From: Microcaldota archaeon
GTDB taxonomy: Archaea > Micrarchaeota > Micrarchaeia > Micrarchaeales > Micrarchaeaceae
Length of the DNA stretch: 64,000 nt
NCBI GenBank assembly: GCA_028866905.1
Contig: JAGWHI010000003.1
Span: 1 to 64,000 of the forward strand
Direction of reading: 5' to 3'
Shown here piece by piece: positions 1-64,000 of the stretch; the stretch's first letter is position 1; each line of letters starts with the position of its first letter. The notes beneath the pieces were generated by a model. The model was given only the letters and a program-made list of their open reading frames with translations. It was not told where the DNA came from and did not search any database. Both the position numbers and the translations under genes were made by a program.

Positions 1-4
1 ATGC

Positions 5-80
5 CATACGATATCACCGGTTTGATTAGAGCTTTCTGGCTTTCCCCGTCGAAACAAGATGAGAAATATATTTAAAAGTT
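5..80 (-). promoter_or_regulatory. Promoter, RBS and start codon of a minus-strand gene leaving the window
   Basis: On the minus strand there is a TATA-like AT tract (about 66-78), then GGTGA (18-14), a 6-nt spacer and ATG (7-5). This is the same RBS layout seen at other genes here. Only the start codon of the gene lies inside the window, so its product cannot be named. Confidence 0.5.
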
Positions 81-113
81 TCTAGAAGAAGCAATAATTA
101 TAGTAAAGGTAAA

Positions 114-183
114 GATATATAAATCTTTCGGTCATTTTGGACTAACAATATGTTAGAATAACCCCTGTTCCTTCGGGGTATTT
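114..183 (+). promoter_or_regulatory. TATA box followed by two small hairpins (possible leader or small RNA)
   Basis: A TATA-like element (114-125) is followed about 27 nt later by CTAAC-loop-GTTAG (142-156) and then ACCCC-loop-GGGGT (161-179), which runs into a short T tract. The only ATG here opens a 3-codon ORF. The arrangement could be a short non-coding RNA, an attenuating leader for the pilin genes or a terminator. The hairpins are seen in the sequence; the function is inference. Confidence 0.3.
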
Positions 184-226
184 TGGCATGGAGCCGCCAG
201 AGCATGCTGCGGCGCATGAAGTTGCA

Positions 227-234
227 TTTTTATA
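227..234 (+). promoter_or_regulatory. TATA box of the pilin operon
   Basis: The T-rich TATA element lies about 30 nt before the ATG at 263. This fits a nearly leaderless transcript covering both tandem pilin-like genes. Confidence 0.5.
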
Positions 235-262
235 GGTTTCCAGATAAAGAGAGACGAGGCGC

Positions 263-739
263 ATGTCGACCATCAGGCTACAGTCCGCCATGGAGTACCT
301 TATGACCTATGGCTGGGCGATACTCATACTTGGGGTGGTGCTGGCCGCGCTGTATGCGACCGGGCTCCTCAGCCCGAGCACGCTAGTGCAGAACACCTGC
401 AGCTTCCAGGCGCCGTTCGCCTGCCTGTACAGCTCGCTCTCGATAAGCGGGGTGCTCACCATAAACGTTGAGCAGTCTTCGGCGTCGCCGATAAACGTTA
501 CCGCGATAGGATGCAACTCGAACGGCACTGTGACAAACATGCAGAGCATATCCCCGGCCAACGCCATACCGATAAGCGGCAACCTCACGTTCACGGTGTC
601 ATGCTATGGAACTGGCAACAAGGTGTTCACGGGCCAGCCGGGCACTGTATACCATGGATACTTCCTGCTTAACTACACCAACCTGCAGACAGGCTTGCCG
701 CACACGATGACGGGCTTCGTCACGGAGAAGATAACATGA
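263..739 (+). CDS. Prepilin-like protein with class III-type signal segment
   Basis: This 158-aa protein begins with a short polar stretch, then QSAMEYLMTYGWAILIL and a hydrophobic helix (residues about 7-35). That is the layout of archaeal type IV prepilin/class III signal sequences, where a prepilin peptidase cuts before the helix. The rest (40-158) is Ser/Thr/Asn-rich, has two to three Cys and several N-x-S/T sequons, and should be an extracellular beta-rich pilin head. It overlaps the next gene by ATGA and is similar to that gene's first 170 residues, so the pair is a tandem duplication. Expected role: surface filament subunit. No pilus ATPase or membrane platform gene lies in the window. 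Confidence 0.7.
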   Translation: MSTIRLQSAMEYLMTYGWAILILGVVLAALYATGLLSPSTLVQNTCSFQAPFACLYSSLSISGVLTINVEQSSASPINVTAIGCNSNGTVTNMQSISPANAIPISGNLTFTVSCYGTGNKVFTGQPGTVYHGYFLLNYTNLQTGLPHTMTGFVTEKIT

Positions 740-2034
740 CGCCAGTGCGACCGGATCATCCGATAGATTCGACGCCGCATGCGCATGTCAAGGCGCAGAC
801 CGTGCTGGAGTACCTGCTCAACTACGGCTGGGCGATACTCATCATAACAATAATATTCGTCACAGTATGGCAGCTTGGCCTGTTCAACCCAAACTCCTTC
901 GTCAACAGCAGCTGCATATTCTCGGAGGACTTCAGCTGCCTAAACAACGTATTCACGCCGAACGGAATAGCGATAATCAACCTCGCGCAGTCAACCAGCT
1001 CCCCGATAAACGTTACAGCGATAGGATGCAACGCAAACAAGACAACAACCAATATGAGGGCAATATCGCCGCCTGACTACCTGAACATAGACGGCAACAT
1101 AACTTTCTATGTGCAGTGCTATGGTACAGGCGGGAAAGCCTACAGCGGCACCTCGGGGTCCATCTATCAGGGATACCTGGTACTTAACTACACCAACCTC
1201 AACACCGGATTCAGCACTATTAGCTATGGCGACCTTCTGGAGAAGGTCGGATCTACAGTATATACACTCCCGACAAGCACAACGTTCTCTACGTCGACAT
1301 CGAGCACCAGCACATCCACGAGCAGCACTGTGACGAGCACCACATCCACTTCGACGAGCAGCACATCGACCAGCACCACCTCCACGAGCAGCACATCGAC
1401 CAGCACAAGCACATCGACATCCACTACGAGCATACCGCTGCTGCTGTTCGATACGAACATGATATATGGTGGATTTAACTACAATTCACCGCTGCAGACG
1501 CCGGCTTTCAGCACCAGCTACTCGAACGACATGATACTGACTGTCGTTGCAGAATACAGCTCTGCAGTTACACCCACAGTGCAGGACACCGCCGGCCTTA
1601 CATGGACAGAGGAGTACGCCGGGAGCAGTGGGTGTTATGCGGAATACTGGTTCTACGCCCTGCCGCACCAGGTGCTTACGAACGACCAGGTTACAGTAAC
1701 AGCAAGCGGCACATCAGACCTCGGAATACTCATAGCGGCTTTCAGGGATGCGAACAGCTTCGATTCTAAGGTCAACGGGATAGGCAATGGGGCGAGCTCG
1801 GTCTCATTGACTTACAGCTCCACCAACAGCAACGAGGTACTGGTAGGATACGGCGACACTTGCATACTTGGCGGCACGCCGACATGGACTGCAGGGCCCA
1901 ATGTCCTTGAGCAGACGACATCGCAGTACGCACTAGGTTATGTGATACTCAACAAGGTCCAGTCGAACCAGCACGCTACATTCTCATGGGACTCCAATGT
2001 CGACGAGGCCATAGTTGCGCTATCGATGACATGA
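736..2034 (+). CDS. Prepilin-like protein with Ser/Thr stalk and C-terminal domain (probable pilus adhesin)
   Basis: 432 aa. An 18-residue polar leader precedes AQTVLEYLLNYGWAILI and a hydrophobic helix (about 20-50), again a class III prepilin layout. Residues 55-175 match the upstream pilin: both share INVTAIGC, CYGTG and YLVLNYTNL or close variants. Residues about 179-236 are almost only Ser and Thr, a likely O-glycosylated stalk. Residues 240-432 form a separate beta-rich domain with few charges and Cys near 304 and 380. Fusing a pilin to a stalk and a distal domain suggests a tip adhesin; this is inference. The start ATG overlaps the stop of the first pilin (ATGA), so translation is probably coupled. 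Confidence 0.65.
   Translation: MTPVRPDHPIDSTPHAHVKAQTVLEYLLNYGWAILIITIIFVTVWQLGLFNPNSFVNSSCIFSEDFSCLNNVFTPNGIAIINLAQSTSSPINVTAIGCNANKTTTNMRAISPPDYLNIDGNITFYVQCYGTGGKAYSGTSGSIYQGYLVLNYTNLNTGFSTISYGDLLEKVGSTVYTLPTSTTFSTSTSSTSTSTSSTVTSTTSTSTSSTSTSTTSTSSTSTSTSTSTSTTSIPLLLFDTNMIYGGFNYNSPLQTPAFSTSYSNDMILTVVAEYSSAVTPTVQDTAGLTWTEEYAGSSGCYAEYWFYALPHQVLTNDQVTVTASGTSDLGILIAAFRDANSFDSKVNGIGNGASSVSLTYSSTNSNEVLVGYGDTCILGGTPTWTAGPNVLEQTTSQYALGYVILNKVQSNQHATFSWDSNVDEAIVALSMT
1272..1434 (+). repeat. Degenerate Ser/Thr codon repeat inside the pilin-like gene
   Basis: About 160 bp of imperfect 6-12 bp units built from ACG, AGC, ACC and TCG codons encode a (S/T)n linker. Such tracts are prone to slippage, so length may vary between strains. 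Confidence 0.7.
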
Positions 2035-2036
2035 GC

Positions 2037-3983
2037 TCATTGGGGTTTGCCGTTGGACCCCTCGAGGCTGAACCTGCTCAGCGTGTGCTTCCTGTTCGAC
2101 TTGAAGGGCTTGAACTCCACACCGTTGCCGCTGAAGAATTTGGAGAAGAACTCCACATAGATGAGCCTGGCGCCTTGTATGCCCGGCTCGAAAAGCGCTA
2201 TTATCAGGTTGAAGAGCTGGCCGACCACGAATACTATTATTCCGAGAACCGCCAGTATTATCCCATGCCTGAAGCCCGCAAGGAAGATTATGTCTATCAC
2301 CTTGGCGAGTATGACCGAAGCCAGCAGTATGCCGACGAGCCTCGTGTATGAGAGTATGTGGCTTATGAGCGAGGGCAGCTCCATGAGGGACTGGACCCCC
2401 TCCGTCTTCAGTATCGTGACTATTCCGCCGACTAACAGGACGTAGGATGCCAGGGCCTCTGGGTTTGATACGCCCATGTCGGCCTTGTAGAGTATGTCCA
2501 ACCCGAACATCACTATTCCTATCGCTGCGGCCAGCCAGCCGAGCTTGCCTATGGCGTGCTTCCTTTCACCGACCGCCATCTTGTTGAGGAAGCCCAGCAC
2601 GAAGCCGAACATCACCATGAACACGCCAATGTACCCGGATATCTTAAGCAGCGTGGGCAGCCCCTCCTCGATCGGGAATGGGGTCTGGTAGTATGGCAGC
2701 TGGAAGCCGGCCCAGGTGTTGAACAGTATGCCCAGTATTACGCCGATAACTGCGCCCGGCAGTATCGCCTTCGATAGCGTGAGCATGCCCCTGGGGCTGA
2801 TTATGTTGGTGACGAACTTCACTATGGGCTTCGGCAGCCTGCTGACCTTTGGCGGATGGTTTATGCGCCTTATCAGCCAGAGAGAGCCGAAGAATATGAT
2901 CAGGCCGTACACCACGTCGCCTATCATGAGCCCGAAGAATACGGGGAATATCATCGCGAACATCAGGGTCGGGTCTATCTCGTCGCTCTTGGGCAGCGAG
3001 TAGAACCTTATGAAGAACTCGTATATGCGCAGTGTCACAGGGTTGTCCAGCCTCGTCGGCGGCAGCTGGTCCGTGTGCATCACTTCCGAAACGAAGTGGT
3101 CCTTGGTCGCGGTTTTCAGCACCGAGTCGAGCTTCGGGACCGACCTTGCTATTATCCAGCCCTCTATTACGACGGCAGAGTCTGTGGCGCCCAGCTTGGT
3201 CGTGGCGTCCAGGGTCTCCAGCTCTATGTCGAACTGCTCCCTTATTGCGCTGACCTCCTGGTAGTGCCTTTGGGATATGTGGTCGAGCTCGGCATCGAGC
3301 TCTGACCTCCTGCGCGACATCTGGGACAGCTCCCCATTGATTGCGCCAGTATTGTGGCCGACGGTGCCCTTCATCGCGGGGACCAGGTCCATCTCTGTCT
3401 TGTACTTCTCCGCGATCGGACCAAGGGACTTCTCCTCCGACCTCTTGAGGCTGACTATCGCCGATTGCTCCAGCTTCGTTATTATGACGTCCTTTATCCC
3501 CCTAGCCGCCTCGGAGACGAACTTGTCCAGCTCCTTGCCGGTGGCCACGAACGACACCACGCTGGAGCCCGACAGTATGGATATGTCCTTCTCGAAGCCC
3601 TTGAGCTTCTGGAGCATCCTAAGGTCCTCGGACAGCTGCTTGCCCGCCACCGATATGCGGTCCAGCTCTGCGTGGATGTTGGCGACCCTTGCGTCTATGC
3701 TTATGGTGTCGGCAGCCTTTATCAGCTCGGATATGCTTGCGAACCCTATCTTCTCCCCGGTCGGGTGCGGATGGAGCATCCCTTCAAGGCTCCTGAACCT
3801 CTGGGTGTAATCGGAAATGCGCTTGTACCCCTCGTTCTCTATCGCCTGGAGCATCGACCGGTCCTGCTCGGAAAGGATCTCTATCTGCATGACCCCGAGG
3901 TCGCGCAGCGCAGACAGCGTCTCCTCGTAGTAGGGCTTCGCGACTATTATGCGGATCTTCTCCAGATGGGAGCTCTTGAGCAT
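2037..3983 (-). CDS. atpI: A-type ATP synthase subunit I (subunit a)
   Basis: 648 aa, the usual length. Residues 1-320 form the cytoplasmic, partly coiled-coil domain that binds the peripheral stalks. Residues about 330-630 contain seven to eight membrane helices. The segment HILSYTRLVGILLA carries the conserved Arg that works with the c-ring carboxylate during ion transfer. It is the last gene of the minus-strand ATPase operon and overlaps atpH by one base (TAATG-type junction). Its position at the 3' end, together with atpH, differs from the common archaeal order in which H and I come first. Confidence 0.95.
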   Translation of the reverse strand: MLKSSHLEKIRIIVAKPYYEETLSALRDLGVMQIEILSEQDRSMLQAIENEGYKRISDYTQRFRSLEGMLHPHPTGEKIGFASISELIKAADTISIDARVANIHAELDRISVAGKQLSEDLRMLQKLKGFEKDISILSGSSVVSFVATGKELDKFVSEAARGIKDVIITKLEQSAIVSLKRSEEKSLGPIAEKYKTEMDLVPAMKGTVGHNTGAINGELSQMSRRRSELDAELDHISQRHYQEVSAIREQFDIELETLDATTKLGATDSAVVIEGWIIARSVPKLDSVLKTATKDHFVSEVMHTDQLPPTRLDNPVTLRIYEFFIRFYSLPKSDEIDPTLMFAMIFPVFFGLMIGDVVYGLIIFFGSLWLIRRINHPPKVSRLPKPIVKFVTNIISPRGMLTLSKAILPGAVIGVILGILFNTWAGFQLPYYQTPFPIEEGLPTLLKISGYIGVFMVMFGFVLGFLNKMAVGERKHAIGKLGWLAAAIGIVMFGLDILYKADMGVSNPEALASYVLLVGGIVTILKTEGVQSLMELPSLISHILSYTRLVGILLASVILAKVIDIIFLAGFRHGIILAVLGIIVFVVGQLFNLIIALFEPGIQGARLIYVEFFSKFFSGNGVEFKPFKSNRKHTLSRFSLEGSNGKPQ

Positions 3984-4300
3984 TACAACCTGAACCTCTT
4001 GGTTATCGTCTCTTCGAACATCTGCATGACGTCCTCCTTGGTTACCTTCTTTATCCTCTTCACGCGCTCCTGGGCCTCCTTGAGCAGCTTTTCCCTCTGT
4101 TCGGCGGCCTCCTTCTCGGCCTTCCGGATCGAAGCCTCGTAGCCCTTCTTGGCCTTCTGCTGCGCCTCTTCGATCGCCTTCTGCGCCTCCTCATTGGCGC
4201 GGCCTATCTTCTCCTGCGCTGCCCTTTCGGCATCCTTGACCTCCTCGGTTGCGCGCGACTCCTGCTCCTTTATCTGTTCCAGCGTGTTCGTATCTTCCAT
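3983..4300 (-). CDS. atpH: A-type ATP synthase subunit H (peripheral stalk)
   Basis: 105 aa and almost wholly charged helix: long Ala/Glu/Lys/Arg runs with heptad spacing, as in the H subunit that pairs with E to make the peripheral stalk. Its place directly before atpI and inside the ATPase operon supports the call, since the sequence alone could be any coiled coil. Confidence 0.8.
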   Translation of the reverse strand: MEDTNTLEQIKEQESRATEEVKDAERAAQEKIGRANEEAQKAIEEAQQKAKKGYEASIRKAEKEAAEQREKLLKEAQERVKRIKKVTKEDVMQMFEETITKRFRL

Positions 4301-4301
4301 G

Positions 4302-4409
4302 TTAACCCCATACTGCGATGCATATTATAGCGGCTGCTGCCGCTATCGCGGCCAGCTTTACTAGCGTCATCGTCTTCACTACCAGCTTGAAACTGGAAAG
4401 CCTATCCAT
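4302..4409 (-). CDS. 35-aa single-helix membrane peptide between atpD and atpH
   Basis: A 36-codon ORF starts at ATG 4409-4407, overlapping the last 8 nt of atpD in another frame, and stops with TAA just before atpH. The product has a basic N-terminus ([11 protein letters not shown]) and one hydrophobic segment (about residues 15-34, KLAAIAAAAAIICIAVW). The ORF fills the only gap inside the ATPase operon, and its start overlaps the upstream stop like other coupled genes here. I know no A-ATPase subunit of this kind. It could be an assembly or ring-associated micropeptide, or a chance ORF. Confidence 0.5.
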   Translation of the reverse strand: MDRLSSFKLVVKTMTLVKLAAIAAAAAIICIAVWG

Positions 4410-5025
4410 TCATCTTCCTCTTTATGAACTTCAGCGATATTATCTGGTCGCGCTCTATGTCGTCGAGGCGCTGCTTGATGTAAGCGGCCTTCTCGCGCAG
4501 CCCCGGTATCACGACGTTCTCTATGGCGTTTGACCTCCTGTTGAGCTTCTCTATCTCGTAGAGCAACCTGCGCAACGAGTTCTCCTTCTCGGCTATCTCG
4601 ATGAGCAGAGTGAAGAGGTTCCTGTAGCTCCTCCTCGCGTCCTCGACGGACGTGGGAAGCGAGACGAGCTCGTATGCGAGCGAGGCCTCTGCCTGCTCCT
4701 TGAAGCTCAGGTTGGGTATGCGCACGCCCATGACGTTCTTGGCCGCTACGCCGACCATCATCGTGCTCTGCTCGGCGGCGATCCTCTCAAGGGTGACCCT
4801 ACCGACAGCTATGTTGCTTATCTCTGTGCTCGCCATGGCGCGGTCGACGCCGGTCGCGAGGTTGGCGCGCAGAGCCTTTATCTGGCGGGCGAAGTTGAAG
4901 AACTCCAGCACAAGGCTGGCGCGCTTCAGCTTGAGCAGGTCGAGCCCCTTCTGCGCGGTCTTTATCCTGCGCTTGGCGTTGATCAGCTCTATGCGCGTGG
5001 TCTTTACGTTAGTTTTTCTCGCCAT
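4402..5025 (-). CDS. atpD: A-type ATP synthase subunit D (central rotor stalk)
   Basis: 207 aa, the standard size. The N-terminus ([20 protein letters not shown]) and the long helical hairpin with a short middle domain are typical of the D subunit that turns inside the A3B3 head. The start overlaps the end of atpB by 17 nt, and the 3' end overlaps the small 35-aa ORF, so translation within this part of the operon is likely coupled. Confidence 0.95.
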
Positions 5026-6403
5026 CGGATTCCCACTTTCCGTACTTCGCGATGTTCGCCTCCTTGATCCTCTTGATGTCGCTCTTGTCGAGGCCGCTCA
5101 TGAGCTCCCAGCCTATGCCGAGGCTCTTCTCTATGTCGCGGTCCTCGTAGTAGCCCTGGTTTACGAACTTGGTCTCGAACTCCTCCGCGAACTTGAGCAG
5201 CTTCTTGTCCCCGGCGCTGAGCGCCTCGTCGCCCACGATCTCCGTCAGGCTCCTGAGCTCCTTTCCGCGCGCATACGAGGAATACAGCTGGTCAGCAACC
5301 TCCCTGTGGTCCTCGCGCGTGCGCCCCTTGCCTATCCCATGGCTCATGAGCCTGGAGAGCGAAAGCAGCACGTCGATCGGTGGGTACACGTCCTTCCTGT
5401 GGAGGTCCCTGCTGAGCACTACCTGGCCCTCTGTGATGTAGCCCGTGAGGTCCGGTATCGGGTGCGTTATGTCGTCGCCGGGCATGGTGAGTATCGGCAC
5501 CTGGGTTATCGAGCCCTTCCTGTTGTTTATCCTGCCTGCACGCTCGTAAAGGCTTGCAAGGTCGGTGTACATGTATCCGGGATAGCCCCTCCTTCCGGGG
5601 ACCTCTTCCCTGGCCGCGGAGATCTCACGCAGGGCCTCGCAGTAGTTTGTCATGTCGGTAAGTATCACCAGCACGTGCATGTCCTCCTCGTACGCCAGGT
5701 ACTCCGCAGTGCTGAGCACCAGCCTCGGGAGTATGACTCGTTCCATGGAAGGCTCGGATGACAGGTTGAGGAACATTACCGATCGCTCGAGAGCGCCAGT
5801 CTCCTCGAACTCGCGCATGAAGAAGTTCGCCTCCTCGCTGTTGATCCCTATTCCCCCGAACACCACCGAGAACTTCTCCGAAGAGCCGAGCACCTTGGCC
5901 TGCCTCGCGATCTGCGCAGCCACCCTGTTGTGCGGCAGTCCGAACCCGGAGAATATCGGGAGCTTCTGCCCCCTGACAAGAGTGTTCATGCAGTCGATGG
6001 ACGATATGCCCGTCTGGATGAACTCCGACGGCTCGTCCCTCGAGTACGGGTTTATCGACGCGCCGTTGATGTCTATCTTGTTCTCGCTGTACACAGGCTG
6101 GCCGCCATCCCTGGGCCTTCCTATCCCGTCGAACACCCTGCCGAGCATGTCTGTGCTGACCGCTATCCTCGCCGTCTCGCCGGTGAACCTCGCCTTTGTC
6201 ATCTTGAGGTCCATCCCCTGCGTCTCGCCGAAGGACTGCACTATCGCTAGCCCGTTCCTGCTGTCGAGAACCTGGCCTCGCACGCGCCTTCCGTCCTCGA
6301 GGCCGATCTCCACTATCTCGTTGTATGCTGCGTCCTTCACGCCGTCCACGAACAGCAGGACGCTCGTGACCTGCTTTACAGTGTTGTAGTATATGTCGCT
6401 CAT
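5009..6403 (-). CDS. atpB: A-type ATP synthase subunit B (non-catalytic)
   Basis: 464 aa. It has the RecA-like fold of the regulatory B subunit. The P-loop region is degenerate ([15 protein letters not shown] in place of GxxGxGKT), as expected for the non-catalytic nucleotide site. The segments [19 protein letters not shown] and [13 protein letters not shown] are family signatures. It alternates with subunit A in the hexameric head. An 8-nt gap separates it from atpA upstream. Confidence 0.96.
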
Positions 6404-6411
6404 TCTCTCAC

Positions 6412-8139
6412 CTAACTGCCCTCCAGGGAGCGCTTGAACTCCTCGAACATCGCGTCGATCTTATCTTCTGGCGTGTACTTCATCTTGGCCACCAGCATCT
6501 TCGGCTTTATGCCGGTCATGTTGTCGACGTTCTCGCCCTTCTCGACTCTAGCGCTCTCGTACTGGTCGAGCATCATTATGGACTTGAGCATTATGAACTG
6601 CTTGCGCATGGAGGTGTACGTGTCGACCTCGTCGAATGCGCTCTGCTGCAGGTAGTCCTCCCTTATCGACTTGGCTATGTCTAGCACCTCCTTCTCTCGC
6701 TCCGGCAGCGCATCGTAACCGACGAGCTGCACAACCTCCTTGATCTCGGCCTCCTTCTGGAGGATTCCCATCGCCTTGACGTACAGCTCGGGCCACTCCT
6801 TGTCGACGTTCTTGACGTACCATTCCTTGAGGTCGTTGAGGTATAGCGAGTAGCTGTTCAGCCAGTGTATCGAAGGGAAGTGCCTGCTGTTGGCCAGGCT
6901 TGCGTCGAGCGCCCAGAATACCCTTGTCGCTCGCAGCGTGTTCTGCGATACAGGTTCCGACACGTCGCCGCCAGGCGGAGACACGGCGCCGATTACGGTC
7001 ACCGAGCCGATCTTTCCGCTGAGAAGGTTGACCCTTCCGGCACGCTCGTAGAAAGCTGCGAGCTTGCTGCCCAGGTAGGCGGGATACCCCTCCTCGCCCG
7101 GCATCTCCTCAAGCCTGCTTGATATCTCACGCAGCGCCTCGGCCCACCTTGAGGTGCTGTCGGCCATGAGCGCAACGCTGTAACCCATGTCCCTGTAGTA
7201 CTCGGCCAGGGTTATGCCCGTGTAGATGCTGGCCTCTCTGGCCGCGACAGGCATGTTCGAGGTGTTCGCTATGAGTATTGTTCGGTCCATGAGCGGCTTT
7301 CCGCTCTTCGGGTCCTTCAGCTCCGGGAAGGTCTTGACTATCTCCGTCATCTCGTTCCCACGTTCGCCGCAACCAACGTACACCACTATGTCGCTGTCGC
7401 TCCACTTGGCGAGCTGGTGCTGTATCACCGTCTTTCCTGATCCGAACGGGCCAGGAGCGGAAGCGGTCCCCCCGTTCGCCACAGGGAAGAACGTGTCTAT
7501 TATCCTCTGTCCAGTCAGCAGCGGTACGTTTGGCGGAAGCTTCGATACCACGGGCCTTGCAATCCTCACCGGCCACTTCTGCACCAAAGTCACATTGTGC
7601 TTCCCAACATCGTCCTTCACAACAGCGACGGTCTCATCGAGGGAGTACTTGCCCTCCTTTATCGACTCAATCGTTCCCGAAACGCCCTTTGGCACGAGTA
7701 TCCTGTGCTCTATCAGCCCAGTCTCCTGGACCGTCCCTATTATGTCCCCCTGCTTGACAGCGTCGCCCTTCTTCTTGACAGGAACGAACTCCCACTTCTT
7801 CTTGTAATCAAGCGCGTCTACGTTTATTCCCCTGGATATGAAATCCCCGGACTTGGCCTGTATCTTGTCGAGCGGCCTCTGTATGCCGTCGAATATCGAG
7901 CCTATAAGGCCGGGCCCCAGCGCAACCGACAGCTGCTCTCCGGTGTCGACCACAGGCTCGCCCGGCCTGAGTCCTGTCGTATCCTCGTACACCTGGATGA
8001 CGGCCCTGCCTGAGTCGAGCTTGATTATCTCTCCGACGAGCTCCTCCTTTCCAACGCGCACTATGTTGTACATCTTCGGGTTCTGCAGGCCCTCGGCTAT
8101 TACCACCGGTCCTGATATCCTGTATATGACTCCGTTCAT
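6412..8139 (-). CDS. atpA: A-type ATP synthase subunit A (catalytic)
   Basis: 575 aa, no intein. Residues 1-75 form the beta-barrel, about 110-190 the extra non-homologous bulge domain of A/V-type enzymes, and 200-440 the ATPase core with Walker A GPFGSGKT at 230-237. A conserved segment near residue 330 ([17 protein letters not shown]) and a C-terminal helical domain follow. It hydrolyses or makes ATP in the A3B3 head. The ATG overlaps the stop of atpF by 4 nt. Confidence 0.97.
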
Positions 8140-8468
8140 TTAGCTGACCCCTTTATGCTCTTTATGTCTACACCGAGTATGCGCTTGGCGAGCTTCTCCA
8201 CAGATTCCTGCTCGTCTGCGCCGTGCACCGGTATGAATATCACTATGGGCTTCAATGAAGTCTCAGCCACCATCTGGATGTGCTGGTCCATGTGCCCCTT
8301 TATCCCGTCGGAGGCCATTATAAGGTTGTGCGTCCCTGCCCTTATCAGCTCGGACAGCTTCTGCGCGCCCTCGGCTCCGCCGGCTATGAAGACGTCGCTT
8401 ATCCCTATGAGCTTGAAGCCCAGCACAAGTTCGCGCTCACCTACAACAGCAATCCTGTCGAACTCCAT
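8136..8468 (-). CDS. atpF: A-type ATP synthase subunit F
   Basis: 110 aa when started at ATG 8468-8466. A longer reading reaches 8573, but the first 35 codons would lie inside atpC and are unlike the family, while [20 protein letters not shown] is a typical F start. The start also overlaps the atpC stop as TAATG, the coupling seen elsewhere in the operon. F binds the D subunit in the central stalk and modulates ATPase activity. Confidence 0.93.
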
Positions 8469-9526
8469 TACATCACGTATTTCAGCATGCGCATACCTTC
8501 GTAGCGCTCGCTGCTTAGCCTGTACAGCTTGCTCAGCCATATCGCGCGGAGCTCGTACCTCTCCAGCTCGCACCTGAGTATGAAAGACATTATCGATTCC
8601 AGCGACAGCGCGAGCGAGCCGAAAGTCTTCAGGTACTTCCTGTACATCTCGCGCTCGAGGGCGGTGTTGAGGTATGTCACGAACTGCTCCTTCTTGTAGA
8701 GGTCGAAAGCGGCGTCTATCCTGAACGGCAGCTCGTTCCTTATGGACTGGAGGTCCTTCGACGCCATCTCCACGAGCTTGCTCTCGGCCAGGTGGCCGCC
8801 AGGTATTATGTACTCCTTTATGTCCTTGTACCCGAATTCCACCATCTTTATCGCGGTCACGGAGTTCCTTATGTCTATGCCGTCCTTGATGAACTCCAAT
8901 ACCGGCGACTCGTCGCCGTTGTACATCCTGAATGCGTTGACCAGCCTGTTGAAGTAGTAGAGGTCCAGCGCCAGGAACATGCGGTCGAGCGTGCCTGTCG
9001 GGCTCTTCGCCTCGTCTATGTACTTGAGCAGCACGGTGCCGTACCCGTACTTGACAAGCGAGTTTATGACGCCCTCGATGTCCTTCTGGTTAATCATGTT
9101 GATGTAGTCCTCGCGGCTGATCACGCCGCTGAACGTCCCGACAGGGACGTTCCTGTTGACCATGAGGAAGCTCTCGGTCTTCTCGACCTCGTACCCCAGC
9201 CTCTTCGACGAAAGTATGAGCTTGATGTTCTCTATATCCCACTTGCTCAGGTATGCGTCTACGAAGTTCTTCGCCAGCGGCGGTATCGGCGACGTCGCGG
9301 CCTTTATCATGCGCATCATGTGCGCGCTGAGCACAACGGAGACCAGGTCTGCGCCCTTGTACATGCCCGAGAAGGAGTCCACCTCCTTCCGGTAGCTGGT
9401 GTTGCTTAGCGTCTTCGTGAACTCGTCGATGTCCTTCTGGTTGAGCTGGTCGAGCACCTGTGGTCCGAGCAGGTCGGACTTCAGCGCCGATATCCGGCCG
9501 TACGCGCCAACGTATGTCGAATCCAT
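8468..9526 (-). CDS. atpC: A-type ATP synthase subunit C (stalk-to-ring adaptor, d-like)
   Basis: 352 aa, all-helical. It matches the funnel-shaped C subunit that links the central stalk to the membrane ring, with the N-terminal SDLLGPQVLDQL region and a C-terminal SFILRCELERYELRAIWL segment. It lies between atpE (2-nt gap) and atpF (overlap). The usual length is about 350 aa, so it is complete. Confidence 0.93.
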   Translation of the reverse strand: MDSTYVGAYGRISALKSDLLGPQVLDQLNQKDIDEFTKTLSNTSYRKEVDSFSGMYKGADLVSVVLSAHMMRMIKAATSPIPPLAKNFVDAYLSKWDIENIKLILSSKRLGYEVEKTESFLMVNRNVPVGTFSGVISREDYINMINQKDIEGVINSLVKYGYGTVLLKYIDEAKSPTGTLDRMFLALDLYYFNRLVNAFRMYNGDESPVLEFIKDGIDIRNSVTAIKMVEFGYKDIKEYIIPGGHLAESKLVEMASKDLQSIRNELPFRIDAAFDLYKKEQFVTYLNTALEREMYRKYLKTFGSLALSLESIMSFILRCELERYELRAIWLSKLYRLSSERYEGMRMLKYVM

Positions 9527-9528
9527 CT

Positions 9529-10098
9529 TCAGACCTTTATCTTCTTGAACAGCTTTGTTGATATGTTAGACGACACCTCGCCTATAATGCTCTCCAGCGT
9601 GTAGTCCACATGCATCGTGTTGTCCTTGGACGACGCCTTGAGACCGCCGATGAACTTCTCCTTGGCGACCTCCACGCTGTGCCCCTTCTTGCCCTTCTTC
9701 AGCTTCTCTGCGTCGGGCTTCTGGACGTATATCCTGCAGTCCTCACCCAGCTCGGAAACAGCATGCTCCGCAAGCTTGTTTAGGAGCTCCGAATAGGTCG
9801 GGCTCTTCACGAACTCGGAAGCGTGGTGCGATATCTGGGAGAGCGCGGACGTTATCTCGCTGTTGATCTTCGCCTGGTACATCCTCTGGCCCTCTATGTG
9901 GGCCTTGGAGGCCTCCCTGGCGAGGAGCATCGCGGCGTCGGATGAGGCCTTGGACGACTCGGCATCGGTTATGGCCGCGGACTTCTGGGCGGCGTGGGAG
10001 CGTATCCTCTCCGCCTCAGCGTCGGCGTCGGAGCGTATCTTGTCGACCTTCGCCTTCGTACCGGTCCTAATGCTTTCTATGATCTCTTCGAGCCCCAT
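9529..10098 (-). CDS. atpE: A-type ATP synthase subunit E (peripheral stalk)
   Basis: 189 aa from ATG 10098. A GTG three codons earlier (10107) is possible, but GGTG sits a few bases before the ATG and serves as its RBS. Residues 1-100 are a charged helix that pairs with subunit H; residues 110-189 form the globular head that binds the A3B3 top. The order K-E-C matches the common archaeal operon core. Confidence 0.9.
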   Translation of the reverse strand: MGLEEIIESIRTGTKAKVDKIRSDADAEAERIRSHAAQKSAAITDAESSKASSDAAMLLAREASKAHIEGQRMYQAKINSEITSALSQISHHASEFVKSPTYSELLNKLAEHAVSELGEDCRIYVQKPDAEKLKKGKKGHSVEVAKEKFIGGLKASSKDNTMHVDYTLESIIGEVSSNISTKLFKKIKV

Positions 10099-10119
10099 GC
10101 TTCGCACCGAGTTGCGCGC

Positions 10120-10341
10120 TCAGAGTATCTGCAAGAGCAATATCAGTCCAAGCACGAATCCGATTATCCAGAGCGTCTCTGGTATAACGAAGAAGAACAG
10201 CACCTGACCGAATTTCTCTGGCCTCTCTGCTATGATTCCCATACCAGCCGCGCCTATACCCTGCTGTGCCAGACCAGTTCCGATCAGACCGCCAGCGATG
10301 GCGATAGAAGCAGCAACCGCATACATTGGATCTGTTGCCAT
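10120..10341 (-). CDS. atpK: A-type ATP synthase subunit K (c-ring)
   Basis: 73 aa, a single two-helix hairpin. Helix 1 (about 8-36) is Gly/Ala-rich; helix 2 (about 46-72) contains the ion-binding Glu in VIPETLW (E55). Q26/Q27 in helix 1 and T56 after the Glu are residues that could help bind Na+, but ion choice cannot be fixed from this. It is the first gene of the operon, with GGTGA (10352-10348) 6 nt before the ATG and a TATA-like box near 10429-10440, giving a leader of about 60 nt. Confidence 0.95.
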   Translation of the reverse strand: MATDPMYAVAASIAIAGGLIGTGLAQQGIGAAGMGIIAERPEKFGQVLFFFVIPETLWIIGFVLGLILLLQIL

Positions 10342-10347
10342 GTCGTT

Positions 10348-10498
10348 TCACCGATTAGTTAGTTGCTTTAGCGTGAACGAATCCCACACTCACCCTAGAA
10401 AAAATGCCCTGGAGAATGTGAGGATTTCACACTTATATCTGGATAGAAGGTTTATAAAGCTATGCAGGGAGCACCGTCCGCAAAATATAAATATAATT
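10348..10498. promoter_or_regulatory. Divergent promoter region between the ATPase operon and the 10527 gene
   Basis: For the minus-strand ATPase operon: GGTGA at 10352-10348 and TATA-like boxes at 10429-10440 and 10451-10459. For the plus-strand gene: a strong A/T box at 10483-10498, about 30-40 nt before the ATG at 10527. No terminator-like hairpin was seen between them. Confidence 0.5.
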
Positions 10499-10526
10499 GA
10501 ATACGACAATCTGGCAAGGGTTACCG

Positions 10527-11075
10527 ATGACCAGCTCGATGCACGGCAAGATATACAAGGAGTGCGAAAGGACTTGGGGTTCGATAAAGCACAGGTATAG
10601 CGACGTCAGCGAGAAGCATTTCAAGATGGCCTATAAGATACTCCACGGCATCGGAAACCCGATAGACCTGAGCTGCATACTCCCGTCCAATCCAAGGCTT
10701 GCGATGTGCATAGTGGAGAATTTCCCATTCCTCGCAGCGAGATGCCGCGCCGGGGCTGCAGGATTGCGAAACAGGGGCGCAGGCGGGATGCCGGAATACA
10801 CGTCCACCCCGATCCTCCAGGATGCGGCCATCCACAAGGATGTGGCGAAGATCATTGTCGCAGAGCCGAAGCTTTGGGAGCTTGCGAATAAGACGGCGTG
10901 CATAGAGGGCACGGTCGCCGGGTATATCGCCAGGAAGCATCCGGACGTGATGGTGGAAAAGAATATGGATAGCATTATTGACGAGCTTTCAAGGAGAGGG
11001 AGGGAACTCACGATCAGGACGCAGGAATCAGCCCTTGGCGACCCCGACAGGAACAAGCCTGGCTACTATCTTTGA
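10527..11075 (+). CDS. Hypothetical protein, 182 aa
   Basis: I do not recognise this protein. The ATG at 10527 is preferred over an upstream TTG at 10497, because the TATA tract at 10483-10498 would place transcription just before the ATG. It is soluble and helical, with basic segments (SIKHRYSDVSEKHFK, RCRAGAAGLRNRGAGG) and no membrane segment. The central part has a repeated helix pattern (AAIHKDVAKIIVAEPKLWELANK). Its 3' end overlaps the 3' end of rtcB by 48 nt on the opposite strand. Confidence 0.6.
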   Translation: MTSSMHGKIYKECERTWGSIKHRYSDVSEKHFKMAYKILHGIGNPIDLSCILPSNPRLAMCIVENFPFLAARCRAGAAGLRNRGAGGMPEYTSTPILQDAAIHKDVAKIIVAEPKLWELANKTACIEGTVAGYIARKHPDVMVEKNMDSIIDELSRRGRELTIRTQESALGDPDRNKPGYYL

Positions 11076-12494
11076 TATCCCGGCGCCCTCCACGCTGGCT
11101 ACGACGTCGTCGACGTTCTTGTACGCCCACTCCGCCTCCTCGCTTATGAGCTTCTTGCTCCTTACCCTGACCTCTATGTCCTTCTTCTTCAGGTCGCCGA
11201 GCGTCCTCGATGCCGGAATCTCGCGTATCGCCTGATGCCTCGACATCACTCGGCCGGAGCCGTGGCAGGATGACCCGAAGCTCTCCTTCATCGCGTGGTG
11301 CTGCCCCGCAAGGACGTAGCTCGCAGTCCCCATGCTGCCTGGTATCAGCACAGGCTGGCCGTAATCGCGGTATATCTTAGGTATCTCCTTCTCCCCTGGA
11401 CCGAATGCCCTTGTGGCGCCCTTCCTGTGGACGTACACCTTCATGCGCTTGCCGTCCACGTCGTGCTCCTCCAGCTTGGCTATGTTGTGCGCCACGTCGT
11501 ATACCAGCTCCATCCCGAGCGCGTCTGCGCTCCTTCCGAAGGTCTGCTCGAAGCTCTTCCTGATCGAGTGGGTCATTATCTGGCGGTTGGAGAACGCGAA
11601 GTTGACCGCACAGCGCATAGCAGCAAGATAGTCGTCGGCCTCCTTCGTGCCTATGTAAGCGTAGCTGAGCTCTGGGTCCGCAAGCCTGATGTTGTTCTTC
11701 GCTTGGTACTCGGTCAGCACTTTCAGGTAGTCGCTGCACACCTGATGGCCGAATCCGCGCGAGCCGCTGTGGAGCATTATCACTATGCCGTCCTGGGCTA
11801 GGCCGTATGCCTTCGCGAGCTTCTCGTCGAAGATCCGCTCCACGCGCTGCACCTCAAGGAAATGGTTGCCGGCGCCGAGAGTGCCAAGCTGGTTGACCCC
11901 GCGGTCGTGCGCCATTTTGCTCACTTTGGACGGATCTGCGCCACCCATGGTGCCGTTTTCCTCGATGCGGTCTGTATCGTCGGGGAACCCGTATCCCTTC
12001 TCGACCACATACCTCACGCCCTCGACAGCGACCTTGTCCAGGTCGGACATGGTGAATCCGAGGTTTATCTTGCTGCCCACGCCGCTGGGGACGTTATTGA
12101 ATAGGTTGTCCATCAGGAGCTGGAGCCTTGGCCTCACTTCCTTGACCGACAAGTTAGTATTGATTAGCCTGACACCGCAATTTATGTCGTAGCCCACGGC
12201 GCCTGGAGAGACTATACCCCCATCGGCATCGAAAGCGGCTACACCGCCAACCGGAAATCCGTACCCCTCGTGCCCATCCGGCATCACCATCATGTGCTTT
12301 ACTATTGAGGGCAGCGACGCGGATGCTACCGCCTGCTTGAGCGTGCGGTCCCTCTGCATAGTGTCCACTATGTGCTTGTTAGCGTATATGTGGACCGGCA
12401 CGTTCATCGAAGGGTTTTCCTCCCTCCCTAGCTCCCACAGGAAATCGTTTATCTTCTTTATCATGAAATCGGCGGTATGTTTTTGGCTATTCAT
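11028..12494 (-). CDS. rtcB: RNA-splicing ligase RtcB
   Basis: 488 aa, the usual archaeal length, no intein. It joins 2',3'-cyclic phosphate ends to 5'-OH ends with GTP and Mn2+, as in tRNA exon ligation. Metal-site motifs are visible: DINCGVRL (metal Cys), GAGNHFLEVQ, HSGSRGFGHQ and VAHNIAKLEEH. The guanylated His lies in SSCHGSGRVMSR near the C-terminus, and the protein ends in the expected RLVPVGVAKG. It is divergent from the 12546 gene and converges, with a 48-nt overlap, on the 10527 gene. Confidence 0.96.
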   Translation of the reverse strand: MNSQKHTADFMIKKINDFLWELGREENPSMNVPVHIYANKHIVDTMQRDRTLKQAVASASLPSIVKHMMVMPDGHEGYGFPVGGVAAFDADGGIVSPGAVGYDINCGVRLINTNLSVKEVRPRLQLLMDNLFNNVPSGVGSKINLGFTMSDLDKVAVEGVRYVVEKGYGFPDDTDRIEENGTMGGADPSKVSKMAHDRGVNQLGTLGAGNHFLEVQRVERIFDEKLAKAYGLAQDGIVIMLHSGSRGFGHQVCSDYLKVLTEYQAKNNIRLADPELSYAYIGTKEADDYLAAMRCAVNFAFSNRQIMTHSIRKSFEQTFGRSADALGMELVYDVAHNIAKLEEHDVDGKRMKVYVHRKGATRAFGPGEKEIPKIYRDYGQPVLIPGSMGTASYVLAGQHHAMKESFGSSCHGSGRVMSRHQAIREIPASRTLGDLKKKDIEVRVRSKKLISEEAEWAYKNVDDVVASVEGAGISKIVARLVPVGVAKG

Positions 12495-12545
12495 GATTGG
12501 TGTAAAGGTTATTTAAACCAGCGAGTGATTGTAATACCGGTGTGA

Positions 12546-13922
12546 ATGGAGGGAGAAATCGAGAAGGAATTCGATTGGGAGGTGCACCCCGACCTGGAGG
12601 GATTCGTGAAGGGGCACGTGGAATATTTCCTGAAGAACAACTCCTTCGCCAATGCCCTCTCGCAGAAAATGATGGACCAGACCTCGACGAGGTTCGTGGA
12701 CTGGATAGACCACGTGATAATCCCGGAGTCCAGGGCCAACTACGAGCAGTTCACAAAGGTCGGCATGACAGAGGTCAGCCAGATGGACAGGCCCGACGGC
12801 ACAACCGCGTTCAAGCACCTGAGGTCCTACTTGTTCCCGATGCTGATGGGAAGCTCGGAGAATTTCGAGGTGGCGCTCAAGCCAGAGAGCATAGACGATT
12901 TCCTCCAGTACATCGGGATGGGCATAAAGGCGGAGGGCGCCGAGCTCTCTAAGATAAGGAAGGCTACGGTCAGCAAGGAGGGCAACTTCATACTTTCAGC
13001 TGTTGAGCGCAGGGGCTACAACGGCTTCCTTGTGAGCGAGGATACGGATGACATACCGGACTACGCAGCCGCGTTGGGAACCTTCTACTCCAGGCAGAGG
13101 AAGTTCGAGAACGACACGGATGGCGTAGAGCACACGCTGGAGGTGGTGAGGGAGTCGACATACAAGCTACAGGAGGCCAGGGCTGCCGATGCGTTCTTCA
13201 GGGCCGAGCGGGCGTACTGGCAGAGGAGGAACTGGCCAGGCCAGGTGCAGAAGGCGAGGCAGGACTCGCTCGGGCTGGGCTGGGGCAACCACGACCACCA
13301 CACATACAGGTCGTCAAGGGCGAACTTCACCAAGATGATAGACATATTCGAGGCCTTCGGCTACAGGTGCAGGGAGAAGTACTACGCTGGGGACAAGGCC
13401 GGATGGGGAGCGCAGATCCTGGAACACCAAATCTGCAACATAGTCGTCTTCACCGACGTCGACCTGAATCCCGACGAGACAACGATAGACTTCGCGCACC
13501 AGGGATTCCTGGAGAAAGAGGAGCGAATGGGGACCGTTGGCCTGTGGGTCGGGCTCCACGGGGAGAGCGTACTGCAGGCAGGCATGCACCACCTGGAGGC
13601 GAGGTTCGAGTTCGAGAGGCTCACGCAGGACCTGGCGCGGTTGGGGGTGGAGATGATGCCGCCGTTCTCGCACTTCGACTTCCTCAAGCAGGCGTTCACA
13701 AAGGGAGTAGTCTGGCCCGTAGATAAGGGCAGGCTAGACTCGCTGCTCAATTCCAAATATATAACGCAGCAGCAGTACGACGAGTTCTCCAAGGATGGGG
13801 CGATAGGCAGCCACATGGAGAACCTCGAGCGGGACCAGGGGTTCAAGGGCTTCAACAGGAGCTCAGTCACGAAGATAATAATGGAGACGGACCCAAGGAA
13901 GCAGCACTTCGCCGGCGCATGA
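12546..13922 (+). CDS. Conserved hypothetical protein, possible VOC/DUF1338-like metalloenzyme
   Basis: 458 aa, soluble. The most telling part is at about 240-330: GWGNHDHHTYRSSR, then IFEAFGYRCREKYYAG and a later VGLHGESVLQAGMHHLE. The His-rich strand, the FExxGY helix and the later Glu/His segment resemble glyoxalase-fold (VOC) enzymes and the DUF1338 2-oxoadipate dioxygenase family; this is a weak fold-level guess. The ATG has GGTG 5-9 nt upstream. It converges on the FAD-linked oxidase gene, with stop codons directly abutting. Other non-haem iron or isomerase roles remain open. Confidence 0.5.
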   Translation: MEGEIEKEFDWEVHPDLEGFVKGHVEYFLKNNSFANALSQKMMDQTSTRFVDWIDHVIIPESRANYEQFTKVGMTEVSQMDRPDGTTAFKHLRSYLFPMLMGSSENFEVALKPESIDDFLQYIGMGIKAEGAELSKIRKATVSKEGNFILSAVERRGYNGFLVSEDTDDIPDYAAALGTFYSRQRKFENDTDGVEHTLEVVRESTYKLQEARAADAFFRAERAYWQRRNWPGQVQKARQDSLGLGWGNHDHHTYRSSRANFTKMIDIFEAFGYRCREKYYAGDKAGWGAQILEHQICNIVVFTDVDLNPDETTIDFAHQGFLEKEERMGTVGLWVGLHGESVLQAGMHHLEARFEFERLTQDLARLGVEMMPPFSHFDFLKQAFTKGVVWPVDKGRLDSLLNSKYITQQQYDEFSKDGAIGSHMENLERDQGFKGFNRSSVTKIIMETDPRKQHFAGA

Positions 13923-15380
13923 TCAGTCGAATATCTTTCCCTTGTTGAGTATGCCCTTCGGGTCGAAGGATTTCTTTATCTCTTTCATCAATCGCAGCAC
14001 CTCGATCGAATCCCTTTTCTTCAGCTCCTTGATGAGCAGGCCCTTCTTCTCCAGCCCTATCCCGTGCTCCCCCGACACGCTGCCGTTGTGGTCCAGCGCT
14101 ATCTCGCCGAGAGCTTCCAGGAACCCTTCGGCCTTTGCGCGCTGGGTCTTCAGGTTGGCGAGTATGTTGACGTGGATGTTGCCGTCACCGATGTGGCCGA
14201 AGAGTACGGCCTCGAGGCCGACCTTCTTCATCGCCTTCTGCACCTCCGCTAGGGCAGATGGCATTTCCGAAGGGGGCACTATCGCATCGGCCACAATCAC
14301 AGACCTGCCCGTAGACTTGGCCTTCTCCTCGGTCGCCATGAACAGCAATTTCCTTGCTGCGTGGAGGCGCTCCATGTCCACCCTGGACTTTGCGGTATTT
14401 ACGAGTATCGGGTCGTGCTTCCTTAGCGCGGTTTCGGATATGCCTATGAACCTGTCGAGCGAATCCTTCGTGGTCGCGATGTCTATCAGCAGCATGCAGT
14501 TGGCGCGTTCGGGAAATGGCAGCCTCTTCGCCTCTGCCATCAACTCCATGGACGTTCGGTCCATGAACTCTGCGATCAATGGGGTTATCCCCTTCCTCTT
14601 TATCTCCTCGACAGCTCTTGCAGCATCCTCGAATCTCTTGTAGTAGGCGAGTATCCTCCCTATAGACTCCGGCCTCGGTATGATCTTTATTATCGCCTTG
14701 GTGACTACGCCGAGAGTTCCCTCGCTGCCGACGACAAGCCCGGTCAAATCATACCCCAGGGAGCGCTTGAGGGTCCTGCTGCCGGTGTTTATTATCTCCC
14801 CGCTGGGGAGCACCACCTCGAGGCCGAGCACCCACTCCTTTGTGGAGCCGTACATTATTGCCCTGAGGCCTCCGGCGTTTGTGGATATGGTCCCGCCTAG
14901 GGTGGCGAACCCCGAACTTGCAGGGTCGGGCGGATAGAAGTACTCGTGATTCTCAAGGTGCTTGTTTATCTCGTCTATGGTCGCGCAGGGCTCCGCGACC
15001 AGGTAACCGTCCTCTATGCGGGTTTCCAAAATCCTGTTCATCCTTGATAGGTCAAGCACTATGCTCTTGGGGTACGGCACGGATGAGCCGGTCAGAGATG
15101 AGCCTCCGCCTCGCGCCACTACGCCTATGCCGTTAGAGTTGCAGAGCTTTAGTATCTCGGACACTTGTTTAGCATTAGACGGGAGGACTACCGCTTCTGG
15201 GGATTTTCCGGATATGTAGGATTTGTCGTTCTGGTAGGCCTTCAGCTCTTTGTCTTTAGACTTAACGCCATCCTTGCCGACGACCCGCTGGAGAGCGGCT
15301 ATCAGGTCCATCGTTAGCCTTTCTTTGGGAATGTTTTTAACTATTGGGTCGGGCAGAGATTGGAGATTGGTAAATCCCAC
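13923..15380 (-). CDS. FAD-linked oxidase, GlcD / D-lactate or D-2-hydroxyglutarate dehydrogenase type
   Basis: 485 aa from GTG 15380; an ATG at 15311 giving 462 aa is also possible and has its own T/A-rich box upstream. Residues about 55-240 form the PCMH-type FAD-binding domain (VVARGGGSSLTGSSV, TLGGTISTNAGG), and 260-485 the FAD-oxidase C domain with SGEHGIGLEKKG near the end. The family oxidises D-2-hydroxy acids (glycolate, D-lactate, D-2-hydroxyglutarate) and passes electrons to a quinone or flavoprotein. There is no C-terminal iron-sulfur domain. The substrate cannot be read from the sequence. Confidence 0.85.
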   Translation of the reverse strand: MGFTNLQSLPDPIVKNIPKERLTMDLIAALQRVVGKDGVKSKDKELKAYQNDKSYISGKSPEAVVLPSNAKQVSEILKLCNSNGIGVVARGGGSSLTGSSVPYPKSIVLDLSRMNRILETRIEDGYLVAEPCATIDEINKHLENHEYFYPPDPASSGFATLGGTISTNAGGLRAIMYGSTKEWVLGLEVVLPSGEIINTGSRTLKRSLGYDLTGLVVGSEGTLGVVTKAIIKIIPRPESIGRILAYYKRFEDAARAVEEIKRKGITPLIAEFMDRTSMELMAEAKRLPFPERANCMLLIDIATTKDSLDRFIGISETALRKHDPILVNTAKSRVDMERLHAARKLLFMATEEKAKSTGRSVIVADAIVPPSEMPSALAEVQKAMKKVGLEAVLFGHIGDGNIHVNILANLKTQRAKAEGFLEALGEIALDHNGSVSGEHGIGLEKKGLLIKELKKRDSIEVLRLMKEIKKSFDPKGILNKGKIFD

Positions 15381-15401
15381 GACCGCAGATATTTAATAAT
15401 G

Positions 15402-15430
15402 CTCACTATATAACCGAGTTATAATAAAGC
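15402..15430. promoter_or_regulatory. Divergent TATA boxes for the FAD oxidase and ZIP genes
   Basis: A TATATA element (about 15407-15413) faces the minus-strand oxidase gene. A TATAATAAA element (about 15419-15427) lies about 24 nt before the plus-strand ATG at 15446. Confidence 0.4.
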
Positions 15431-15445
15431 AGAGCAGTGTGGCAA

Positions 15446-16201
15446 ATGATAAACACATACCTGACGATTGCGGTCTCGGTCGTGATGGGGCTCTCGATAT
15501 TCGTATCGATGCCTGTCGTGTTCCGCAACACGCACAGCCTCAGGAAGATGCTGTTCTACAACGCGATAGCCGCGGGAATACTCGTGTTCCTGCTACTCGA
15601 CATTTACGGCAACGTGGCCGCAGTGTTCGGTAACGCATCGATAACCGATCCGTACGAGATACTGTTCATCGTGGCATTCTTCCTGACTTTCCTGTTCTTC
15701 ATATTCCCAAAATCCGGCAGGGACCCGCTGCAGAGCCCGAAGAGGACCTCCGCCCTAGCCGCGCTAGGAATCGGATTTCAGAACCTGACCGAAGGGCTTG
15801 TGTTCGGCTCTGCGGGAGCGGCGGGGATAGTCCCGATATACGTGCTGGCTGCGATAGGTTTCACACTGCAGGACATAACTGAGGGCTTCCCCATAGCCGC
15901 GCCGTTGATAGGGCTGAGGAAGAAAGTGGAGAAGAAATTCGTAGCCAGCGTTTTCCTGCTTGGGGGCATACCAGCGGTGATAGGCACACTGATAGGGCTG
16001 AACTTCTACTCAACGGCTTTCATAGTGCTGTTCGATGCGCTGGCGAGCGCCGCAATACTGTATGTCGTCCTGGTGCTGTTCCACATCAACATAGACAGGG
16101 GCAACAAGAAGGAGAAGCAGAGTTCGACGCACCTGACTTATCTCGGCATACTCATAGGTTTCGTGGCAGCCTACATAGTCAATTACCTGATAGTGGCTTA
16201 G
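15446..16201 (+). CDS. ZIP-family-like metal transporter with His-to-Gln changes
   Basis: 251 aa, about eight membrane helices. The ATG at 15446 is chosen over GTG 15437 because of TATA spacing. Helix 4 carries GFQNLTEGLVFG and helix 5 FTLQDITEGFPIA, aligning with the ZIP metal-site motifs HNxxEG and HxxPEG. The acidic and Asn residues are kept but the His of each motif is Gln. ZIP proteins import Zn2+, Fe2+ or Mn2+; loss of both His suggests a changed metal preference. The loop with GNKKEKQSS is the only charged insertion. It converges on the hydrolase gene with a 3-nt gap. Confidence 0.75.
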   Translation: MINTYLTIAVSVVMGLSIFVSMPVVFRNTHSLRKMLFYNAIAAGILVFLLLDIYGNVAAVFGNASITDPYEILFIVAFFLTFLFFIFPKSGRDPLQSPKRTSALAALGIGFQNLTEGLVFGSAGAAGIVPIYVLAAIGFTLQDITEGFPIAAPLIGLRKKVEKKFVASVFLLGGIPAVIGTLIGLNFYSTAFIVLFDALASAAILYVVLVLFHINIDRGNKKEKQSSTHLTYLGILIGFVAAYIVNYLIVA

Positions 16202-16204
16202 GCC

Positions 16205-16966
16205 TCACAGGTACCTCTCGAACCAATCGAGAGACGCGCGTATCGCCTGCCCCTGTTGCCTTTTTGTCTCATACCTGTGGCCCGAGCCGTTTATCAGAAC
16301 TAGTCTCTTCCCTGTTTTCAACATCCCGTACAATCTCCTTGCCTCGGAAGGGGGAGTCGCACCGTCCTTTGTGCCATGTACCACAAGCACAGGGCATTTT
16401 ATCTTCATGATGTACTGGTCCAGGGCCAGCCTCAGGCACTCGTTCATGAACGCCCTCCCGACCTCGAATGTGCCGTTGCTCCTCACCCTTGTGAAATAGC
16501 CCTTCTCGCGCAGCTCCGACATGTATTCCTTCGACGCCTTGTACCTGTCGTATAGCCGCCTTGCGCGGCTTGAGGCGCTCCACAGGCACATCGCCTTTAT
16601 GCCACGCCTGTAGGCGATTATCGCTACACCTGCACCGAGGCTGAAACCCAGCACGCCTATCCGCCCCATGCCGATTGACCTAGCGTAGCGGATTGCTGAG
16701 ATGAGGTCGTCGCGCTCGCTTTTCCTTGTAATGTCCCTGGACCTGCCGTCGCTCTCACCGTTTCCCGCGCAGTCGAACCTCAGCACATTGTACCCGTTGG
16801 AGCAGAATTCCTTTGCCGCGTTTACGAACAGGCCTTGCTCGTCCTTGTCCCCGTAGAAGCCGTGCACCATTATTATCATGGAGCTAGACCGTTTCGGCGG
16901 AGTATGAAGTATGCCGATTAGCTTTTGGCCCTTTTTATTTATGAATACGGCCTTTCTAAATCCCAT
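16205..16966 (-). CDS. Alpha/beta hydrolase (BAAT/dienelactone-hydrolase-like)
   Basis: 253 aa from ATG 16966. The triad is visible: nucleophile elbow GFSLGAG (Ser), Asp in VHGTKDGATPP and His in INGSGHRYE. The oxyanion segment is VHGFYGDKD. The protein is soluble, with a helical lid at about 125-180. Such proteins are esterases, thioesterases or peptidases, and the substrate is unknown. The tRNA-Arg gene lies 19 nt upstream. Confidence 0.85.
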   Translation of the reverse strand: MGFRKAVFINKKGQKLIGILHTPPKRSSSMIIMVHGFYGDKDEQGLFVNAAKEFCSNGYNVLRFDCAGNGESDGRSRDITRKSERDDLISAIRYARSIGMGRIGVLGFSLGAGVAIIAYRRGIKAMCLWSASSRARRLYDRYKASKEYMSELREKGYFTRVRSNGTFEVGRAFMNECLRLALDQYIMKIKCPVLVVHGTKDGATPPSEARRLYGMLKTGKRLVLINGSGHRYETKRQQGQAIRASLDWFERYL

Positions 16967-16985
16967 CAAACCAATTATTACATAG

Positions 16986-17059
16986 CGCCCTTGCCGGGAT
17001 TTGAACCCGGATCACAGGCTCCGCAAGCCCGCGTTCTATCCAAGTTATACTACAAGGGC
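16986..17059 (-). tRNA. trnR: tRNA-Arg (anticodon GCG)
   Basis: 74 nt, no intron. The 7-bp acceptor stem GCCCTTG/CAAGGGC closes. The anticodon stem CGGGC/GCCTG holds the loop TTGCGGA, giving anticodon GCG (reads CGC). The T arm is CCGGG-TTCAAAT-CCCGG. The discriminator is G, and CCA is not encoded. It is in the same direction as the genes on both sides. Confidence 0.93.
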
Positions 17060-17095
17060 TGAGTAGAATGCGCGTGATAAGTCTTTATAACGATA

Positions 17096-17500
17096 TCAAG
17101 GGCACGTTGTATAGTCAGGCTGGTTTGCCCTGCGGATCCTTTCCCGCTTCTCCCCGATGAGCTTGGCCTCGTATGTGGATGCCGCAGTGTAGATGAGCGC
17201 GGCGCTCCTGTCCGTTACTGCCATTATCTCAGGTATCGTGTACAGCTGGCCCTTCAGTATCCCTATGTCCGTTGTCTCGCCGTCCGTCAATCTGGGCTTT
17301 ATCGTGTGCTTGATCACCCCATCCTCTTTCAGTATGGTGAGCGCCTGCTTCGGTGTGATCTTGAGGAGGTTTTTATCGGTAAGCTCGTTAGCCGCGCCCT
17401 TCGCGTTGCCGACCCTGAAGAATGTCTCCTCCAGCAGCTTCCTTTCCTTCTTGGTGAAATCCTCGACCCCCTTGGCTACCTTGTGAACTTGTTTTGACAT
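17096..17500 (-). CDS. Hypothetical protein, 134 aa
   Basis: Started at ATG 17500, because a TATA-like tract at about 17525-17540 lies 25-40 nt upstream and the longer reading (to 17581) adds a segment of unrelated character. The protein is soluble and basic. It has a helix-rich N-terminus (KGVEDFTKKERKLLEETF) followed by a pattern compatible with a small winged-helix-like region (KQALTILKEDGVIKHTIKPR). I do not recognise the family. It could bind nucleic acid, but no clear motif shows this. Confidence 0.6.
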   Translation of the reverse strand: MSKQVHKVAKGVEDFTKKERKLLEETFFRVGNAKGAANELTDKNLLKITPKQALTILKEDGVIKHTIKPRLTDGETTDIGILKGQLYTIPEIMAVTDRSAALIYTAASTYEAKLIGEKRERIRRANQPDYTTCP

Positions 17501-17563
17501 CTCATTCCACTGGGACACTTCTGTTGCAAATAATATAAATAGGCTAGCGTTTGCGGAAGGACA

Positions 17564-17575
17564 ATCTTTAAATAA
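17564..17575 (+). promoter_or_regulatory. TATA box of the GlcNAc-1-P transferase gene
   Basis: CTTTAAATAAG lies about 35-40 nt before the ATG at 17607, implying a short leader of about 10 nt. Confidence 0.4.
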
Positions 17576-17606
17576 GGGCACAGATAATTTACAGAGACGT
17601 GCTGGG

Positions 17607-18653
17607 ATGTCCTACCATTCATATCTGACAGTGCTCGTTCCCGCAATCGTGGCGCTCGCAGTTACGCTAATCGGCACGAAGTTCCTGATGGGCTTCATGT
17701 ACAACGCAGGCATAACCACTACCGAGAAGAACAAGGGCAAGAGGGAATACCCGCTCCCGAGCGGGATAGGCCCGGCAGTGGCGTTCGGCTTTGCGGTAGG
17801 CATACTCACGTACGTGTTCGGCAGCAGCTTCAACTTCTACACCGCAGAGGCTAACCTGACGTACCTGTTCGCAGCGCTGATATCCGTATTCCTAATCGCC
17901 TTCGTCGGATTCCTTGACGACATAGTCATACAGAAGGAGGTCGTGCTCCCGAAGGGCGTCAGGAACACAGGACGCGGGCTGAAGCAGTGGCAGAAGCCCA
18001 TACTTACGCTTATAGGCGCGATACCGCTGATGGCGGTAAACGCCGGAGTATCAACCATAAGCATACCATTCTTGGGGCTCGTGGACTTCGGGATATTCTA
18101 CCCCATAGTGCTCATACCTCTCGCTGTCGTATTCAGCTCAAACGCGTTCAACCTTCTCGGCGGGTTCGACGGCCTTACCGCGGGCACCGGGCTCATCGCA
18201 TGCATAGGCTTCCTGGCGTACAGCCTTGCTTTCGGAACTTATACCGGTGCAGTCATATCGGCGATGCTAGTTTCAACGCTGCTGGCGTTCCTCATATTCA
18301 CGCTTTACCCGACAAAACTCATACCCGGCGACAGCTTCACCTATTTCGTGGGCGCGGGCTTCGTAATAGCGATGGTGCTCGGCAACATGGAGGCGTTCGG
18401 AGTAATCGTAATATTCCCGTTCTTCATAGAGTTCCTGCTCCACCTGAAGGGCAGATTCAGGACGAGCGACCTGGGAAAGAGGAGGAGCGATGGTACTTTC
18501 GAAAACCCCTACGGCAGGAGGGTATATTCCTGGACGCACTTCTTCATGAACCTGAAGAGATGCAGGGAATGGGAGGTGTCGCTTTACATGTGGATAGCAG
18601 AGGCGCTGTTCGTACTGCTCGGCTTCGGCCTGTACGGCCTGCACCTCTTGTAA
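17607..18653 (+). CDS. GlcNAc-1-phosphate transferase (MraY/WecA/Alg7 family)
   Basis: 348 aa, about ten membrane helices. It transfers a sugar-1-phosphate from a UDP-sugar to a polyprenyl/dolichyl phosphate, the first step of lipid-linked glycan assembly on the cytoplasmic membrane face. Family motifs are present: FVGFLDDI (Asp pair), SNAFNLLGGFDGLTAGTG (Asn/Asp active-site loop) and EFLLHLKGRF (His-containing loop before the last helices). It is probably the AglH/Alg7-type enzyme that opens N-glycan synthesis. The cis-prenyltransferase and dolichol-kinase-like genes 3-6 kb away could supply its acceptor. Confidence 0.88.
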   Translation: MSYHSYLTVLVPAIVALAVTLIGTKFLMGFMYNAGITTTEKNKGKREYPLPSGIGPAVAFGFAVGILTYVFGSSFNFYTAEANLTYLFAALISVFLIAFVGFLDDIVIQKEVVLPKGVRNTGRGLKQWQKPILTLIGAIPLMAVNAGVSTISIPFLGLVDFGIFYPIVLIPLAVVFSSNAFNLLGGFDGLTAGTGLIACIGFLAYSLAFGTYTGAVISAMLVSTLLAFLIFTLYPTKLIPGDSFTYFVGAGFVIAMVLGNMEAFGVIVIFPFFIEFLLHLKGRFRTSDLGKRRSDGTFENPYGRRVYSWTHFFMNLKRCREWEVSLYMWIAEALFVLLGFGLYGLHLL

Positions 18654-18671
18654 CCTTAAGGTACTGATGCT

Positions 18672-19100
18672 ATGGCACTGATAAGGATATCTGCGAAGGA
18701 TCGTGACGCATATGCGGATTTCGTGAAAGCGTTCAGGGAGCATGAGAAAACCAAGAGGCCCATGATCGCCTATTTCTTCGGTGGGGAGGACGAGAACAGC
18801 ATATGGTGCAGTTGGTGCAGGGCTGCAGAGCCTGTATTCAATAGGTTCTGCAGAGAAAACAATGGGATTGACATCTATGCTATAGGCGTAGGATCCGAAA
18901 ATGCATGGAAGGATCAGGACAGCAATGGCGCAAGGACTAACCCATTCTTCGCAAAGTCACCTAATGTTGTATCTGTTCCGACATTGGTGGTTGCGGCAGA
19001 ATACCACAACGGATTCAGGATAACTGCAAGGGTGTCAGTACCTGAAGACCCTGACAGAATGGACTTCGATGGGCTGGTCGCGCCATACATAGGTAAATAA
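18672..19100 (+). CDS. TXNDC17/TRP14-like thioredoxin (DUF953)
   Basis: 142 aa, soluble. The active site is WCSWC (45-49), and the flanking pattern YFFGGEDENS-WCSWC-RAAEPVF, then GSENAWKD and later SVPTLV (cis-Pro loop), follows eukaryotic TXNDC17/TRP14, whose motif is WCPDC. In eukaryotes these proteins reduce cystine, persulfides and small disulfide substrates. The DNA is somewhat richer in A/T than its neighbours, which may point to transfer. It sits 18 nt after the GlcNAc-1-P transferase gene and abuts the histone gene tail to tail. Confidence 0.75.
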   Translation: MALIRISAKDRDAYADFVKAFREHEKTKRPMIAYFFGGEDENSIWCSWCRAAEPVFNRFCRENNGIDIYAIGVGSENAWKDQDSNGARTNPFFAKSPNVVSVPTLVVAAEYHNGFRITARVSVPEDPDRMDFDGLVAPYIGK

Positions 19101-19457
19101 TCAGAAGCTGTTGACTGGCTTCAGGTGCTTATTGCCGACCACTATGTAGTTGTTCTGCAGCAAAGGCTCCGGCCTTCTTGCCGGCAGCCTTGGCGATGCC
19201 TTCTTCCTGTTCTCCGCTATCGCGCGCTTGAACCTCGTGTTCACGACAGAGTGCCTTCTGGAGAGCTTTATGTCAGACGTCTTTATCAGCGTCTTCCTGC
19301 CCGCGTACTCAGCGTACACCTTCGCCTCATCTATTATCTCGCCTACGAGCTCCTTGAGCTCCCTGTCGAGGCTGAGCACCGCCTTCTCGCTCACCCTCTC
19401 TGCGCCAGCCTCCCTCAGAAATTCCTCTATATCGTAAAGACTGAATCCCTTCCTCAT
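19101..19457 (-). CDS. Archaeal histone-fold protein with C-terminal tail
   Basis: 118 aa from ATG 19457, preceded by GGTGGTG. Residues about 5-68 form one histone fold: a short helix (SLYDIEEFLREAG), long central helix (SEKAVLSLDRELKELVGEII) and loop plus last helix (GRKTLIKTSDIKLS), ending like the DNA-contacting part of archaeal histones. Residues 70-118 are a basic extension (RRHSVVNTRFKRAIAENRKK, then Pro/Arg-rich). Classical archaeal histones are about 66-70 aa, so the roughly 50-residue tail is unusual. It should wrap DNA as dimers or longer polymers. Confidence 0.8.
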   Translation of the reverse strand: MRKGFSLYDIEEFLREAGAERVSEKAVLSLDRELKELVGEIIDEAKVYAEYAGRKTLIKTSDIKLSRRHSVVNTRFKRAIAENRKKASPRLPARRPEPLLQNNYIVVGNKHLKPVNSF

Positions 19458-19603
19458 TACCAATACACCACCATGTGCAACTAGTATTGCAGGAGAAGCT
19501 TTTTAAAGAAAACTACAAAGCTAGATTAGCGGTAGTCAGGCGAACCGGATACAAACGGATTTGGGCAATATTTTAATAGGTTCCTGCGCCTGCAGGCGAT
19601 CAA

Positions 19604-20449
19604 ATGATACGCATAGGATTCCATGTGTCGATAGCTGGCTCGGTCGCCAACGCGCCCAGGGCCGCGGTTGCCGAGGGATACGGCGCATTCCAGATATTCA
19701 CGACCAGCTCTAGGTCGTGGAAGAACTCGGAGCTGGACGATGATGAGGTCGGGGAGTTCAGGAGGATAGTTGATGATTCGGAAATCGTGCCATTCGCGCA
19801 CATACCCTATCTATGCAACCCCTCGTCCACCAATCCCGAAATGCACAGGAAGAGCGTCGGCATGCTCATAAACAACCTGAATAACTGCCATACTCTCGGC
19901 ATCGGCGCGCTGGTCATACACCTGGGATCGCATTTGGGAAAGGGGCCTGCGGCCGGGGAGGAAAGGCTGCTGGCGGCGCTCAACCACGCTCTCGAATCCA
20001 CAGAGTCGGTAAGGATACTGCTAGAGAACACTTCGGGCTACAAGAACAGCATGGGCTCCAAGTTCGAGGACATAGGGAGGTTCGCCGATACAGTAGGCAG
20101 CGACAGGATAGGCGTCTGCTTCGACACATGCCATGCGTTCGCTGCCGGATACGATCTGAGGGACGGAAAGGGCGTTGATGATACGCTGGACTCGTTCGAC
20201 GACAGCATTGGGCTCGGCAGGCTGGGGCTCGTGCACCTTAACGACGCCAAGAACCCGCTTGGCAGCGGGCTAGACAGGCACTGGCACATAGGCAAGGGGG
20301 AGATAGGGCTCGGGGGGTTCAGGGCGCTGCTGTCCGACAAGCGGATGCGCGACCGCTGCTTCGTTATGGAAACACCGATAAACGAGGACGGCGGCGAGGA
20401 GTACAACCTGAGGACGGTAGAGAAGATAATCGAATCTGTCAGAGGTTAG
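19604..20449 (+). CDS. nfo: Endonuclease IV (AP endonuclease)
   Basis: 281 aa, TIM barrel with three metals. It cuts DNA 5' to abasic sites in base excision repair. Recognisable parts are the start IRIGFHVSIAGS, FTTSSRSWKN, HIPYLCNPSS, VIHLGSH, LLENTSG, GVCFDTCHAFAAGYD, LVHLNDAKNPLGSGLDRH, HIGKGEIG and the final VMETP. All expected His, Glu and Asp metal ligands are there. TATA box about 24-35 nt upstream. The 3' end overlaps the ASCH gene by 4 nt on the other strand. Confidence 0.94.
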   Translation: MIRIGFHVSIAGSVANAPRAAVAEGYGAFQIFTTSSRSWKNSELDDDEVGEFRRIVDDSEIVPFAHIPYLCNPSSTNPEMHRKSVGMLINNLNNCHTLGIGALVIHLGSHLGKGPAAGEERLLAALNHALESTESVRILLENTSGYKNSMGSKFEDIGRFADTVGSDRIGVCFDTCHAFAAGYDLRDGKGVDDTLDSFDDSIGLGRLGLVHLNDAKNPLGSGLDRHWHIGKGEIGLGGFRALLSDKRMRDRCFVMETPINEDGGEEYNLRTVEKIIESVRG

Positions 20450-20790
20450 GCTAGTTTTATGTGTATGCCGAGGACACCATCCTTTGCTTCCTCTTTCTTT
20501 GTATAGATAGAATGCATTCTCCCTAATTGTTCTGCCAATGTAATACTTTTCGGGTGGCCAAATTTACTTTTATCAAAAGCGATGAATAGATCCCTGAACG
20601 ATTTAAAAATAGACAGGCCCACAACCCTGCATTTAACAGTCCGCCCTGATGGCGAAAGCTCTTCGAATATTATAGTGTCGCCTACCTTGACTTTCCTTCT
20701 TTTGGCGTCATAAATCCTTATCTCGATGGTCTTCTTGCCGCTTTTAACAAGATTGAACGGTCCTGCAAAAAGATGCATTTTATGCTCCAT
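20446..20790 (-). CDS. ASCH-domain protein
   Basis: 114 aa. The pattern MHLFAGPFNLVKSGKKTIEIR, RRKVKVGDTIIFEE and CRVVGLSIFKSF fits the ASCH domain, a PUA-like beta-barrel that binds RNA or modified nucleosides; some members are N4-acetylcytidine amidohydrolases. Its catalytic role here is unknown. The gene is clearly richer in A/T than its neighbours (ATT, AAA and TTT codons in place of ATA, AAG and TTC), a hint of recent transfer. It follows the dolichol-kinase-like gene by 10 nt. Confidence 0.8.
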   Translation of the reverse strand: MEHKMHLFAGPFNLVKSGKKTIEIRIYDAKRRKVKVGDTIIFEELSPSGRTVKCRVVGLSIFKSFRDLFIAFDKSKFGHPKSITLAEQLGRMHSIYTKKEEAKDGVLGIHIKLA

Positions 20791-20800
20791 GGTGCTCTAC

Positions 20801-21847
20801 TTACGGGCTTAGCAGCGGTATGTATCCCAGAGACCCCGCCACAAGGTATATCGCTATCATCGCCACAGCTACGCTGAAGTTGTCGTCGACAGGCAGGTCC
20901 ATGCTCTCTATGAACGCCAGCGCGAAAGCGAAGAGCACAGCGAAGAATGGCCCGACAAGGAAGTACCCGCCTACGAAAACGACCAGCGCATAGGCCAGGC
21001 TGCCGAAGAGGCTCTTCTTCCTGTTGTAGATAAGCGGTATCCTCTTGGCGTTCATCCCCACTATCGTAGCCATAGGGTCGGCGAAGAAGAGCGCTATGAG
21101 GCCGAGCAGCGTCATGTGGAAGTTGTGGACGAAGCCCAGCACGAACATCACGCCTATAGCCAGGTGTAGAGCGCCGTACCCGTGCAGAGTGCCCTCACGC
21201 TCGAGGTTCTTCACCATCTTCTGTATGGAACCGAACCGGAACCCGCCTATGTTGTTGTAGAAGTAGCCCAGGAAAACCAGCGCTACCGTGATGTACTTTG
21301 CAGTGACCTGCCCGGTCAGGAAGAACATCGGGATTATTATTATGCCCAGGAATATGTGGACGATGTCCCTGCTTATCTCTACCGACTTGAACTTCCTGGA
21401 CCTGCTGGGCCTAGGCCTCTTCTCCGAATAGAACCTGTAGAGCAGGCCGTAGAACGTGCCTATCCCGAATATCTGCATTATCGCTATCCATATCCCGTTG
21501 TAGACGTTGTATGTGTATACCGCCTGTATTATCGCGAACAGCAGGACGAGGGAGAACCTGTTCGGACGGGTCATGTAGTATATCGGGAGTATCGAGAAGA
21601 TTATCGCGAAGCTTATCGTGAGGTAGAGGTACGCCAAGGTTAGATAGTAGCCCGAGGCCACGACAACGAACGCCGCGGTTATCAGGCTGGCTATTATCGG
21701 GAGCGATGCGAAGCCCCTCCTGTGCCTGAAGTCGAACGCGTACTCGACCAGTATCATCGCGGTCGCAACAGCGAACAGCGCGTTTATGAGGTAGAATGTC
21801 GCAGGCGGGAACTGTATGAACATCAATGGTAGCGCGAACATCTTCAT
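20801..21847 (-). CDS. Dolichol kinase / CTP-dependent polyprenol kinase-like membrane protein
   Basis: 348 aa from ATG 21847. A TTG at 21868 is too close to the TTATAAAAG box at about 21875-21885, which suits the ATG. There are about ten membrane helices. The C-terminal half holds the signature of the SEC59/phytol-kinase/DGK1 family: FFADPMATIVG, then NRKKSLFGSLA, then AFIESMDLPVDDNFSVAV. These enzymes phosphorylate polyprenols with CTP. Together with the nearby cis-prenyltransferase it would make or recycle the lipid carrier for glycosylation. Phosphatidate cytidylyltransferase-like activity is an alternative. Confidence 0.75.
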   Translation of the reverse strand: MKMFALPLMFIQFPPATFYLINALFAVATAMILVEYAFDFRHRRGFASLPIIASLITAAFVVVASGYYLTLAYLYLTISFAIIFSILPIYYMTRPNRFSLVLLFAIIQAVYTYNVYNGIWIAIMQIFGIGTFYGLLYRFYSEKRPRPSRSRKFKSVEISRDIVHIFLGIIIIPMFFLTGQVTAKYITVALVFLGYFYNNIGGFRFGSIQKMVKNLEREGTLHGYGALHLAIGVMFVLGFVHNFHMTLLGLIALFFADPMATIVGMNAKRIPLIYNRKKSLFGSLAYALVVFVGGYFLVGPFFAVLFAFALAFIESMDLPVDDNFSVAVAMIAIYLVAGSLGYIPLLSP

Positions 21848-21896
21848 CGGCCCTGAGCTATTACTCAAGCGTATCTTTTATAATCTTGCGGTCGGG

Positions 21897-23744
21897 TCAT
21901 ATCAGCGAGACTATCCACGATGCTATGACGAAACCCATCGCTATTATCGTAGGCACGAGGAACTTCGCTATGGCGAGCACGGAGCTGACAACGGAGAACA
22001 GCTTCTCCTTGACGTTCTTCCCCCACACCACGAAGTTCTTCATCGTCTGCCAACTGTAGGCGATGCGCACCTCCTCTGCGTTCTTGAGCGCGTTGCCGAC
22101 AGCCTCCTCGACTATGCCGAGCAGCTTCGCTGTGGAGGTGCTCCTGCCAAGCACGTTGCTGACGTCCCTGCCCAGGGAGTTTATGCAGTGCGTATCGGTG
22201 GTGTACAGCTCGGCGTCGATCCCGTACACCTTCTTCAGCCTAGAGACTATCGCGTTTCTCACCGATGGCAGCATGTTGTTCGAGTTGAACTCGATTATAG
22301 CGCGCTTGGAGCTGTTGAACATGAAGATTGCGACGTTGACGCTGCCCGGCCCGATGTCTGACAGTGGGCCGAGCCTCGAGTAGAGGTCTATGCTGGCGGT
22401 GCCGAGCATTACCCGTTTGCTGGAATGGCCGCGTCCGCCCCCCATCATGCCTATGGCGCCCATGTACTCGTTCATCACCTTGGAGTCGAACTTTACCCCG
22501 GCGAGCTCCTCCGCTGACGCGCTCTCAAGCCTAGAGTTGTGCGCATCGACGAGGATAGCCTTCCCGAGCTTGTCGTTGAGCAGCTTCTTGAACATTATGC
22601 CCACGTCAGGGTCCAGGTCCTCCGTGACGTTAGGAGCCCTCGTTAATGTCACCATCGAGACATTTCCGAACCTCATGTTGGCGAGCGTGGAGGTCCCGTT
22701 CCTTATAGACCGGTAGGAGATACCGCTGCCGGACGGCTTCGCGTCCCTTATGCCGCTGTCCAGCGCGGCGTAGAGCTTTGATATCTGCGTGCTCGAGACC
22801 GGGTTGTTGTCCTCGTTGACCGGGCAGTGCAGTATGAATGGCGTGGCCTTGTAGCGCGTCGATATGTAGCGCTCCAGAAGGTAGGGGAAGTTGCTGCCCC
22901 CTATGGAACCGGCCGGCCCGAAGTGTATCTCTGGCATGAAGAATACCGCCTTTGGGGTGCCGTCCCTCCTCCGCGCCACGAGCGTGTGCGCCTCTATGTC
23001 GGTGGGGGTGCCGAACGAAGGGGCGAACGGCTTCGACACGTTTATGTCGAAGAGCCAGCTCTGGAGCATCTGGCTGAATGCATCGATTCCGCCAAACCCC
23101 AGGTTCCTCTTTATCGGGCTGTCGAATATGTATACGAGGGAATAGCTTACTATCATGAATATGAAGAGCGCAGCGTATAGCTTGATCAGCAGCAGCTGAA
23201 GCGGCGTCCTGAGCGAGAAGACGAACACGCTTGCTGGTATGTAGAATAGGACGTTCAGGGTCGGCTGGACGACTGCGAACAGTATCGCCTGCTTCCTCTT
23301 GCCGAGTATCACTTTGCTTATGAAGAACCACCAGCCGAATATGCTGGCGTCGCCGACGAGCACCACCACGGTTGCGAGGGAGGTCCCGCCCACGTGGTAG
23401 ATCTCGCTCCCGATCAGGATATAGACGGCGTAAGCTAGAGCCCCCATCATCGCTATGAGCAGTATGTACTTAACAGCCACGTACCTGCGGAGCATCTTTA
23501 CGAAAAGCACCGTCAGCACGGTGGGCATCATTATCAGCATGAGCCCTGTGAGCGAGCCGTTTACCAGTATGTACGGCAGCTCGCTCGGTATTCCGCCCTG
23601 CGGGTTGTGGAGCAGCGCTACCGCAGCTATCCCAACACCGACGCTTAGGAGCAGAACCAAGGCAAGCAGGACAATCGAGCCCGGCAGCCGCTTGTAGAAG
23701 ATACCGGTGTACTTTAGGACACCGTCCTCCTTGTTCGATCGCAT
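21897..23744 (-). CDS. DUF2070 family membrane protein
   Basis: 615 aa. Residues about 15-220 contain six to seven membrane helices. Residues 250-570 are a large soluble domain with the motifs recalled for archaeal DUF2070 (EIHFGPAGSIGGSNFPYLL, HCPVNEDNNP, DAHNSR, DTHCINSLG), whose conserved His and Asp look like a metal-dependent hydrolase site. A last membrane helix ends the protein (590-613). The function of the family is not known. Its place between uppS and a dolichol-kinase-like gene hints at a role in polyprenyl-linked glycan or lipid metabolism; this is inference. Confidence 0.8.
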   Translation of the reverse strand: MRSNKEDGVLKYTGIFYKRLPGSIVLLALVLLLSVGVGIAAVALLHNPQGGIPSELPYILVNGSLTGLMLIMMPTVLTVLFVKMLRRYVAVKYILLIAMMGALAYAVYILIGSEIYHVGGTSLATVVVLVGDASIFGWWFFISKVILGKRKQAILFAVVQPTLNVLFYIPASVFVFSLRTPLQLLLIKLYAALFIFMIVSYSLVYIFDSPIKRNLGFGGIDAFSQMLQSWLFDINVSKPFAPSFGTPTDIEAHTLVARRRDGTPKAVFFMPEIHFGPAGSIGGSNFPYLLERYISTRYKATPFILHCPVNEDNNPVSSTQISKLYAALDSGIRDAKPSGSGISYRSIRNGTSTLANMRFGNVSMVTLTRAPNVTEDLDPDVGIMFKKLLNDKLGKAILVDAHNSRLESASAEELAGVKFDSKVMNEYMGAIGMMGGGRGHSSKRVMLGTASIDLYSRLGPLSDIGPGSVNVAIFMFNSSKRAIIEFNSNNMLPSVRNAIVSRLKKVYGIDAELYTTDTHCINSLGRDVSNVLGRSTSTAKLLGIVEEAVGNALKNAEEVRIAYSWQTMKNFVVWGKNVKEKLFSVVSSVLAIAKFLVPTIIAMGFVIASWIVSLI

Positions 23745-23757
23745 CTCAACACACGGA

Positions 23758-24531
23758 TTACTTTCCGAACCTCCTCTGTCTCTTGGAGAAGGTCCTCAAT
23801 GCCGCTTCGAGGTCGTTTTTGCCAAAATCAGGCCAGTACTTCTTGGAGAAATAAAGCTCCGAGTAGTCGGACTGCCAGGGAAGCAGCCCTGACGTCCTGA
23901 ACTCGCCGGATGTCCTTATTATAAGGTCTACGTCCGGCAGGACCGAAGTCCTCAGATACGACCTTATTATCCGGTCGTTTATGCTCTTTATGCGCTTGTG
24001 TATAGCGTCAAGGTAGAGCCTCTTGGCCGCGTGGAGCAGATCGTCCTTGCCGCCGTACCCGACAAGCAGGTTTATCGTGAACTCCTTGTAGTGCCTGGTG
24101 CGCGCCTCCAGCCTGTCGAAAGCCTGGCGCACCTTCTTGGGAAGGAGCCTCTTGTCGCCGATTACGTTGACGCGCGACTTGTTCCTGTCGAGCGTCTTTA
24201 TTATCTCAGGGTCGTCGCACGCCCTGACGTATAAGGAGTATAGCACGTTAAGCTCTGCGGAGGTCCTGCTCTTGACGTTCTCTGTGGAGAGCGCCCAGAC
24301 GGATACCGTCTTCACGCCGAGCTTCTTGCACCACTCGCTCACGCTGATGAACTTCTTTATGCCCATGTCGTAGCCCTTCAGCAGGGCCAGGCTGTGGCTC
24401 CTGGACCAGCGCCTGTTGCCGTCCGGAATTATCGCTAGGTGCTCGGGAACCGGTCCTATCTTAGTCGCCAAACTATCAACCGTACCTTCAACATACTTGT
24501 TATTGAACTCTTTAAATACCTTTTGAGTCAT
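23758..24531 (-). CDS. uppS: Isoprenyl (undecaprenyl/polyprenyl) diphosphate synthase
   Basis: 257 aa. This cis-prenyltransferase extends farnesyl or geranylgeranyl diphosphate with isopentenyl diphosphate to make long polyprenyl diphosphates. It shows IIPDGNRRW (catalytic D37), GYDMGIKKF, VWALSTENVKSR, LVGYGGKDDL, DVDLIIRTSGEFRTSG and LPWQSDYSELYF. It overlaps the upstream cupin gene by 4 nt (ATGA) and is followed by DUF2070 after 13 nt, so these genes are probably one transcript. Confidence 0.95.
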   Translation of the reverse strand: MTQKVFKEFNNKYVEGTVDSLATKIGPVPEHLAIIPDGNRRWSRSHSLALLKGYDMGIKKFISVSEWCKKLGVKTVSVWALSTENVKSRTSAELNVLYSLYVRACDDPEIIKTLDRNKSRVNVIGDKRLLPKKVRQAFDRLEARTRHYKEFTINLLVGYGGKDDLLHAAKRLYLDAIHKRIKSINDRIIRSYLRTSVLPDVDLIIRTSGEFRTSGLLPWQSDYSELYFSKKYWPDFGKNDLEAALRTFSKRQRRFGK

Positions 24532-24899
24532 TTCCTCCCGAAGTCGTCCTCGATCCTGACTATGTCGTCCTCGTCGAACCTTCCCTTTGCTATCTCGAGG
24601 AGGGTCGCGTCAGTTACGCCCTCCAGCCTGTGCCTGGTCTTGAGAGGCACGTGGAACGATTCGCCCGGGCCCGCCTCCGTTGTCATGTCGCCTATTGTGA
24701 CCCGGACCCTTCCGGATATTATGCGCCAGTACTCCTCCCTGTGGTTGTGGTACTGGAGGCTGAGCCTCTTGCTAGCCTTCACGTGTATAAGCTTGACAGT
24801 GCATTCGGAGTTCTGGTTGAACTGCTCGAACATGCCCCACGGCCGCGTGTCAGTCTTGATCGGTTTTGCCGACGGGTCCATCCTGACTGCATCGTTCAT
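24528..24899 (-). CDS. Cupin, mannose-6-phosphate isomerase type II-like
   Basis: 123 aa, single cupin domain. The sequence RPWGMFEQF, then SLQYHNHREEYWRIISGRV and FHVPLKTRHRLEG matches the C-terminal isomerase domain of ManC-type enzymes (mannose-1-P guanylyltransferase/mannose-6-P isomerase), here on its own. The metal-binding His/Glu set (HNHREEYW, HRLEG) is intact. It could interconvert fructose-6-P and mannose-6-P for nucleotide-sugar supply. A TATA-like box lies about 25 nt before the ATG. Confidence 0.82.
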   Translation of the reverse strand: MNDAVRMDPSAKPIKTDTRPWGMFEQFNQNSECTVKLIHVKASKRLSLQYHNHREEYWRIISGRVRVTIGDMTTEAGPGESFHVPLKTRHRLEGVTDATLLEIAKGRFDEDDIVRIEDDFGRK

Positions 24900-24925
24900 A
24901 TGTAGTCACTTGGCAGATAAGCTTT

Positions 24926-26248
24926 TTATCTTGAACTGCCGCGCCATCCGCCTCCGCTCCTGCCTCTACCCCGGTCGAAACGGCCGCGCCCATGTCCGCG
25001 GTCGCCACGGAATCCCCCGTGTGTTGGCCTGCCGCGTGAATGGAATCCCCCACGGCCGCGCCCCTGCTCCCCGCCGCGGTGGCCGAATGAGCCTGAGCCT
25101 CTCGAGGGGTGCATGTCGACCTTGAGGTCCTTGTATTGGCTGACGTCCATCTCCTCCTTCTGCATCTTTATGTTCGCGACGTACTCTATGTCGCCAATCA
25201 GGTTCTTCTGGTCGTAGCTTATTATCGTGAAAGCCTTGCCCTCGGTGCCCATCCTCGCAGATCTTCCGACCCTGTGCACGTACACGTACGGGTCGTCAGG
25301 CACGTCGAAGTTTATTATGTCGGTTATGCCCTTGATGTCGATGCCTCGCGAGGCCACGTTGGTGGCTATCAGGAACTGCGCCCTGCTCTTGAACTCGCTG
25401 AGCGACCTCTCCCTCTTCGCCTGCGTCAGGCCGCCGTGCAGGACCATGACGTCGAATCCCTGGTCCTTCAGGAAGCCGTGCAGTATGTCCGCCCAGTGCT
25501 GCGTGTGCGCGAACACTATCGCCTTGTGCGGCTTGTGCTTGTGTATGTACGCGAGCAGCGCAGCGAACTTCTCGCGCGGGCCCACGAGCGCATAGCTGTG
25601 CCTTATCTTCTCCACGGTTATGACCTCCTCGTCGCCCACGGTTATCATGGTCGGGCCGCGCATGTAGCGCTTCGCGACTGTGACTATCTTGTCTGGCATC
25701 GTGGCCGAGAAGAGCATCGTCTGCCTGTTGGTAGACGCGTTGGATAGTATGAACTCTATGTCCTCTATGAAACCCATGTCGAGCATCGTGTCAGCCTCGT
25801 CGAGCACTACGGTGCTTACTGATTCGAGGTCGAGAACGCCGCGCTGCATCAGGTCTATTATTCGCCCCGGTGTGCCGACAACTATGTTGGCCCCGCGCTC
25901 TATCTTCTCTATCTGGGGGTTTATCGAAGCGCCGCCGTACACCATGGCAATGTGTATCCTGCTGCTCGGCCTTATCGCCTCAGCAACGTTGGCTATCTGC
26001 AGCGCCAGCTCCCTCGTCGGGCAGATCACTATCGCCTCAACCCCGGAATTGCCGCGCAGCCCCTCCATTATTGGTATGAGGAATGCGCACGTCTTTCCCG
26101 TGCCGGTCTTGGCCCTGGCGATCACGTCCTTGCCGTGCAGCGCCACAGGTATTACCTGCTCCTGAACATCGGTCGGGTTTACAAAACCCGCCCTACTAAG
26201 CGATTCCGCTAACTCACGTTTGAGATTCATGTCTTTGAATTCTATCAA
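24926..26248 (-). CDS. DEAD-box RNA helicase with RGG-rich tail
   Basis: 440 aa. The Q motif (GFVNPTDVQEQVIP), Walker A AKTGTGKT (47-54), VLDEADTMLDMGF, LFSATMP, the helicase C part with ATNVASRGIDIKG, and HRVGRSARMG are all intact. The last 60 residues are rich in Arg and Gly (GRGRGGFHSRGRP and similar), an RNA-binding tail. It unwinds RNA duplexes and may help ribosome assembly or RNA decay. It is first in this minus-strand run, but the cupin after it has its own TATA box. Confidence 0.95.
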   Translation of the reverse strand: MIEFKDMNLKRELAESLSRAGFVNPTDVQEQVIPVALHGKDVIARAKTGTGKTCAFLIPIMEGLRGNSGVEAIVICPTRELALQIANVAEAIRPSSRIHIAMVYGGASINPQIEKIERGANIVVGTPGRIIDLMQRGVLDLESVSTVVLDEADTMLDMGFIEDIEFILSNASTNRQTMLFSATMPDKIVTVAKRYMRGPTMITVGDEEVITVEKIRHSYALVGPREKFAALLAYIHKHKPHKAIVFAHTQHWADILHGFLKDQGFDVMVLHGGLTQAKRERSLSEFKSRAQFLIATNVASRGIDIKGITDIINFDVPDDPYVYVHRVGRSARMGTEGKAFTIISYDQKNLIGDIEYVANIKMQKEEMDVSQYKDLKVDMHPSRGSGSFGHRGGEQGRGRGGFHSRGRPTHGGFRGDRGHGRGRFDRGRGRSGGGWRGSSR

Positions 26249-26371
26249 CTGAACACCGTACTAAGGAAAAGAATCAGAAATTCGTTCCCTTCTACTTGAT
26301 AATGATATGTTCTTTAGATTTATAGATGTTTGTATTTGGTGCACGATTGCAATTAATAGGTTAGGTGCGAT

Positions 26372-28432
26372 ATGGGTATCATGGAGGCCGCAAACAGGCT
26401 CGCTATGGAGAGAAGTCCGTATCTTAAGGAGCACTCGCACGACCCTGTCGATTGGTACCCCTGGGGCGACGAGGCCTTCGAGGCGGCAAAGAGGCTGGAC
26501 CGGCCGATATTCCTTTCTATAGGGTACTCGTCGTGCCACTGGTGCCACGTTATGCAGAGGGAGTCTTTCCAGGACGAGAAGACGGCGAAGCGCATGAACG
26601 AGCTCTTCGTGAACATGAAGGTGGACAGGGAGGAGCGGCCCGACATAGACGCCGTGTACATGAAGGTGTGCCAGTTGATGAACGGCAACGGCGGGTGGCC
26701 GCTCACCATAATAATGACGCCGGACAAGAGGCCGTTCTTCTCGGCCACGTACATCCCCAGGAGCGCGAGGTTCGGCGACGGGGGGATGGACTCTCTGATG
26801 GACAACGTCGAGGCGCTTTGGTCGAAGAGGCGCGAGGACATAGAGAAGACGGCGATGAAGGTGGTCGATGCCCTCGAAGCCCACGTAGAGACGCGATCGG
26901 AGCCCGGAAAGGCAGACCCGAAAGGCCTGATAGAGGAGGCGTTCCTGCAGCTGTCCGGCATATTCGACAACACATATGGCGGCTTCGGCACTGCGCCAAA
27001 GTTCCTGATGCCGGCGCACCTGATGTTCCTGCTGCAGTACCACGCAAGTACAGGCTCGGACACCGCACTCTACATGGTTGAGCGCACATTGCGCATGATG
27101 CGCCTAGGCGGGGTCTACGACCAGATAGGATTCGGGTTCCACAGGTACTCCACGGACCAGATGTGGTTCATGCCGCACTTCGAGAAGATGCTCTACGACC
27201 AGGCGCTGATGTCCATCGTATACACCGACGCCTATCTTGCGACGAAGAGCGAGGATCTTGGGTCGACAGCGAAGGAGCTGCTCCAGTTCATGGCGACTGA
27301 GCTGCGCTCCAGGGACGGCGCATTCTACACCGCGCTCGACGCAGACAGCAACGGCAGGGAGGGGGAGTTCTACCTCTGGTCCGCAGAGGAGGTGAAAAGG
27401 CTGCTTCCGGATAAGGTTGCAGCCAGCGTGATGGAGGTGTTCAACCTTGACGAGGAGGGAAACTTCAGGGACTCGCACGGAAAGAACATCCTGTACATGA
27501 CAGCCTCGTTGGAAGATATCTCGGAGAAAACGGAGAACGGAGACATTGCGAGGGATATCGGGCAGGCGCGTGAGGCCATGTACATGGCGAGGTCTGCACG
27601 GATACCGCCCAACCTCGACGACAAGATACTTGCGGACAACAACGGCCTTGCGATAGCCGCGTTCTCCAAAGCGGCCAGGGCGTTCGGGAATGAGGGCTAC
27701 CTTGTGATCGCGAAGAAGGCCGCGGACAGGATAATCTCTGAGCTCTTCGATGGCGACAGGCTCCTGCACGCTAGGGGCGCGCGCGGTCCGATATACGGAT
27801 TCATCGACGACTACGCCTTCCTATGCTTCGGCCTAATAGAGCTGTACCAGGCGTCCTTCGAGGCAAAGTACCTGGACTGCGCGATACGGCTTGCGGAGCA
27901 TATGGAGGGGCATTTCCTGGACAAGGGGATGGCTGGCTTCTTCACGTCAGCAGATTACGCGGAGGGATTGCTTGTCAGGGACATCGACACCGCAGACGGG
28001 GCGATACCCTCGGGAAACTCTGTTGCGATGATGGACATGATACGCTTATCGAGGATGACAGGGGACGAAAGCCACGAGGAGAAGGCTTCGAGGATAGCTG
28101 ATTCGCTGCACGGGAGGGTATCGCAGTACCACCTGGGGTACACTTTCCTGCTTACTGCGCTTTCGTACGCCACGTCAAAGTCGTACGAGATAGTGGTTGC
28201 AGGGGAGAGGGGCGCGAAGGACACCGAAACGATGCTCGCTGCGATAAACTCCACTTTCCTCCCGAACGCGGTGGTGGTGCTGAACGACGGGAGTGGGAGC
28301 GTACGCTCGGATTTCGCAAAGGGAATGAAACAAACCGGCGGGGCCGCCACGGCTTACGTATGCACTGGATTCAGCTGCAAGGCGCCCACGAACAGCGTCA
28401 AGCGCATGATCGAGCTTCTTGGCAAGGGGTAG
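26372..28432 (+). CDS. Thioredoxin-domain protein of the YyaL/SSP411 (DUF255) family
   Basis: 686 aa, the usual length. Residues 1-165 form a thioredoxin-like domain with [14 protein letters not shown] (CxxC) and [11 protein letters not shown]; the remainder is an (alpha/alpha)6-barrel-like region similar to N-acylglucosamine epimerase/glycosidase folds ([37 protein letters not shown]). The family is broadly conserved, but its biochemical function is not settled. GGTG lies 4-8 nt before the ATG. A hairpin follows 10 nt after the stop. Confidence 0.9.
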
Positions 28433-28442
28433 ATTTTTGGGT

Positions 28443-28464
28443 TGCAAGGGGTTTCCCCCTTGCA
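28443..28464 (+). terminator. Stem-loop after the thioredoxin-domain gene
   Basis: A perfect 9-bp stem (TGCAAGGGG / CCCCTTGCA, 4-nt loop) lies 10 nt after the stop at 28432. It is not followed by a T run, so it may stabilise the 3' end rather than act as a terminator. Confidence 0.45.
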
Positions 28465-28754
28465 TGGTGGGTTGGTGGGGAATTAGGTGTGTGGTTGGTA
28501 TAAACAGATGGACTGACAGAGTCAATCCGGTCTTCCTCCACCGAATAATATTATGGTTTAACTTATATTTAAACATATCGTGGTTATATCCTAATAAATA
28601 GCTATTGGCATATTTAATAAGTTATAATAAATTAGTTTAATAACTAATTTTATATACTTCTACCCATCGCTGTCGTCTATATTTCTGGATATAATAATTA
28701 GAGCACTCACATTAAGGGATATAGATAAACCCATCTATTACGCCCTGCGTGGGG
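28465..28754. other. AT-rich non-coding gap
   Basis: About 290 bp without a credible ORF. From about 28545 onward the base composition turns sharply A/T-rich compared with the GC-rich coding DNA around it. It contains an 8-bp inverted repeat AAATTAGT/ACTAATTT (28629-28636 and 28643-28650, 6-nt spacer) and many TATA-like strings. No tRNA or rRNA feature was recognised. It could be a regulatory or replication-related element, or the remains of an insertion. Confidence 0.5.
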
Positions 28755-29063
28755 CTAGGCCTCGACGTAGACAGTGTCCCCTTCGACAGAGGTCTTGAAG
28801 GTCGGCTCCGGGTCCAGCGGCAACTGGAACCATTCCAGCTTGCCAGTAGTGACGTCCCACTGCGCGCCGTGCCATGGGCAGGTTATGATCTTGCCTTCGA
28901 GCTCGCCCTCTGCAAGCGGGCCGCCCTCGTGGTGGCACGTGCCGTTGATGGCGTAGAACTTGCCCTCGACGTTGGCCACGGCTATCGCCTTTCCGTTAAC
29001 CTCTATGCCGCGCATCCTGCCTGGCGGAAGCTCCGAGACCTTGCACACCTGTACCTTAGCCAT
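28755..29063 (-). CDS. Rieske-type [2Fe-2S] ferredoxin
   Basis: 102 aa, soluble, no signal or membrane segment. The cluster ligands are C43-x-H45 (TCHHEGGPL) and C62-x2-H65 (CPWHGAQWD), as in small Rieske ferredoxins of dioxygenase and nitrite-reductase type. It carries single electrons in the cytoplasm. The partner is not shown, but a flavin reductase-like gene lies 0.8 kb away on the other strand. A TATA box at about 29090-29100 is shared with the divergent pentapeptide gene. Confidence 0.93.
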   Translation of the reverse strand: MAKVQVCKVSELPPGRMRGIEVNGKAIAVANVEGKFYAINGTCHHEGGPLAEGELEGKIITCPWHGAQWDVTTGKLEWFQLPLDPEPTFKTSVEGDTVYVEA

Positions 29064-29087
29064 GGAATCGGTATTAATTGCACGCTC

Positions 29088-29102
29088 GGTTTATTAATTT
29101 TT
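29088..29102. promoter_or_regulatory. Shared divergent TATA region (Rieske / pentapeptide genes)
   Basis: A near-symmetric TTTATTAATTTTT tract lies about 30 nt from the Rieske ATG (minus) and about 30 nt from the GTG at 29130 (plus), fitting leaderless transcripts in both directions. Confidence 0.45.
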
Positions 29103-29129
29103 GCTGAGATTCGATGGCGTGGTCAGGTG

Positions 29130-29816
29130 GTGACTAAGGCTGCGGTTGCAGTAAGGCTTATGTCAGGATTCTACATCACCGGCAGGAGGGCGCTTGCGAA
29201 GGACCTCAGGTCTGTGGGGCACGACCTGAGCAACTGCAGGCTGCCTGGCGCGCAGCTCAAGGGGCTGATGCTCCATGGAGTAAAGATGAAGGCGGCCAAC
29301 CTGGCTGGATCCGACATATCGGAGGCCGTGCTTAGCGGATCCTTCATGAGGAGCGCGAACCTCGGCGGCGCGAACATGCCGTACGCCAATCTCAGCGGGG
29401 CCGACCTCCAGATGGCCAACCTAGGCGGGGCCAACATGGCCTACTCGAACATATCCGGCGCCGACCTGACGGGCGCGAACATGAGCGGCGCGTACCTCGG
29501 CTACGCCAAGGCGAACGGCACTGTTTTTGTCGATGCATACTTGTGGGGATCTTTCGCCCGTGGCGCGGACTTCTCCAAAGCCGATATGCGCAGGGCCTAC
29601 CTCAGGGGCGCTGACCTGAAGGGAGCAAAGCTCTTAGGCGCCATGCTCTCCGGCTGCGACATGGCTGGCGCTAACCTGGGCGGCGCAATGATAAGGCAGG
29701 CACAGTCGCTCGAGCTCGCAGTAGCAGTCGGTTCCATATCCAGGAAGGAGATGAAGACAGCGTCTAGGCGCAGCGTCAAGTCCGCCATGGACTCGCTCGG
29801 CGTAGTGATTCTGTAA
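29130..29816 (+). CDS. Pentapeptide-repeat protein
   Basis: 228 aa from GTG 29130 (TATA spacing); ATG 29160 (218 aa) is an alternative. From about residue 25 to 195 it shows repeated A(D/N)LxG-type units (LRSVGHDLSNC, ANLGGANM, ADLTGANM, ADLKGAKL), which fold into a right-handed quadrilateral beta-helix. One break in the repeat (TVFVDAYLWGSFARG) interrupts the middle. The last 30 residues are helical. Some such proteins mimic DNA and bind gyrase, but most have unknown roles, and nothing here decides the matter. Confidence 0.85.
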   Translation: MTKAAVAVRLMSGFYITGRRALAKDLRSVGHDLSNCRLPGAQLKGLMLHGVKMKAANLAGSDISEAVLSGSFMRSANLGGANMPYANLSGADLQMANLGGANMAYSNISGADLTGANMSGAYLGYAKANGTVFVDAYLWGSFARGADFSKADMRRAYLRGADLKGAKLLGAMLSGCDMAGANLGGAMIRQAQSLELAVAVGSISRKEMKTASRRSVKSAMDSLGVVIL

Positions 29817-29878
29817 GCGCTTTCGGATTTTTCAGCGTCATCCTTAAAAACATGCCGAACCTATAAGGGATTGATTGG

Positions 29879-30604
29879 ATGCCGAATTACCAGAATCAGA
29901 GGATATTCACGATAACCGAGCTCAAGGACGAGACTCCGGAGGTGCTCCTGGTGAGGCTGAGGGCGCAGGACGGCGCGAAGTACACCTTCGACCCTGGGAT
30001 GTTCATAATGATATCGGGACTCGAGCAGCAGACAGGCAAGACATACATAGCCAGGGCGTTCTCGATAGCTTCGGAGCCGGAGCTCAGCGAGGTGGAGCTC
30101 TTCGTGGTCAAGGTGCACGAGGGCCACACGAGCCACTTCATTGAGTCCAGGATAGGCGACACCTTCCTGATAGGGAATCCCAACGGCCAGTTCAAGTTCC
30201 TGCCTGACAAGGACAGCAAGGTGCTCTTCGTGGCCGGGGGAACAGGGCTTGCGCCATTCATGTCCATGCTAAGGCACATGAAGCGCATAAACGCTGACAA
30301 CGACGCGATACTGCTCTACAGCATAAAGTATCCGACCGAGATAATCAAGAAGGAGGAGCTGGAGAGCCTTGCGCAGCAGCTCAAGCTTAGGACGTATATA
30401 ACAGTCACCAGGCCGCAGCCCGGAGACGGATGGGCCGGCGAGACAGGCCACATAGACGCCGACAAGATAAGGAAATTGGCCCCGGACCTGTCGGAGCGCG
30501 GGGTTTACATATGCGGCCCCCTGCCTTTCGTGAAGGCGATAAAGGACGCGCTGACTTCGCTTGGAGTTCCACAGGAGAGGGTCAAGGCCGACGTGTGGGG
30601 CTAG
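29879..30604 (+). CDS. Ferredoxin-NAD(P)H reductase-like flavoprotein
   Basis: 241 aa. Residues 1-100 form the FAD-binding barrel with YIARAFSIASEPE (RxxS motif); 105-240 the NAD(P)-binding domain with FVAGGTGLAPFMSML and ending CGPLPFVKAIKDAL. It moves electrons between NAD(P)H and a one-electron carrier. The Rieske protein nearby is a plausible partner; this is inference. There is no iron-sulfur Cys cluster at the C-terminus, so it is unlike PyrK. A TATA-like box (TCCTTAAAAAC, about 29841-29851) is 30 nt upstream. Confidence 0.88.
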   Translation: MPNYQNQRIFTITELKDETPEVLLVRLRAQDGAKYTFDPGMFIMISGLEQQTGKTYIARAFSIASEPELSEVELFVVKVHEGHTSHFIESRIGDTFLIGNPNGQFKFLPDKDSKVLFVAGGTGLAPFMSMLRHMKRINADNDAILLYSIKYPTEIIKKEELESLAQQLKLRTYITVTRPQPGDGWAGETGHIDADKIRKLAPDLSERGVYICGPLPFVKAIKDALTSLGVPQERVKADVWG

Positions 30605-30735
30605 ACTACTGACTTGCGCATATGGTTGATGCCGGCTGCAGCCGAGGTTATAAGGACCGCTTCGGGAACCTCCTTCCTCGCGAGCCGCCTGATGCCCGCC
30701 AGATTGGCGTGCGCCAGGGCTAGTGCATGGATCAT
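30601..30735 (-). CDS. 44-aa small protein downstream of the XRE regulator
   Basis: A 45-codon ORF starts at ATG 30735-30733, overlapping the TGA of the regulator gene as ATGA, and its TAG overlaps the convergent reductase stop by 3 nt. The product is small, Ala-rich and basic (ANLAGIRRLARKEVP in the middle). The ORF fills the whole gap between the two genes exactly, and the ATGA junction matches coupled genes elsewhere in the window. No family is recognised. Moderate support only. Confidence 0.4.
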   Translation of the reverse strand: MIHALALAHANLAGIRRLARKEVPEAVLITSAAAGINHMRKSVV

Positions 30736-31427
30736 GTCTTGTCAAGCCTCTGCTGTATCTCCTCGACGCTGAGCTTGGTGGCGAGGAGCGGTATCTTCTC
30801 GATCTGCGCAATCTTTATCGCAAGCCTGTCTATGTTCGTTATGCCGTGCATCACCACGACCTTTGGCTTTATCGGCGCCACCCTTATCACCACAAGCGGC
30901 GACCTTCCCGTAGACACGTGCTCGAAGACGAACGCCCTCTCGGTCGTAGACCCGAAGAGCTTCGGGTACTCCGATGGCGACATCTCCAGTATCACCCTGA
31001 GGCTGTCGACTATAGTGTAGCCGAACAGGTTTATCGAGTCCAGGTAGCTCGGGTTGACTATTATCTTGCCCTCTATTATCCTGTTGAAGTCCAGCCCGCT
31101 TATCGGGGCTGCGAAGTCGTGCACCCTGTAGAACGGCTCCTTCTCCGACTTGTTGGCCATGGCCATTCGCTCCAGGTTCTGCACCACCGTGCTTCCGCGG
31201 CCCTCGTCTATCGTGAAGATCGCGTCAACGAACCTCTTTATTACCCCTACGCCCGGGCTGAGCCTCCTGTTGCTCTCGTAATCGCTTATGGTCGACGCGG
31301 ATATCTTGATGTACTTGGAGAGTTCCGACTGCGTTACCCCGAAGAGCTCCCTCCACTTCTTCATGGTGCTGCCTGGGCTCTCCGAAAGAGCTATCTCGCC
31401 CGCTATCTTCTCCCTGAGTTCGTCCAT
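30732..31427 (-). CDS. XRE-family HTH transcription regulator (COG1709-like)
   Basis: 231 aa. Residues about 20-70 form a lambda-repressor-type HTH (WRELFGVTQSELSKYIKISASTISDYESNR). Residues 100-225 form a ligand- or dimer-type domain with YRVHDFAAPISGLDFNRIIEGKII and VVIRVAPIKPKVVVMHG, the architecture of archaeal predicted regulators of COG1709. Targets are unknown. It follows the 31431 membrane protein gene by 3 nt, so the two are probably co-transcribed. Confidence 0.85.
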   Translation of the reverse strand: MDELREKIAGEIALSESPGSTMKKWRELFGVTQSELSKYIKISASTISDYESNRRLSPGVGVIKRFVDAIFTIDEGRGSTVVQNLERMAMANKSEKEPFYRVHDFAAPISGLDFNRIIEGKIIVNPSYLDSINLFGYTIVDSLRVILEMSPSEYPKLFGSTTERAFVFEHVSTGRSPLVVIRVAPIKPKVVVMHGITNIDRLAIKIAQIEKIPLLATKLSVEEIQQRLDKT

Positions 31428-31430
31428 AAC

Positions 31431-32195
31431 CTATCCCTTCCTCGTCATATGTCTTTTGTGTTTGGCCTTTATAGGCTTTTCTATTCCGCTGTAAAGGCGC
31501 TCCACCTCCTCGTCGGCTGGCGTGTCCTTGTCGGTCCTGCCCGGAACCTTTGGCGCCTTCATCAGGCCGATGACTATGATCACTATGCCGGCCAGCACTA
31601 TTATGAAGCCGACCGCGCCTATGGCTATCTGGTTGCCGAGCGCGCCGAGGTTTGCAGGGGTCGTCTCGTTTGGCACCTCAGGGAGGTATGCGAGCTGCCC
31701 GCTTATGCTGGACTTCGATGACACGCTCCCGTTGGTGTTGTCCGCGACGAGGTAGTATGTTCCCGGCTGGATCCCCTTCCCCGGGGCGAGAGCCGAGTAG
31801 GCCACCCTTGTCGAGTTGCTCGTGAACTGCATGGCAGGCAGGTAGAATCCGCTTGCGTTGCTTATGACAAGCTCCGCTCCTGCGCCCTCCAAGGACTTCG
31901 CGTCGGACAGGCCTGAGCTCGAGTTCGAGGCCCTGCCGCTCCACCTTGATAGCGCGGAGCCGTTGAACAGGTAGAGGTTGACCGGCGCGCTGAAGTTGCC
32001 TATGACCAGCATCAGCGAATAGTTAGAGATGTAAAGCGGGAGCGAGTAGAACGACGAAGCGCCGATGGTTACGTTCTTGGCTATGGGCTGCGTCTGCGTC
32101 AACCCAGATATGTTCTGCGTCGCTGACAGAGAGAACATGACCACAAGCCCGATCACGAACACCAGCAGGCCTATGAGTACGATCTTCTTTATCAT
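31431..32195 (-). CDS. Hypothetical membrane protein with extracellular beta-rich domain
   Basis: 254 aa. One membrane helix at 4-25, an extracellular part (30-185) with several N-x-S/T sequons and the segments GTYYLVADN and LMLVIGNF, a second helix (190-212), and a charged cytoplasmic tail (213-254). It is co-directional with and directly upstream of the HTH regulator gene. A membrane protein with both ends cytoplasmic paired with a regulator could serve as a sensor, but no signalling motif is seen. Confidence 0.65.
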   Translation of the reverse strand: MIKKIVLIGLLVFVIGLVVMFSLSATQNISGLTQTQPIAKNVTIGASSFYSLPLYISNYSLMLVIGNFSAPVNLYLFNGSALSRWSGRASNSSSGLSDAKSLEGAGAELVISNASGFYLPAMQFTSNSTRVAYSALAPGKGIQPGTYYLVADNTNGSVSSKSSISGQLAYLPEVPNETTPANLGALGNQIAIGAVGFIIVLAGIVIIVIGLMKAPKVPGRTDKDTPADEEVERLYSGIEKPIKAKHKRHMTRKG

Positions 32196-32303
32196 CCCAT
32201 CGGGTAACTATAGTGAAAAGGCTATTTAAGGCTTATTCGGTGCTGTGCGGGCACAGAAAGATATTAAAAAAGCTCTTACATATTGTTATGACTGTGTGGT
32301 TCG

Positions 32304-33050
32304 ATGCCTTCCGAAAAGAAGATGGGAGCGCCTAGCGGCGAAAGGTTCGCGACAGGAATAGAGGGCATGGATGAGATGCTCAACGGCGGCATACCTAAGG
32401 ACAACCAGACCATACTGGCCGGAGGTCCAGGTTCGGGAAAGACGCTGCTGTGCTTTGAGGCGCTGTACAGGAACGCCAAGAACGGCATACCTGGCGCGTT
32501 CATATCCTTCGAGGAGCCGCCGAAGCGCGTGCTGGCTAACGCAAAGGCCGCGTTCACAAAGTTCGACGACATACAGAGCCTGGTGGACAGCAACATGCTG
32601 GTCATAGGCGGGGAGGACCCAGCCACCAAGATACAGTCGGGCATGGGTCCCGAAGCGTACCCGTTCGGCAACGTGGTGTCCGACATGGAGGAGGTCATCA
32701 AGACCAACGACGCCAAGTACATAGCGATAGACTCGCTCTCGCTGCTCAAGCTCATGCTGGGCGACAACCTGCTCTACAGGAAGTCGATGATCGCGCTGAT
32801 ATCAAACCTCAGGAGGCTCGGCGTGACCTCCCTGCTGACCGTCGAGGTGCCCTCTGCGGAGAGGAAGGACCTGAGGTTCAGCCCGGAATTCTTCATATTC
32901 GACGGGCTCATCACGCTCTACCAGACAGGGGAGCAGGACAAGAGGAGCCTAACGCTCGAGATAGTCAAGATGCGCGGCACGGACCACAGCAGGTCCCTCG
33001 CGCCGTACGACATTACCGACGAGGGCTTCAACGTCCTCACGGCGGATTAG
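32304..33050 (+). CDS. KaiC-like RecA-superfamily ATPase
   Basis: 248 aa, one RecA-like domain. Walker A GGPGSGKT (40-47), Walker B AIDSLSLLKL, and EVPSAERKDLRFSPEFFIFDG in the C-terminal part fit archaeal single-domain KaiC/GvpD-like ATPases. Some of these control motility or transcription in archaea. A TATA-like box (GATATTAAAAAAGC, 32261-32274) is about 30-40 nt upstream. The next gene, a Cys-rich surface protein, follows after 9 nt, so they are likely one operon. Confidence 0.85.
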   Translation: MPSEKKMGAPSGERFATGIEGMDEMLNGGIPKDNQTILAGGPGSGKTLLCFEALYRNAKNGIPGAFISFEEPPKRVLANAKAAFTKFDDIQSLVDSNMLVIGGEDPATKIQSGMGPEAYPFGNVVSDMEEVIKTNDAKYIAIDSLSLLKLMLGDNLLYRKSMIALISNLRRLGVTSLLTVEVPSAERKDLRFSPEFFIFDGLITLYQTGEQDKRSLTLEIVKMRGTDHSRSLAPYDITDEGFNVLTAD

Positions 33051-33059
33051 GGTCTGTTG

Positions 33060-34121
33060 ATGCTCCGCGGTCTGCTTGAGCCCGGCAAGAGGCGCGGCGC
33101 AGGCGGCCCTGAAGAAACGGCCCAGAGGACGAGAAGGCTCATAGTGGCTGTTGTTGTCTTACTGCTCGCGGTCGCGGCATTGTCGATAGCTTTCACCGGA
33201 GGCGGAGCTGCAGGGGGGATCTCGTCATGCTCGTCGATAATACTGGGGCAGCAGCGAATAGAGTGCATCTCCTCGCTCGCCAACTCGACGCTGAACGTGA
33301 CGATGTGCGGATACCTGCCGTCGCCCCAGAACGACGAGTGCATAGTGCACATCGCGGCGCAGAAGGGCGCTGCGGCAGACTGCTCGATGATAAGCCGGGG
33401 CAGCGCATACTACGACCAATGCGAGTACCAGCTGGCGAACAGGACCGGCGACCGGTCGCTGTGCTACAACCTCACTGACAATTACACGGAGTCGAGCTGC
33501 CTGTACAGCTTCGCGGCAAAGGGCGGCTTCTCCAGCATCGGGTTGTGCGGCTCCATGAGGAATTCGACCTTGGCAGGCGACTGCAGGGACGTATACTACT
33601 TCAAGCTTGCGGTGTCGCAGCGCGACCAGGCGCAGTGCCTGAACCTGCCGGGCCATTACGACAGCGGCGCGCTCTATGCCGTGGTGTCGAGCGCGCAGAA
33701 CCAGTCGCTGACCAACAGCAGCCTGCTGCTGTACAGCAACGCCAACATAACGGCCAGGGACTACTGCTACTACACGCTGGCTGCCGCTACTGGGAACAGG
33801 ACGATATGCTCGCAGACGAGCGGCACGTACGCTGACGAGCTCTGCCTATCGAGCTTCTCGTCGTTCTACAACCAGACAGGCGCCGGGAACACTACGTCTG
33901 TATGCTCCAGCCTGCCCGGCTATCTCATCAGCTCGTGCACGTACAGCATAGAGGAGAGCAACGCGATAGTGGCTAGGAACGTGACAGCCTGCCTGGCGAT
34001 ACCGGACCAGCAGTACAGCGAGACGTGCATAATCAACATGGCCGCGCACTACAACGACAGCGCGTACTGCACTCAGCTCACAAACGACACGCTGAAGCAG
34101 ATATGCTACAGCACCAGCTGA
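33060..34121 (+). CDS. Membrane-anchored Cys-repeat surface protein
   Basis: 353 aa from ATG 33060. The basic N-terminus (1-27) is cytoplasmic, followed by one membrane helix (28-47). Residues 55-353 are extracellular and carry about twenty regularly spaced Cys in repeats of roughly 25-35 residues, each like C-x2-L...Y...C-x-Y-x-LA...D-x-S-x-C, with many N-x-S/T sequons. The repeats suggest a solenoid of disulfide-linked helical hairpins. I know no named family. It is probably co-transcribed with the KaiC-like ATPase. Confidence 0.65.
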   Translation: MLRGLLEPGKRRGAGGPEETAQRTRRLIVAVVVLLLAVAALSIAFTGGGAAGGISSCSSIILGQQRIECISSLANSTLNVTMCGYLPSPQNDECIVHIAAQKGAAADCSMISRGSAYYDQCEYQLANRTGDRSLCYNLTDNYTESSCLYSFAAKGGFSSIGLCGSMRNSTLAGDCRDVYYFKLAVSQRDQAQCLNLPGHYDSGALYAVVSSAQNQSLTNSSLLLYSNANITARDYCYYTLAAATGNRTICSQTSGTYADELCLSSFSSFYNQTGAGNTTSVCSSLPGYLISSCTYSIEESNAIVARNVTACLAIPDQQYSETCIINMAAHYNDSAYCTQLTNDTLKQICYSTS

Positions 34122-34958
34122 TCACGCCGTGTGCGGGGCGAACTGCGCCCAGTAATCCGGGTCCTGCAGCACGTCGAGCTTGCGCTCATCGTTGTATACC
34201 ATCCTGTAGAGCCAATCGGCCCAGCCGGACATCTCATCGATCTGGTACCTCAGCCCTGGTTCCAGCCCTGCTGCCATCTGCTTGAACTCCTTGCTGTTGA
34301 GGTCCTTTTTTATCTCTCCGACAGCCTGGGAAAGCTTGAGGTTCAATTCAGGGTCGTCGAAGTTGACTGTGCCGCGCAGCGCCATGTCTATGAATGAGAG
34401 CGCCGGCTTTACCCAGTCCCTCTCCAGCTCTGAAAGCGTTTCGGTCATTTTTGGCGGGATCTTCTCGTACGAGCCGAGAAGCGAATTCGTCCTTGCGTTT
34501 ATGCCGTTTATCCTGAACTCTATATCCTTCAACACATCGACAGGCAGCAGCGTCATCCTTGCGTCAACGTCTATCTGCAGGCCGGTTTCGTGTATCGCTA
34601 TCCTGCCCTGTACCTTTACAAGGTCCGCAATATCGGAATTCTCTGAAAATTCGCCCCTGAGGTCGATCAGGTGCACCTTTACCCCTTCCCTTATCTCAGG
34701 GTCTGCTATGAAGTCCGCCTGCGCCCTCATCTCTTCGAAGGTCTTCACTATGCCCCTGAGCTCCTCCCTTCGTTCCATGGGACTGAGCTTTGGAAAGTTA
34801 AGCTCTGCGCCCTCCCTGGTGTCGACAAGCGTGTCTAACTGCTTCTCAAGCTTCGACAGCAGGCTGTTTTCCCCGACAAAAATGCGCGAAAGGACCTCCC
34901 TGTCCATGCGCCTCTTTGCCGCTTCCTCGGTGACCGGCTGCTTGCTCTGAAGGGCCAT
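34122..34958 (-). CDS. Hypothetical soluble protein, 278 aa
   Basis: Not recognised. There is no signal or membrane segment. It has helical ends (SLLSKLEKQLDTLV; LYRMVYNDERKLDV) and a middle beta stretch (GVKVHLIDLRGEF, LVKVQGRIAIHETGLQIDVD). Its stop abuts the stop of the Cys-repeat gene. A TATA-like box (about 34980-34990) lies just upstream of the ATG. Confidence 0.6.
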   Translation of the reverse strand: MALQSKQPVTEEAAKRRMDREVLSRIFVGENSLLSKLEKQLDTLVDTREGAELNFPKLSPMERREELRGIVKTFEEMRAQADFIADPEIREGVKVHLIDLRGEFSENSDIADLVKVQGRIAIHETGLQIDVDARMTLLPVDVLKDIEFRINGINARTNSLLGSYEKIPPKMTETLSELERDWVKPALSFIDMALRGTVNFDDPELNLKLSQAVGEIKKDLNSKEFKQMAAGLEPGLRYQIDEMSGWADWLYRMVYNDERKLDVLQDPDYWAQFAPHTA

Positions 34959-35010
34959 CCTATCTGGGATATAATGCGGCTTGGATGATATAAATAGCTT
35001 ACTGTACGGG

Positions 35011-35604
35011 TCAGGTGGAGTATATCCGCCCCATCCTCTCGTCGGACAGCTTCAGCCTCTCATACCCCTCCCTTTTGAGCTCGTAGTGCAGCTTCGGGTC
35101 GGGATTTGCCCCATTGGGCTGGGCGTCTGGAGCGTACCTGCTGAACTTTGCGTGCTCGAGCACGCGTATCGACCTTGCGTTGTCCCCCGTTGTTTCAGCT
35201 ACGACCCTGTCCAGGCCGATGTCCTCGAACCCGAACTTCAGTGCCAGGAGAAGCGCCTCCTTGGCGTACCCCTGCCCCCAGTACGGCTTCCCGAGCCAAT
35301 AGCCCACCTCCATCGTTTTCGGGTCCTGCTCTGACTGGTTCCTCATAAGCGCTATCATGCCCATTATCTTGTCAGTAGCCATCGAATAGATCCCGAAGTG
35401 GAACTCGACGCCGCTCTTCGCAGCGAACTGCGCGAACTCTATGAAGCTCGACGCGTTAGCCTTGGTGTATGGGTGCGGGAACTCGCCGCGCTTCGCAACC
35501 ATGCGCGCTACATCCGGATCGTTCGCGTTCTCCGCCAGTATCTCTGCGTCATCGATGGTCGGCATCTTTATGTAAGCCCTGAACTCCGGTGCCCTTATCG
35601 CCAT
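35011..35604 (-). CDS. GNAT acetyltransferase (RimJ/RimL type)
   Basis: 197 aa. The GNAT core is visible: MEVGYWLGKPYWGQGYAKEA (motif A with the acetyl-CoA loop GQGYA), then GLDRVVAETTGDNARSIRVLEH (motif B). This is the RimJ/RimL subgroup that acetylates N-termini of ribosomal proteins or small amines. The substrate is unknown. It starts 1 nt after the stop of the GT2 gene and is probably in its operon. Confidence 0.85.
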   Translation of the reverse strand: MAIRAPEFRAYIKMPTIDDAEILAENANDPDVARMVAKRGEFPHPYTKANASSFIEFAQFAAKSGVEFHFGIYSMATDKIMGMIALMRNQSEQDPKTMEVGYWLGKPYWGQGYAKEALLLALKFGFEDIGLDRVVAETTGDNARSIRVLEHAKFSRYAPDAQPNGANPDPKLHYELKREGYERLKLSDERMGRIYST

Positions 35605-35605
35605 G

Positions 35606-36670
35606 TCATCTCAGCCTGTATTCGTTCCCCCTCCAGACTATGCTCCTCATCATGCGCCCCGACATGAGGTTGGAGAAGTATATGAAAGGCATAATGAATG
35701 TTATCAGCGCGATCTCCATGTCCCGCCTGCCCGACCTAGAATATGTCCTGGCTATCGAGATCGCTGCAGGCACAAGGAGCAGCAGGTACAGGTAGCCGGC
35801 CAATACTGAGAGCATTATGCCGGAAACCGTGAGCAGCATCTGGGCGCCGTAGAAGAGCGCGCCTATGCGGAAAAGCCGTGTGTTGCCCATGAGCGAGAGC
35901 GCGGTCTCCCGGTTTGCCCATTCAGTGAAGGATACGAAATCGTCATCCGCCAGCACGCAAAGGCTGCTGTTTGGGACATAAGCTATCTTCAGCCCCTTGA
36001 GCTTCACTGTGCGGGTTATCGCTATGTCGTCCGACACTGACCCCTTGAACCGCTGCATCGACCTCTTGTCTAGCAGGTCCCTCCTGAACGCCATGGCGCC
36101 GCCCCATGCGAACCTGGTCAGTTCCGACTCCATGAGGCCGTTGCCCACAAAGCCCCAGACGTGCTTTACCTTGGACCAGAAGCCCCCGACCGGCTTTATG
36201 TACTGCCAGGAGGTCGAGACCCCTACGCCCCTGTCGGCGAGGGGCGCCACCAGCGCGGATATCCCATCGGGAGTGTTCCTCACATCGGAGTCAGACACTA
36301 CATACACATCATAGCCGCGCATTCGCTCGATGGCTGTCGCGATTGCGCGGACCTTCCCGCTGCAGCCAGTGCATTTTGAACTGGAAACGATGTTGCTGAC
36401 CTTTGCGCGCCTTATCGCGCGCATCGCCGGGTCGCCGGCGCTGTCTACTACAGCTACGACGTCGTGACTGCCGCCCATGAGGGAGGCAAGGTTCTTCTCG
36501 AGCTCTATGTCGGTCCCCTTGCACGGCACTATCACAAGGGTCCTGGGCCTGTACCTGGGATTCGCTGGGCTAGCCTTGGGCCTCTTGGCCAGCGGCATGA
36601 CGTTCACAAGGACCAAGCCTATCCAGCAGAGCGACACAATCAGGATATAGGCGTCGAAAATAGCGCTCAT
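35606..36670 (-). CDS. Family 2 glycosyltransferase (ceramide glucosyltransferase-like)
   Basis: 354 aa. One N-terminal membrane helix (5-27), a GT-A domain (45-260), then two to three C-terminal helices. The domain shows VIVPCKGTDIELEKNL, the DxD-type VVSDSDVRNT, SVSDDIAITRTVK (acidic catalytic site) and EWANRETAL in place of the classic QxxRW. The layout is that of ceramide glucosyltransferase/HpnI-type enzymes that glycosylate lipids at the membrane. The acceptor here would be an archaeal lipid; this is inference. Divergent from cydA. Confidence 0.85.
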   Translation of the reverse strand: MSAIFDAYILIVSLCWIGLVLVNVMPLAKRPKASPANPRYRPRTLVIVPCKGTDIELEKNLASLMGGSHDVVAVVDSAGDPAMRAIRRAKVSNIVSSSKCTGCSGKVRAIATAIERMRGYDVYVVSDSDVRNTPDGISALVAPLADRGVGVSTSWQYIKPVGGFWSKVKHVWGFVGNGLMESELTRFAWGGAMAFRRDLLDKRSMQRFKGSVSDDIAITRTVKLKGLKIAYVPNSSLCVLADDDFVSFTEWANRETALSLMGNTRLFRIGALFYGAQMLLTVSGIMLSVLAGYLYLLLLVPAAISIARTYSRSGRRDMEIALITFIMPFIYFSNLMSGRMMRSIVWRGNEYRLR

Positions 36671-36691
36671 CAGTACACTATGAGCCCGGCA

Positions 36692-36712
36692 CCATTTAAA
36701 TACCTTTTATGA
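36692..36712. promoter_or_regulatory. Divergent promoter between the GT2 gene and cydA
   Basis: CATTTAAATACC (about 36692-36703) is near-palindromic and about 25-30 nt from the GT2 ATG (minus). TTTTATGAG just after it lies about 30 nt before the cydA ATG (plus). Confidence 0.4.
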
Positions 36713-36739
36713 GAGTGTTAGCCGAGCCGGTCCGTTTCC

Positions 36740-38071
36740 ATGTTCGACCCAGTCATATTCGATAGGGCGCTAATAGGCTTCTCGCTCGCCGTGCACATAA
36801 TACTGGCGGTCATGGGCATAGCCATACCAGTGATAGTGTCGGCAGCGGAGTTCATAGGCATACGCACCGGCAACCAGATCTATGAGACCATAGCGAAGAG
36901 GATATCCGTAGCGCTGGTGATATTCTTCGCGGTAGGCACTGCGTCAGGCATGCTCGTGGCGGTTGAGCTTTTCGCGCTGTGGCCGAGCTTCATGGTGCTT
37001 GTCGGCCAGGTTGCGCTGCTGACTGTGCTGATAGAGGTCGGATTCTTCTTCCTGGAGGCGGTGTTCCTTGCGATCTACATATACGGCTGGGACAGCTTCA
37101 AGAACAGGTACGCCCACTGGGCGATGTCCATACCGGTTATCATAGGCGCAGGGGGCTCGGCCATGATGATAACTATGCTCAACGCCTTCATGAACACGCC
37201 TGTCGGCTTCAACATACAGAACTACCTTGCGACTGGCACGCTTTCCGGGATAAACCCGCTCGCGGTCTTCAACGGACCATCGACATGGGTGGAGGTGTCG
37301 CACGTCCTCTCGACGTCGTACTTCACAGGCGCTATGATAGTAGCGGCATACCTCGCATACAGGATGCTGCGAGCGAAGAGGGACTCTAAGGTGTATGAGT
37401 ACCACGCCAAGGCGCTAAGGATAGCGCTTGCGATATCCGCCATAGCGATAATCTTCACGATATATACCGGCATAAACTCGATAACCGCGATGTACGCGCA
37501 GCAGCCGGAGAAGTACGCGGCCATGGAAGCCGACCTTATCCCGCAGTCGCATGCCCCTGAATACATTGGCGGGCTTTACATCAACGGCACCCTCCAGTAC
37601 TACATACCCATACCGGACATGCAGAGCGTGCTAGCCACAGGGAGCCCTAACGGGACAGTGCCTGGGCTCAGCAGCTATCCGCAGAGCACCTGGCCCCCGC
37701 TGATAATACATCCGCTGTTCGACCTCATGGTGATACTGGGCTTCGCGCTCGGAGGCTTCTTCGCCCTCGTTGCCATACTTTACCTGCTGAGGCGCACGCC
37801 GTTGAAGGTAAGGCCGATCCTCTGGCTGACGCTCGTTGCCGGATCGCTGTCAGTGCTGCTGCTTGAGGCTGGCTGGATCGTCGACGAGCTCGGCAGGCAG
37901 CCATGGATAATATACGGCGTCATGACCGTTAACCAGGCGGCAAATTATTCGCAGTCCGTAGTCCCGATAACGATAGTGCTGATGGCCGTTTACATAATAG
38001 TTGTGCCTTTCACGCTGTACGTGCTCAAGAAAGTGTTCGACGGCAGGCCGCTCGAGAAAGAGCTGAGATGA
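36740..38071 (+). CDS. cydA: Cytochrome bd-type quinol oxidase subunit I
   Basis: 443 aa, about nine membrane helices, with a short Q-loop. It oxidises quinol and reduces O2 to water. H19 (SLAVH) matches the haem ligand of known CydA. E99 and E106 (IEVGFFFLEAVF), spaced by seven, match the acidic pair near the high-spin haems as in Bacillus-type enzymes. H188 (VEVSHVL) fits the haem b558 ligand. The extracellular insert 250-320 carries N-x-S/T sites. cydB follows after 4 nt. Confidence 0.93.
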   Translation: MFDPVIFDRALIGFSLAVHIILAVMGIAIPVIVSAAEFIGIRTGNQIYETIAKRISVALVIFFAVGTASGMLVAVELFALWPSFMVLVGQVALLTVLIEVGFFFLEAVFLAIYIYGWDSFKNRYAHWAMSIPVIIGAGGSAMMITMLNAFMNTPVGFNIQNYLATGTLSGINPLAVFNGPSTWVEVSHVLSTSYFTGAMIVAAYLAYRMLRAKRDSKVYEYHAKALRIALAISAIAIIFTIYTGINSITAMYAQQPEKYAAMEADLIPQSHAPEYIGGLYINGTLQYYIPIPDMQSVLATGSPNGTVPGLSSYPQSTWPPLIIHPLFDLMVILGFALGGFFALVAILYLLRRTPLKVRPILWLTLVAGSLSVLLLEAGWIVDELGRQPWIIYGVMTVNQAANYSQSVVPITIVLMAVYIIVVPFTLYVLKKVFDGRPLEKELR

Positions 38072-38075
38072 TGGT

Positions 38076-38999
38076 ATGGACTTCCTTTACGCGATAAACC
38101 ACCTGGTCTTTTCCGCGTTCATGACGCTGTTCATACTGGAGTTCGGCGTCGCGTGCCTGCTGCTCATAGATTACGACGGCCTCAAGGACAAACTCAGGTC
38201 ATACATAAACCCGATCTGGGGAATAACCGGCACGTTCGCGGTGTTCTACCTGCTGAGCACCGCGGTCACATATCCGGCGCTGATGGGGATAGTGGGAAAC
38301 GTCTTCATAGTCCCGCTGTTCGTTGTGGCATTCTTCATACTCCTTAGGAACGCGTTCATGGCGTACAGCGAATACATCGGCGGGGGCAAGAACGAGAAAC
38401 TATACCTGAGGTTCTTCAGCATATCCACGATAGTCATCGCCTTCGTCCTGATGTCCACTTTCGCAACTGCGATAAGCGAGGTAGGATACAGCAACCTCCA
38501 GCTGGACCTCTCGTTCATGGCCAATCCGTACAACATATCGCTCTTCATATCGATAGCGCTTATAGCCATAGCGGCATCCGTCCTCTACTTCGACATAAGG
38601 AAATCTGAGAAGTTCGAGCTACTTGCTGCGGCTATAGGGTTGGCTCTCCTGATAATACCGACCGCGGTCTTCGCCGGGTACATGAGGCAGGGAATCGTCT
38701 CGTACTGGTACCTGATTGTCGCAGACATCGTATTCCTTGCAGTGATAGCCACCCTGGGGTACTTCGACAAAAAGATTGCCGGGCCGCTCGTCATGCTCTG
38801 GCTGTTCCTGTCTGTTAACCTGTTCTGCCTTGTGCAGTACCCGTACCTCCTCGGCGGCAAGATCAACCTTGTGGATTACCTGGTCAACCCCGCCACGGGG
38901 TTCTATGACGGGATAGTGACGGCGGTGATATTCGCGCTGCTGGTGGTATCGCTGCCGATATTGATGAAGTTCGTGTACGCGAATAGGAGGGGCTACTAG
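38076..38999 (+). CDS. cydB: Cytochrome bd-type quinol oxidase subunit II
   Basis: 307 aa, eight to nine membrane helices, few charges. The N-terminus (FLYAINHLVFSAFMTLFILEFGVACLLL) and the region FRNAFMAYSEYIGGG-like near residue 90 fit a divergent archaeal CydB. The call rests largely on the immediate link to cydA and the matching topology; subunit II varies widely in sequence. No small CydX-like ORF was seen after it. The stop overlaps the convergent M1 peptidase stop by 4 nt. Confidence 0.85.
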   Translation: MDFLYAINHLVFSAFMTLFILEFGVACLLLIDYDGLKDKLRSYINPIWGITGTFAVFYLLSTAVTYPALMGIVGNVFIVPLFVVAFFILLRNAFMAYSEYIGGGKNEKLYLRFFSISTIVIAFVLMSTFATAISEVGYSNLQLDLSFMANPYNISLFISIALIAIAASVLYFDIRKSEKFELLAAAIGLALLIIPTAVFAGYMRQGIVSYWYLIVADIVFLAVIATLGYFDKKIAGPLVMLWLFLSVNLFCLVQYPYLLGGKINLVDYLVNPATGFYDGIVTAVIFALLVVSLPILMKFVYANRRGY

Positions 39000-41545
39000 C
39001 CCGGGAAGTTCCTCTTTGAGAACCTTATGTTCACGTCCGTGATCTCGAGCAGCTGGTCTATGCTGCGCCTTATGTCATCGCGCCTGTTCGCCCTGTTGGA
39101 GAAGAATCGCTTCAGGCGCGCCCTGGTCTTCTCATCGGACACGAATCCTAGGTTGTCGACGAACCTGTCGAGCATGTGGGTCGCGCGGTTGTACTTGGAC
39201 ATCAGGACCTTCCACCTCCCAAGCGTCCATTCCAGCACGTAAGCCCCGCCGTCAGGGTTCAGCTGCGTGAGAACTGCGGGTATGGACAGCGAGTCCTGCA
39301 GCCTGACATTCTTCCCCTCGGAGAAGGCTATCGCCTTCCTGACCAGGCGTTTGTCGCGGAACGCGCCTATCGCGACAAGCAGGCGGCGCTTCTCGTCCGG
39401 TATCTCCGCCTTTATGTACCTTCCCGTTATAGTGTCGAACGTCTTGGAGTCCCCGTCGGCAGCGGCGAGCACGTATATCGCGCCCCTTATGTTGCTGTCT
39501 ATGTCGCGCCTGCCGGCGATGTAATCGTTGAACATCCTTCTCGCGATGGCCATGGTCGCCGCGTGGCCTGTCCTGCCCAGCATCTGTATGACCATGCTCC
39601 TGTACTTCGTTGTGATTGTAGACTCGCCGGCCTTCCTGTCCCAGCCGATCCTCGAAAGCGCCTTCAGGTGGTACCTGTCGCTCACGCTCTTTATCCTGTC
39701 CAGGGTCTGGCGGTCCTTGCCGTACGCCAGCATGTAGAGCCCGCCCAGGTGACCAGAGACGTTCATGTTGAGCGGGTACTCCGCATCCATGCAGTAGCTC
39801 TCGACGAAGTCGAGATATTCGGATATCGGCAGTCGGGCGGACCTGACAATCGTGTAGAGGTCGTTCTCTATCCCCCATGCGTCAAGGCCGCTCAGCCTCT
39901 TTGACGCTATAGCCTCGCCGAGGCTGTCAAGCATCTCGTGGGTGTACATCACCCTGTACAGCCCGGCCTGCCCTGCGTTTACCTTTATCCAGTCCCTGCC
40001 CCTCGCGCGTATGCTGCCGGACCTTTTGTCGAGTAGATCGAACCCGGATGCGCCAGCGTCGGTCCTGTAATGCACGGGGATGGGCCACACATCAGACTTG
40101 TCCTCCTTGGTCTCCAGCAGGAGGAACCGCTTCTGCCTGAGGGATATGTTGCCGCCGGCGCCGCTCACCTCGACTATCGGGTATCCTGCGCGCTCTATCC
40201 ATTCCTTCATCACCTTTGCCACGCTTATGCGCTTTCCGCTCTTCCTTGCCGCCTCCTCTATAGCGTTCCACAGGTCCTCGCGGGAGGCGTTGCCGTACTG
40301 GTGCCTGGTCAGGTATATGTGCAGGCCCTTCCTGAATATATCCTTGCCTACGAAGTCCTCGAGCATGTAGAGCACAGAGCCGCCCTTGGCGTAGCTTATC
40401 GAGTCGAACATCTCTGCCACCTCTCCGGCAGTGTTCACGTTGAAGCTTATCGGGTGCGTAGACCTAAGCTGGTCGGCGGAGAGCGCCTCCCCCACCTCGC
40501 TGTCGACATACTCCACCATCATCTTCCATTGCGGGTAAACCGACTCCATGGCCTTGTACGCCATGTACGTCGCGAAGCTCTCGTTAAGCCATATGTCGTT
40601 CCACCACTCCATAGTGACAAGGTCGCCGAACCACTGGTGGACCAGCTCGTGCGATATGGTCTCCGCTATCCGCTGCTGTATCGACACCGAGGTCTTCTTC
40701 TCGTCGCCTAGGAGAGCGATCTCCCTGAACGTTATTGCGCCCCAGTTCTCCATCGCCCCTGCTGCGAAGTCCGGTATCGCTATGAGGTCGAGCTTTGGCA
40801 GGGGATACTTTATCCCGAAGTAACCCTCCAGGTAGGATATGAACTGCTTGCCGAAGCGCATTGCGAGCTTTGTGTACTTCGCCTTGCCCGGCACCGTTAT
40901 CGCCCTCACCTTCAGCCGCCCGAGCCTGCTCTCCACTATGTCGAATTTGCCCACGCCCAGGTAAAGGAGGTATGTAGACATCTTCGGTGTCGTATTGAAA
41001 AGTACAAGCTTCTTTCCTTCGCCTGCCGGCTCCTCCGATTTTATCGTGGCGTTGGATATCGCCTGGAGGCCCCTGTCTATTATGAACGAGACGTCGTAAG
41101 TTGCCTTGTAAGCCGGCTCGTCTATGCAGACGAAAGCGCTCCTTGCGCTCGGGGCCTCGAACTGCGACGTGAGTATGTACTCGGTCTTGCCGTTGTGCTC
41201 GTAGCTGCTCCTGTAGAAGCCGTACATCTTGTCGTTGTTGATGCCCTCGAATATTATGTGCACCTTGGTCCTTCCGGACGCGGGGCTCGCCAGCGTTATA
41301 ACGCCCTCCTCCTTGTCAGACTGCCTGAAGCTGCACCTTATCATGCGGCCCCCGCTGCTGGCGCTGACCTTGATCACCTTAAGCTCCGATGCGTTCACCC
41401 TTATCGACGGGGCGCTCCCCTTCACGTCGAAGTCTATGGTCTCGTCGCAGATGTACCTGAAGGTCTTCATGTTGGGCGTGAACCTGAGCGAGTAGTGGAC
41501 GGGAATCGCGTTTCCGCCTATGCTCCGGTGAGTGGCTAGCGCCAT
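38996..41545 (-). CDS. M1-family zinc aminopeptidase (tricorn interacting factor F2/F3-like)
   Basis: 849 aa from ATG 41545. GTG 41560 is possible, but the TATA box at 41570-41580 suits the ATG. It trims N-terminal residues from peptides released by the proteasome or tricorn protease. The exopeptidase motif GAMENWGAITFRE and the zinc site HELVHQWFGDLVT ... WLNESFATYM are intact. The N-terminal beta domain, catalytic domain and C-terminal helical ERAP-like domain are all present. There is no signal peptide, so it should act in the cytoplasm. Confidence 0.95.
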   Translation of the reverse strand: MALATHRSIGGNAIPVHYSLRFTPNMKTFRYICDETIDFDVKGSAPSIRVNASELKVIKVSASSGGRMIRCSFRQSDKEEGVITLASPASGRTKVHIIFEGINNDKMYGFYRSSYEHNGKTEYILTSQFEAPSARSAFVCIDEPAYKATYDVSFIIDRGLQAISNATIKSEEPAGEGKKLVLFNTTPKMSTYLLYLGVGKFDIVESRLGRLKVRAITVPGKAKYTKLAMRFGKQFISYLEGYFGIKYPLPKLDLIAIPDFAAGAMENWGAITFREIALLGDEKKTSVSIQQRIAETISHELVHQWFGDLVTMEWWNDIWLNESFATYMAYKAMESVYPQWKMMVEYVDSEVGEALSADQLRSTHPISFNVNTAGEVAEMFDSISYAKGGSVLYMLEDFVGKDIFRKGLHIYLTRHQYGNASREDLWNAIEEAARKSGKRISVAKVMKEWIERAGYPIVEVSGAGGNISLRQKRFLLLETKEDKSDVWPIPVHYRTDAGASGFDLLDKRSGSIRARGRDWIKVNAGQAGLYRVMYTHEMLDSLGEAIASKRLSGLDAWGIENDLYTIVRSARLPISEYLDFVESYCMDAEYPLNMNVSGHLGGLYMLAYGKDRQTLDRIKSVSDRYHLKALSRIGWDRKAGESTITTKYRSMVIQMLGRTGHAATMAIARRMFNDYIAGRRDIDSNIRGAIYVLAAADGDSKTFDTITGRYIKAEIPDEKRRLLVAIGAFRDKRLVRKAIAFSEGKNVRLQDSLSIPAVLTQLNPDGGAYVLEWTLGRWKVLMSKYNRATHMLDRFVDNLGFVSDEKTRARLKRFFSNRANRRDDIRRSIDQLLEITDVNIRFSKRNFPG

Positions 41546-41656
41546 AGGAACCAGTAGCACTTGCGAACCAACTTATAAATAGGTTTTCAGGGGCGCACCC
41601 GCAATATATTTATTGGCGTTTTCCCCATACGATTTATCATATTCTAGGTGAAAAGC

Positions 41657-42916
41657 TTGGTTAGTGAGAGCAAAGTAAAGGACATGAAATTAGCACCCGC
41701 AGGCAGGAGGAAGATAGAGTTCGCGGAGACCAGGATGCCGGTGCTCATGAGGCTTAGGGAGATACACTCCAAGGAGAAGAGCCTCAAGGGGGTTAAGGTA
41801 TCCGGCTGCCTCCACGTGACGAAGGACACGGCGGTGCTGGTAGAGACGCTAAAGGCAGCAGGCGCGGAGGTCTCGTGGTCGGGGTGCAACCCGCTCTCGA
41901 CCCAGGACGACGTTGCTGCTGCCCTGGCCGCCAACGGGATAAGGATATTCGCCTGGAACGGCCTGTCGAAGCAGGAGTACTACTGGTGCATAGAGAAATC
42001 GTTGGAGATAAAGCCGCAGCTGACGCTTGACGACGGCGCCGACCTGATATTCACGGTGCACACTAAGCACACCGAGTACCTCAACGGCCTCATGGGCGGG
42101 ACAGAGGAGACGACAACCGGCGTGCATAGGATAAGGGCGATGGCGAAGGACAAGAAGCTCAAGTACCCGATAATAGCGGTCAACGACGCGCAGACAAAGT
42201 CCGATTTCGACAACGTGTTCGGCACAGGCCAGAGCGCCCTCGATGGGATAATAAGGGCTACTAACGTGCTCTTCGCCGGCAAGAACGTGGTAGTTGCAGG
42301 ATTCGGCCACTGCGGGCGCGGGATAGCGTCAAGATCAAGGGGGCTCGGCGCGAACGTGATAGTGACAGAGGTCGACCCTATCCAGGCGCTCAGGGCACGC
42401 ATGGACGGCTTCAGCGTGATGCCCATGGCCGAGGCTGCAAGGCACGGCGACATATTCATAACAGCGACAGGCTGCAACAACGTCATAAGGGGAGAGCACT
42501 TCAAGAGCATGCGCGACGGCGCGATACTCGCGAACGCCGGGCATTTCAACGTGGAGATATCCGCGCCGGAGCTGGAGGCGGCTGCGAAGAGCCACAGGGA
42601 GATGAGGCCCGGCACAGAGGAGTACCTCATGAAGGACGGAAGGAAGCTCTACCTGCTTGCGGAGGGGCGCCTGGTGAACCTCGCAGCTGCGGAGGGCCAC
42701 CCTAGCGAGGTTATGGACATGAGCTTCGCGAACCAGTTCCTGTCCATAGTCAGGCTGGCAAGGGAGGGCAAGTCGATGAAGCCGGACGTGTACACCATAC
42801 CGAAGGACCAGGACGACTACGTGGCCAAGCTGAAGCTCGAGAGCATGGGCATAAAGATAGACACGCTGGACAAGTCGCAGGCGGACTACCTCTCCGGCTG
42901 GGAGGAGGGCACATAA
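41657..42916 (+). CDS. ahcY: Adenosylhomocysteinase (S-adenosyl-L-homocysteine hydrolase)
   Basis: 419 aa. The start is uncertain: TTG 41657 has GGTGA (41647-41651) 5 nt upstream, while GTG 41648 lies inside that GGTGA. It splits S-adenosylhomocysteine into adenosine and homocysteine, removing the product of methylations. It shows TMDVAALxL-type substrate regions in divergent form (ETTTGVHRI), the NAD site VVAGFGHCGRGIASRSRG, and GHFNVEISAPELE. The C-terminus ends with DKSQADYLSGWEEG, shorter than the KPDHYRY tail of eukaryotic enzymes. TATA at 41603-41613. It begins a four-gene plus-strand run. Confidence 0.95.
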   Translation: MVSESKVKDMKLAPAGRRKIEFAETRMPVLMRLREIHSKEKSLKGVKVSGCLHVTKDTAVLVETLKAAGAEVSWSGCNPLSTQDDVAAALAANGIRIFAWNGLSKQEYYWCIEKSLEIKPQLTLDDGADLIFTVHTKHTEYLNGLMGGTEETTTGVHRIRAMAKDKKLKYPIIAVNDAQTKSDFDNVFGTGQSALDGIIRATNVLFAGKNVVVAGFGHCGRGIASRSRGLGANVIVTEVDPIQALRARMDGFSVMPMAEAARHGDIFITATGCNNVIRGEHFKSMRDGAILANAGHFNVEISAPELEAAAKSHREMRPGTEEYLMKDGRKLYLLAEGRLVNLAAAEGHPSEVMDMSFANQFLSIVRLAREGKSMKPDVYTIPKDQDDYVAKLKLESMGIKIDTLDKSQADYLSGWEEGT

Positions 42917-42943
42917 GGTGTTGGTATAAAGCTGCTTAACCCG

Positions 42944-43813
42944 ATGCCGCCGTACAACCTCTTCGGGCTCGAGGACCAGGAATACAAGCGCTCCAAGGTT
43001 GTGGTCCTGCCGATACCATACGACGCAATGGCGTCGTACGGCGCTGGCACGAGGAACGGGCCGCACGCAATAATAGAGGCGAGCAGGAACGTCGAGCTCT
43101 ACGACGCGGAGCTGGGCTACGACATAAGCGACGTTGGGATATTCACCACGGAGGAGCTCGCGCCGGACAGGAGCTCGCCGCAGAACATGGCGAAAAGGGT
43201 GGAGAAGGAGGTCTCGCTGATACTTGAAGACTCGAAGATGCCTTTCGTGCTCGGCGGGGACCACTCGGTAAGCATAGGCGCGATAAACGCTGCAGCCAGG
43301 AAGGCCAAGAGCATGAGCGTGCTGCAGTTCGACGCCCATTCCGACGCAAGGGAGGAGTACGAGGGCACCAAGTATTCGCACGCGTGCGTTATGGCCAGGG
43401 CCATGGACGCCTGCGGAAGCTGCTACAGCGCCGGGGTGAGGAGCACGGACAGGGAAAGCGACTCCAAGCGAGGCAAGTCCACGCTCTACATGCACCAGAT
43501 GCGCAGGATGTCCACGGACCAGGTGGTTAAGAGGATACTCGAGAGCACAAGGGAGAGCGTCTACATCACTGTAGACGTGGATGTGCTGGACCCTGGCGAG
43601 ATGCCCAGCACAGGCACTCCAGAGCCCGGTGGAATGGGCTACCAGCAGCTCAAGGAGGTGCTTGGTGGCGTGATAGCCAGGAGGAAGGTGGTGGGCATGG
43701 ACATCGTGGAGCTGAGCCCCATAGGCGGCATGCGCGCACCTGATTTCCTGGCAGCAAGGCTGGCGTACATGATGATAGGCTACGCATTCGCCAAGAAGGG
43801 GCGCAGGCTATGA
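42944..43813 (+). CDS. speB: Agmatinase / arginase-family ureohydrolase
   Basis: 289 aa. The binuclear Mn site is complete: GGDHSVSIG, FDAHSDARE, the SHACVM region and TVDVDVLDPGEMPSTGTPEPGG. It most likely hydrolyses agmatine to putrescine and urea, as in archaeal polyamine synthesis; formiminoglutamase or guanidine-type substrates cannot be excluded. It is 27 nt after ahcY and overlaps the next gene by ATGA. Pairing with ahcY links polyamine and methyl metabolism only loosely. Confidence 0.9.
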   Translation: MPPYNLFGLEDQEYKRSKVVVLPIPYDAMASYGAGTRNGPHAIIEASRNVELYDAELGYDISDVGIFTTEELAPDRSSPQNMAKRVEKEVSLILEDSKMPFVLGGDHSVSIGAINAAARKAKSMSVLQFDAHSDAREEYEGTKYSHACVMARAMDACGSCYSAGVRSTDRESDSKRGKSTLYMHQMRRMSTDQVVKRILESTRESVYITVDVDVLDPGEMPSTGTPEPGGMGYQQLKEVLGGVIARRKVVGMDIVELSPIGGMRAPDFLAARLAYMMIGYAFAKKGRRL

Positions 43814-44991
43814 GCGCAGCGCAAGCCACCTACGGCCTAAAAGAGGGCATAGACGCCGCTTTGTCGATGATAAGGCGCAAGATGGGCGAGAAGGAGGGCA
43901 GGCCAGTGATAGTGGAGATAGCGGGCGGCACAGGAAGCGGGAAGACCAGCGAGGTGGCGCAGAAGATAATCGGCGCGCTCGGCAGCGACGCCACTGCGCT
44001 CAACATGGACAACTACTACAAGGGGCTTGACGACCGCAGCATTGAGAACATCAGCAAGGGCATATACGTGAATGTCGATACTCCCGACACCACAGACATA
44101 GGGCTCCTTGCCAGGCAGCTGTCCGAGATCTCCGAGGGAAGGAGCGTGGAGATGCCGGTGTTCAGCTTCAAGACGCAGAAGAGGGAGGGCTACCAGAAGT
44201 TCGTGCCCGGAAAGGTGGTAGTAGTCGAGGGGATATTCGGGCTCAACGAGGCGATCGCGAAGTACGGGGACGTCAGGATATTCGTGAGCGCAGGCACCCA
44301 CGGCAGGCTGGTGAGGAGGCTGATACGCGACATGAAAAGGACCGTATGGGCGCCTGGCTTCATACTCGGGTATTTCTCCGAAATCGCGGAGCCCATGCAC
44401 CAGAAGCATGTCGAATCCACAAGGAAGTACGCCGACATCGTGATATCCAACGAGTTCGATGCAAAGTCTGAAACGCCTAGGCTGGAGACCAGGGAGGTGC
44501 AGCTCAAGTTCAGGCACAGCATAACGCGGCAGGAGCTCGAGAGGATCGGCGCTAGGCTGGTCTCCGAGGCCACCGAGCACACCGACAGGTATTACAGCCC
44601 TGACGAGCCCGACCTGGCAAAGACAGGGGAGATATTCAGGGTGAGCGAATCCGGTGACAGGCTTAGCGTGACCTACAAGGGGCCCCTGCAGGCGTCCGGC
44701 ATGAGAAGGCGCCCTGTATACGAGTTCCAGATAGAGAGGAAGGTCGAGGGTTCGGCCACGAAGCTGTACTGCAACCTTGTGAAGGTCGTGAAGAAGAGGC
44801 GCACAGGCTACGTAATAGACGGGGTTAACATATACGTGGACGACGTGGCAAAGGTGGTCGGCGGCAGAGAGCAGGAGATCGGCAGCTTCGTAGAGCTCAG
44901 CTACCATGACGAGAAGGGCATAGAGTCCGTGATGGTGAAGATGGGGCTCGACGCAGGCAAGGGGATAAGGAGCAGCTACTTCGAGATGTGA
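43810..44991 (+). CDS. Uridine kinase-like P-loop domain fused to a CYTH (triphosphate tunnel) domain
   Basis: 393 aa. Residues 30-215 are a uridine/phosphoribulokinase-type domain: P-loop GGTGSGKT (39-46), NMDNYYKGLDD, VVVVEGIFGLNE and RLIRDMKRT. Residues about 220-390 look like a CYTH domain: EVQLKFRHSI (a relaxed ExExK strand), then alternating charged strands (RVSESGDRLSVTYKGP, EFQIERKVEG, YVIDGVNIYVDDV). This order is that of plant TTM1/TTM2, where the tunnel domain is a pyrophosphatase. It overlaps speB by ATGA and precedes ribL by 6 nt. Exact substrates are unknown. Confidence 0.82.
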   Translation: MSAAQATYGLKEGIDAALSMIRRKMGEKEGRPVIVEIAGGTGSGKTSEVAQKIIGALGSDATALNMDNYYKGLDDRSIENISKGIYVNVDTPDTTDIGLLARQLSEISEGRSVEMPVFSFKTQKREGYQKFVPGKVVVVEGIFGLNEAIAKYGDVRIFVSAGTHGRLVRRLIRDMKRTVWAPGFILGYFSEIAEPMHQKHVESTRKYADIVISNEFDAKSETPRLETREVQLKFRHSITRQELERIGARLVSEATEHTDRYYSPDEPDLAKTGEIFRVSESGDRLSVTYKGPLQASGMRRRPVYEFQIERKVEGSATKLYCNLVKVVKKRRTGYVIDGVNIYVDDVAKVVGGREQEIGSFVELSYHDEKGIESVMVKMGLDAGKGIRSSYFEM

Positions 44992-44997
44992 GGGCTT

Positions 44998-45432
44998 ATG
45001 GCAGGGAAATCCGTTGTGCTGGCGTTCGGGTCCTTCGACATACTCCATCCGGGCCACCTCGCATACCTGAAGAGGGCGAAGCGCCTGGGCGACATGCTCA
45101 TCGTAGTTGTTTCAAGGGACAGCAGCATACGCACGATAAAAGGCCGCGAGCCGTACATGGATGAGAGGGCAAGGCTCGAGATCGTGGGTTCCTTAAGGTT
45201 CGTGGACAAGGCTGTGCTGGGCAACAGGCTGAAGCGGGAAGCCGACAAGTACGCTATAATATCGAGGTACATGCCGGACGTGCTGGCGTTCGGATACGAC
45301 CAGAAGATAAACACTGGAGAGCTCAGGGAGTGGTTGAAGTCCAGGGGGATAAAATGCAGGATAGCCAGGATACGCGACTCGGTGAGCCCCAGGTCCTTCA
45401 AGAGCTCCAGGATATTCGGAAGGCTCAGCTGA
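44998..45432 (+). CDS. ribL: FAD synthetase, archaeal RibL type (cytidylyltransferase-like)
   Basis: 144 aa. The nucleotidyltransferase signature GSFDILHPGHLAYL has H17 and H20 of the HxGH motif, and a later RIRDSVSPRSFKSSRI segment holds the second nucleotide motif (ISSxxR-like). It adenylates FMN to FAD in archaea; glycerol-3-phosphate cytidylyltransferase is the main alternative. It is last in the ahcY-speB-kinase run and overlaps the convergent 45425 gene by 8 nt. Confidence 0.85.
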   Translation: MAGKSVVLAFGSFDILHPGHLAYLKRAKRLGDMLIVVVSRDSSIRTIKGREPYMDERARLEIVGSLRFVDKAVLGNRLKREADKYAIISRYMPDVLAFGYDQKINTGELREWLKSRGIKCRIARIRDSVSPRSFKSSRIFGRLS

Positions 45433-45958
45433 AGTAGAAGGCTATGCCGCACCTTGCCAGGAAGTCCTGGTTGCCGTAGAAGTATAGGTTGTGGCCGGAT
45501 ACGACAGTGCCGTTGCCGTTAGCGCTGTAGTTTAGGAATATGCTCGGGTACTTGTCGCTGAGCGCAATGCAGGACTGCGCTGTGGAGTTTGTGAGAGTCT
45601 CATGCGGCGTGCCCAGGCCGGTCGGTATGCCGGTGCACCTTGTGCTGTTCACTATGTAGAAGCTTATCGTGGAGACGTTCTTGCGGATAGCGGCGCTCTC
45701 CTCGAGCTTCTGGAGCAGGACCGATGCGCAGCTGTCAGTGGCGACGAAGCTGGTCGAGTTGTTGAACACCGAGTAGACTATGACGTTCGGCGATGAGACG
45801 AACGCGCCCTTGAAGGATTGGAATGTCTGGCCAGAACCGCCGGAAATGAGTATCGCCTCGGCCCAGATCGCAACCACGATTATCACTATGGCTGCTACTA
45901 TGACCCTGTCAGTGCCTGATGTGGTGCGGCGATCCTTAGCGTGGGATTTTTCTGCCAT
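45425..45958 (-). CDS. Membrane-anchored extracellular protein with four Cys
   Basis: 177 aa. A basic N-terminus (1-17), one membrane helix (18-40) and an extracellular domain (45-177) with four Cys (spaced about 30-40 residues apart) and many N-x-S/T sequons. The Cys spacing and segments (SCIALSDKYPSIFLNY; LYFYGNQDFLARCG) resemble the C-terminal domain of the neighbouring 697-aa protein, so the two probably share a domain. The function is unknown. It lies 9 nt after the 45968 gene, likely the same transcript. Confidence 0.6.
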   Translation of the reverse strand: MAEKSHAKDRRTTSGTDRVIVAAIVIIVVAIWAEAILISGGSGQTFQSFKGAFVSSPNVIVYSVFNNSTSFVATDSCASVLLQKLEESAAIRKNVSTISFYIVNSTRCTGIPTGLGTPHETLTNSTAQSCIALSDKYPSIFLNYSANGNGTVVSGHNLYFYGNQDFLARCGIAFYFS

Positions 45959-45967
45959 TCCATCACT

Positions 45968-48061
45968 TCAGCGGAGGGTGTTGAGCGCGGCGTTCGCCAG
46001 GCAGGATGCGCCGTTGGCAGCCTGGCCGCTCGCGTAAAGCACAGTGCCGTACAGCCCCTTGTAGATGAGGGATGTGGTATGCGGCACGCTGTCTATGAAC
46101 ACCATTGGCGTGCCAGACGAGAGGATGTAGTCGTAGCAAGACTGGCCGCCGTATGTGAGTCCGTGCACCGATACGCTGCAGCTGTAGTTCGCGGATATGC
46201 TTATCACCTGCACCGCCTTCGACATCGTAGACGCGGTGTGGTTCAGCGCAGCTATGCACTGGCTGACCGAGGAGTTGGCCGACCCGTTGACCCCTATCAC
46301 GAGGCTGGCCTGGGAGCCCGCCTGCTGCACGAAGCTTGATATCGGCAGGAAGGCGTTGGCCTGCGAGGAGAGCGCGTAGGTCTCGTATGCGTACGCGAGC
46401 ACGATTATGAACAGCACTATGAAGAGCAGGCGCCATGCCTTGTGCGCGCCCGGCGTGTGCCTCAGCTTGCCCCGCCTGTTGAACCTGTGGTATGTAGCGA
46501 AGTATATCAGCGCAAGTATGACTATGCCGATTATGAACGACAGCATCGCTGCGTAGCCAGGTGCCGCTGCTATCTTTGAGGCAGGGTTGATCTGCTGGCC
46601 CGACAGCATCGCGTTCACGAACCCGGAGTCGAACGACTTGACCATAAGCGGGAGGCTTGTAGGGACGTAGAAGTTGAGCTGCGACGATATCGACTGGAGC
46701 TGCGCCCTTATCGACGACAGCTCGGACGTGTTCAGGTTGCCCTTGAGCTTCAGGTCGAGCGCCTGCTGCTCCGAAGCGAGCTGCGCTATGCCCGACGGCA
46801 CGCTCTGGTAGTTGAGCTGCCCTATTATGAGCTTCTGGGTGTTGTTGACGGCAAGGTTGTACGTTGGCGTGAAGTTAGCAGCGAGCACGCGGTACTGCGC
46901 CGTCAGGTTTGACAGGAGACCCTTCATCTGCGTTGTGACTACTGTTACGTTCTGCGATGCGCCAGCCGATACGAACGAAGCGAAGCCCTTCTCCAGGTTG
47001 GCCAGCGATGCGCTGAGCGAGGCGCTCTGAAGGTTCTTCAGCAGCGCAGTTGCGTTGGCCACAGAGGAGTTGTATTCGGGATAGAGCGTTGCGATGGACC
47101 TGTTGAACAGCGCGCCGTTCTGCTCCCTGAGCACGGGCAGGTAATAGGAGAACGCCAGTGATGTGGCGTTGCCGGCCCAGGCCCTTACCGTGGCGTTGGA
47201 TATCGGCGAGTCGAGGATACCTGTCACAGTAGCAGTTATCGAGTTGGTGGCTGTAGAGTTGAATGTAGGAGTGGAGCAGAAACCAGTCATTGCGCAGTAC
47301 CATGGAAGGTTGGTGACCGCGTAGTTAGAGCATGTGGCTATCGTAGTCGGCGTCACGTTGGATGGAGGGGGGAACACCGTTATCCTGGAGAAGTTTGTGG
47401 TTGTGGCTGTTATGCTTTTTATGGAGTTGTATAGCACGCTAGCCCTGCTTATGATGTTGCTCCTGTTTATGCCATTGAGCGCTGCGAAGTACTGGTTGTA
47501 GCTGCGGTTGAGTATTGAGTAGTTCTGGTAGAGGTTCATTATGCCGTACCCGAATGTGCTTGTAGGTCCTCCAAAGTCGTTCAGCGCCTTCTTGCATATC
47601 GGCGCTGTGCTGCACGAGTAGCACGTGTTCGCAAGAGTGCAGGTGAAGCCGCTGGTGTAGCCGGTCTCGAGCAGGCATTCCGCTAGGCCTGTTGAGTTGG
47701 CCTTCTTTATGTACGCCGACATTGTGGTGCTGAGGCTGGCCAGCGTAGCGTTGGACGGGTAGTAGATGCCATACAGGTACGGGCTCAGCACAGAGAACGC
47801 GGTTGCGTTGGACGTCACGAAAGAGAATTTTCCCGATGTGGCGTTGACTATGAAGTAATTGTTCGCGGTGACATGGCCTATCGAATACAGGGAGTTTCCG
47901 ACCGTCACGTTGGTGAAGTTTATCCCAGATATGGTAGAGTTGCTGATGTACGTCGAGAGGAATCCTGACAGCTGTACGCCTGCGGACGCGCCGAACGCGG
48001 TGCCGGAAAGGCCCAATGCCAGAACAAGGGCTAGGAATATTCCCGTCTTCACTGTCGCCAC
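45968..48061 (-). CDS. Large secreted/membrane glycoprotein, 697 aa
   Basis: Signal peptide at 1-25 (GIFLALVLALGLSGTAFG), then about 490 extracellular residues very rich in Asn, Ser and Thr (dozens of sequons), including a Cys-rich patch (CTLANTCYSCSTAPIC). A helical region (about 330-480) is followed by two membrane helices (about 500-525 and 545-570) around a basic loop (HRFNRRGKLRHTPGAHK), and a final extracellular Cys-containing domain (590-697). No family is recognised. The architecture suggests a surface receptor, adhesin or envelope scaffold. Confidence 0.6.
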   Translation of the reverse strand: MATVKTGIFLALVLALGLSGTAFGASAGVQLSGFLSTYISNSTISGINFTNVTVGNSLYSIGHVTANNYFIVNATSGKFSFVTSNATAFSVLSPYLYGIYYPSNATLASLSTTMSAYIKKANSTGLAECLLETGYTSGFTCTLANTCYSCSTAPICKKALNDFGGPTSTFGYGIMNLYQNYSILNRSYNQYFAALNGINRSNIISRASVLYNSIKSITATTTNFSRITVFPPPSNVTPTTIATCSNYAVTNLPWYCAMTGFCSTPTFNSTATNSITATVTGILDSPISNATVRAWAGNATSLAFSYYLPVLREQNGALFNRSIATLYPEYNSSVANATALLKNLQSASLSASLANLEKGFASFVSAGASQNVTVVTTQMKGLLSNLTAQYRVLAANFTPTYNLAVNNTQKLIIGQLNYQSVPSGIAQLASEQQALDLKLKGNLNTSELSSIRAQLQSISSQLNFYVPTSLPLMVKSFDSGFVNAMLSGQQINPASKIAAAPGYAAMLSFIIGIVILALIYFATYHRFNRRGKLRHTPGAHKAWRLLFIVLFIIVLAYAYETYALSSQANAFLPISSFVQQAGSQASLVIGVNGSANSSVSQCIAALNHTASTMSKAVQVISISANYSCSVSVHGLTYGGQSCYDYILSSGTPMVFIDSVPHTTSLIYKGLYGTVLYASGQAANGASCLANAALNTLR

Positions 48062-48127
48062 CGAACAATAGGTATTGCATAGGAATATTTATATACCTCT
48101 CGACGGCGGAGTATGTTGTTACTTGGC

Positions 48128-49735
48128 TCAGGAGGCGTTGTAGACGTTGATGTAGGTGGGGCTGCTAGTGATGTAGTCGCCTGCGGAATCAACAGCCTGG
48201 AACTTGAACCCGTAATAGCCAGGCGTTGTGCCGCTGGGCGCTATTATCACAAGGTCGTTGTTGGTGCTGGAGAAGGGTGACCAGTAGTTCGACCCTGGGT
48301 TCTCTATCAGCCAGCTGAAGTAGTATGGCGCTGTGCCGCCGTTGATGTACCCGGACAGGCCTATGGTGTCGGTCTGGCCTGTGCCTATGGACAGGCTAGG
48401 GGAGCCTGGGCTTATCGATATGCTGCCGGTCAATCCGGAAGATGCCTGCGGCATGGTCGTAGTGTAAGGCACTGTCGTGGTGTAGGTGGTGTTGGAGTAT
48501 CCGTTTGATACTATAACCTCCGCACCGTTCGACTCCAGGAAGCCGCCCGCGGAGTCGTTCATCAGGAAGTGTATGTAATAAACGCCTGGCTGGGAACCAT
48601 ACGGTGCATCGATTGTTATGCCCTCGTTATTCGTGGATAGCACCTGCTGCGAAGCCCCAGTGACCTCCCACACGTAGTTGTACGGCGGGGTCCCGCCGCT
48701 CACTGATCCGGTCAGGTTTACCATCTGGCTGGGCCCGCCTATCACGAGGTTTATCACCGAGGGAGATATCGTTATGGACCCAGAGAGAGGCCTGGATGAC
48801 GGCACTGTTGTGGTGCTGTAGGCATAGGCGCACTGGGCGCAGTATGTAGTCGTATTGGTATAGCCTGCCGACGACGATCCGCCGAAGGTTATGGGTGCTA
48901 TGTTCGATGTCAGGTTCTCCCCGCTGCCGTCGGTAAGCACGAACTTATAGTAGTATGTCCATGGGTTCATCCCGTTGGCGTATGGGCTGGTCCCGTTGTC
49001 GTATACTGTAAGGTTGCCGTTTTCCGATGATATGGGCTGCCAGAACCCCGACCCGTTCAGCATGCGGTACCACTCGAAGCTGTAGGGGCCGGTCCCTGTG
49101 TATATGGACCCGCTTAGCGATATGTACGTATGCAGGCCAGCGCCTATGTAACTGTTTAGCGGGCTTATCGAAACATATCCCGAAAGGCGCGTGGGCGTCG
49201 GGTTGGATACGTTGCTGTGCACTGTAGTGTAGTTGCTAGAATTGTAATAGGGGTTGTAGGTTGTGGTGCTGGATGTTCCGTTGATGTACCCGCTGAGTAT
49301 GTTCGATGTCAGGTTGGCGCCGGTTGCATCAGTAAGGACTACCTTGAAGTAGTATTGGCCAGGAGGTATGGAGCCCGGCTCGTAGATCATGCTCATGAAT
49401 CCAGGATTTATGACGCAGCCGCACGCCTGGCCGCTGGCCAGGTTCTGCGATTCGATCCACCCGCCGCCTGATGCAGATTCTATGTAGAGGTACTCCGAGT
49501 ACGGAGCCACCCCGTAGCTCGCATTTGTACCTATGGTAAAGGATGTATGGTCTGTTATGTAGTAGCCCGTGGAGCTGCCCAGAGACACGAAGCCAGACAG
49601 GGCCCGCGGTACAGAGGTTGTGTAGTTATAATAACCGTTGTAGGGGTTTGTGTAGTTGTACGAATACGCCAGGTTTATCGATAGCGCCAGCAGGCCAGCA
49701 ACAAACAGCGCTGTAATCCCTAGTATGCGGGCCAT
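48128..49735 (-). CDS. Secreted protein with about four Ig/PKD-like repeats
   Basis: 535 aa from ATG 49735; GTG 49744 is an alternative with good TATA spacing. Signal peptide 1-25 (ILGITALFVAGLLALSINLA). Four repeats of about 100-120 residues follow, each with a GTGPYSFEWYR-, GGTPPYNYVWEV- or GGTAPYYFSWLI-like core and a closing YYFKVVLTDATGANLTSN-like strand, typical of PKD/Ig-like beta-sandwiches. The linkers are Thr/Tyr-rich. There is no membrane helix at the C-terminus, so it may attach to the S-layer. It lies between the S-layer gene and the 697-aa glycoprotein gene. Confidence 0.75.
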   Translation of the reverse strand: MARILGITALFVAGLLALSINLAYSYNYTNPYNGYYNYTTSVPRALSGFVSLGSSTGYYITDHTSFTIGTNASYGVAPYSEYLYIESASGGGWIESQNLASGQACGCVINPGFMSMIYEPGSIPPGQYYFKVVLTDATGANLTSNILSGYINGTSSTTTYNPYYNSSNYTTVHSNVSNPTPTRLSGYVSISPLNSYIGAGLHTYISLSGSIYTGTGPYSFEWYRMLNGSGFWQPISSENGNLTVYDNGTSPYANGMNPWTYYYKFVLTDGSGENLTSNIAPITFGGSSSAGYTNTTTYCAQCAYAYSTTTVPSSRPLSGSITISPSVINLVIGGPSQMVNLTGSVSGGTPPYNYVWEVTGASQQVLSTNNEGITIDAPYGSQPGVYYIHFLMNDSAGGFLESNGAEVIVSNGYSNTTYTTTVPYTTTMPQASSGLTGSISISPGSPSLSIGTGQTDTIGLSGYINGGTAPYYFSWLIENPGSNYWSPFSSTNNDLVIIAPSGTTPGYYGFKFQAVDSAGDYITSSPTYINVYNAS

Positions 49736-49819
49736 TAAAACCACTTGCTAGGTTATAGAGCACGCATGATATTTAAAGCTTGCGCAGGGGGAGAAATGGA
49801 AAAGAGGAATCAGAAGATA

Positions 49820-49884
49820 AACGAATTAAAAGGAAAGAAGAAGGAAAAGAAAAAGAAAGGGTCAGGAGAATTATTCTCCTGCCA
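49820..49884 (-). terminator. Terminator of the S-layer gene (hairpin plus pyrimidine tract)
   Basis: On the minus strand a perfect palindrome (CAGGAGAAT-A-ATTCTCCTG, 49881-49863) contains the S-layer stop codon TAA. It is followed by about 45 nt that are nearly all T and C. Stem plus T-rich tract fits efficient termination of a highly expressed gene. Confidence 0.65.
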
Positions 49885-52800
49885 GCTGGTAGAGCTGCTG
49901 GATGAACGCGTCGGCCTCTGTCATTGTCTGGTTGGCAGAGTATCCCGCTACGTAGATCCTTGGGCCTGTGCTCGCTGTGCCTGTGTAGGTCGCCAGCATA
50001 GGCGCAGACGATGGCGTCACGCTTATGTTTGCTCCCTGCTCAAGCAGCTTGGACATGCTGTTGACATATCCGCTTCCGACCAGCACGTATGCGCTCAACG
50101 GTGCAGACTGCGCCTGCGTATCAAGGACCACTAACGGGTTGCTTCCCGTGAGCAGAGTCTTGAGGTCTGCAGGCTGGCTGTACGATGAAGGCGTCGCTGT
50201 CGCCGTCAGGTTTCCTATTCCGCTGACAGTGTATGTAGCGCCCGGGCCCACGGTCACGTTGGCAGTTACCTTAGCCACTGTGACGTTGCTGACTCCAGGT
50301 ATGCTCACAGCCTGGCCTATTCCGTACGGACCATACGTCTTGTGCGAAGACGTTGCAACTGTCGTAGCTGCTGACGATACTGCGAACTGCAGCGTGTCTA
50401 TGTTCTTGGCGAAGTTGATTGTCAACTGCGTCGGTGTTATAGCTGCCACGCTTGAGCCCCTCTCCGTGCGGAAGCCCTGCCTCGCGTTTATCGTGGTTAC
50501 CGTAGTCGATCCCGTGTACGACACGTTGTTGCGCTGGCTCACTGTGTTCGTGCTCGACGCCGTGTAGTTGAGCTGGAAGCCAGGTGTTGCCTGGTACCCG
50601 CTCGACGAGTTCACGATACCGAACGCCACGTTGTCCTGCGCCACCGTGTTCGCACTCACAGCAATCTCGTTCATTGAGTACGAGTAGTACTGCTGCATAG
50701 CCACTCCACCAGCACCTGCGCCTGTTGTGTCAAACGTAGGCTTTAGGTAGAACGTCGAAGTCGGGTTGCCGTTCTGCTGGTTGTACACCACATTGGCATT
50801 TGTCGCCACAGAGTAGTACACCTTGCCGGACAATGGACCATACACTATCGGAGCACCGCTTGCAAGAGTAGCCGGAACGTTTGCCAGTACTGCCATTGAG
50901 TTCACGCCAAGCGTTGCAAGGCTGTTGTCCTCAACAGTTATCGAGAACGGACCACCTGGTATAGCCCTGTTTATCTGTATGTTCGATATGTTGTAGAACG
51001 ATGTAGACAGAGCCACATTTGCATTATTGCTCGTGAACGTCACAGACTGCGTCTGTGCAGACGTTGCCACGTTGCTCGTGTAACCGGTTATCTGTACAGT
51101 CAGCGGGTTGGTGCTGGTTATGAAGTTTGCAGCACCGAAGCTGTTGTCCAGTATAATTACGTTTACACCGTTAGCAGGTGCACCGCCGTTCGGGTCGTTA
51201 GCCACTATGGAGTTCTGGTTTATGTTCAGCTGGTATGCGCTGAGGTCATAAACTACCTGGCTTCCGGTCTGTCCAGCGAACGTGAATGCGTTCGGTATCT
51301 GGCTTGTGACCGTGAGCTCCTGCGCCGGCTCCGTTATGTTTGTCGGTGCAGCTGTGCTGTGGCTTGTTCCGCCAACGCTTCCAGAGGTTCCCGTGTTCTG
51401 GTAGTTGACCGAGCTGACCGTTGATGCGGCGAATGTCACTGCATCGTAGTTGCCAGATCCCAGTGTGTCACCCACGAACGATATCTTGAACGTCTGCGGG
51501 CTCTGGATGTAGTTGAATGACTGTCCAGGCAGCAGCGTCGTTACCGGCGTAGCGTTGTACAGGACAATGCTCTGGAGCTCCTTTGGCTTTGTTCCTGATG
51601 TGGTGTTGGTCCAAAGCAACCTTGCATACCATCCTGGGTTTGTAGTCTGGTTGTACACCTGCGCGTCAGTTACCTTCTGGACGTTGCTGAATATCTGCAG
51701 CTTTGCCCACTTCTGGTAGAGGTACAGACCTGCGAATGTGCTGTTCACCCTGACGTACACCCTGTGGCCGGATATGTTGAATAGCTGTGTCACACCCGGT
51801 GATACGGAAGTCTTGTTTGTAGCTACACCATTGTAGTAGACCTGCAATGCAGCCTGGCTTATGCCGTTGCTGTTAGGCTGACCAAGGTCCTGCAGCTGCA
51901 CCGTGACCGGACCTGATGTCAGGTTCTGGCCTACGTATATAGTCTGAAGGTTTGTTGCAGCCTGTGCAAGGTAGAGCGAACCACCTCCGACTGTGTTTGT
52001 AGCCGTGGTTAACGTTCCTGAAGGCGAAGACGCGTTCAGTATCGTGTAGTTCGTACCCAACAGCTTTATCGGTACGTTTATGTTCAGGTTGTTGTTGGCC
52101 AGCGAGTTGGATATAGGTGACGAGAATGTCGCCTGGTATGCTCCACCAGCGCTAACTACAGCGAACGAACCGGCATTGTTGTTGTACTGCTGGTCATATA
52201 CGGGGAATCCAGTGAACCATAGGTTCTCTGTCTCTCCCACTGCGCCCCAGTTGTTAGCAAGACCAGAATACTGTGCAGGAGTTATCTGCATTATGTTGTC
52301 GTTGCTCGAGGACGTGAATCCTGAGAACGTTATACCACCACCATTGCTGTTGGCGTTTGGCCCTGACCCAGGAACGAATCCTGCAGCGGTGTAAGGCGAA
52401 GCGACCGGCGATATGCTTGTCGCGTGCGACTCAGGGAAGGTGTACTGGCCAGATCCCTGCAGTGCCTTCGTGAACTGCGGTGTTCCTAATACAACAGCGC
52501 CGTTCAGCACGGAACCTATCAATGCGGTGAATCCATATGATCCGCTCGCTATCGAGGTGCCCGACTGGTTCAGGTAGACCTGCTGGTTAGCAATAGTATA
52601 TCCAGATGATCCGGACACTGTTGCCTTGAGCACCTTCGCAGCCTGTGTAGCGTTGACTGTGGCAGTCACAGGTACCGGCGTTGAGAATGCAAGGTTTCCG
52701 ATCGCAGCGGCGATGTTGCCCGCAGCCACTCCGTCAGAAGGCTGTGCGTGCGATCCTATTACGACCTGCACTACAGGCTGCCCGCTTGCGGTTATTATCG

Positions 52801-52900
52801 GCACGTTCTGGAAAGTAAGGTTCCCAGCAAATGCGCCAATACCTAACATTGTCGCCCCAGCCACTATGGCTGCAATCCTCTTCACGTTTAGACTTTTCAT
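49871..52900 (-). CDS. S-layer protein
   Basis: 1009 aa. An N-terminal signal-like segment (VKRIAAIVAGATMLGIGAFAG, split here as KRIAAIVAGATMLG and IGAFAG) is followed by an almost wholly beta-rich chain of Ser, Thr, Asn, Gly and Val with few Lys/Arg/Cys. The N-terminal PIITASGQPVVQVVIGSHA region and the C-terminal half with LVVLDTQAQ, LVGSGYVNSM and IYVAGYSANQTMTEADAFIQQLY match methanococcal-type S-layer N and C domains, where the ends pack together as a Rossmann-like unit. It should form the cell-wall lattice. Strong TATA box, GGTG RBS and terminator suggest high expression. Confidence 0.85.
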   Translation of the reverse strand: MKSLNVKRIAAIVAGATMLGIGAFAGNLTFQNVPIITASGQPVVQVVIGSHAQPSDGVAAGNIAAAIGNLAFSTPVPVTATVNATQAAKVLKATVSGSSGYTIANQQVYLNQSGTSIASGSYGFTALIGSVLNGAVVLGTPQFTKALQGSGQYTFPESHATSISPVASPYTAAGFVPGSGPNANSNGGGITFSGFTSSSNDNIMQITPAQYSGLANNWGAVGETENLWFTGFPVYDQQYNNNAGSFAVVSAGGAYQATFSSPISNSLANNNLNINVPIKLLGTNYTILNASSPSGTLTTATNTVGGGSLYLAQAATNLQTIYVGQNLTSGPVTVQLQDLGQPNSNGISQAALQVYYNGVATNKTSVSPGVTQLFNISGHRVYVRVNSTFAGLYLYQKWAKLQIFSNVQKVTDAQVYNQTTNPGWYARLLWTNTTSGTKPKELQSIVLYNATPVTTLLPGQSFNYIQSPQTFKISFVGDTLGSGNYDAVTFAASTVSSVNYQNTGTSGSVGGTSHSTAAPTNITEPAQELTVTSQIPNAFTFAGQTGSQVVYDLSAYQLNINQNSIVANDPNGGAPANGVNVIILDNSFGAANFITSTNPLTVQITGYTSNVATSAQTQSVTFTSNNANVALSTSFYNISNIQINRAIPGGPFSITVEDNSLATLGVNSMAVLANVPATLASGAPIVYGPLSGKVYYSVATNANVVYNQQNGNPTSTFYLKPTFDTTGAGAGGVAMQQYYSYSMNEIAVSANTVAQDNVAFGIVNSSSGYQATPGFQLNYTASSTNTVSQRNNVSYTGSTTVTTINARQGFRTERGSSVAAITPTQLTINFAKNIDTLQFAVSSAATTVATSSHKTYGPYGIGQAVSIPGVSNVTVAKVTANVTVGPGATYTVSGIGNLTATATPSSYSQPADLKTLLTGSNPLVVLDTQAQSAPLSAYVLVGSGYVNSMSKLLEQGANISVTPSSAPMLATYTGTASTGPRIYVAGYSANQTMTEADAFIQQLYQLAGE

Positions 52901-52904
52901 ATTT

Positions 52905-52952
52905 ACACCTAAACATTTTTGTGAAATTAGATAGAAAGGTAAAGTATTTAAA
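52905..52952 (-). promoter_or_regulatory. S-layer promoter and RBS
   Basis: TATA-like TTTAAATACTTT (52952-52941) lies about 45 nt before the ATG, and AGGTGT (52910-52905) 4 nt before it. This implies a roughly 20-nt leader. A second TATAAA-type string sits at about 52965-52975. Confidence 0.55.
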
Positions 52953-53039
52953 GGGATACCCGCTTTATACCCTTTTTTTTATAGTTCCCGGAAATCTGTT
53001 CGTTGATTGTCATAGGTACGCTCTTGCATCGTCGCATAA

Positions 53040-54176
53040 CTAACCCTTGCCGATACCCAATGCCTCGAAGCACCCGTCGTAGAAGCGCTCTGCCCTTGAT
53101 ATGTAGAAGGAACTGAGGTTTGTGCTGTTGGGTATTGCCCTGCGGCCGCCCCTCAGCATCTTCGCCACCGTCGACGGAAGCTGCGATTCCGCGGATACTG
53201 TGCACATCCTTCTCACCTCTTTGGGTATTGGCGTATACGAGGGCAGCGCCACAGGAACCCCTAGCGCCAGCGCCTCGAGAGATATTATGCTGAGGCCCTC
53301 CCTCTCCGACGTGTTGAGCAGCACCGCCGACGACGCTATCTCCCTGTACATCGCTCCGACGTTGCCCTCTGGATAGAACGGGCGTATCCTTACGCTGTCC
53401 GAGAGCCCCAGCTCGTTTATCATGGCCATGAGCTTTAGATGCTCGGGGCCCTCCCCTATTATAAGGCCTGTAGCGTCGGGCACCTGCTCCCTGACCCTGC
53501 CGAATACCTGCAGCCACTTGTCCAGGCGCTTCTCCTTTATCAGCCTGCCTGAAAATATCACCTGGCGCTTCCTGGCCCTGGCCTTGGACCTTATCCTGGC
53601 CATCAGCCTGTCGTCGATTACAGGCGCGAACACCCTTATCCTGTGCCTGCCTATCCCTGCGGCGTGTATCCTGTCCGCGGTTATGCTGGAGTTGGCTATG
53701 TACAGGTCCGCTGAGCTGAGGAAGTAGTTCGAATATAGGTGCGCCAGCGTCCCCCAGAATGCGCCAAGGTATCTTGTCCAGTACTCCTTGCTCCACACCT
53801 CGACCACGTCGAGGATGAGCTTGCAGCCCGTCAGCTTGCAGTAGAGCTTCAGCAGGGGTATGTGCAGTATCGGGAACATGTTCGCCTCTATGACGTCGAA
53901 CCTGTGTGCGAATATCCTGAGCATGCCGACAGAGAATATTATCGCCTCGCGTATCGACCTCCTGCCGTGCCTGTAGAACTTCTCCTTTGTGACGTGCTTC
54001 GTGGCGTGGTAGCGTATCCTCTTGTACGTGAAATCCGACCCCATGCCTGGCCAGCGCATGGAGAAGAAGTGCACCTCGTGGTGCCTTGCGAGCGCCTCGG
54101 CCTCGTTGAACTCAGCGGACTCCAGCCCCCCGACGTTCCACGGGTACGCCGCGTCCGACACGAATGCGATCCTCAT
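53040..54176 (-). CDS. Family 4 glycosyltransferase
   Basis: 378 aa from ATG 54176 (TATATAAGG box at 54194-54208, about 26 nt upstream). GT-B fold: the N-terminal domain starts MRIAFVSDAAYPWNVGGLE, and the C-terminal domain has VIFSGRLIKEKRLDKWLQV, LIIGEGPE and NTSEREGLSIISLEALALGVPV (EX7E motif). It transfers a sugar from a nucleotide-activated donor with retention of configuration. No membrane helices, though hydrophobic patches suggest membrane contact. It stands at the left end of the surface-glycan cluster, divergent from the 54245 gene. Confidence 0.9.
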   Translation of the reverse strand: MRIAFVSDAAYPWNVGGLESAEFNEAEALARHHEVHFFSMRWPGMGSDFTYKRIRYHATKHVTKEKFYRHGRRSIREAIIFSVGMLRIFAHRFDVIEANMFPILHIPLLKLYCKLTGCKLILDVVEVWSKEYWTRYLGAFWGTLAHLYSNYFLSSADLYIANSSITADRIHAAGIGRHRIRVFAPVIDDRLMARIRSKARARKRQVIFSGRLIKEKRLDKWLQVFGRVREQVPDATGLIIGEGPEHLKLMAMINELGLSDSVRIRPFYPEGNVGAMYREIASSAVLLNTSEREGLSIISLEALALGVPVALPSYTPIPKEVRRMCTVSAESQLPSTVAKMLRGGRRAIPNSTNLSSFYISRAERFYDGCFEALGIGKG

Positions 54177-54193
54177 CTGATGACCTGGCAAGC

Positions 54194-54236
54194 CTTATAT
54201 ATCTCGGAACCCTTATATTTGCTACTATAATATAGG
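54194..54236. promoter_or_regulatory. Divergent TATA boxes (GT4 / 54245 gene)
   Basis: TATATAAGG on the minus strand (54208-54194) serves the glycosyltransferase gene. CTACTATAATATAGG on the plus strand (about 54222-54236) lies just before the ATG at 54245; CCTTATATTTG (about 54211-54220) is the better-spaced alternative. Confidence 0.4.
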
Positions 54237-54244
54237 GCTCTTCC

Positions 54245-55117
54245 ATGAGGACAGCTGTTCGTATCCACCCGTTCGAGAGGGGGCTAGGCCCCGACGGCTA
54301 TAGGATAAAGCAGACGCAGGAGAACGCATTCTTCGGGCTGCCTTACGAGGACAAGCTGAAGATAATAGAGTACTGGGCGCACGCGCTGGGGAAGCTCCCG
54401 GGATCGTGGAGCACCCAGACGATGCTCAACATGGAGTCGTTCAGGGTTTCCGGAAGGACACTTACAGAGACCGTATCCATAGGCAACTACGCCATGTACG
54501 TGGCGAAGAGGAATGCAGACCTGGAACCAGAGTCCGCTGGGCTTTCCGACGCAGCGGCTAGGCAAATCAGGATAAGGGGAGCGACCTCCGTGGCGCTCAC
54601 CGGCGACGGCTTCCTTGTGCTCGGGCGGAGGCCATCGGGGCTGCAGGCTGCGGAGGAGTTCACTACTATGCCTGAGGCGTGGCTGAGCACGTCGAGGCCA
54701 GACCCGTTCGACGCTACCGCGCACGCGCTTGTGAGGGAGCTCGGGGTTGCCAGGGACAGCGTAATATCGTCGTTCATGACAGGGCTCGGGGAGGAGCTAG
54801 ATTACGCAGGCGTGCACTCGTCAATGGCTATAGAGCTGTCCGTTTCCAAGGAGGGGCTGGAGAGCGCTTTCAGGCCAACCGGCATGCGCGGCGCTGCGAC
54901 AAGCATCAAGTTCCTAAGGACTGACATCGGAAGCCTGAACGGGTTCATAGAGGAGGGCCACACAGGCTCGTCCAACATAGCGGTGCTTAACTTCATTGGC
55001 CACTACCACACAGGAAGGCAGCTCGAGAATATTCTGAGGCTGCAGCCGGAGAAGGAGATTCACCGCACGCTGGAGGGCTTCTGCGCCCCTATGGGCGTTG
55101 AAGTTAGCGTATATTAG
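54245..55117 (+). CDS. Hypothetical protein with Nudix-like central region
   Basis: 290 aa, soluble. Residues about 110-180 (TSVALTGDGFLVLGRRPSG, then DPFDATAHALVRELGV) look like a Nudix fold with a helix resembling the Nudix box, but the REUxEE core is incomplete, so catalysis is doubtful. The N-terminal 100 residues (PFERGLGPDGYRIKQTQENAFFG, in parts) match nothing I know. It may bind a nucleotide sugar given the neighbouring glycan genes; this is inference. Confidence 0.5.
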   Translation: MRTAVRIHPFERGLGPDGYRIKQTQENAFFGLPYEDKLKIIEYWAHALGKLPGSWSTQTMLNMESFRVSGRTLTETVSIGNYAMYVAKRNADLEPESAGLSDAAARQIRIRGATSVALTGDGFLVLGRRPSGLQAAEEFTTMPEAWLSTSRPDPFDATAHALVRELGVARDSVISSFMTGLGEELDYAGVHSSMAIELSVSKEGLESAFRPTGMRGAATSIKFLRTDIGSLNGFIEEGHTGSSNIAVLNFIGHYHTGRQLENILRLQPEKEIHRTLEGFCAPMGVEVSVY

Positions 55118-55314
55118 AGGCAAAACGACGGTTGGATTGGTCATCTTAGGAAATGGTTTTTAATTTGGCTGGGCGGTATGATTTCGAGGATATCGCAACA
55201 GTCAGCGACCTAATTTTAGGATAGCCTCATGGCGATTACCATACAGGTGTTCCAGTCTTCTTTGATTCGCAGAAACAATTATAATGTTTGGAATTGCAGC
55301 AGTAGCGATATACG
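55118..55314. other. Intergenic stretch before the first epimerase gene
   Basis: Nearly 200 bp without an ORF I would support. A TATA-like AATTATAATG (about 55275-55284) lies about 35 nt before the epimerase ATG at 55315. Nothing else was recognised. Confidence 0.5.
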
Positions 55315-56217
55315 ATGCGGATAATAATAACCGGCGGCACCGGTTTCGTTGGAAGCCAGATAGCGATCAGGCTTATTGGGGCAGGCCACAATGCGATAGT
55401 GCTCGGCAGGGGAAGGACCGACGGCCGCAACGCCAAGATGCTGAAGGACGCTGGGGCCGAATTCCTTACTATGGACGTAACGTCGGACGGGATTGCAAAG
55501 GCGTTCGCTGATTCCGGAGCAGAGGCGGTAGTGCACGGCGCGGCAAGGATCGCGATAAAGCCTGATGCCGCGGATATAATAGAAGGGAACAGGATAAACG
55601 TGCTGGGCACATTCAACGTGGTTAGGGCAGCGCTGGATTCCGGGATCAGGAGCATAACGTACCTGAGCACAGCCGCAGTGTACGGCATAACAAAAGAGGG
55701 GCCGATCCCTGAGACGAACCCCACAATCCCGACAAACCCGTACGGGGCCACAAAGCTGGCCGGGGAGCTTGTCGCAGCATCGGCTAGGGGCGCAGGCGTG
55801 AAGGTGTTCGTGCCCAGGATATTCAACGCCTACGGCCACGGCACCGAGGGATCCGGGCGCGTTGACATAGTGACGCGCATAGTGACTGACGTGCGCGAGG
55901 GCAGGCAGCCCCGGATATCCGGCGACGGCAGCCAGACAAGGGACTTCATAAGCGTAGACGACGTCGCAGATGCGATAGCGTTCGGCATGGCCAAGGGACT
56001 CGACGGCGCATATAATATAGGGTCCGGCAAGGCGACAAGCATGGGGGAGCTTGCAGAGACTATAATACGCATGTCCGGCTCCCCTGTCAGGCCGAGCTTC
56101 CTCGGAGGCGACCCGGGGGTGATGCACAGCCTGGCAGACATAGGCAGGATCAGGTCCGCTGGCTGGTCCCCAAAAGTGGAACTAGCCAAAGGATTAAAAG
56201 CGTTTCTTGGCCAATAG
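55315..56217 (+). CDS. NAD-dependent sugar epimerase/dehydratase (extended SDR)
   Basis: 300 aa. Rossmann motif GGTGFVGS (residues 7-14), catalytic YGATK (YxxxK) with the preceding Ser/Thr in YLSTAAVYG, and a late DVADAIAFGM segment. This is the UDP-glucose 4-epimerase/GDP-mannose dehydratase class, making activated sugars. The exact sugar is unknown. It precedes the second epimerase gene by 22 nt, so they should be co-transcribed. Confidence 0.88.
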   Translation: MRIIITGGTGFVGSQIAIRLIGAGHNAIVLGRGRTDGRNAKMLKDAGAEFLTMDVTSDGIAKAFADSGAEAVVHGAARIAIKPDAADIIEGNRINVLGTFNVVRAALDSGIRSITYLSTAAVYGITKEGPIPETNPTIPTNPYGATKLAGELVAASARGAGVKVFVPRIFNAYGHGTEGSGRVDIVTRIVTDVREGRQPRISGDGSQTRDFISVDDVADAIAFGMAKGLDGAYNIGSGKATSMGELAETIIRMSGSPVRPSFLGGDPGVMHSLADIGRIRSAGWSPKVELAKGLKAFLGQ

Positions 56218-56239
56218 TATTGGTTCCTTTAGTGGTATC

Positions 56240-57205
56240 ATGAAAATCCTAATAACAGGCGGAGCCGGTTTCCTGGGCAGCCACCTCTGCGAGAGGTACG
56301 TCAACCAGGGCGAGACCGTGGTCTGCTTCGACAGCTTCATAAACGGGGACGTCAACAACGTCAGGCACCTGGTCAACAAAAGGAACTTCAAGCTCGTCAA
56401 GGGTGATGTCAGGGACGCCGGCGCGGTCGAGCGCGTGGTGGAGGGCGCAGACTATGTAGTGCACCTCGCGGCGCAGATACACGTCGACAGGTCTATGATA
56501 GACCCGAAGCTCACTTACGACATAAACGTTGGGGGAACGCTCAACATACTGGAGGCTGCCAGAATGACCGATGTGAAGCGCGTGCTCCACGCGTCGACAA
56601 GCGAGGTCTACGGCAGCGCGCAGTACTCGCCCATGGACGAGAAGCACCCGCTAGACGCTCCGCACCCGTACGGCGCCAGCAAGGTGGCTGCCGACAGGAT
56701 GTGCTACTCGTACATAAAGACCTACGGCATGGACATAGGCATAATCAGGTCGTTCAACATATTCGGGCCGAAGCAGAAGGACACGGGCTACGGAGGAGCG
56801 ATATCGCTCTTCACAAAGCGCGTGATGAACGACACGCCCCCGATAATCTTCGGGGACGGCAAGCAGACAAGGGACTACACCTATGTCAAGGACACTGTGG
56901 AGGCTTACGACCTTGCGCTCAGGTACAAGGGGCGCATAGACGAGCCGATAAACTTCGGCACGGGCGTGGACGTAAAGATACTCGACATAGCTAACATGGT
57001 GATCAAGCTCTGCGGAAAGGACGGCAAGATGAAGCCAGTGCACATAGAGCCGAGGCCCGGCGAGGTGCAGAGGCTCATAGCTGACTCCTCGAAGGCTAAG
57101 AAGATGCTCGGTTGGAAGCCGAAGTACAGCTTCGAGCAGGGGCTCAAGGAGTATGTCGACTGGTACAAGAACTTCAGGTTCGAGTCCTGGAGCAAGGCGG
57201 ACTGA
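56240..57205 (+). CDS. NAD-dependent nucleotide-sugar epimerase/dehydratase (extended SDR)
   Basis: 321 aa from ATG 56240, where MKILITGGAGFLGSHL is the normal family start; a longer reading from 56207 adds 11 unlikely residues. Rossmann GGAGFLGS, the STSEVYG strand and YGASK active site, and DYTYVKDTVEAY are clear. It is closest in pattern to dTDP-glucose 4,6-dehydratase/UDP-glucuronate decarboxylase-type enzymes (STSEVYG). GTGGT precedes the ATG. It supplies sugars for the nearby glycosyltransferases; this is inference. Confidence 0.9.
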   Translation: MKILITGGAGFLGSHLCERYVNQGETVVCFDSFINGDVNNVRHLVNKRNFKLVKGDVRDAGAVERVVEGADYVVHLAAQIHVDRSMIDPKLTYDINVGGTLNILEAARMTDVKRVLHASTSEVYGSAQYSPMDEKHPLDAPHPYGASKVAADRMCYSYIKTYGMDIGIIRSFNIFGPKQKDTGYGGAISLFTKRVMNDTPPIIFGDGKQTRDYTYVKDTVEAYDLALRYKGRIDEPINFGTGVDVKILDIANMVIKLCGKDGKMKPVHIEPRPGEVQRLIADSSKAKKMLGWKPKYSFEQGLKEYVDWYKNFRFESWSKAD

Positions 57206-57252
57206 TGCGCCCGCGCCTAGCGCAGGCCTTGCCGCAACAAGATTAGATTAGC

Positions 57253-57537
57253 ATGGATATCAAGAGGATTGCGGTCATCGTATTGCTCTACCTAGTTGTG
57301 GTGGTGGGCGTATACAAGTACGTCTCGAGCAATTACACATACGCGCTGCAGGCGTCGTACCTGGAGGCCTCAATCCCGGCCGTAACTATCGCCTTCGCAT
57401 TCGGGGCCGTATTGACCGCCACCATCCAGGATATAATGCTAACGAAGGACACTAAGGTACTGAAGCCGTTCTTTACTGTGCTGGTGGTGATGGCGGTGCT
57501 TGTGGCGATCTACGCCATGGTGGTTGCATACCTTTGA
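57253..57537 (+). CDS. Small membrane protein, three helices
   Basis: 94 aa with hydrophobic segments at about 5-23, 40-60 and 72-93 and a short charged loop (LTKDTKVLK). Not recognised. It is the first of three co-directional small genes (57253, 57534, 57712) that overlap or nearly touch, so they probably encode a small membrane complex. Confidence 0.6.
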   Translation: MDIKRIAVIVLLYLVVVVGVYKYVSSNYTYALQASYLEASIPAVTIAFAFGAVLTATIQDIMLTKDTKVLKPFFTVLVVMAVLVAIYAMVVAYL

Positions 57538-57710
57538 TAGGATACCTCGCATCGATGCTGCTCTTCACGTACCTGCTCATAATACCCGGCTTCGTCGACA
57601 CGGCCATAAACTATCCCCTTGTATTCCTATTCACTGCGATAGGCGCAGCACTGTTTTCTGCGCTGTTCGGAGTGTATGTCGAGTACCTGCAGAGGGAGCT
57701 GAGGAAGTGA
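57534..57710 (+). CDS. 58-aa membrane protein starting with TTG
   Basis: A 59-codon ORF starts at TTG 57534, overlapping the TGA of the upstream gene as TTGA, and ends 1 nt before the next ATG. An internal ATG at 57555 would give 51 aa. The product has two hydrophobic stretches (LASMLLFTYLLIIPGF; LVFLFTAIGAALFSALFGV) and a charged end (EYLQRELRK). Exact fit between two genes and clean membrane topology support it as real. Confidence 0.6.
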   Translation: MIGYLASMLLFTYLLIIPGFVDTAINYPLVFLFTAIGAALFSALFGVYVEYLQRELRK

Positions 57711-57711
57711 A

Positions 57712-58050
57712 ATGCCGTCAAAAGACCTGGGGCTTCTGCTGAAAATCGCAGTGGTCGTAATAATCGCAGCGTTCATGGTTGCCGTACTGGTCGGGGCAGG
57801 GATACGCCCGATATACGTCCCGGCTGTGCAGCACAACGGCACGGCCTACATAAACGGCGTTGAGATGACGTTCACGATAAACGGGACGGAATACTTCACA
57901 ATCGCAGGCCTTGTGGGCAAGGCCGGGTGCAGTTACTCGATATTCAGGGTGGAAAACGGGATAGCTTCGACGCCATTGCCCGAAAACAGCAGCACGTCCG
58001 CGGCAAACTTCTTCCCGAGAAGGATAAACTGCACCCTTGTAACGCGGTGA
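57712..58050 (+). CDS. Membrane-anchored small extracellular protein
   Basis: 112 aa. One N-terminal helix (8-31), then an extracellular domain of about 80 residues with three N-x-S/T sequons and two Cys (CSYSIF; RINCTL) that could form a disulfide. Not recognised. It is third in the small-protein run and converges with the FkbM gene with a 2-nt gap. Confidence 0.6.
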   Translation: MPSKDLGLLLKIAVVVIIAAFMVAVLVGAGIRPIYVPAVQHNGTAYINGVEMTFTINGTEYFTIAGLVGKAGCSYSIFRVENGIASTPLPENSSTSAANFFPRRINCTLVTR

Positions 58051-58052
58051 GA

Positions 58053-58856
58053 CTATTTCCTCTCTGCGTACACCATGCCGAGAAGCATGTCCCTCTTGTC
58101 GTAGCCCAGCATGTAGTTTAGAGGGGTCAAACGGACGCTGAACCCGCACGAGCGCAGCTTGCGGCCCATCTCCTTGTAGCCGTAGTGCGCCTCTATCATT
58201 ATGCGCGAAAACCTGCGCAGCGTCTGCCTGTCGCTCGACATTATTATCCCGTACTCGCAGCCCTCGCAGTCGATCTTCAGGACCGCGTTCCCGAGGTTGT
58301 ACCTGTCGGACAGCTGCTTGAGGGTTACTATAGGTACGCCGACGCCCTTCCCAGAGTGCGATGCCACGCTGGCGGCGTTGCTCTCTATTTTCGGGTCTAT
58401 CCTTATGCTGCCGGGCCTGCCGCCGCACGCGACCCTCAGCAGGGTTATGCGCTTGCCATATTTGTTGAGGGATATGTTCCTGCTCGCAATCCTGTGCGAG
58501 TGGGGGAACGGCTCTATAGCGTATACGTGCATTGCCCCATTCGCCGCGAAATAAATCGCGCTATCGGCTATGTTTGCGCCTATGTCGACGACATTACTGC
58601 CTTTTGGGGAAAGCCAGGCGTATTGCTCGTCGACAAACTGGTCTGCGAGGAGTCCGGCCATGTCTAGAAGGCTGTCAGGCCCGCTGCAGGCGAAGGAGAT
58701 ATTTTGTTTCTTGTAATCGAGAATCGCGGTTTTCGTCTTTGGGTCGTAGCGTATGCCGAGCTTGGACAGGCGCGCCAGGTTCCTTGACTTGAAGTACCTG
58801 AGATAGGCTCCGTGGAGGTGCTCGTTTGACTTCACGAACAGAGCTACTGGCTTCAT
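58053..58856 (-). CDS. FkbM-family SAM-dependent methyltransferase
   Basis: 267 aa. SAM motif VVDIGANIADSAIYFA at about residue 88, VYAIEPFPHSHRIASRNI (motif II with Glu), and KIDCEGCEYGII, the characteristic FkbM motif. It methylates a hydroxyl, commonly on a sugar or polyketide; here a sugar of the surface glycan is likely from context. It runs opposite to the glycan genes around it. Confidence 0.88.
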   Translation of the reverse strand: MKPVALFVKSNEHLHGAYLRYFKSRNLARLSKLGIRYDPKTKTAILDYKKQNISFACSGPDSLLDMAGLLADQFVDEQYAWLSPKGSNVVDIGANIADSAIYFAANGAMHVYAIEPFPHSHRIASRNISLNKYGKRITLLRVACGGRPGSIRIDPKIESNAASVASHSGKGVGVPIVTLKQLSDRYNLGNAVLKIDCEGCEYGIIMSSDRQTLRRFSRIMIEAHYGYKEMGRKLRSCGFSVRLTPLNYMLGYDKRDMLLGMVYAERK

Positions 58857-58979
58857 CAGCCTGTTCCTTATACCTATTCTTTCCGCCGTTGAGACACCTT
58901 AGTAGATATTTATAGAGTTTGTGATAGAAGTCTATATATTATGTTTCGAATCGACGTCTGGCTGCCGACAGGCGGCTAG

Positions 58980-60335
58980 ATGTCCGCTTTTATCATCCGC
59001 GTGCTTTTGATGGAACCAAACATACTGCTGATAGTGTGCGACACACTCCGAAAGGACATAATCGACCTTTACGGCGGAGAGGCGAAGATGCCGAACCTCA
59101 GGAAGCTCGCGAAGGACTCCATGGTGTACGATAACTGCATAGCACCGTCGCCATGGACATTCCCGTCGCACGTGTCGCTGTTCACGGGCCTGTACCCCAG
59201 CGAGCACGGGATACACGAGACGAAGGACGTCAAGGTGGAGCAGCTGCGCGAAAGGCACATGCGCCTGGGAGCGGAGAGGCTGGCCGAGTTCCTGTCGGCG
59301 CGCGGTTACAACACGCTTGGCGTATCCAACAACCTGATGGTATCGAGGTTCACAGGCTTCGACAGGGGCTTCAGGAACTTCTTCAACATAGAGCCGTCGC
59401 CGTGGTCGAGGAGCAAGATCGCCACAGAGGCGAGGAACATTGGCGCAGGCATGTTCCAGATATCCAAGGAGCTCATAGCTGCGAGGAGGATCAACGACAT
59501 GCTGAAGTACGCCAAGGAGTTCATGAGGATCAAGTCGCTCGCCAAGGCGGTCAATTACCCGATGGACAAGGGGGCGGAACTCACAAACAGCCTGATAACG
59601 TACACTCCGCTCTACGGCAAGTTCTTCCTGTTCGTCAACTACTACGAGATGCACGAGCCGTACAAGGGCTTCGACGAGAAGGAGATGCTGGACAACCTGC
59701 TCGGGATAAGGAAGACATCCGCGGCGAAAGTGGAGCGCCTGAAGGGGTAGTACGTTTCCGAGGCCGAGTACCTCGACTCGCGCCTGGGCGAGCTGATCGG
59801 GACGCTCAGGTCAAGGGGCGTCTACGACGACACAATGGTAATAATAACATCGGACCACGGCCAGGCGTTCAACGAGCACGGGTTCATGTACCACGGAACC
59901 TACCTGTACGACGAGATAGTGCGCATACCCCTGATAATAAAGTATCCGCACGGCAGGAGGTTCAGGAAGAGGCCCGGCTGCCAGAGCCTGTGCAACATAT
60001 TCCCGCTCATACGCGACATACTCGACGGAAAGGACGACAGGAGGGTGACTACCGGGTCGGCTTTCGCGGAGGCGTACGGCAACACCGAGCACATCCCCAA
60101 GGCGTACAGCCACATGATGCCGTACATCGAGAAGACGTACGAGAAAGTGAGGAAGGCTGTTTATACCGACAGCGGCAAGATGACGTTCAACGATACCGAT
60201 GGCACAATTGAGGAGCTTTACGACGGCAAGAGGGAGATCGATCCGAACGGCAGCAAGGCAAAGGGATTGGCTAAAACGCTGTCGACCGAACTGAACAGGT
60301 TCGGAAAACGCGACGGGTTCAGGGTGAGCGCCTGA
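58980..60335 (+). pseudogene. Sulfatase/alkaline-phosphatase-fold enzyme, copy 1, interrupted by one in-frame TAG
   Basis: The reading frame is open from 58980 (or the more family-like ATG 59010) to 60335 except for TAG at 59748-59750. In the intact copy downstream this position is CAG (Gln in KHQYV), so a single C-to-T change explains it. Metal and nucleophile regions are otherwise normal: NILLIVCDTLRKD, SPWTFPSHVSLFTG (Thr in the place of the sulfatase Cys/Ser) and ITSDHGQAFNEHG, which lies after the stop. Without readthrough the protein ends at about 246-256 aa and lacks the second metal site. Sequencing error, polymorphism, decay or amber readthrough are all possible. Confidence 0.75.
59010..59240 (+). 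repeat. 231-bp direct repeat, copy 1 (5' end of sulfatase-fold gene 1)
   Basis: Identical to 60335-60565 except for five single-base differences (about 98% identity), at an offset of 1325 bp. Identity stops abruptly after GTGGAG. The encoded proteins are far less similar beyond this point. Confidence 0.9.
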
Positions 60336-61690
60336 CGGAACCGAACATACTGCTGATAGTGTGCGACACACTCCGAAAGGACATAATCGACCTTTACGGC
60401 GGAGAGGCGAGGATGCCGAACCTCAGGAAGCTCGCTAAGGACTCCATGGTGTACGATAACTGCATAGCACCGTCGCCATGGACATTCCCGTCGCACGTGT
60501 CGCTGTTCACAGGCCTGTACCCCAGCGAGCACGGGATACACGAGACGAAGGACGTCAAGGTGGAGGGCCTTACCGACTGGCACATGAAGCTGGACGTAGA
60601 GCGCCTTCCGGAGCAGCTGCGCGCACTGGGCTACAACACCCTTGCGCTGTCGAACAACCTTATGATATCCAGGTTCACGGGCTTCGACAGGGGCTTCAAC
60701 CTCTTCCTGAACCTCGAGCCCTCGCCATGGTCCAGGAACAGGGTAGTTCGCGAGGCGAAGATGCTGGGCTCGGACATAGTGCAGGTCGCGAAGGAGCTGA
60801 TAAGGCAGAGGCGCCACGGCGAGATAATAAAGTTCGGCAGCGAGTACATAAGGGCGCGCGCCCTAGCGAAGGCGATAAGGTATCCGGTCGACAAGGGGGC
60901 GGAGCTCACCAACAGCATAATAATGGACATGAAGCTGTCCGACAAGTTCTTCCTGTTCGTCAACTACTACGAGGCGCACGACCCTTACGTCGGGTTCAGC
61001 GACAAGGAGAACCAGGACAACTTCACAGGCGTGAGGCCGTACCGCGAGCGCAGGATAGCGGCGCTCAAGCACCAGTACGTGCTCGAGGCCGAATACCTGG
61101 ACAGGCACATCGGGGACCTGATCGAGATGCTCAAGAACCGCGGCCTCTACGATGACACAATGATAATAATAACATCGGACCACGGGCAGGCGTTCAACGA
61201 GCACGGGTTCATGTACCACGGCATATACCTCTACGACGAGCTCTCGCGGATACCGCTGATAGTGAAGTACCCGGGCTCCAGGAAGTTCAAGAGGCGCGAA
61301 GGCTACCAGAGCCTGGTGAACATACCGGACCTCATACACGACGTGATTGGGAGCGGGGACGACTCCAGGCTCACCACGAGGACGGCGTTCTCGGAGGCGT
61401 ACGGCAACACCGACAGGCCGCCGGCCAGCTACAAGCACCGCATGGGGTACGTCAACGGCAAGTACGAGAAGTCAAGGAAGGCGCTCTACCGCGACGGGTA
61501 CAAGCTGACTGTCAACGGCACCGACGGCAGCATCGAGGAGTTCATGCACGGTAACAAGGACATCCTCGAGCAGGGCCGCAATGACAAATACGTTCTTAAA
61601 GAGATGCTGGGAATAATAGATGGGTTCAAGGGCGGAGAGAGCTTCAGGATGCCGCGCACCCGGAAGAGTGTCAGCGATGAAAAGAGATGA
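60332..61690 (+). CDS. Sulfatase/alkaline-phosphatase-fold enzyme, copy 2
   Basis: 452 aa if started at CTG 60332, which overlaps the upstream TGA as CTGA. The codon aligned with copy 1's ATG is ACG (60335). The first standard start is GTG 60359, which would remove the first beta-strand (NILLIV) before the metal Asp in CDTLRKD. Motifs: SPWTFPSHVSLFTG with Thr where formylglycine sulfatases have Cys/Ser, and ITSDHGQAFNEHG for the second metal site. A Thr nucleophile is typical of phosphoethanolamine/phosphoglycerol transferases and phosphodiesterases of this superfamily. No membrane helices. It precedes the PIG-L gene with a 14-nt overlap. Confidence 0.8.
   Translation: MTEPNILLIVCDTLRKDIIDLYGGEARMPNLRKLAKDSMVYDNCIAPSPWTFPSHVSLFTGLYPSEHGIHETKDVKVEGLTDWHMKLDVERLPEQLRALGYNTLALSNNLMISRFTGFDRGFNLFLNLEPSPWSRNRVVREAKMLGSDIVQVAKELIRQRRHGEIIKFGSEYIRARALAKAIRYPVDKGAELTNSIIMDMKLSDKFFLFVNYYEAHDPYVGFSDKENQDNFTGVRPYRERRIAALKHQYVLEAEYLDRHIGDLIEMLKNRGLYDDTMIIITSDHGQAFNEHGFMYHGIYLYDELSRIPLIVKYPGSRKFKRREGYQSLVNIPDLIHDVIGSGDDSRLTTRTAFSEAYGNTDRPPASYKHRMGYVNGKYEKSRKALYRDGYKLTVNGTDGSIEEFMHGNKDILEQGRNDKYVLKEMLGIIDGFKGGESFRMPRTRKSVSDEKR
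60335..60565 (+). repeat. 231-bp direct repeat, copy 2 (5' end of sulfatase-fold gene 2)
   Basis: Partner of 59010-59240. The five differences are ATG/ACG at the start codon, CCA/CCG, AAG/AGG, GCG/GCT and ACG/ACA. Confidence 0.9.
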
Positions 61691-62504
61691 GCCTGCGAGG
61701 CACTACCGCAGGTTCCTTACGAAATGGAGCCAGATGGCGAGCTTCGCCAAGGAGAGCGTGAACGTAGTCATAAGCCCGCACATGGACGACGTCTTCCTGT
61801 CGCTGTACAGGCACATAGTCTCCGGGTCGCTCGGCAGCAACATAGTCGGCATAAACATATTCAGCCTGACCGACAGCAGGGTGGACACCAACACCGGAAC
61901 CTCTTTCAGGAGCGTACGCGCCACAAGCCTGGAGCGCATGAAGGAGGAGATCGCTTTCTCCGACCACCTGGCCGATAAGGGCATAGACTACATACCCGCA
62001 TTCGTCGGGGTAAAGGACGCTGCGCTGTACAGCTACTACCAGTTCATAGCATCGAGGCACATAGGGAAGCTGGGGGCCGTGGCGAGGAAGCCATACGACA
62101 GGTACATCGCCGCCAGGTACGCAAAGATCGGGATAGACTCGATAATACAGCCGATACTCAAGCAGTATGGCAGGAGCGTGGCCAACATAGTTGTGCCCCT
62201 GGGCATAGGCGACCACATTGACCACATGATGCTAAGGAGGTCGACGATCAAGGCAGAGGCGCCCAGGCTCGGGATGTTCTGCGACATGCCGTACACTTAC
62301 CAGTACGGTTTCGACACTGTCGAGAAGCTGCGCGCAGCCGCGCCCACGGGCTACAACGAGTACACGGTAAGGAAGGGCGACGCCGCGCAGAAGGCGAGGG
62401 CTTTCGCGAGGCTGTTCCCAAGCCAGAGCGACAGGAAGACCGAGCGGCTCATACTCGGCGCGGAGCGCGCGACAGGCGAGGTCGTGTTCTGGTACAATCT
62501 CTGA
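61677..62504 (+). CDS. PIG-L-type deacetylase (LmbE family)
   Basis: 275 aa from ATG 61677, which overlaps the sulfatase-fold gene by 14 nt; a longer reading from 61620 lies in that gene. The zinc motif VVISPHMDDVFLSL (PHxDD) and a later His pair GDHIDHMML fit the family that removes acetyl groups from GlcNAc-containing lipids or small thiols. It probably acts on a glycan precursor in this cluster. It is soluble, like bacterial members. Confidence 0.85.
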   Translation: MKRDEPARHYRRFLTKWSQMASFAKESVNVVISPHMDDVFLSLYRHIVSGSLGSNIVGINIFSLTDSRVDTNTGTSFRSVRATSLERMKEEIAFSDHLADKGIDYIPAFVGVKDAALYSYYQFIASRHIGKLGAVARKPYDRYIAARYAKIGIDSIIQPILKQYGRSVANIVVPLGIGDHIDHMMLRRSTIKAEAPRLGMFCDMPYTYQYGFDTVEKLRAAAPTGYNEYTVRKGDAAQKARAFARLFPSQSDRKTERLILGAERATGEVVFWYNL

Positions 62505-62512
62505 GGTATTTG

Positions 62513-63679
62513 ATGCCTGGGAAGCCGAAGCTTGCGATAATAACCAACAACCTGAACGCACTGGGCGGAGGCGAAAGGCTGTCGCTAGAGATCGCTTCGA
62601 GGGTGAGGGACAGCTTCGACGTCTCGGTGCTCAACCCTGTCTCAAGGCTCGACAGGGCCACCATATCGACCGAGGAGCTGAAGGGGAGGTTCAACCTGAA
62701 GGGCGTGGAGCTAGTCGACGTGAACGCATGGAGCTTCATGGCGAGGTCCTTCGGTTCCGACAGGTACGTGTTCAGGATACCCACGCCGAAGGGAATGGCG
62801 ACGATGATGGACGCCATGCGCAGGTGCGACGTGGTATACCAGACCAGCCTGAACCCGCTGACGCTGTTCATAGCCGCGACCGCGGCGCGGAGCTACGGCA
62901 AGAAGTTCGTGCTGGGGGTCCACAACTTCTCTGTATCCAAGGCGATAAAGGGGGAGGGCGGGGCTAAGCAGCGCGCCCTGAGCGCGATGTTCCTCAAGGC
63001 GTTGGGCATGGTGGGCTACTTCCACGTGACCAACACCAGGGACCAGGGGCTCCTCAGGCAGCGCTTCCCAAAGGCGCACGTCGAGCTCATATACAACTTC
63101 ATAACGAGAAGGGCGAGGGCGCAGAGGACCAACCGCAGGGATTTCATAGTGTTCTACGCCGGCAGGCTCGAGAGCCAGAAGGGCGTCGACCTCCTCTGCG
63201 AGGCGATCGCGAAGACGGTCGAGAGGAACGACAGGATAAAATTCCACATAGCCGGATCAGGAGGCGACTGCGAGCAGCTGGTGCGGGGAACGGCGCACAG
63301 GTATCCGCGCAACGTGAAATGGTTCGGCTTCGTGTTCGGGAAGAGGCTGGAGGCGCTCTACAAGGGGGCTAGCCTGTTCGTCCTGCCATCGAGGTCTGAG
63401 ACCTTCTCCATATCGCTTCTCGAGGCGCAGAGCTACGGAATGCCGGCGCTCGCGTTCGACGTCGACGGGCCGAAGGACATGATCAGGAACGGCTTCCAGG
63501 GCGAGCTTATTCCGCAGTTCGATGTGGACGGGCTGGTCGACGGCATAGTGGCGCAGTACAACCTGTGGAGCGCAGGCAGGCCTTTCGACGCGAACAGGAG
63601 GAGGATAGCCGCGTTCGTTAACAGGAACTACAGCCCGTCAGTCATTATCCCAAAGATAAAAAGGCTTCTGATGCCATAG
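62513..63679 (+). CDS. Family 4 glycosyltransferase
   Basis: 388 aa from ATG 62513. GT-B fold: LAIITNNLNALGGGERLSLE at the N-terminus, then IVFYAGRLESQKGVDLLCEA, HIAGSGGDCEQL, and LPSRSETFSISLLEAQSYGMPAL with the EX7E motif. It is a retaining sugar transferase. It lies 8 nt after one PIG-L-type gene and 8 nt before another, so the three are surely one transcript. Confidence 0.9.
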   Translation: MPGKPKLAIITNNLNALGGGERLSLEIASRVRDSFDVSVLNPVSRLDRATISTEELKGRFNLKGVELVDVNAWSFMARSFGSDRYVFRIPTPKGMATMMDAMRRCDVVYQTSLNPLTLFIAATAARSYGKKFVLGVHNFSVSKAIKGEGGAKQRALSAMFLKALGMVGYFHVTNTRDQGLLRQRFPKAHVELIYNFITRRARAQRTNRRDFIVFYAGRLESQKGVDLLCEAIAKTVERNDRIKFHIAGSGGDCEQLVRGTAHRYPRNVKWFGFVFGKRLEALYKGASLFVLPSRSETFSISLLEAQSYGMPALAFDVDGPKDMIRNGFQGELIPQFDVDGLVDGIVAQYNLWSAGRPFDANRRRIAAFVNRNYSPSVIIPKIKRLLMP

Positions 63680-63687
63680 GTTAGCCT

Positions 63688-64000
63688 ATGCCGACGTACA
63701 AGAACGTAATTGTGTCACCGCACCTGGACGACGCGTACTTCTCGCTAGGCGGCATGCTCTACAACGACAGGCACGAGAGGCAGAAGGTGGTGGACGTATT
63801 CACTGTCAGCGAGCACGAGGCTGATGACTTCACCAGAGGAAGGCACGAAACGACCCGGGCGAGGAAGGCCGAGGAAATGATAAACGGCAGGATCATTGGC
63901 GCGGACACCGTCTTCCTTGACGAGCTGGACGCCCCGCTCAGGGGATATCAGAGGGTCAAGGTTGCGCCGAATGCGAAAAGGGACCGCGCCATGATTGCAA
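63688..64000 (+). CDS. PIG-L-type deacetylase, cut by the window end
   Basis: The first 104 codons are in the window and stay open to the edge. The start MPTYKNVIVSPHLDDAYFSL carries the PHxDD zinc motif, and TVSEHEADDF follows in the next strand. It is a second member of the same family as the 61677 gene but not a close copy. The 3' end is missing. Confidence 0.85.
   Translation, partial: MPTYKNVIVSPHLDDAYFSLGGMLYNDRHERQKVVDVFTVSEHEADDFTRGRHETTRARKAEEMINGRIIGADTVFLDELDAPLRGYQRVKVAPNAKRDRAMIA

Follow-up and report, generated by a model that had tools for sequence, protein, structure and literature searches.

Two tandem paralogues of the sulfatase/alkaline phosphatase superfamily in the window (the whole stretch of 64,000 nucleotides that was analysed) appear to be old copies that have recently exchanged sequence by recombination over their first ~77 codons, a reading to which we assign a probability of roughly 0.8. 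The features on which this reading is based are listed in Table 1.

Table 1. Positions of the tandem pair, its parts and its neighbours within the window.
Feature	Position	Strand	Remarks
FkbM-type methyltransferase (PF05050)	58053-58856	-	divergent neighbour; relative in L033, 43% identity
Copy 1	59010-60335	+	sulfatase/alkaline-phosphatase-superfamily gene (PF00884); in-frame TAG inside; ends with TGA 60333-60335
Near-identical block, copy 1	59010-59240	+	putative conversion tract; 5/231 differences to copy 2
In-frame TAG, copy 1	59748-59750	+	codon 247; a sense codon in the seven other genes of the alignment
Second short similar block (TSDHG motif), copy 1	59829-59897	+	silent identity not significant
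Copy 2	60335-61690	+	paralogue of copy 1; 451 open codons counted from ACG 60335
ACG at start of copy 2	60335-60337	+	ATG in copy 1 and in related copy 2; overlaps TGA of copy 1
Near-identical block, copy 2	60335-60565	+	counterpart of 59010-59240
TSDHG counterpart, copy 2	61154-61222	+	offset 1325
Downstream neighbour of copy 2	61677-62504	+	relative follows the pair in L033, 41% identity
Glycosyltransferase (PF00534)	62510-63679	+	relative in L033, 38% identity

A sharp-edged block of silent-site identity

The first-pass annotation had described a 231-base block shared by the two genes with only five differences, silent sites included, with sharp edges and strong divergence beyond them, and both the coordinates and the count are borne out. 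The copies align without gaps for 441 codons, always 1325 bases apart, and while the block holds five base differences the next stretch differs at 366 of 1092 positions. The five differences comprise one in the start codon (59011, ATG/ACG), three silent changes (59018, 59111 and 59186) and one Lys/Arg replacement (59086); the longest exact runs common to both blocks measure 74, 67 and 54 bases, and both copies read the block in the same frame. On the left side the block begins at the start codon of copy 1, and the 60 bases upstream agree at 20/60 positions in an ungapped comparison, which is roughly chance. On the right side differences start at 59241. Direct repeats in the whole 64-kb window were found only between copies 1 and 2 and inverted repeats were not found, using an ungapped search (at least 60 bases, seed 14) that gapped repeats or repeats less than ~65% alike can escape. 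A 40-base probe from the block, allowing up to 3 mismatches, matches only these two sites in the 885,590-base assembly.

Such a block could be an artefact of assembly or binning, one copy having been filled with the sequence of the other or strain variants having been mixed. The assembly is fragmented (31 contigs), a related contig stops within its copy 1 (see below), and the TAG and ACG codons listed in Table 1 could be consensus errors. However, the blocks do differ at five positions and share no exact run above 74 bases, a length within common k-mer lengths, and a tandem pair is also present in an independent assembly. We therefore regard an artefact as quite improbable.

We then compared silent differences along the genes, counting only codons for which the two copies have the same residue, Met and Trp excluded. 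Copies 1 and 2 differ silently at 3/72 such codons in the block versus 50/192 outside (Fisher p = 2.3e-5). As the edges of the block had been chosen by eye, we applied a likelihood scan to every segment of at least 8 same-residue codons, with rates estimated and codons treated as exchangeable. Without given edges the scan chose codons 4-77, and 0/400 shuffles reached its score. A run-length test on polymorphic silent codons gave a weak result (985/20000 shuffles as long), and a weighted segment test with an arbitrary penalty of 3 was not significant (3325/20000 shuffles). Synonymous divergence plotted along the genes, a check proposed in the first-pass annotation, is uneven: Nei-Gojobori dS between the copies is about 0.07 for codons 2-78, 0.75 for codons 79-231, 1.32 for the 15 codons 232-246 and 0.61 for codons 248-441. 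The Fisher test and the scan support the original proposal of gene conversion or recent recombination between the copies.

In the gene bodies (59241-60332 and 60566-61657) dS between the copies, with values of 0.75 and 0.61, is lower than that of either copy against the related genes (1.00-1.45), codons 232-246 excepted. The protein divergence between the copies in the same stretches is as high as or higher than that against the related genes. Older exchanges or a shared codon preference could account for the lower silent divergence of the bodies.

A second block of near-identity had been noted near 59830 and 61155, around the TSDHG motif. The similar stretch exists, with exact runs at 59839-59860 and 59862-59896, but an excess of silent identity does not hold up: silent differences amount to 2/20 versus 48/172 in the rest outside both blocks (p = 0.11), and a scan outside the first block found no segment beyond the shuffles, 317 out of 400 being as good. 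A further conversion tract at this position is thus not supported. In comparisons with the related genome the silent differences at the motif range from 3/19 to 7/18, and the conserved motif alone suffices to explain the second block.

The tandem pair in related genomes

Some match at E <= 1e-10 is seen in 48 of the 60 relatives searched; the four named relatives are three Candidatus Micrarchaeota MAGs and one genome labelled Parvarchaeota. Among the 164 genomes of the order, six (this one included) match at E <= 1e-60, the best match outside this genome reaches 67% identity, and two adjacent copies at E <= 1e-60 occur only here and in one other genome (G006), which belongs to the same family but another genus. 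The locus of that genome (L004) is identical over 3474 bases to a locus of isolate REEA81 (L033), where the same tandem arrangement is followed by relatives of both downstream genes. The L033 contig also carries relatives of the FkbM methyltransferase and of the epimerases (39% and 34% identity). The contig breaks off at about codon 232 of its copy 1 (L033 1-647), which leaves that gene without its N-terminal half. A repeat could be the reason why the contig ends there; the first bases of the contig and its copy 2 are not identical. In viral contigs no relative was found.

The related copy 2, which is full-length, allows the constraint on the block to be assessed. At conserved degenerate codons it differs silently from copy 1 at 23/59 positions in the block and 70/194 outside, and from copy 2 at 24/58 in the block and 78/222 outside. 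The block DNA is therefore under no special constraint, as the related gene differs silently by about 40% within it. This comparison with a related genome, likewise proposed in the first-pass annotation, argues against a general nucleotide constraint and leaves homogenisation in the lineage of the window as the simplest cause. Selection on the nucleotide sequence itself, through an overlapping gene, an RNA element or codon bias, could in principle keep the block identical without any exchange, and mechanical open reading frames do overlap the block on both strands. Yet the divergence of the related copy is no lower in the block than elsewhere, and no Rfam family is matched in the block at gathering score, which makes this explanation extremely unlikely.

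In the protein trees of the middle part and of the tail, copy 2 groups with its related counterpart (support 71 and 76). The tail tree also contains a split uniting copy 1 with the related copy 1 (support 44), and in the protein tree of the block copy 2 is nearer to the related copy 2 (support 38). At the nucleotide level the block tree sets copies 1 and 2 apart from the rest (support 70), the middle tree puts copy 2 with the related copy 2 (support 60) and the tail tree does not recover the pairs. In this comparison of block and rest the supports are low, and the related copy 1 enters without its first half. The outgroup rows (L005, L034, L035 and L036) included sequence ahead of the real start; the analysis was limited to columns in which neither window copy has a gap. 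Over codons 232-441, 26 nucleotide quartet site patterns group the two window copies against the two related copies, 25 pair each window copy with its related counterpart and 22 follow the remaining arrangement; the amino acid patterns, in the same order, number 4, 9 and 3. Orthology of the gene bodies to the related pair is weakly resolved.

A recent tandem duplication followed by replacement of the body of one copy, from codon 78 onward, by the gene of a diverged relative would likewise predict near-identity up to a sharp edge at 59241, the block being the unreplaced remainder, and the weak resolution of body orthology is compatible with this scenario. However, a diverged tandem pair, in identical order and followed by relatives of the same downstream genes, is already present in the related genome, and so one old duplication followed by conversion is the simpler explanation. 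In addition, no closer donor was found among the 164 genomes of the order. Body replacement thus appears unlikely.

According to the preferred reading, exchange between old paralogues, the gene was probably duplicated before this lineage split from the related genus; the argument for this relative age comes mainly from the arrangement common to both genomes. One copy would then have served as template and overwritten the other by homologous recombination, either by non-reciprocal conversion, which we favour, or by an equivalent unequal exchange. The tract would start at about the start codon, where the upstream homology stops, and end at codon 77/78. When the five block differences are polarised with the related copy 2, copy 2 of the window appears to carry the derived state at four of them (the start codon among these) and copy 1 at one, a distribution that does not resolve the direction of conversion.

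State of the two reading frames

The TAG in copy 1 cuts the gene after 246 codons from ATG 59010, the frame being otherwise open to its TGA; a longer in-frame ATG at 58980 is likewise open. Copy 2, the two related copies and the four outgroup rows all have a sense codon at this position. A general reassignment of TAG as a sense codon was considered and rejected: 15 of 49 long open reading frames in the window (non-overlapping mechanical frames of at least 150 codons, which are not verified genes) end in TAG, so that TAG acts as a regular stop codon here. A hairpin of 14 pairs with a 4-base loop (58953-58984) lies shortly before copy 1 and overlaps the alternative ATG; it comes from a terminator-like scan that performed at chance level (2 found versus 2.1 expected).

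In the frame of copy 2 the first ATG, GTG or TTG after the upstream stop at 60272 is GTG 60359, and a CTG at 60332 directly precedes the ACG. A GGTGA at 60323-60327, upstream of copy 2, resembles a Shine-Dalgarno core. Translation of copy 2 might start at ACG, CTG or GTG. Neither gene has the appearance of a normal, intact one in the assembled sequence. Given the TAG at codon 247 of copy 1 and the lack of an ordinary start in copy 2, one gene or both are probably in decay, unless translation of copy 2 begins at a non-standard codon.

Enzyme family and gene neighbourhood

Both copies span the length of the PF00884 profile, carry the DHG motif and score far above the cut-off of 25 bits, with 122 bits for copy 2 and 115.6 bits for copy 1 when its one TAG is read through. 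They are thus like other hydrolases of the sulfatase/alkaline phosphatase superfamily, and they are the only PF00884 matches in the assembly, which is rated 90% complete. Formylglycine sulfatases have Cys/Ser-x-Pro-x-Arg at the active site, with Cys or Ser as the first residue, while the alignment places Thr-Phe-Pro-Ser-His at this site in copy 1, copy 2 and the related copy 2. Thr at the position of the nucleophile makes a formylglycine sulfatase unlikely; more probably the enzymes are superfamily hydrolases or transferases that act on phospho- or other esters. The 231-base block covers what we take to be the N-terminal strand, a region with a putative metal-binding Asp and the Thr of the nucleophile site.

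The pair lies between the FkbM-type methyltransferase and, one gene further, the glycosyltransferase, which suggests a glycan or surface-polymer cluster. The gene directly downstream of copy 2 resembles PIG-L deacetylases, as judged by eye; no Pfam or NCBIfam model matched it at E <= 0.001.

Discussion

Our analysis indicates that two tandem paralogues have recombined recently in a Micrarchaeota-like archaeon whose genome is small. Recent recombination between the copies would imply that homologous recombination works in this organism over short homology of about 230 bases. The pair also calls for caution in annotation: copy 1 holds an in-frame stop and copy 2 is without an ordinary start.

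As copy 1 provides the start and copy 2 an uninterrupted body, with the blocks in the same frame, recombination between the blocks would join the start to the open body. The pair might then be a switchable arrangement, with off and on forms of a surface-glycan-modifying enzyme alternating in the population, which we consider very unlikely. If both arrangements were to coexist in one population, this would point to a DPANN archaeon that switches a surface-modification enzyme by recombination.

Gene conversion between paralogues is a well-known process, and what is unusual here is mainly that each copy looks damaged at a different place. In the part of the literature that was searched on Micrarchaeota with gene conversion or sulfatase, no title concerns such a pair. 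Partial gene conversion has been described for the bacterial release-factor genes RF1 and RF2, which are described as indispensable, in two independent cases (PMC4530459). There, as here, conversion is limited to a domain-sized part with the same function in both paralogues and the rest has diverged; the present case differs in that it concerns a single tandem pair of a single genome, in which one gene has a premature stop and the other a changed start codon. Among prokaryotic paralogues, concerted evolution is known from tuf and from archaeal mtrA, whose copies are tandem (PMC6053082). These systems resemble ours in that paralogues within a genome are closer to each other than to their orthologues, at synonymous sites too, but in tuf and mtrA the process is recurrent over long times and in several species, whereas here it is seen as one tract in one genome.
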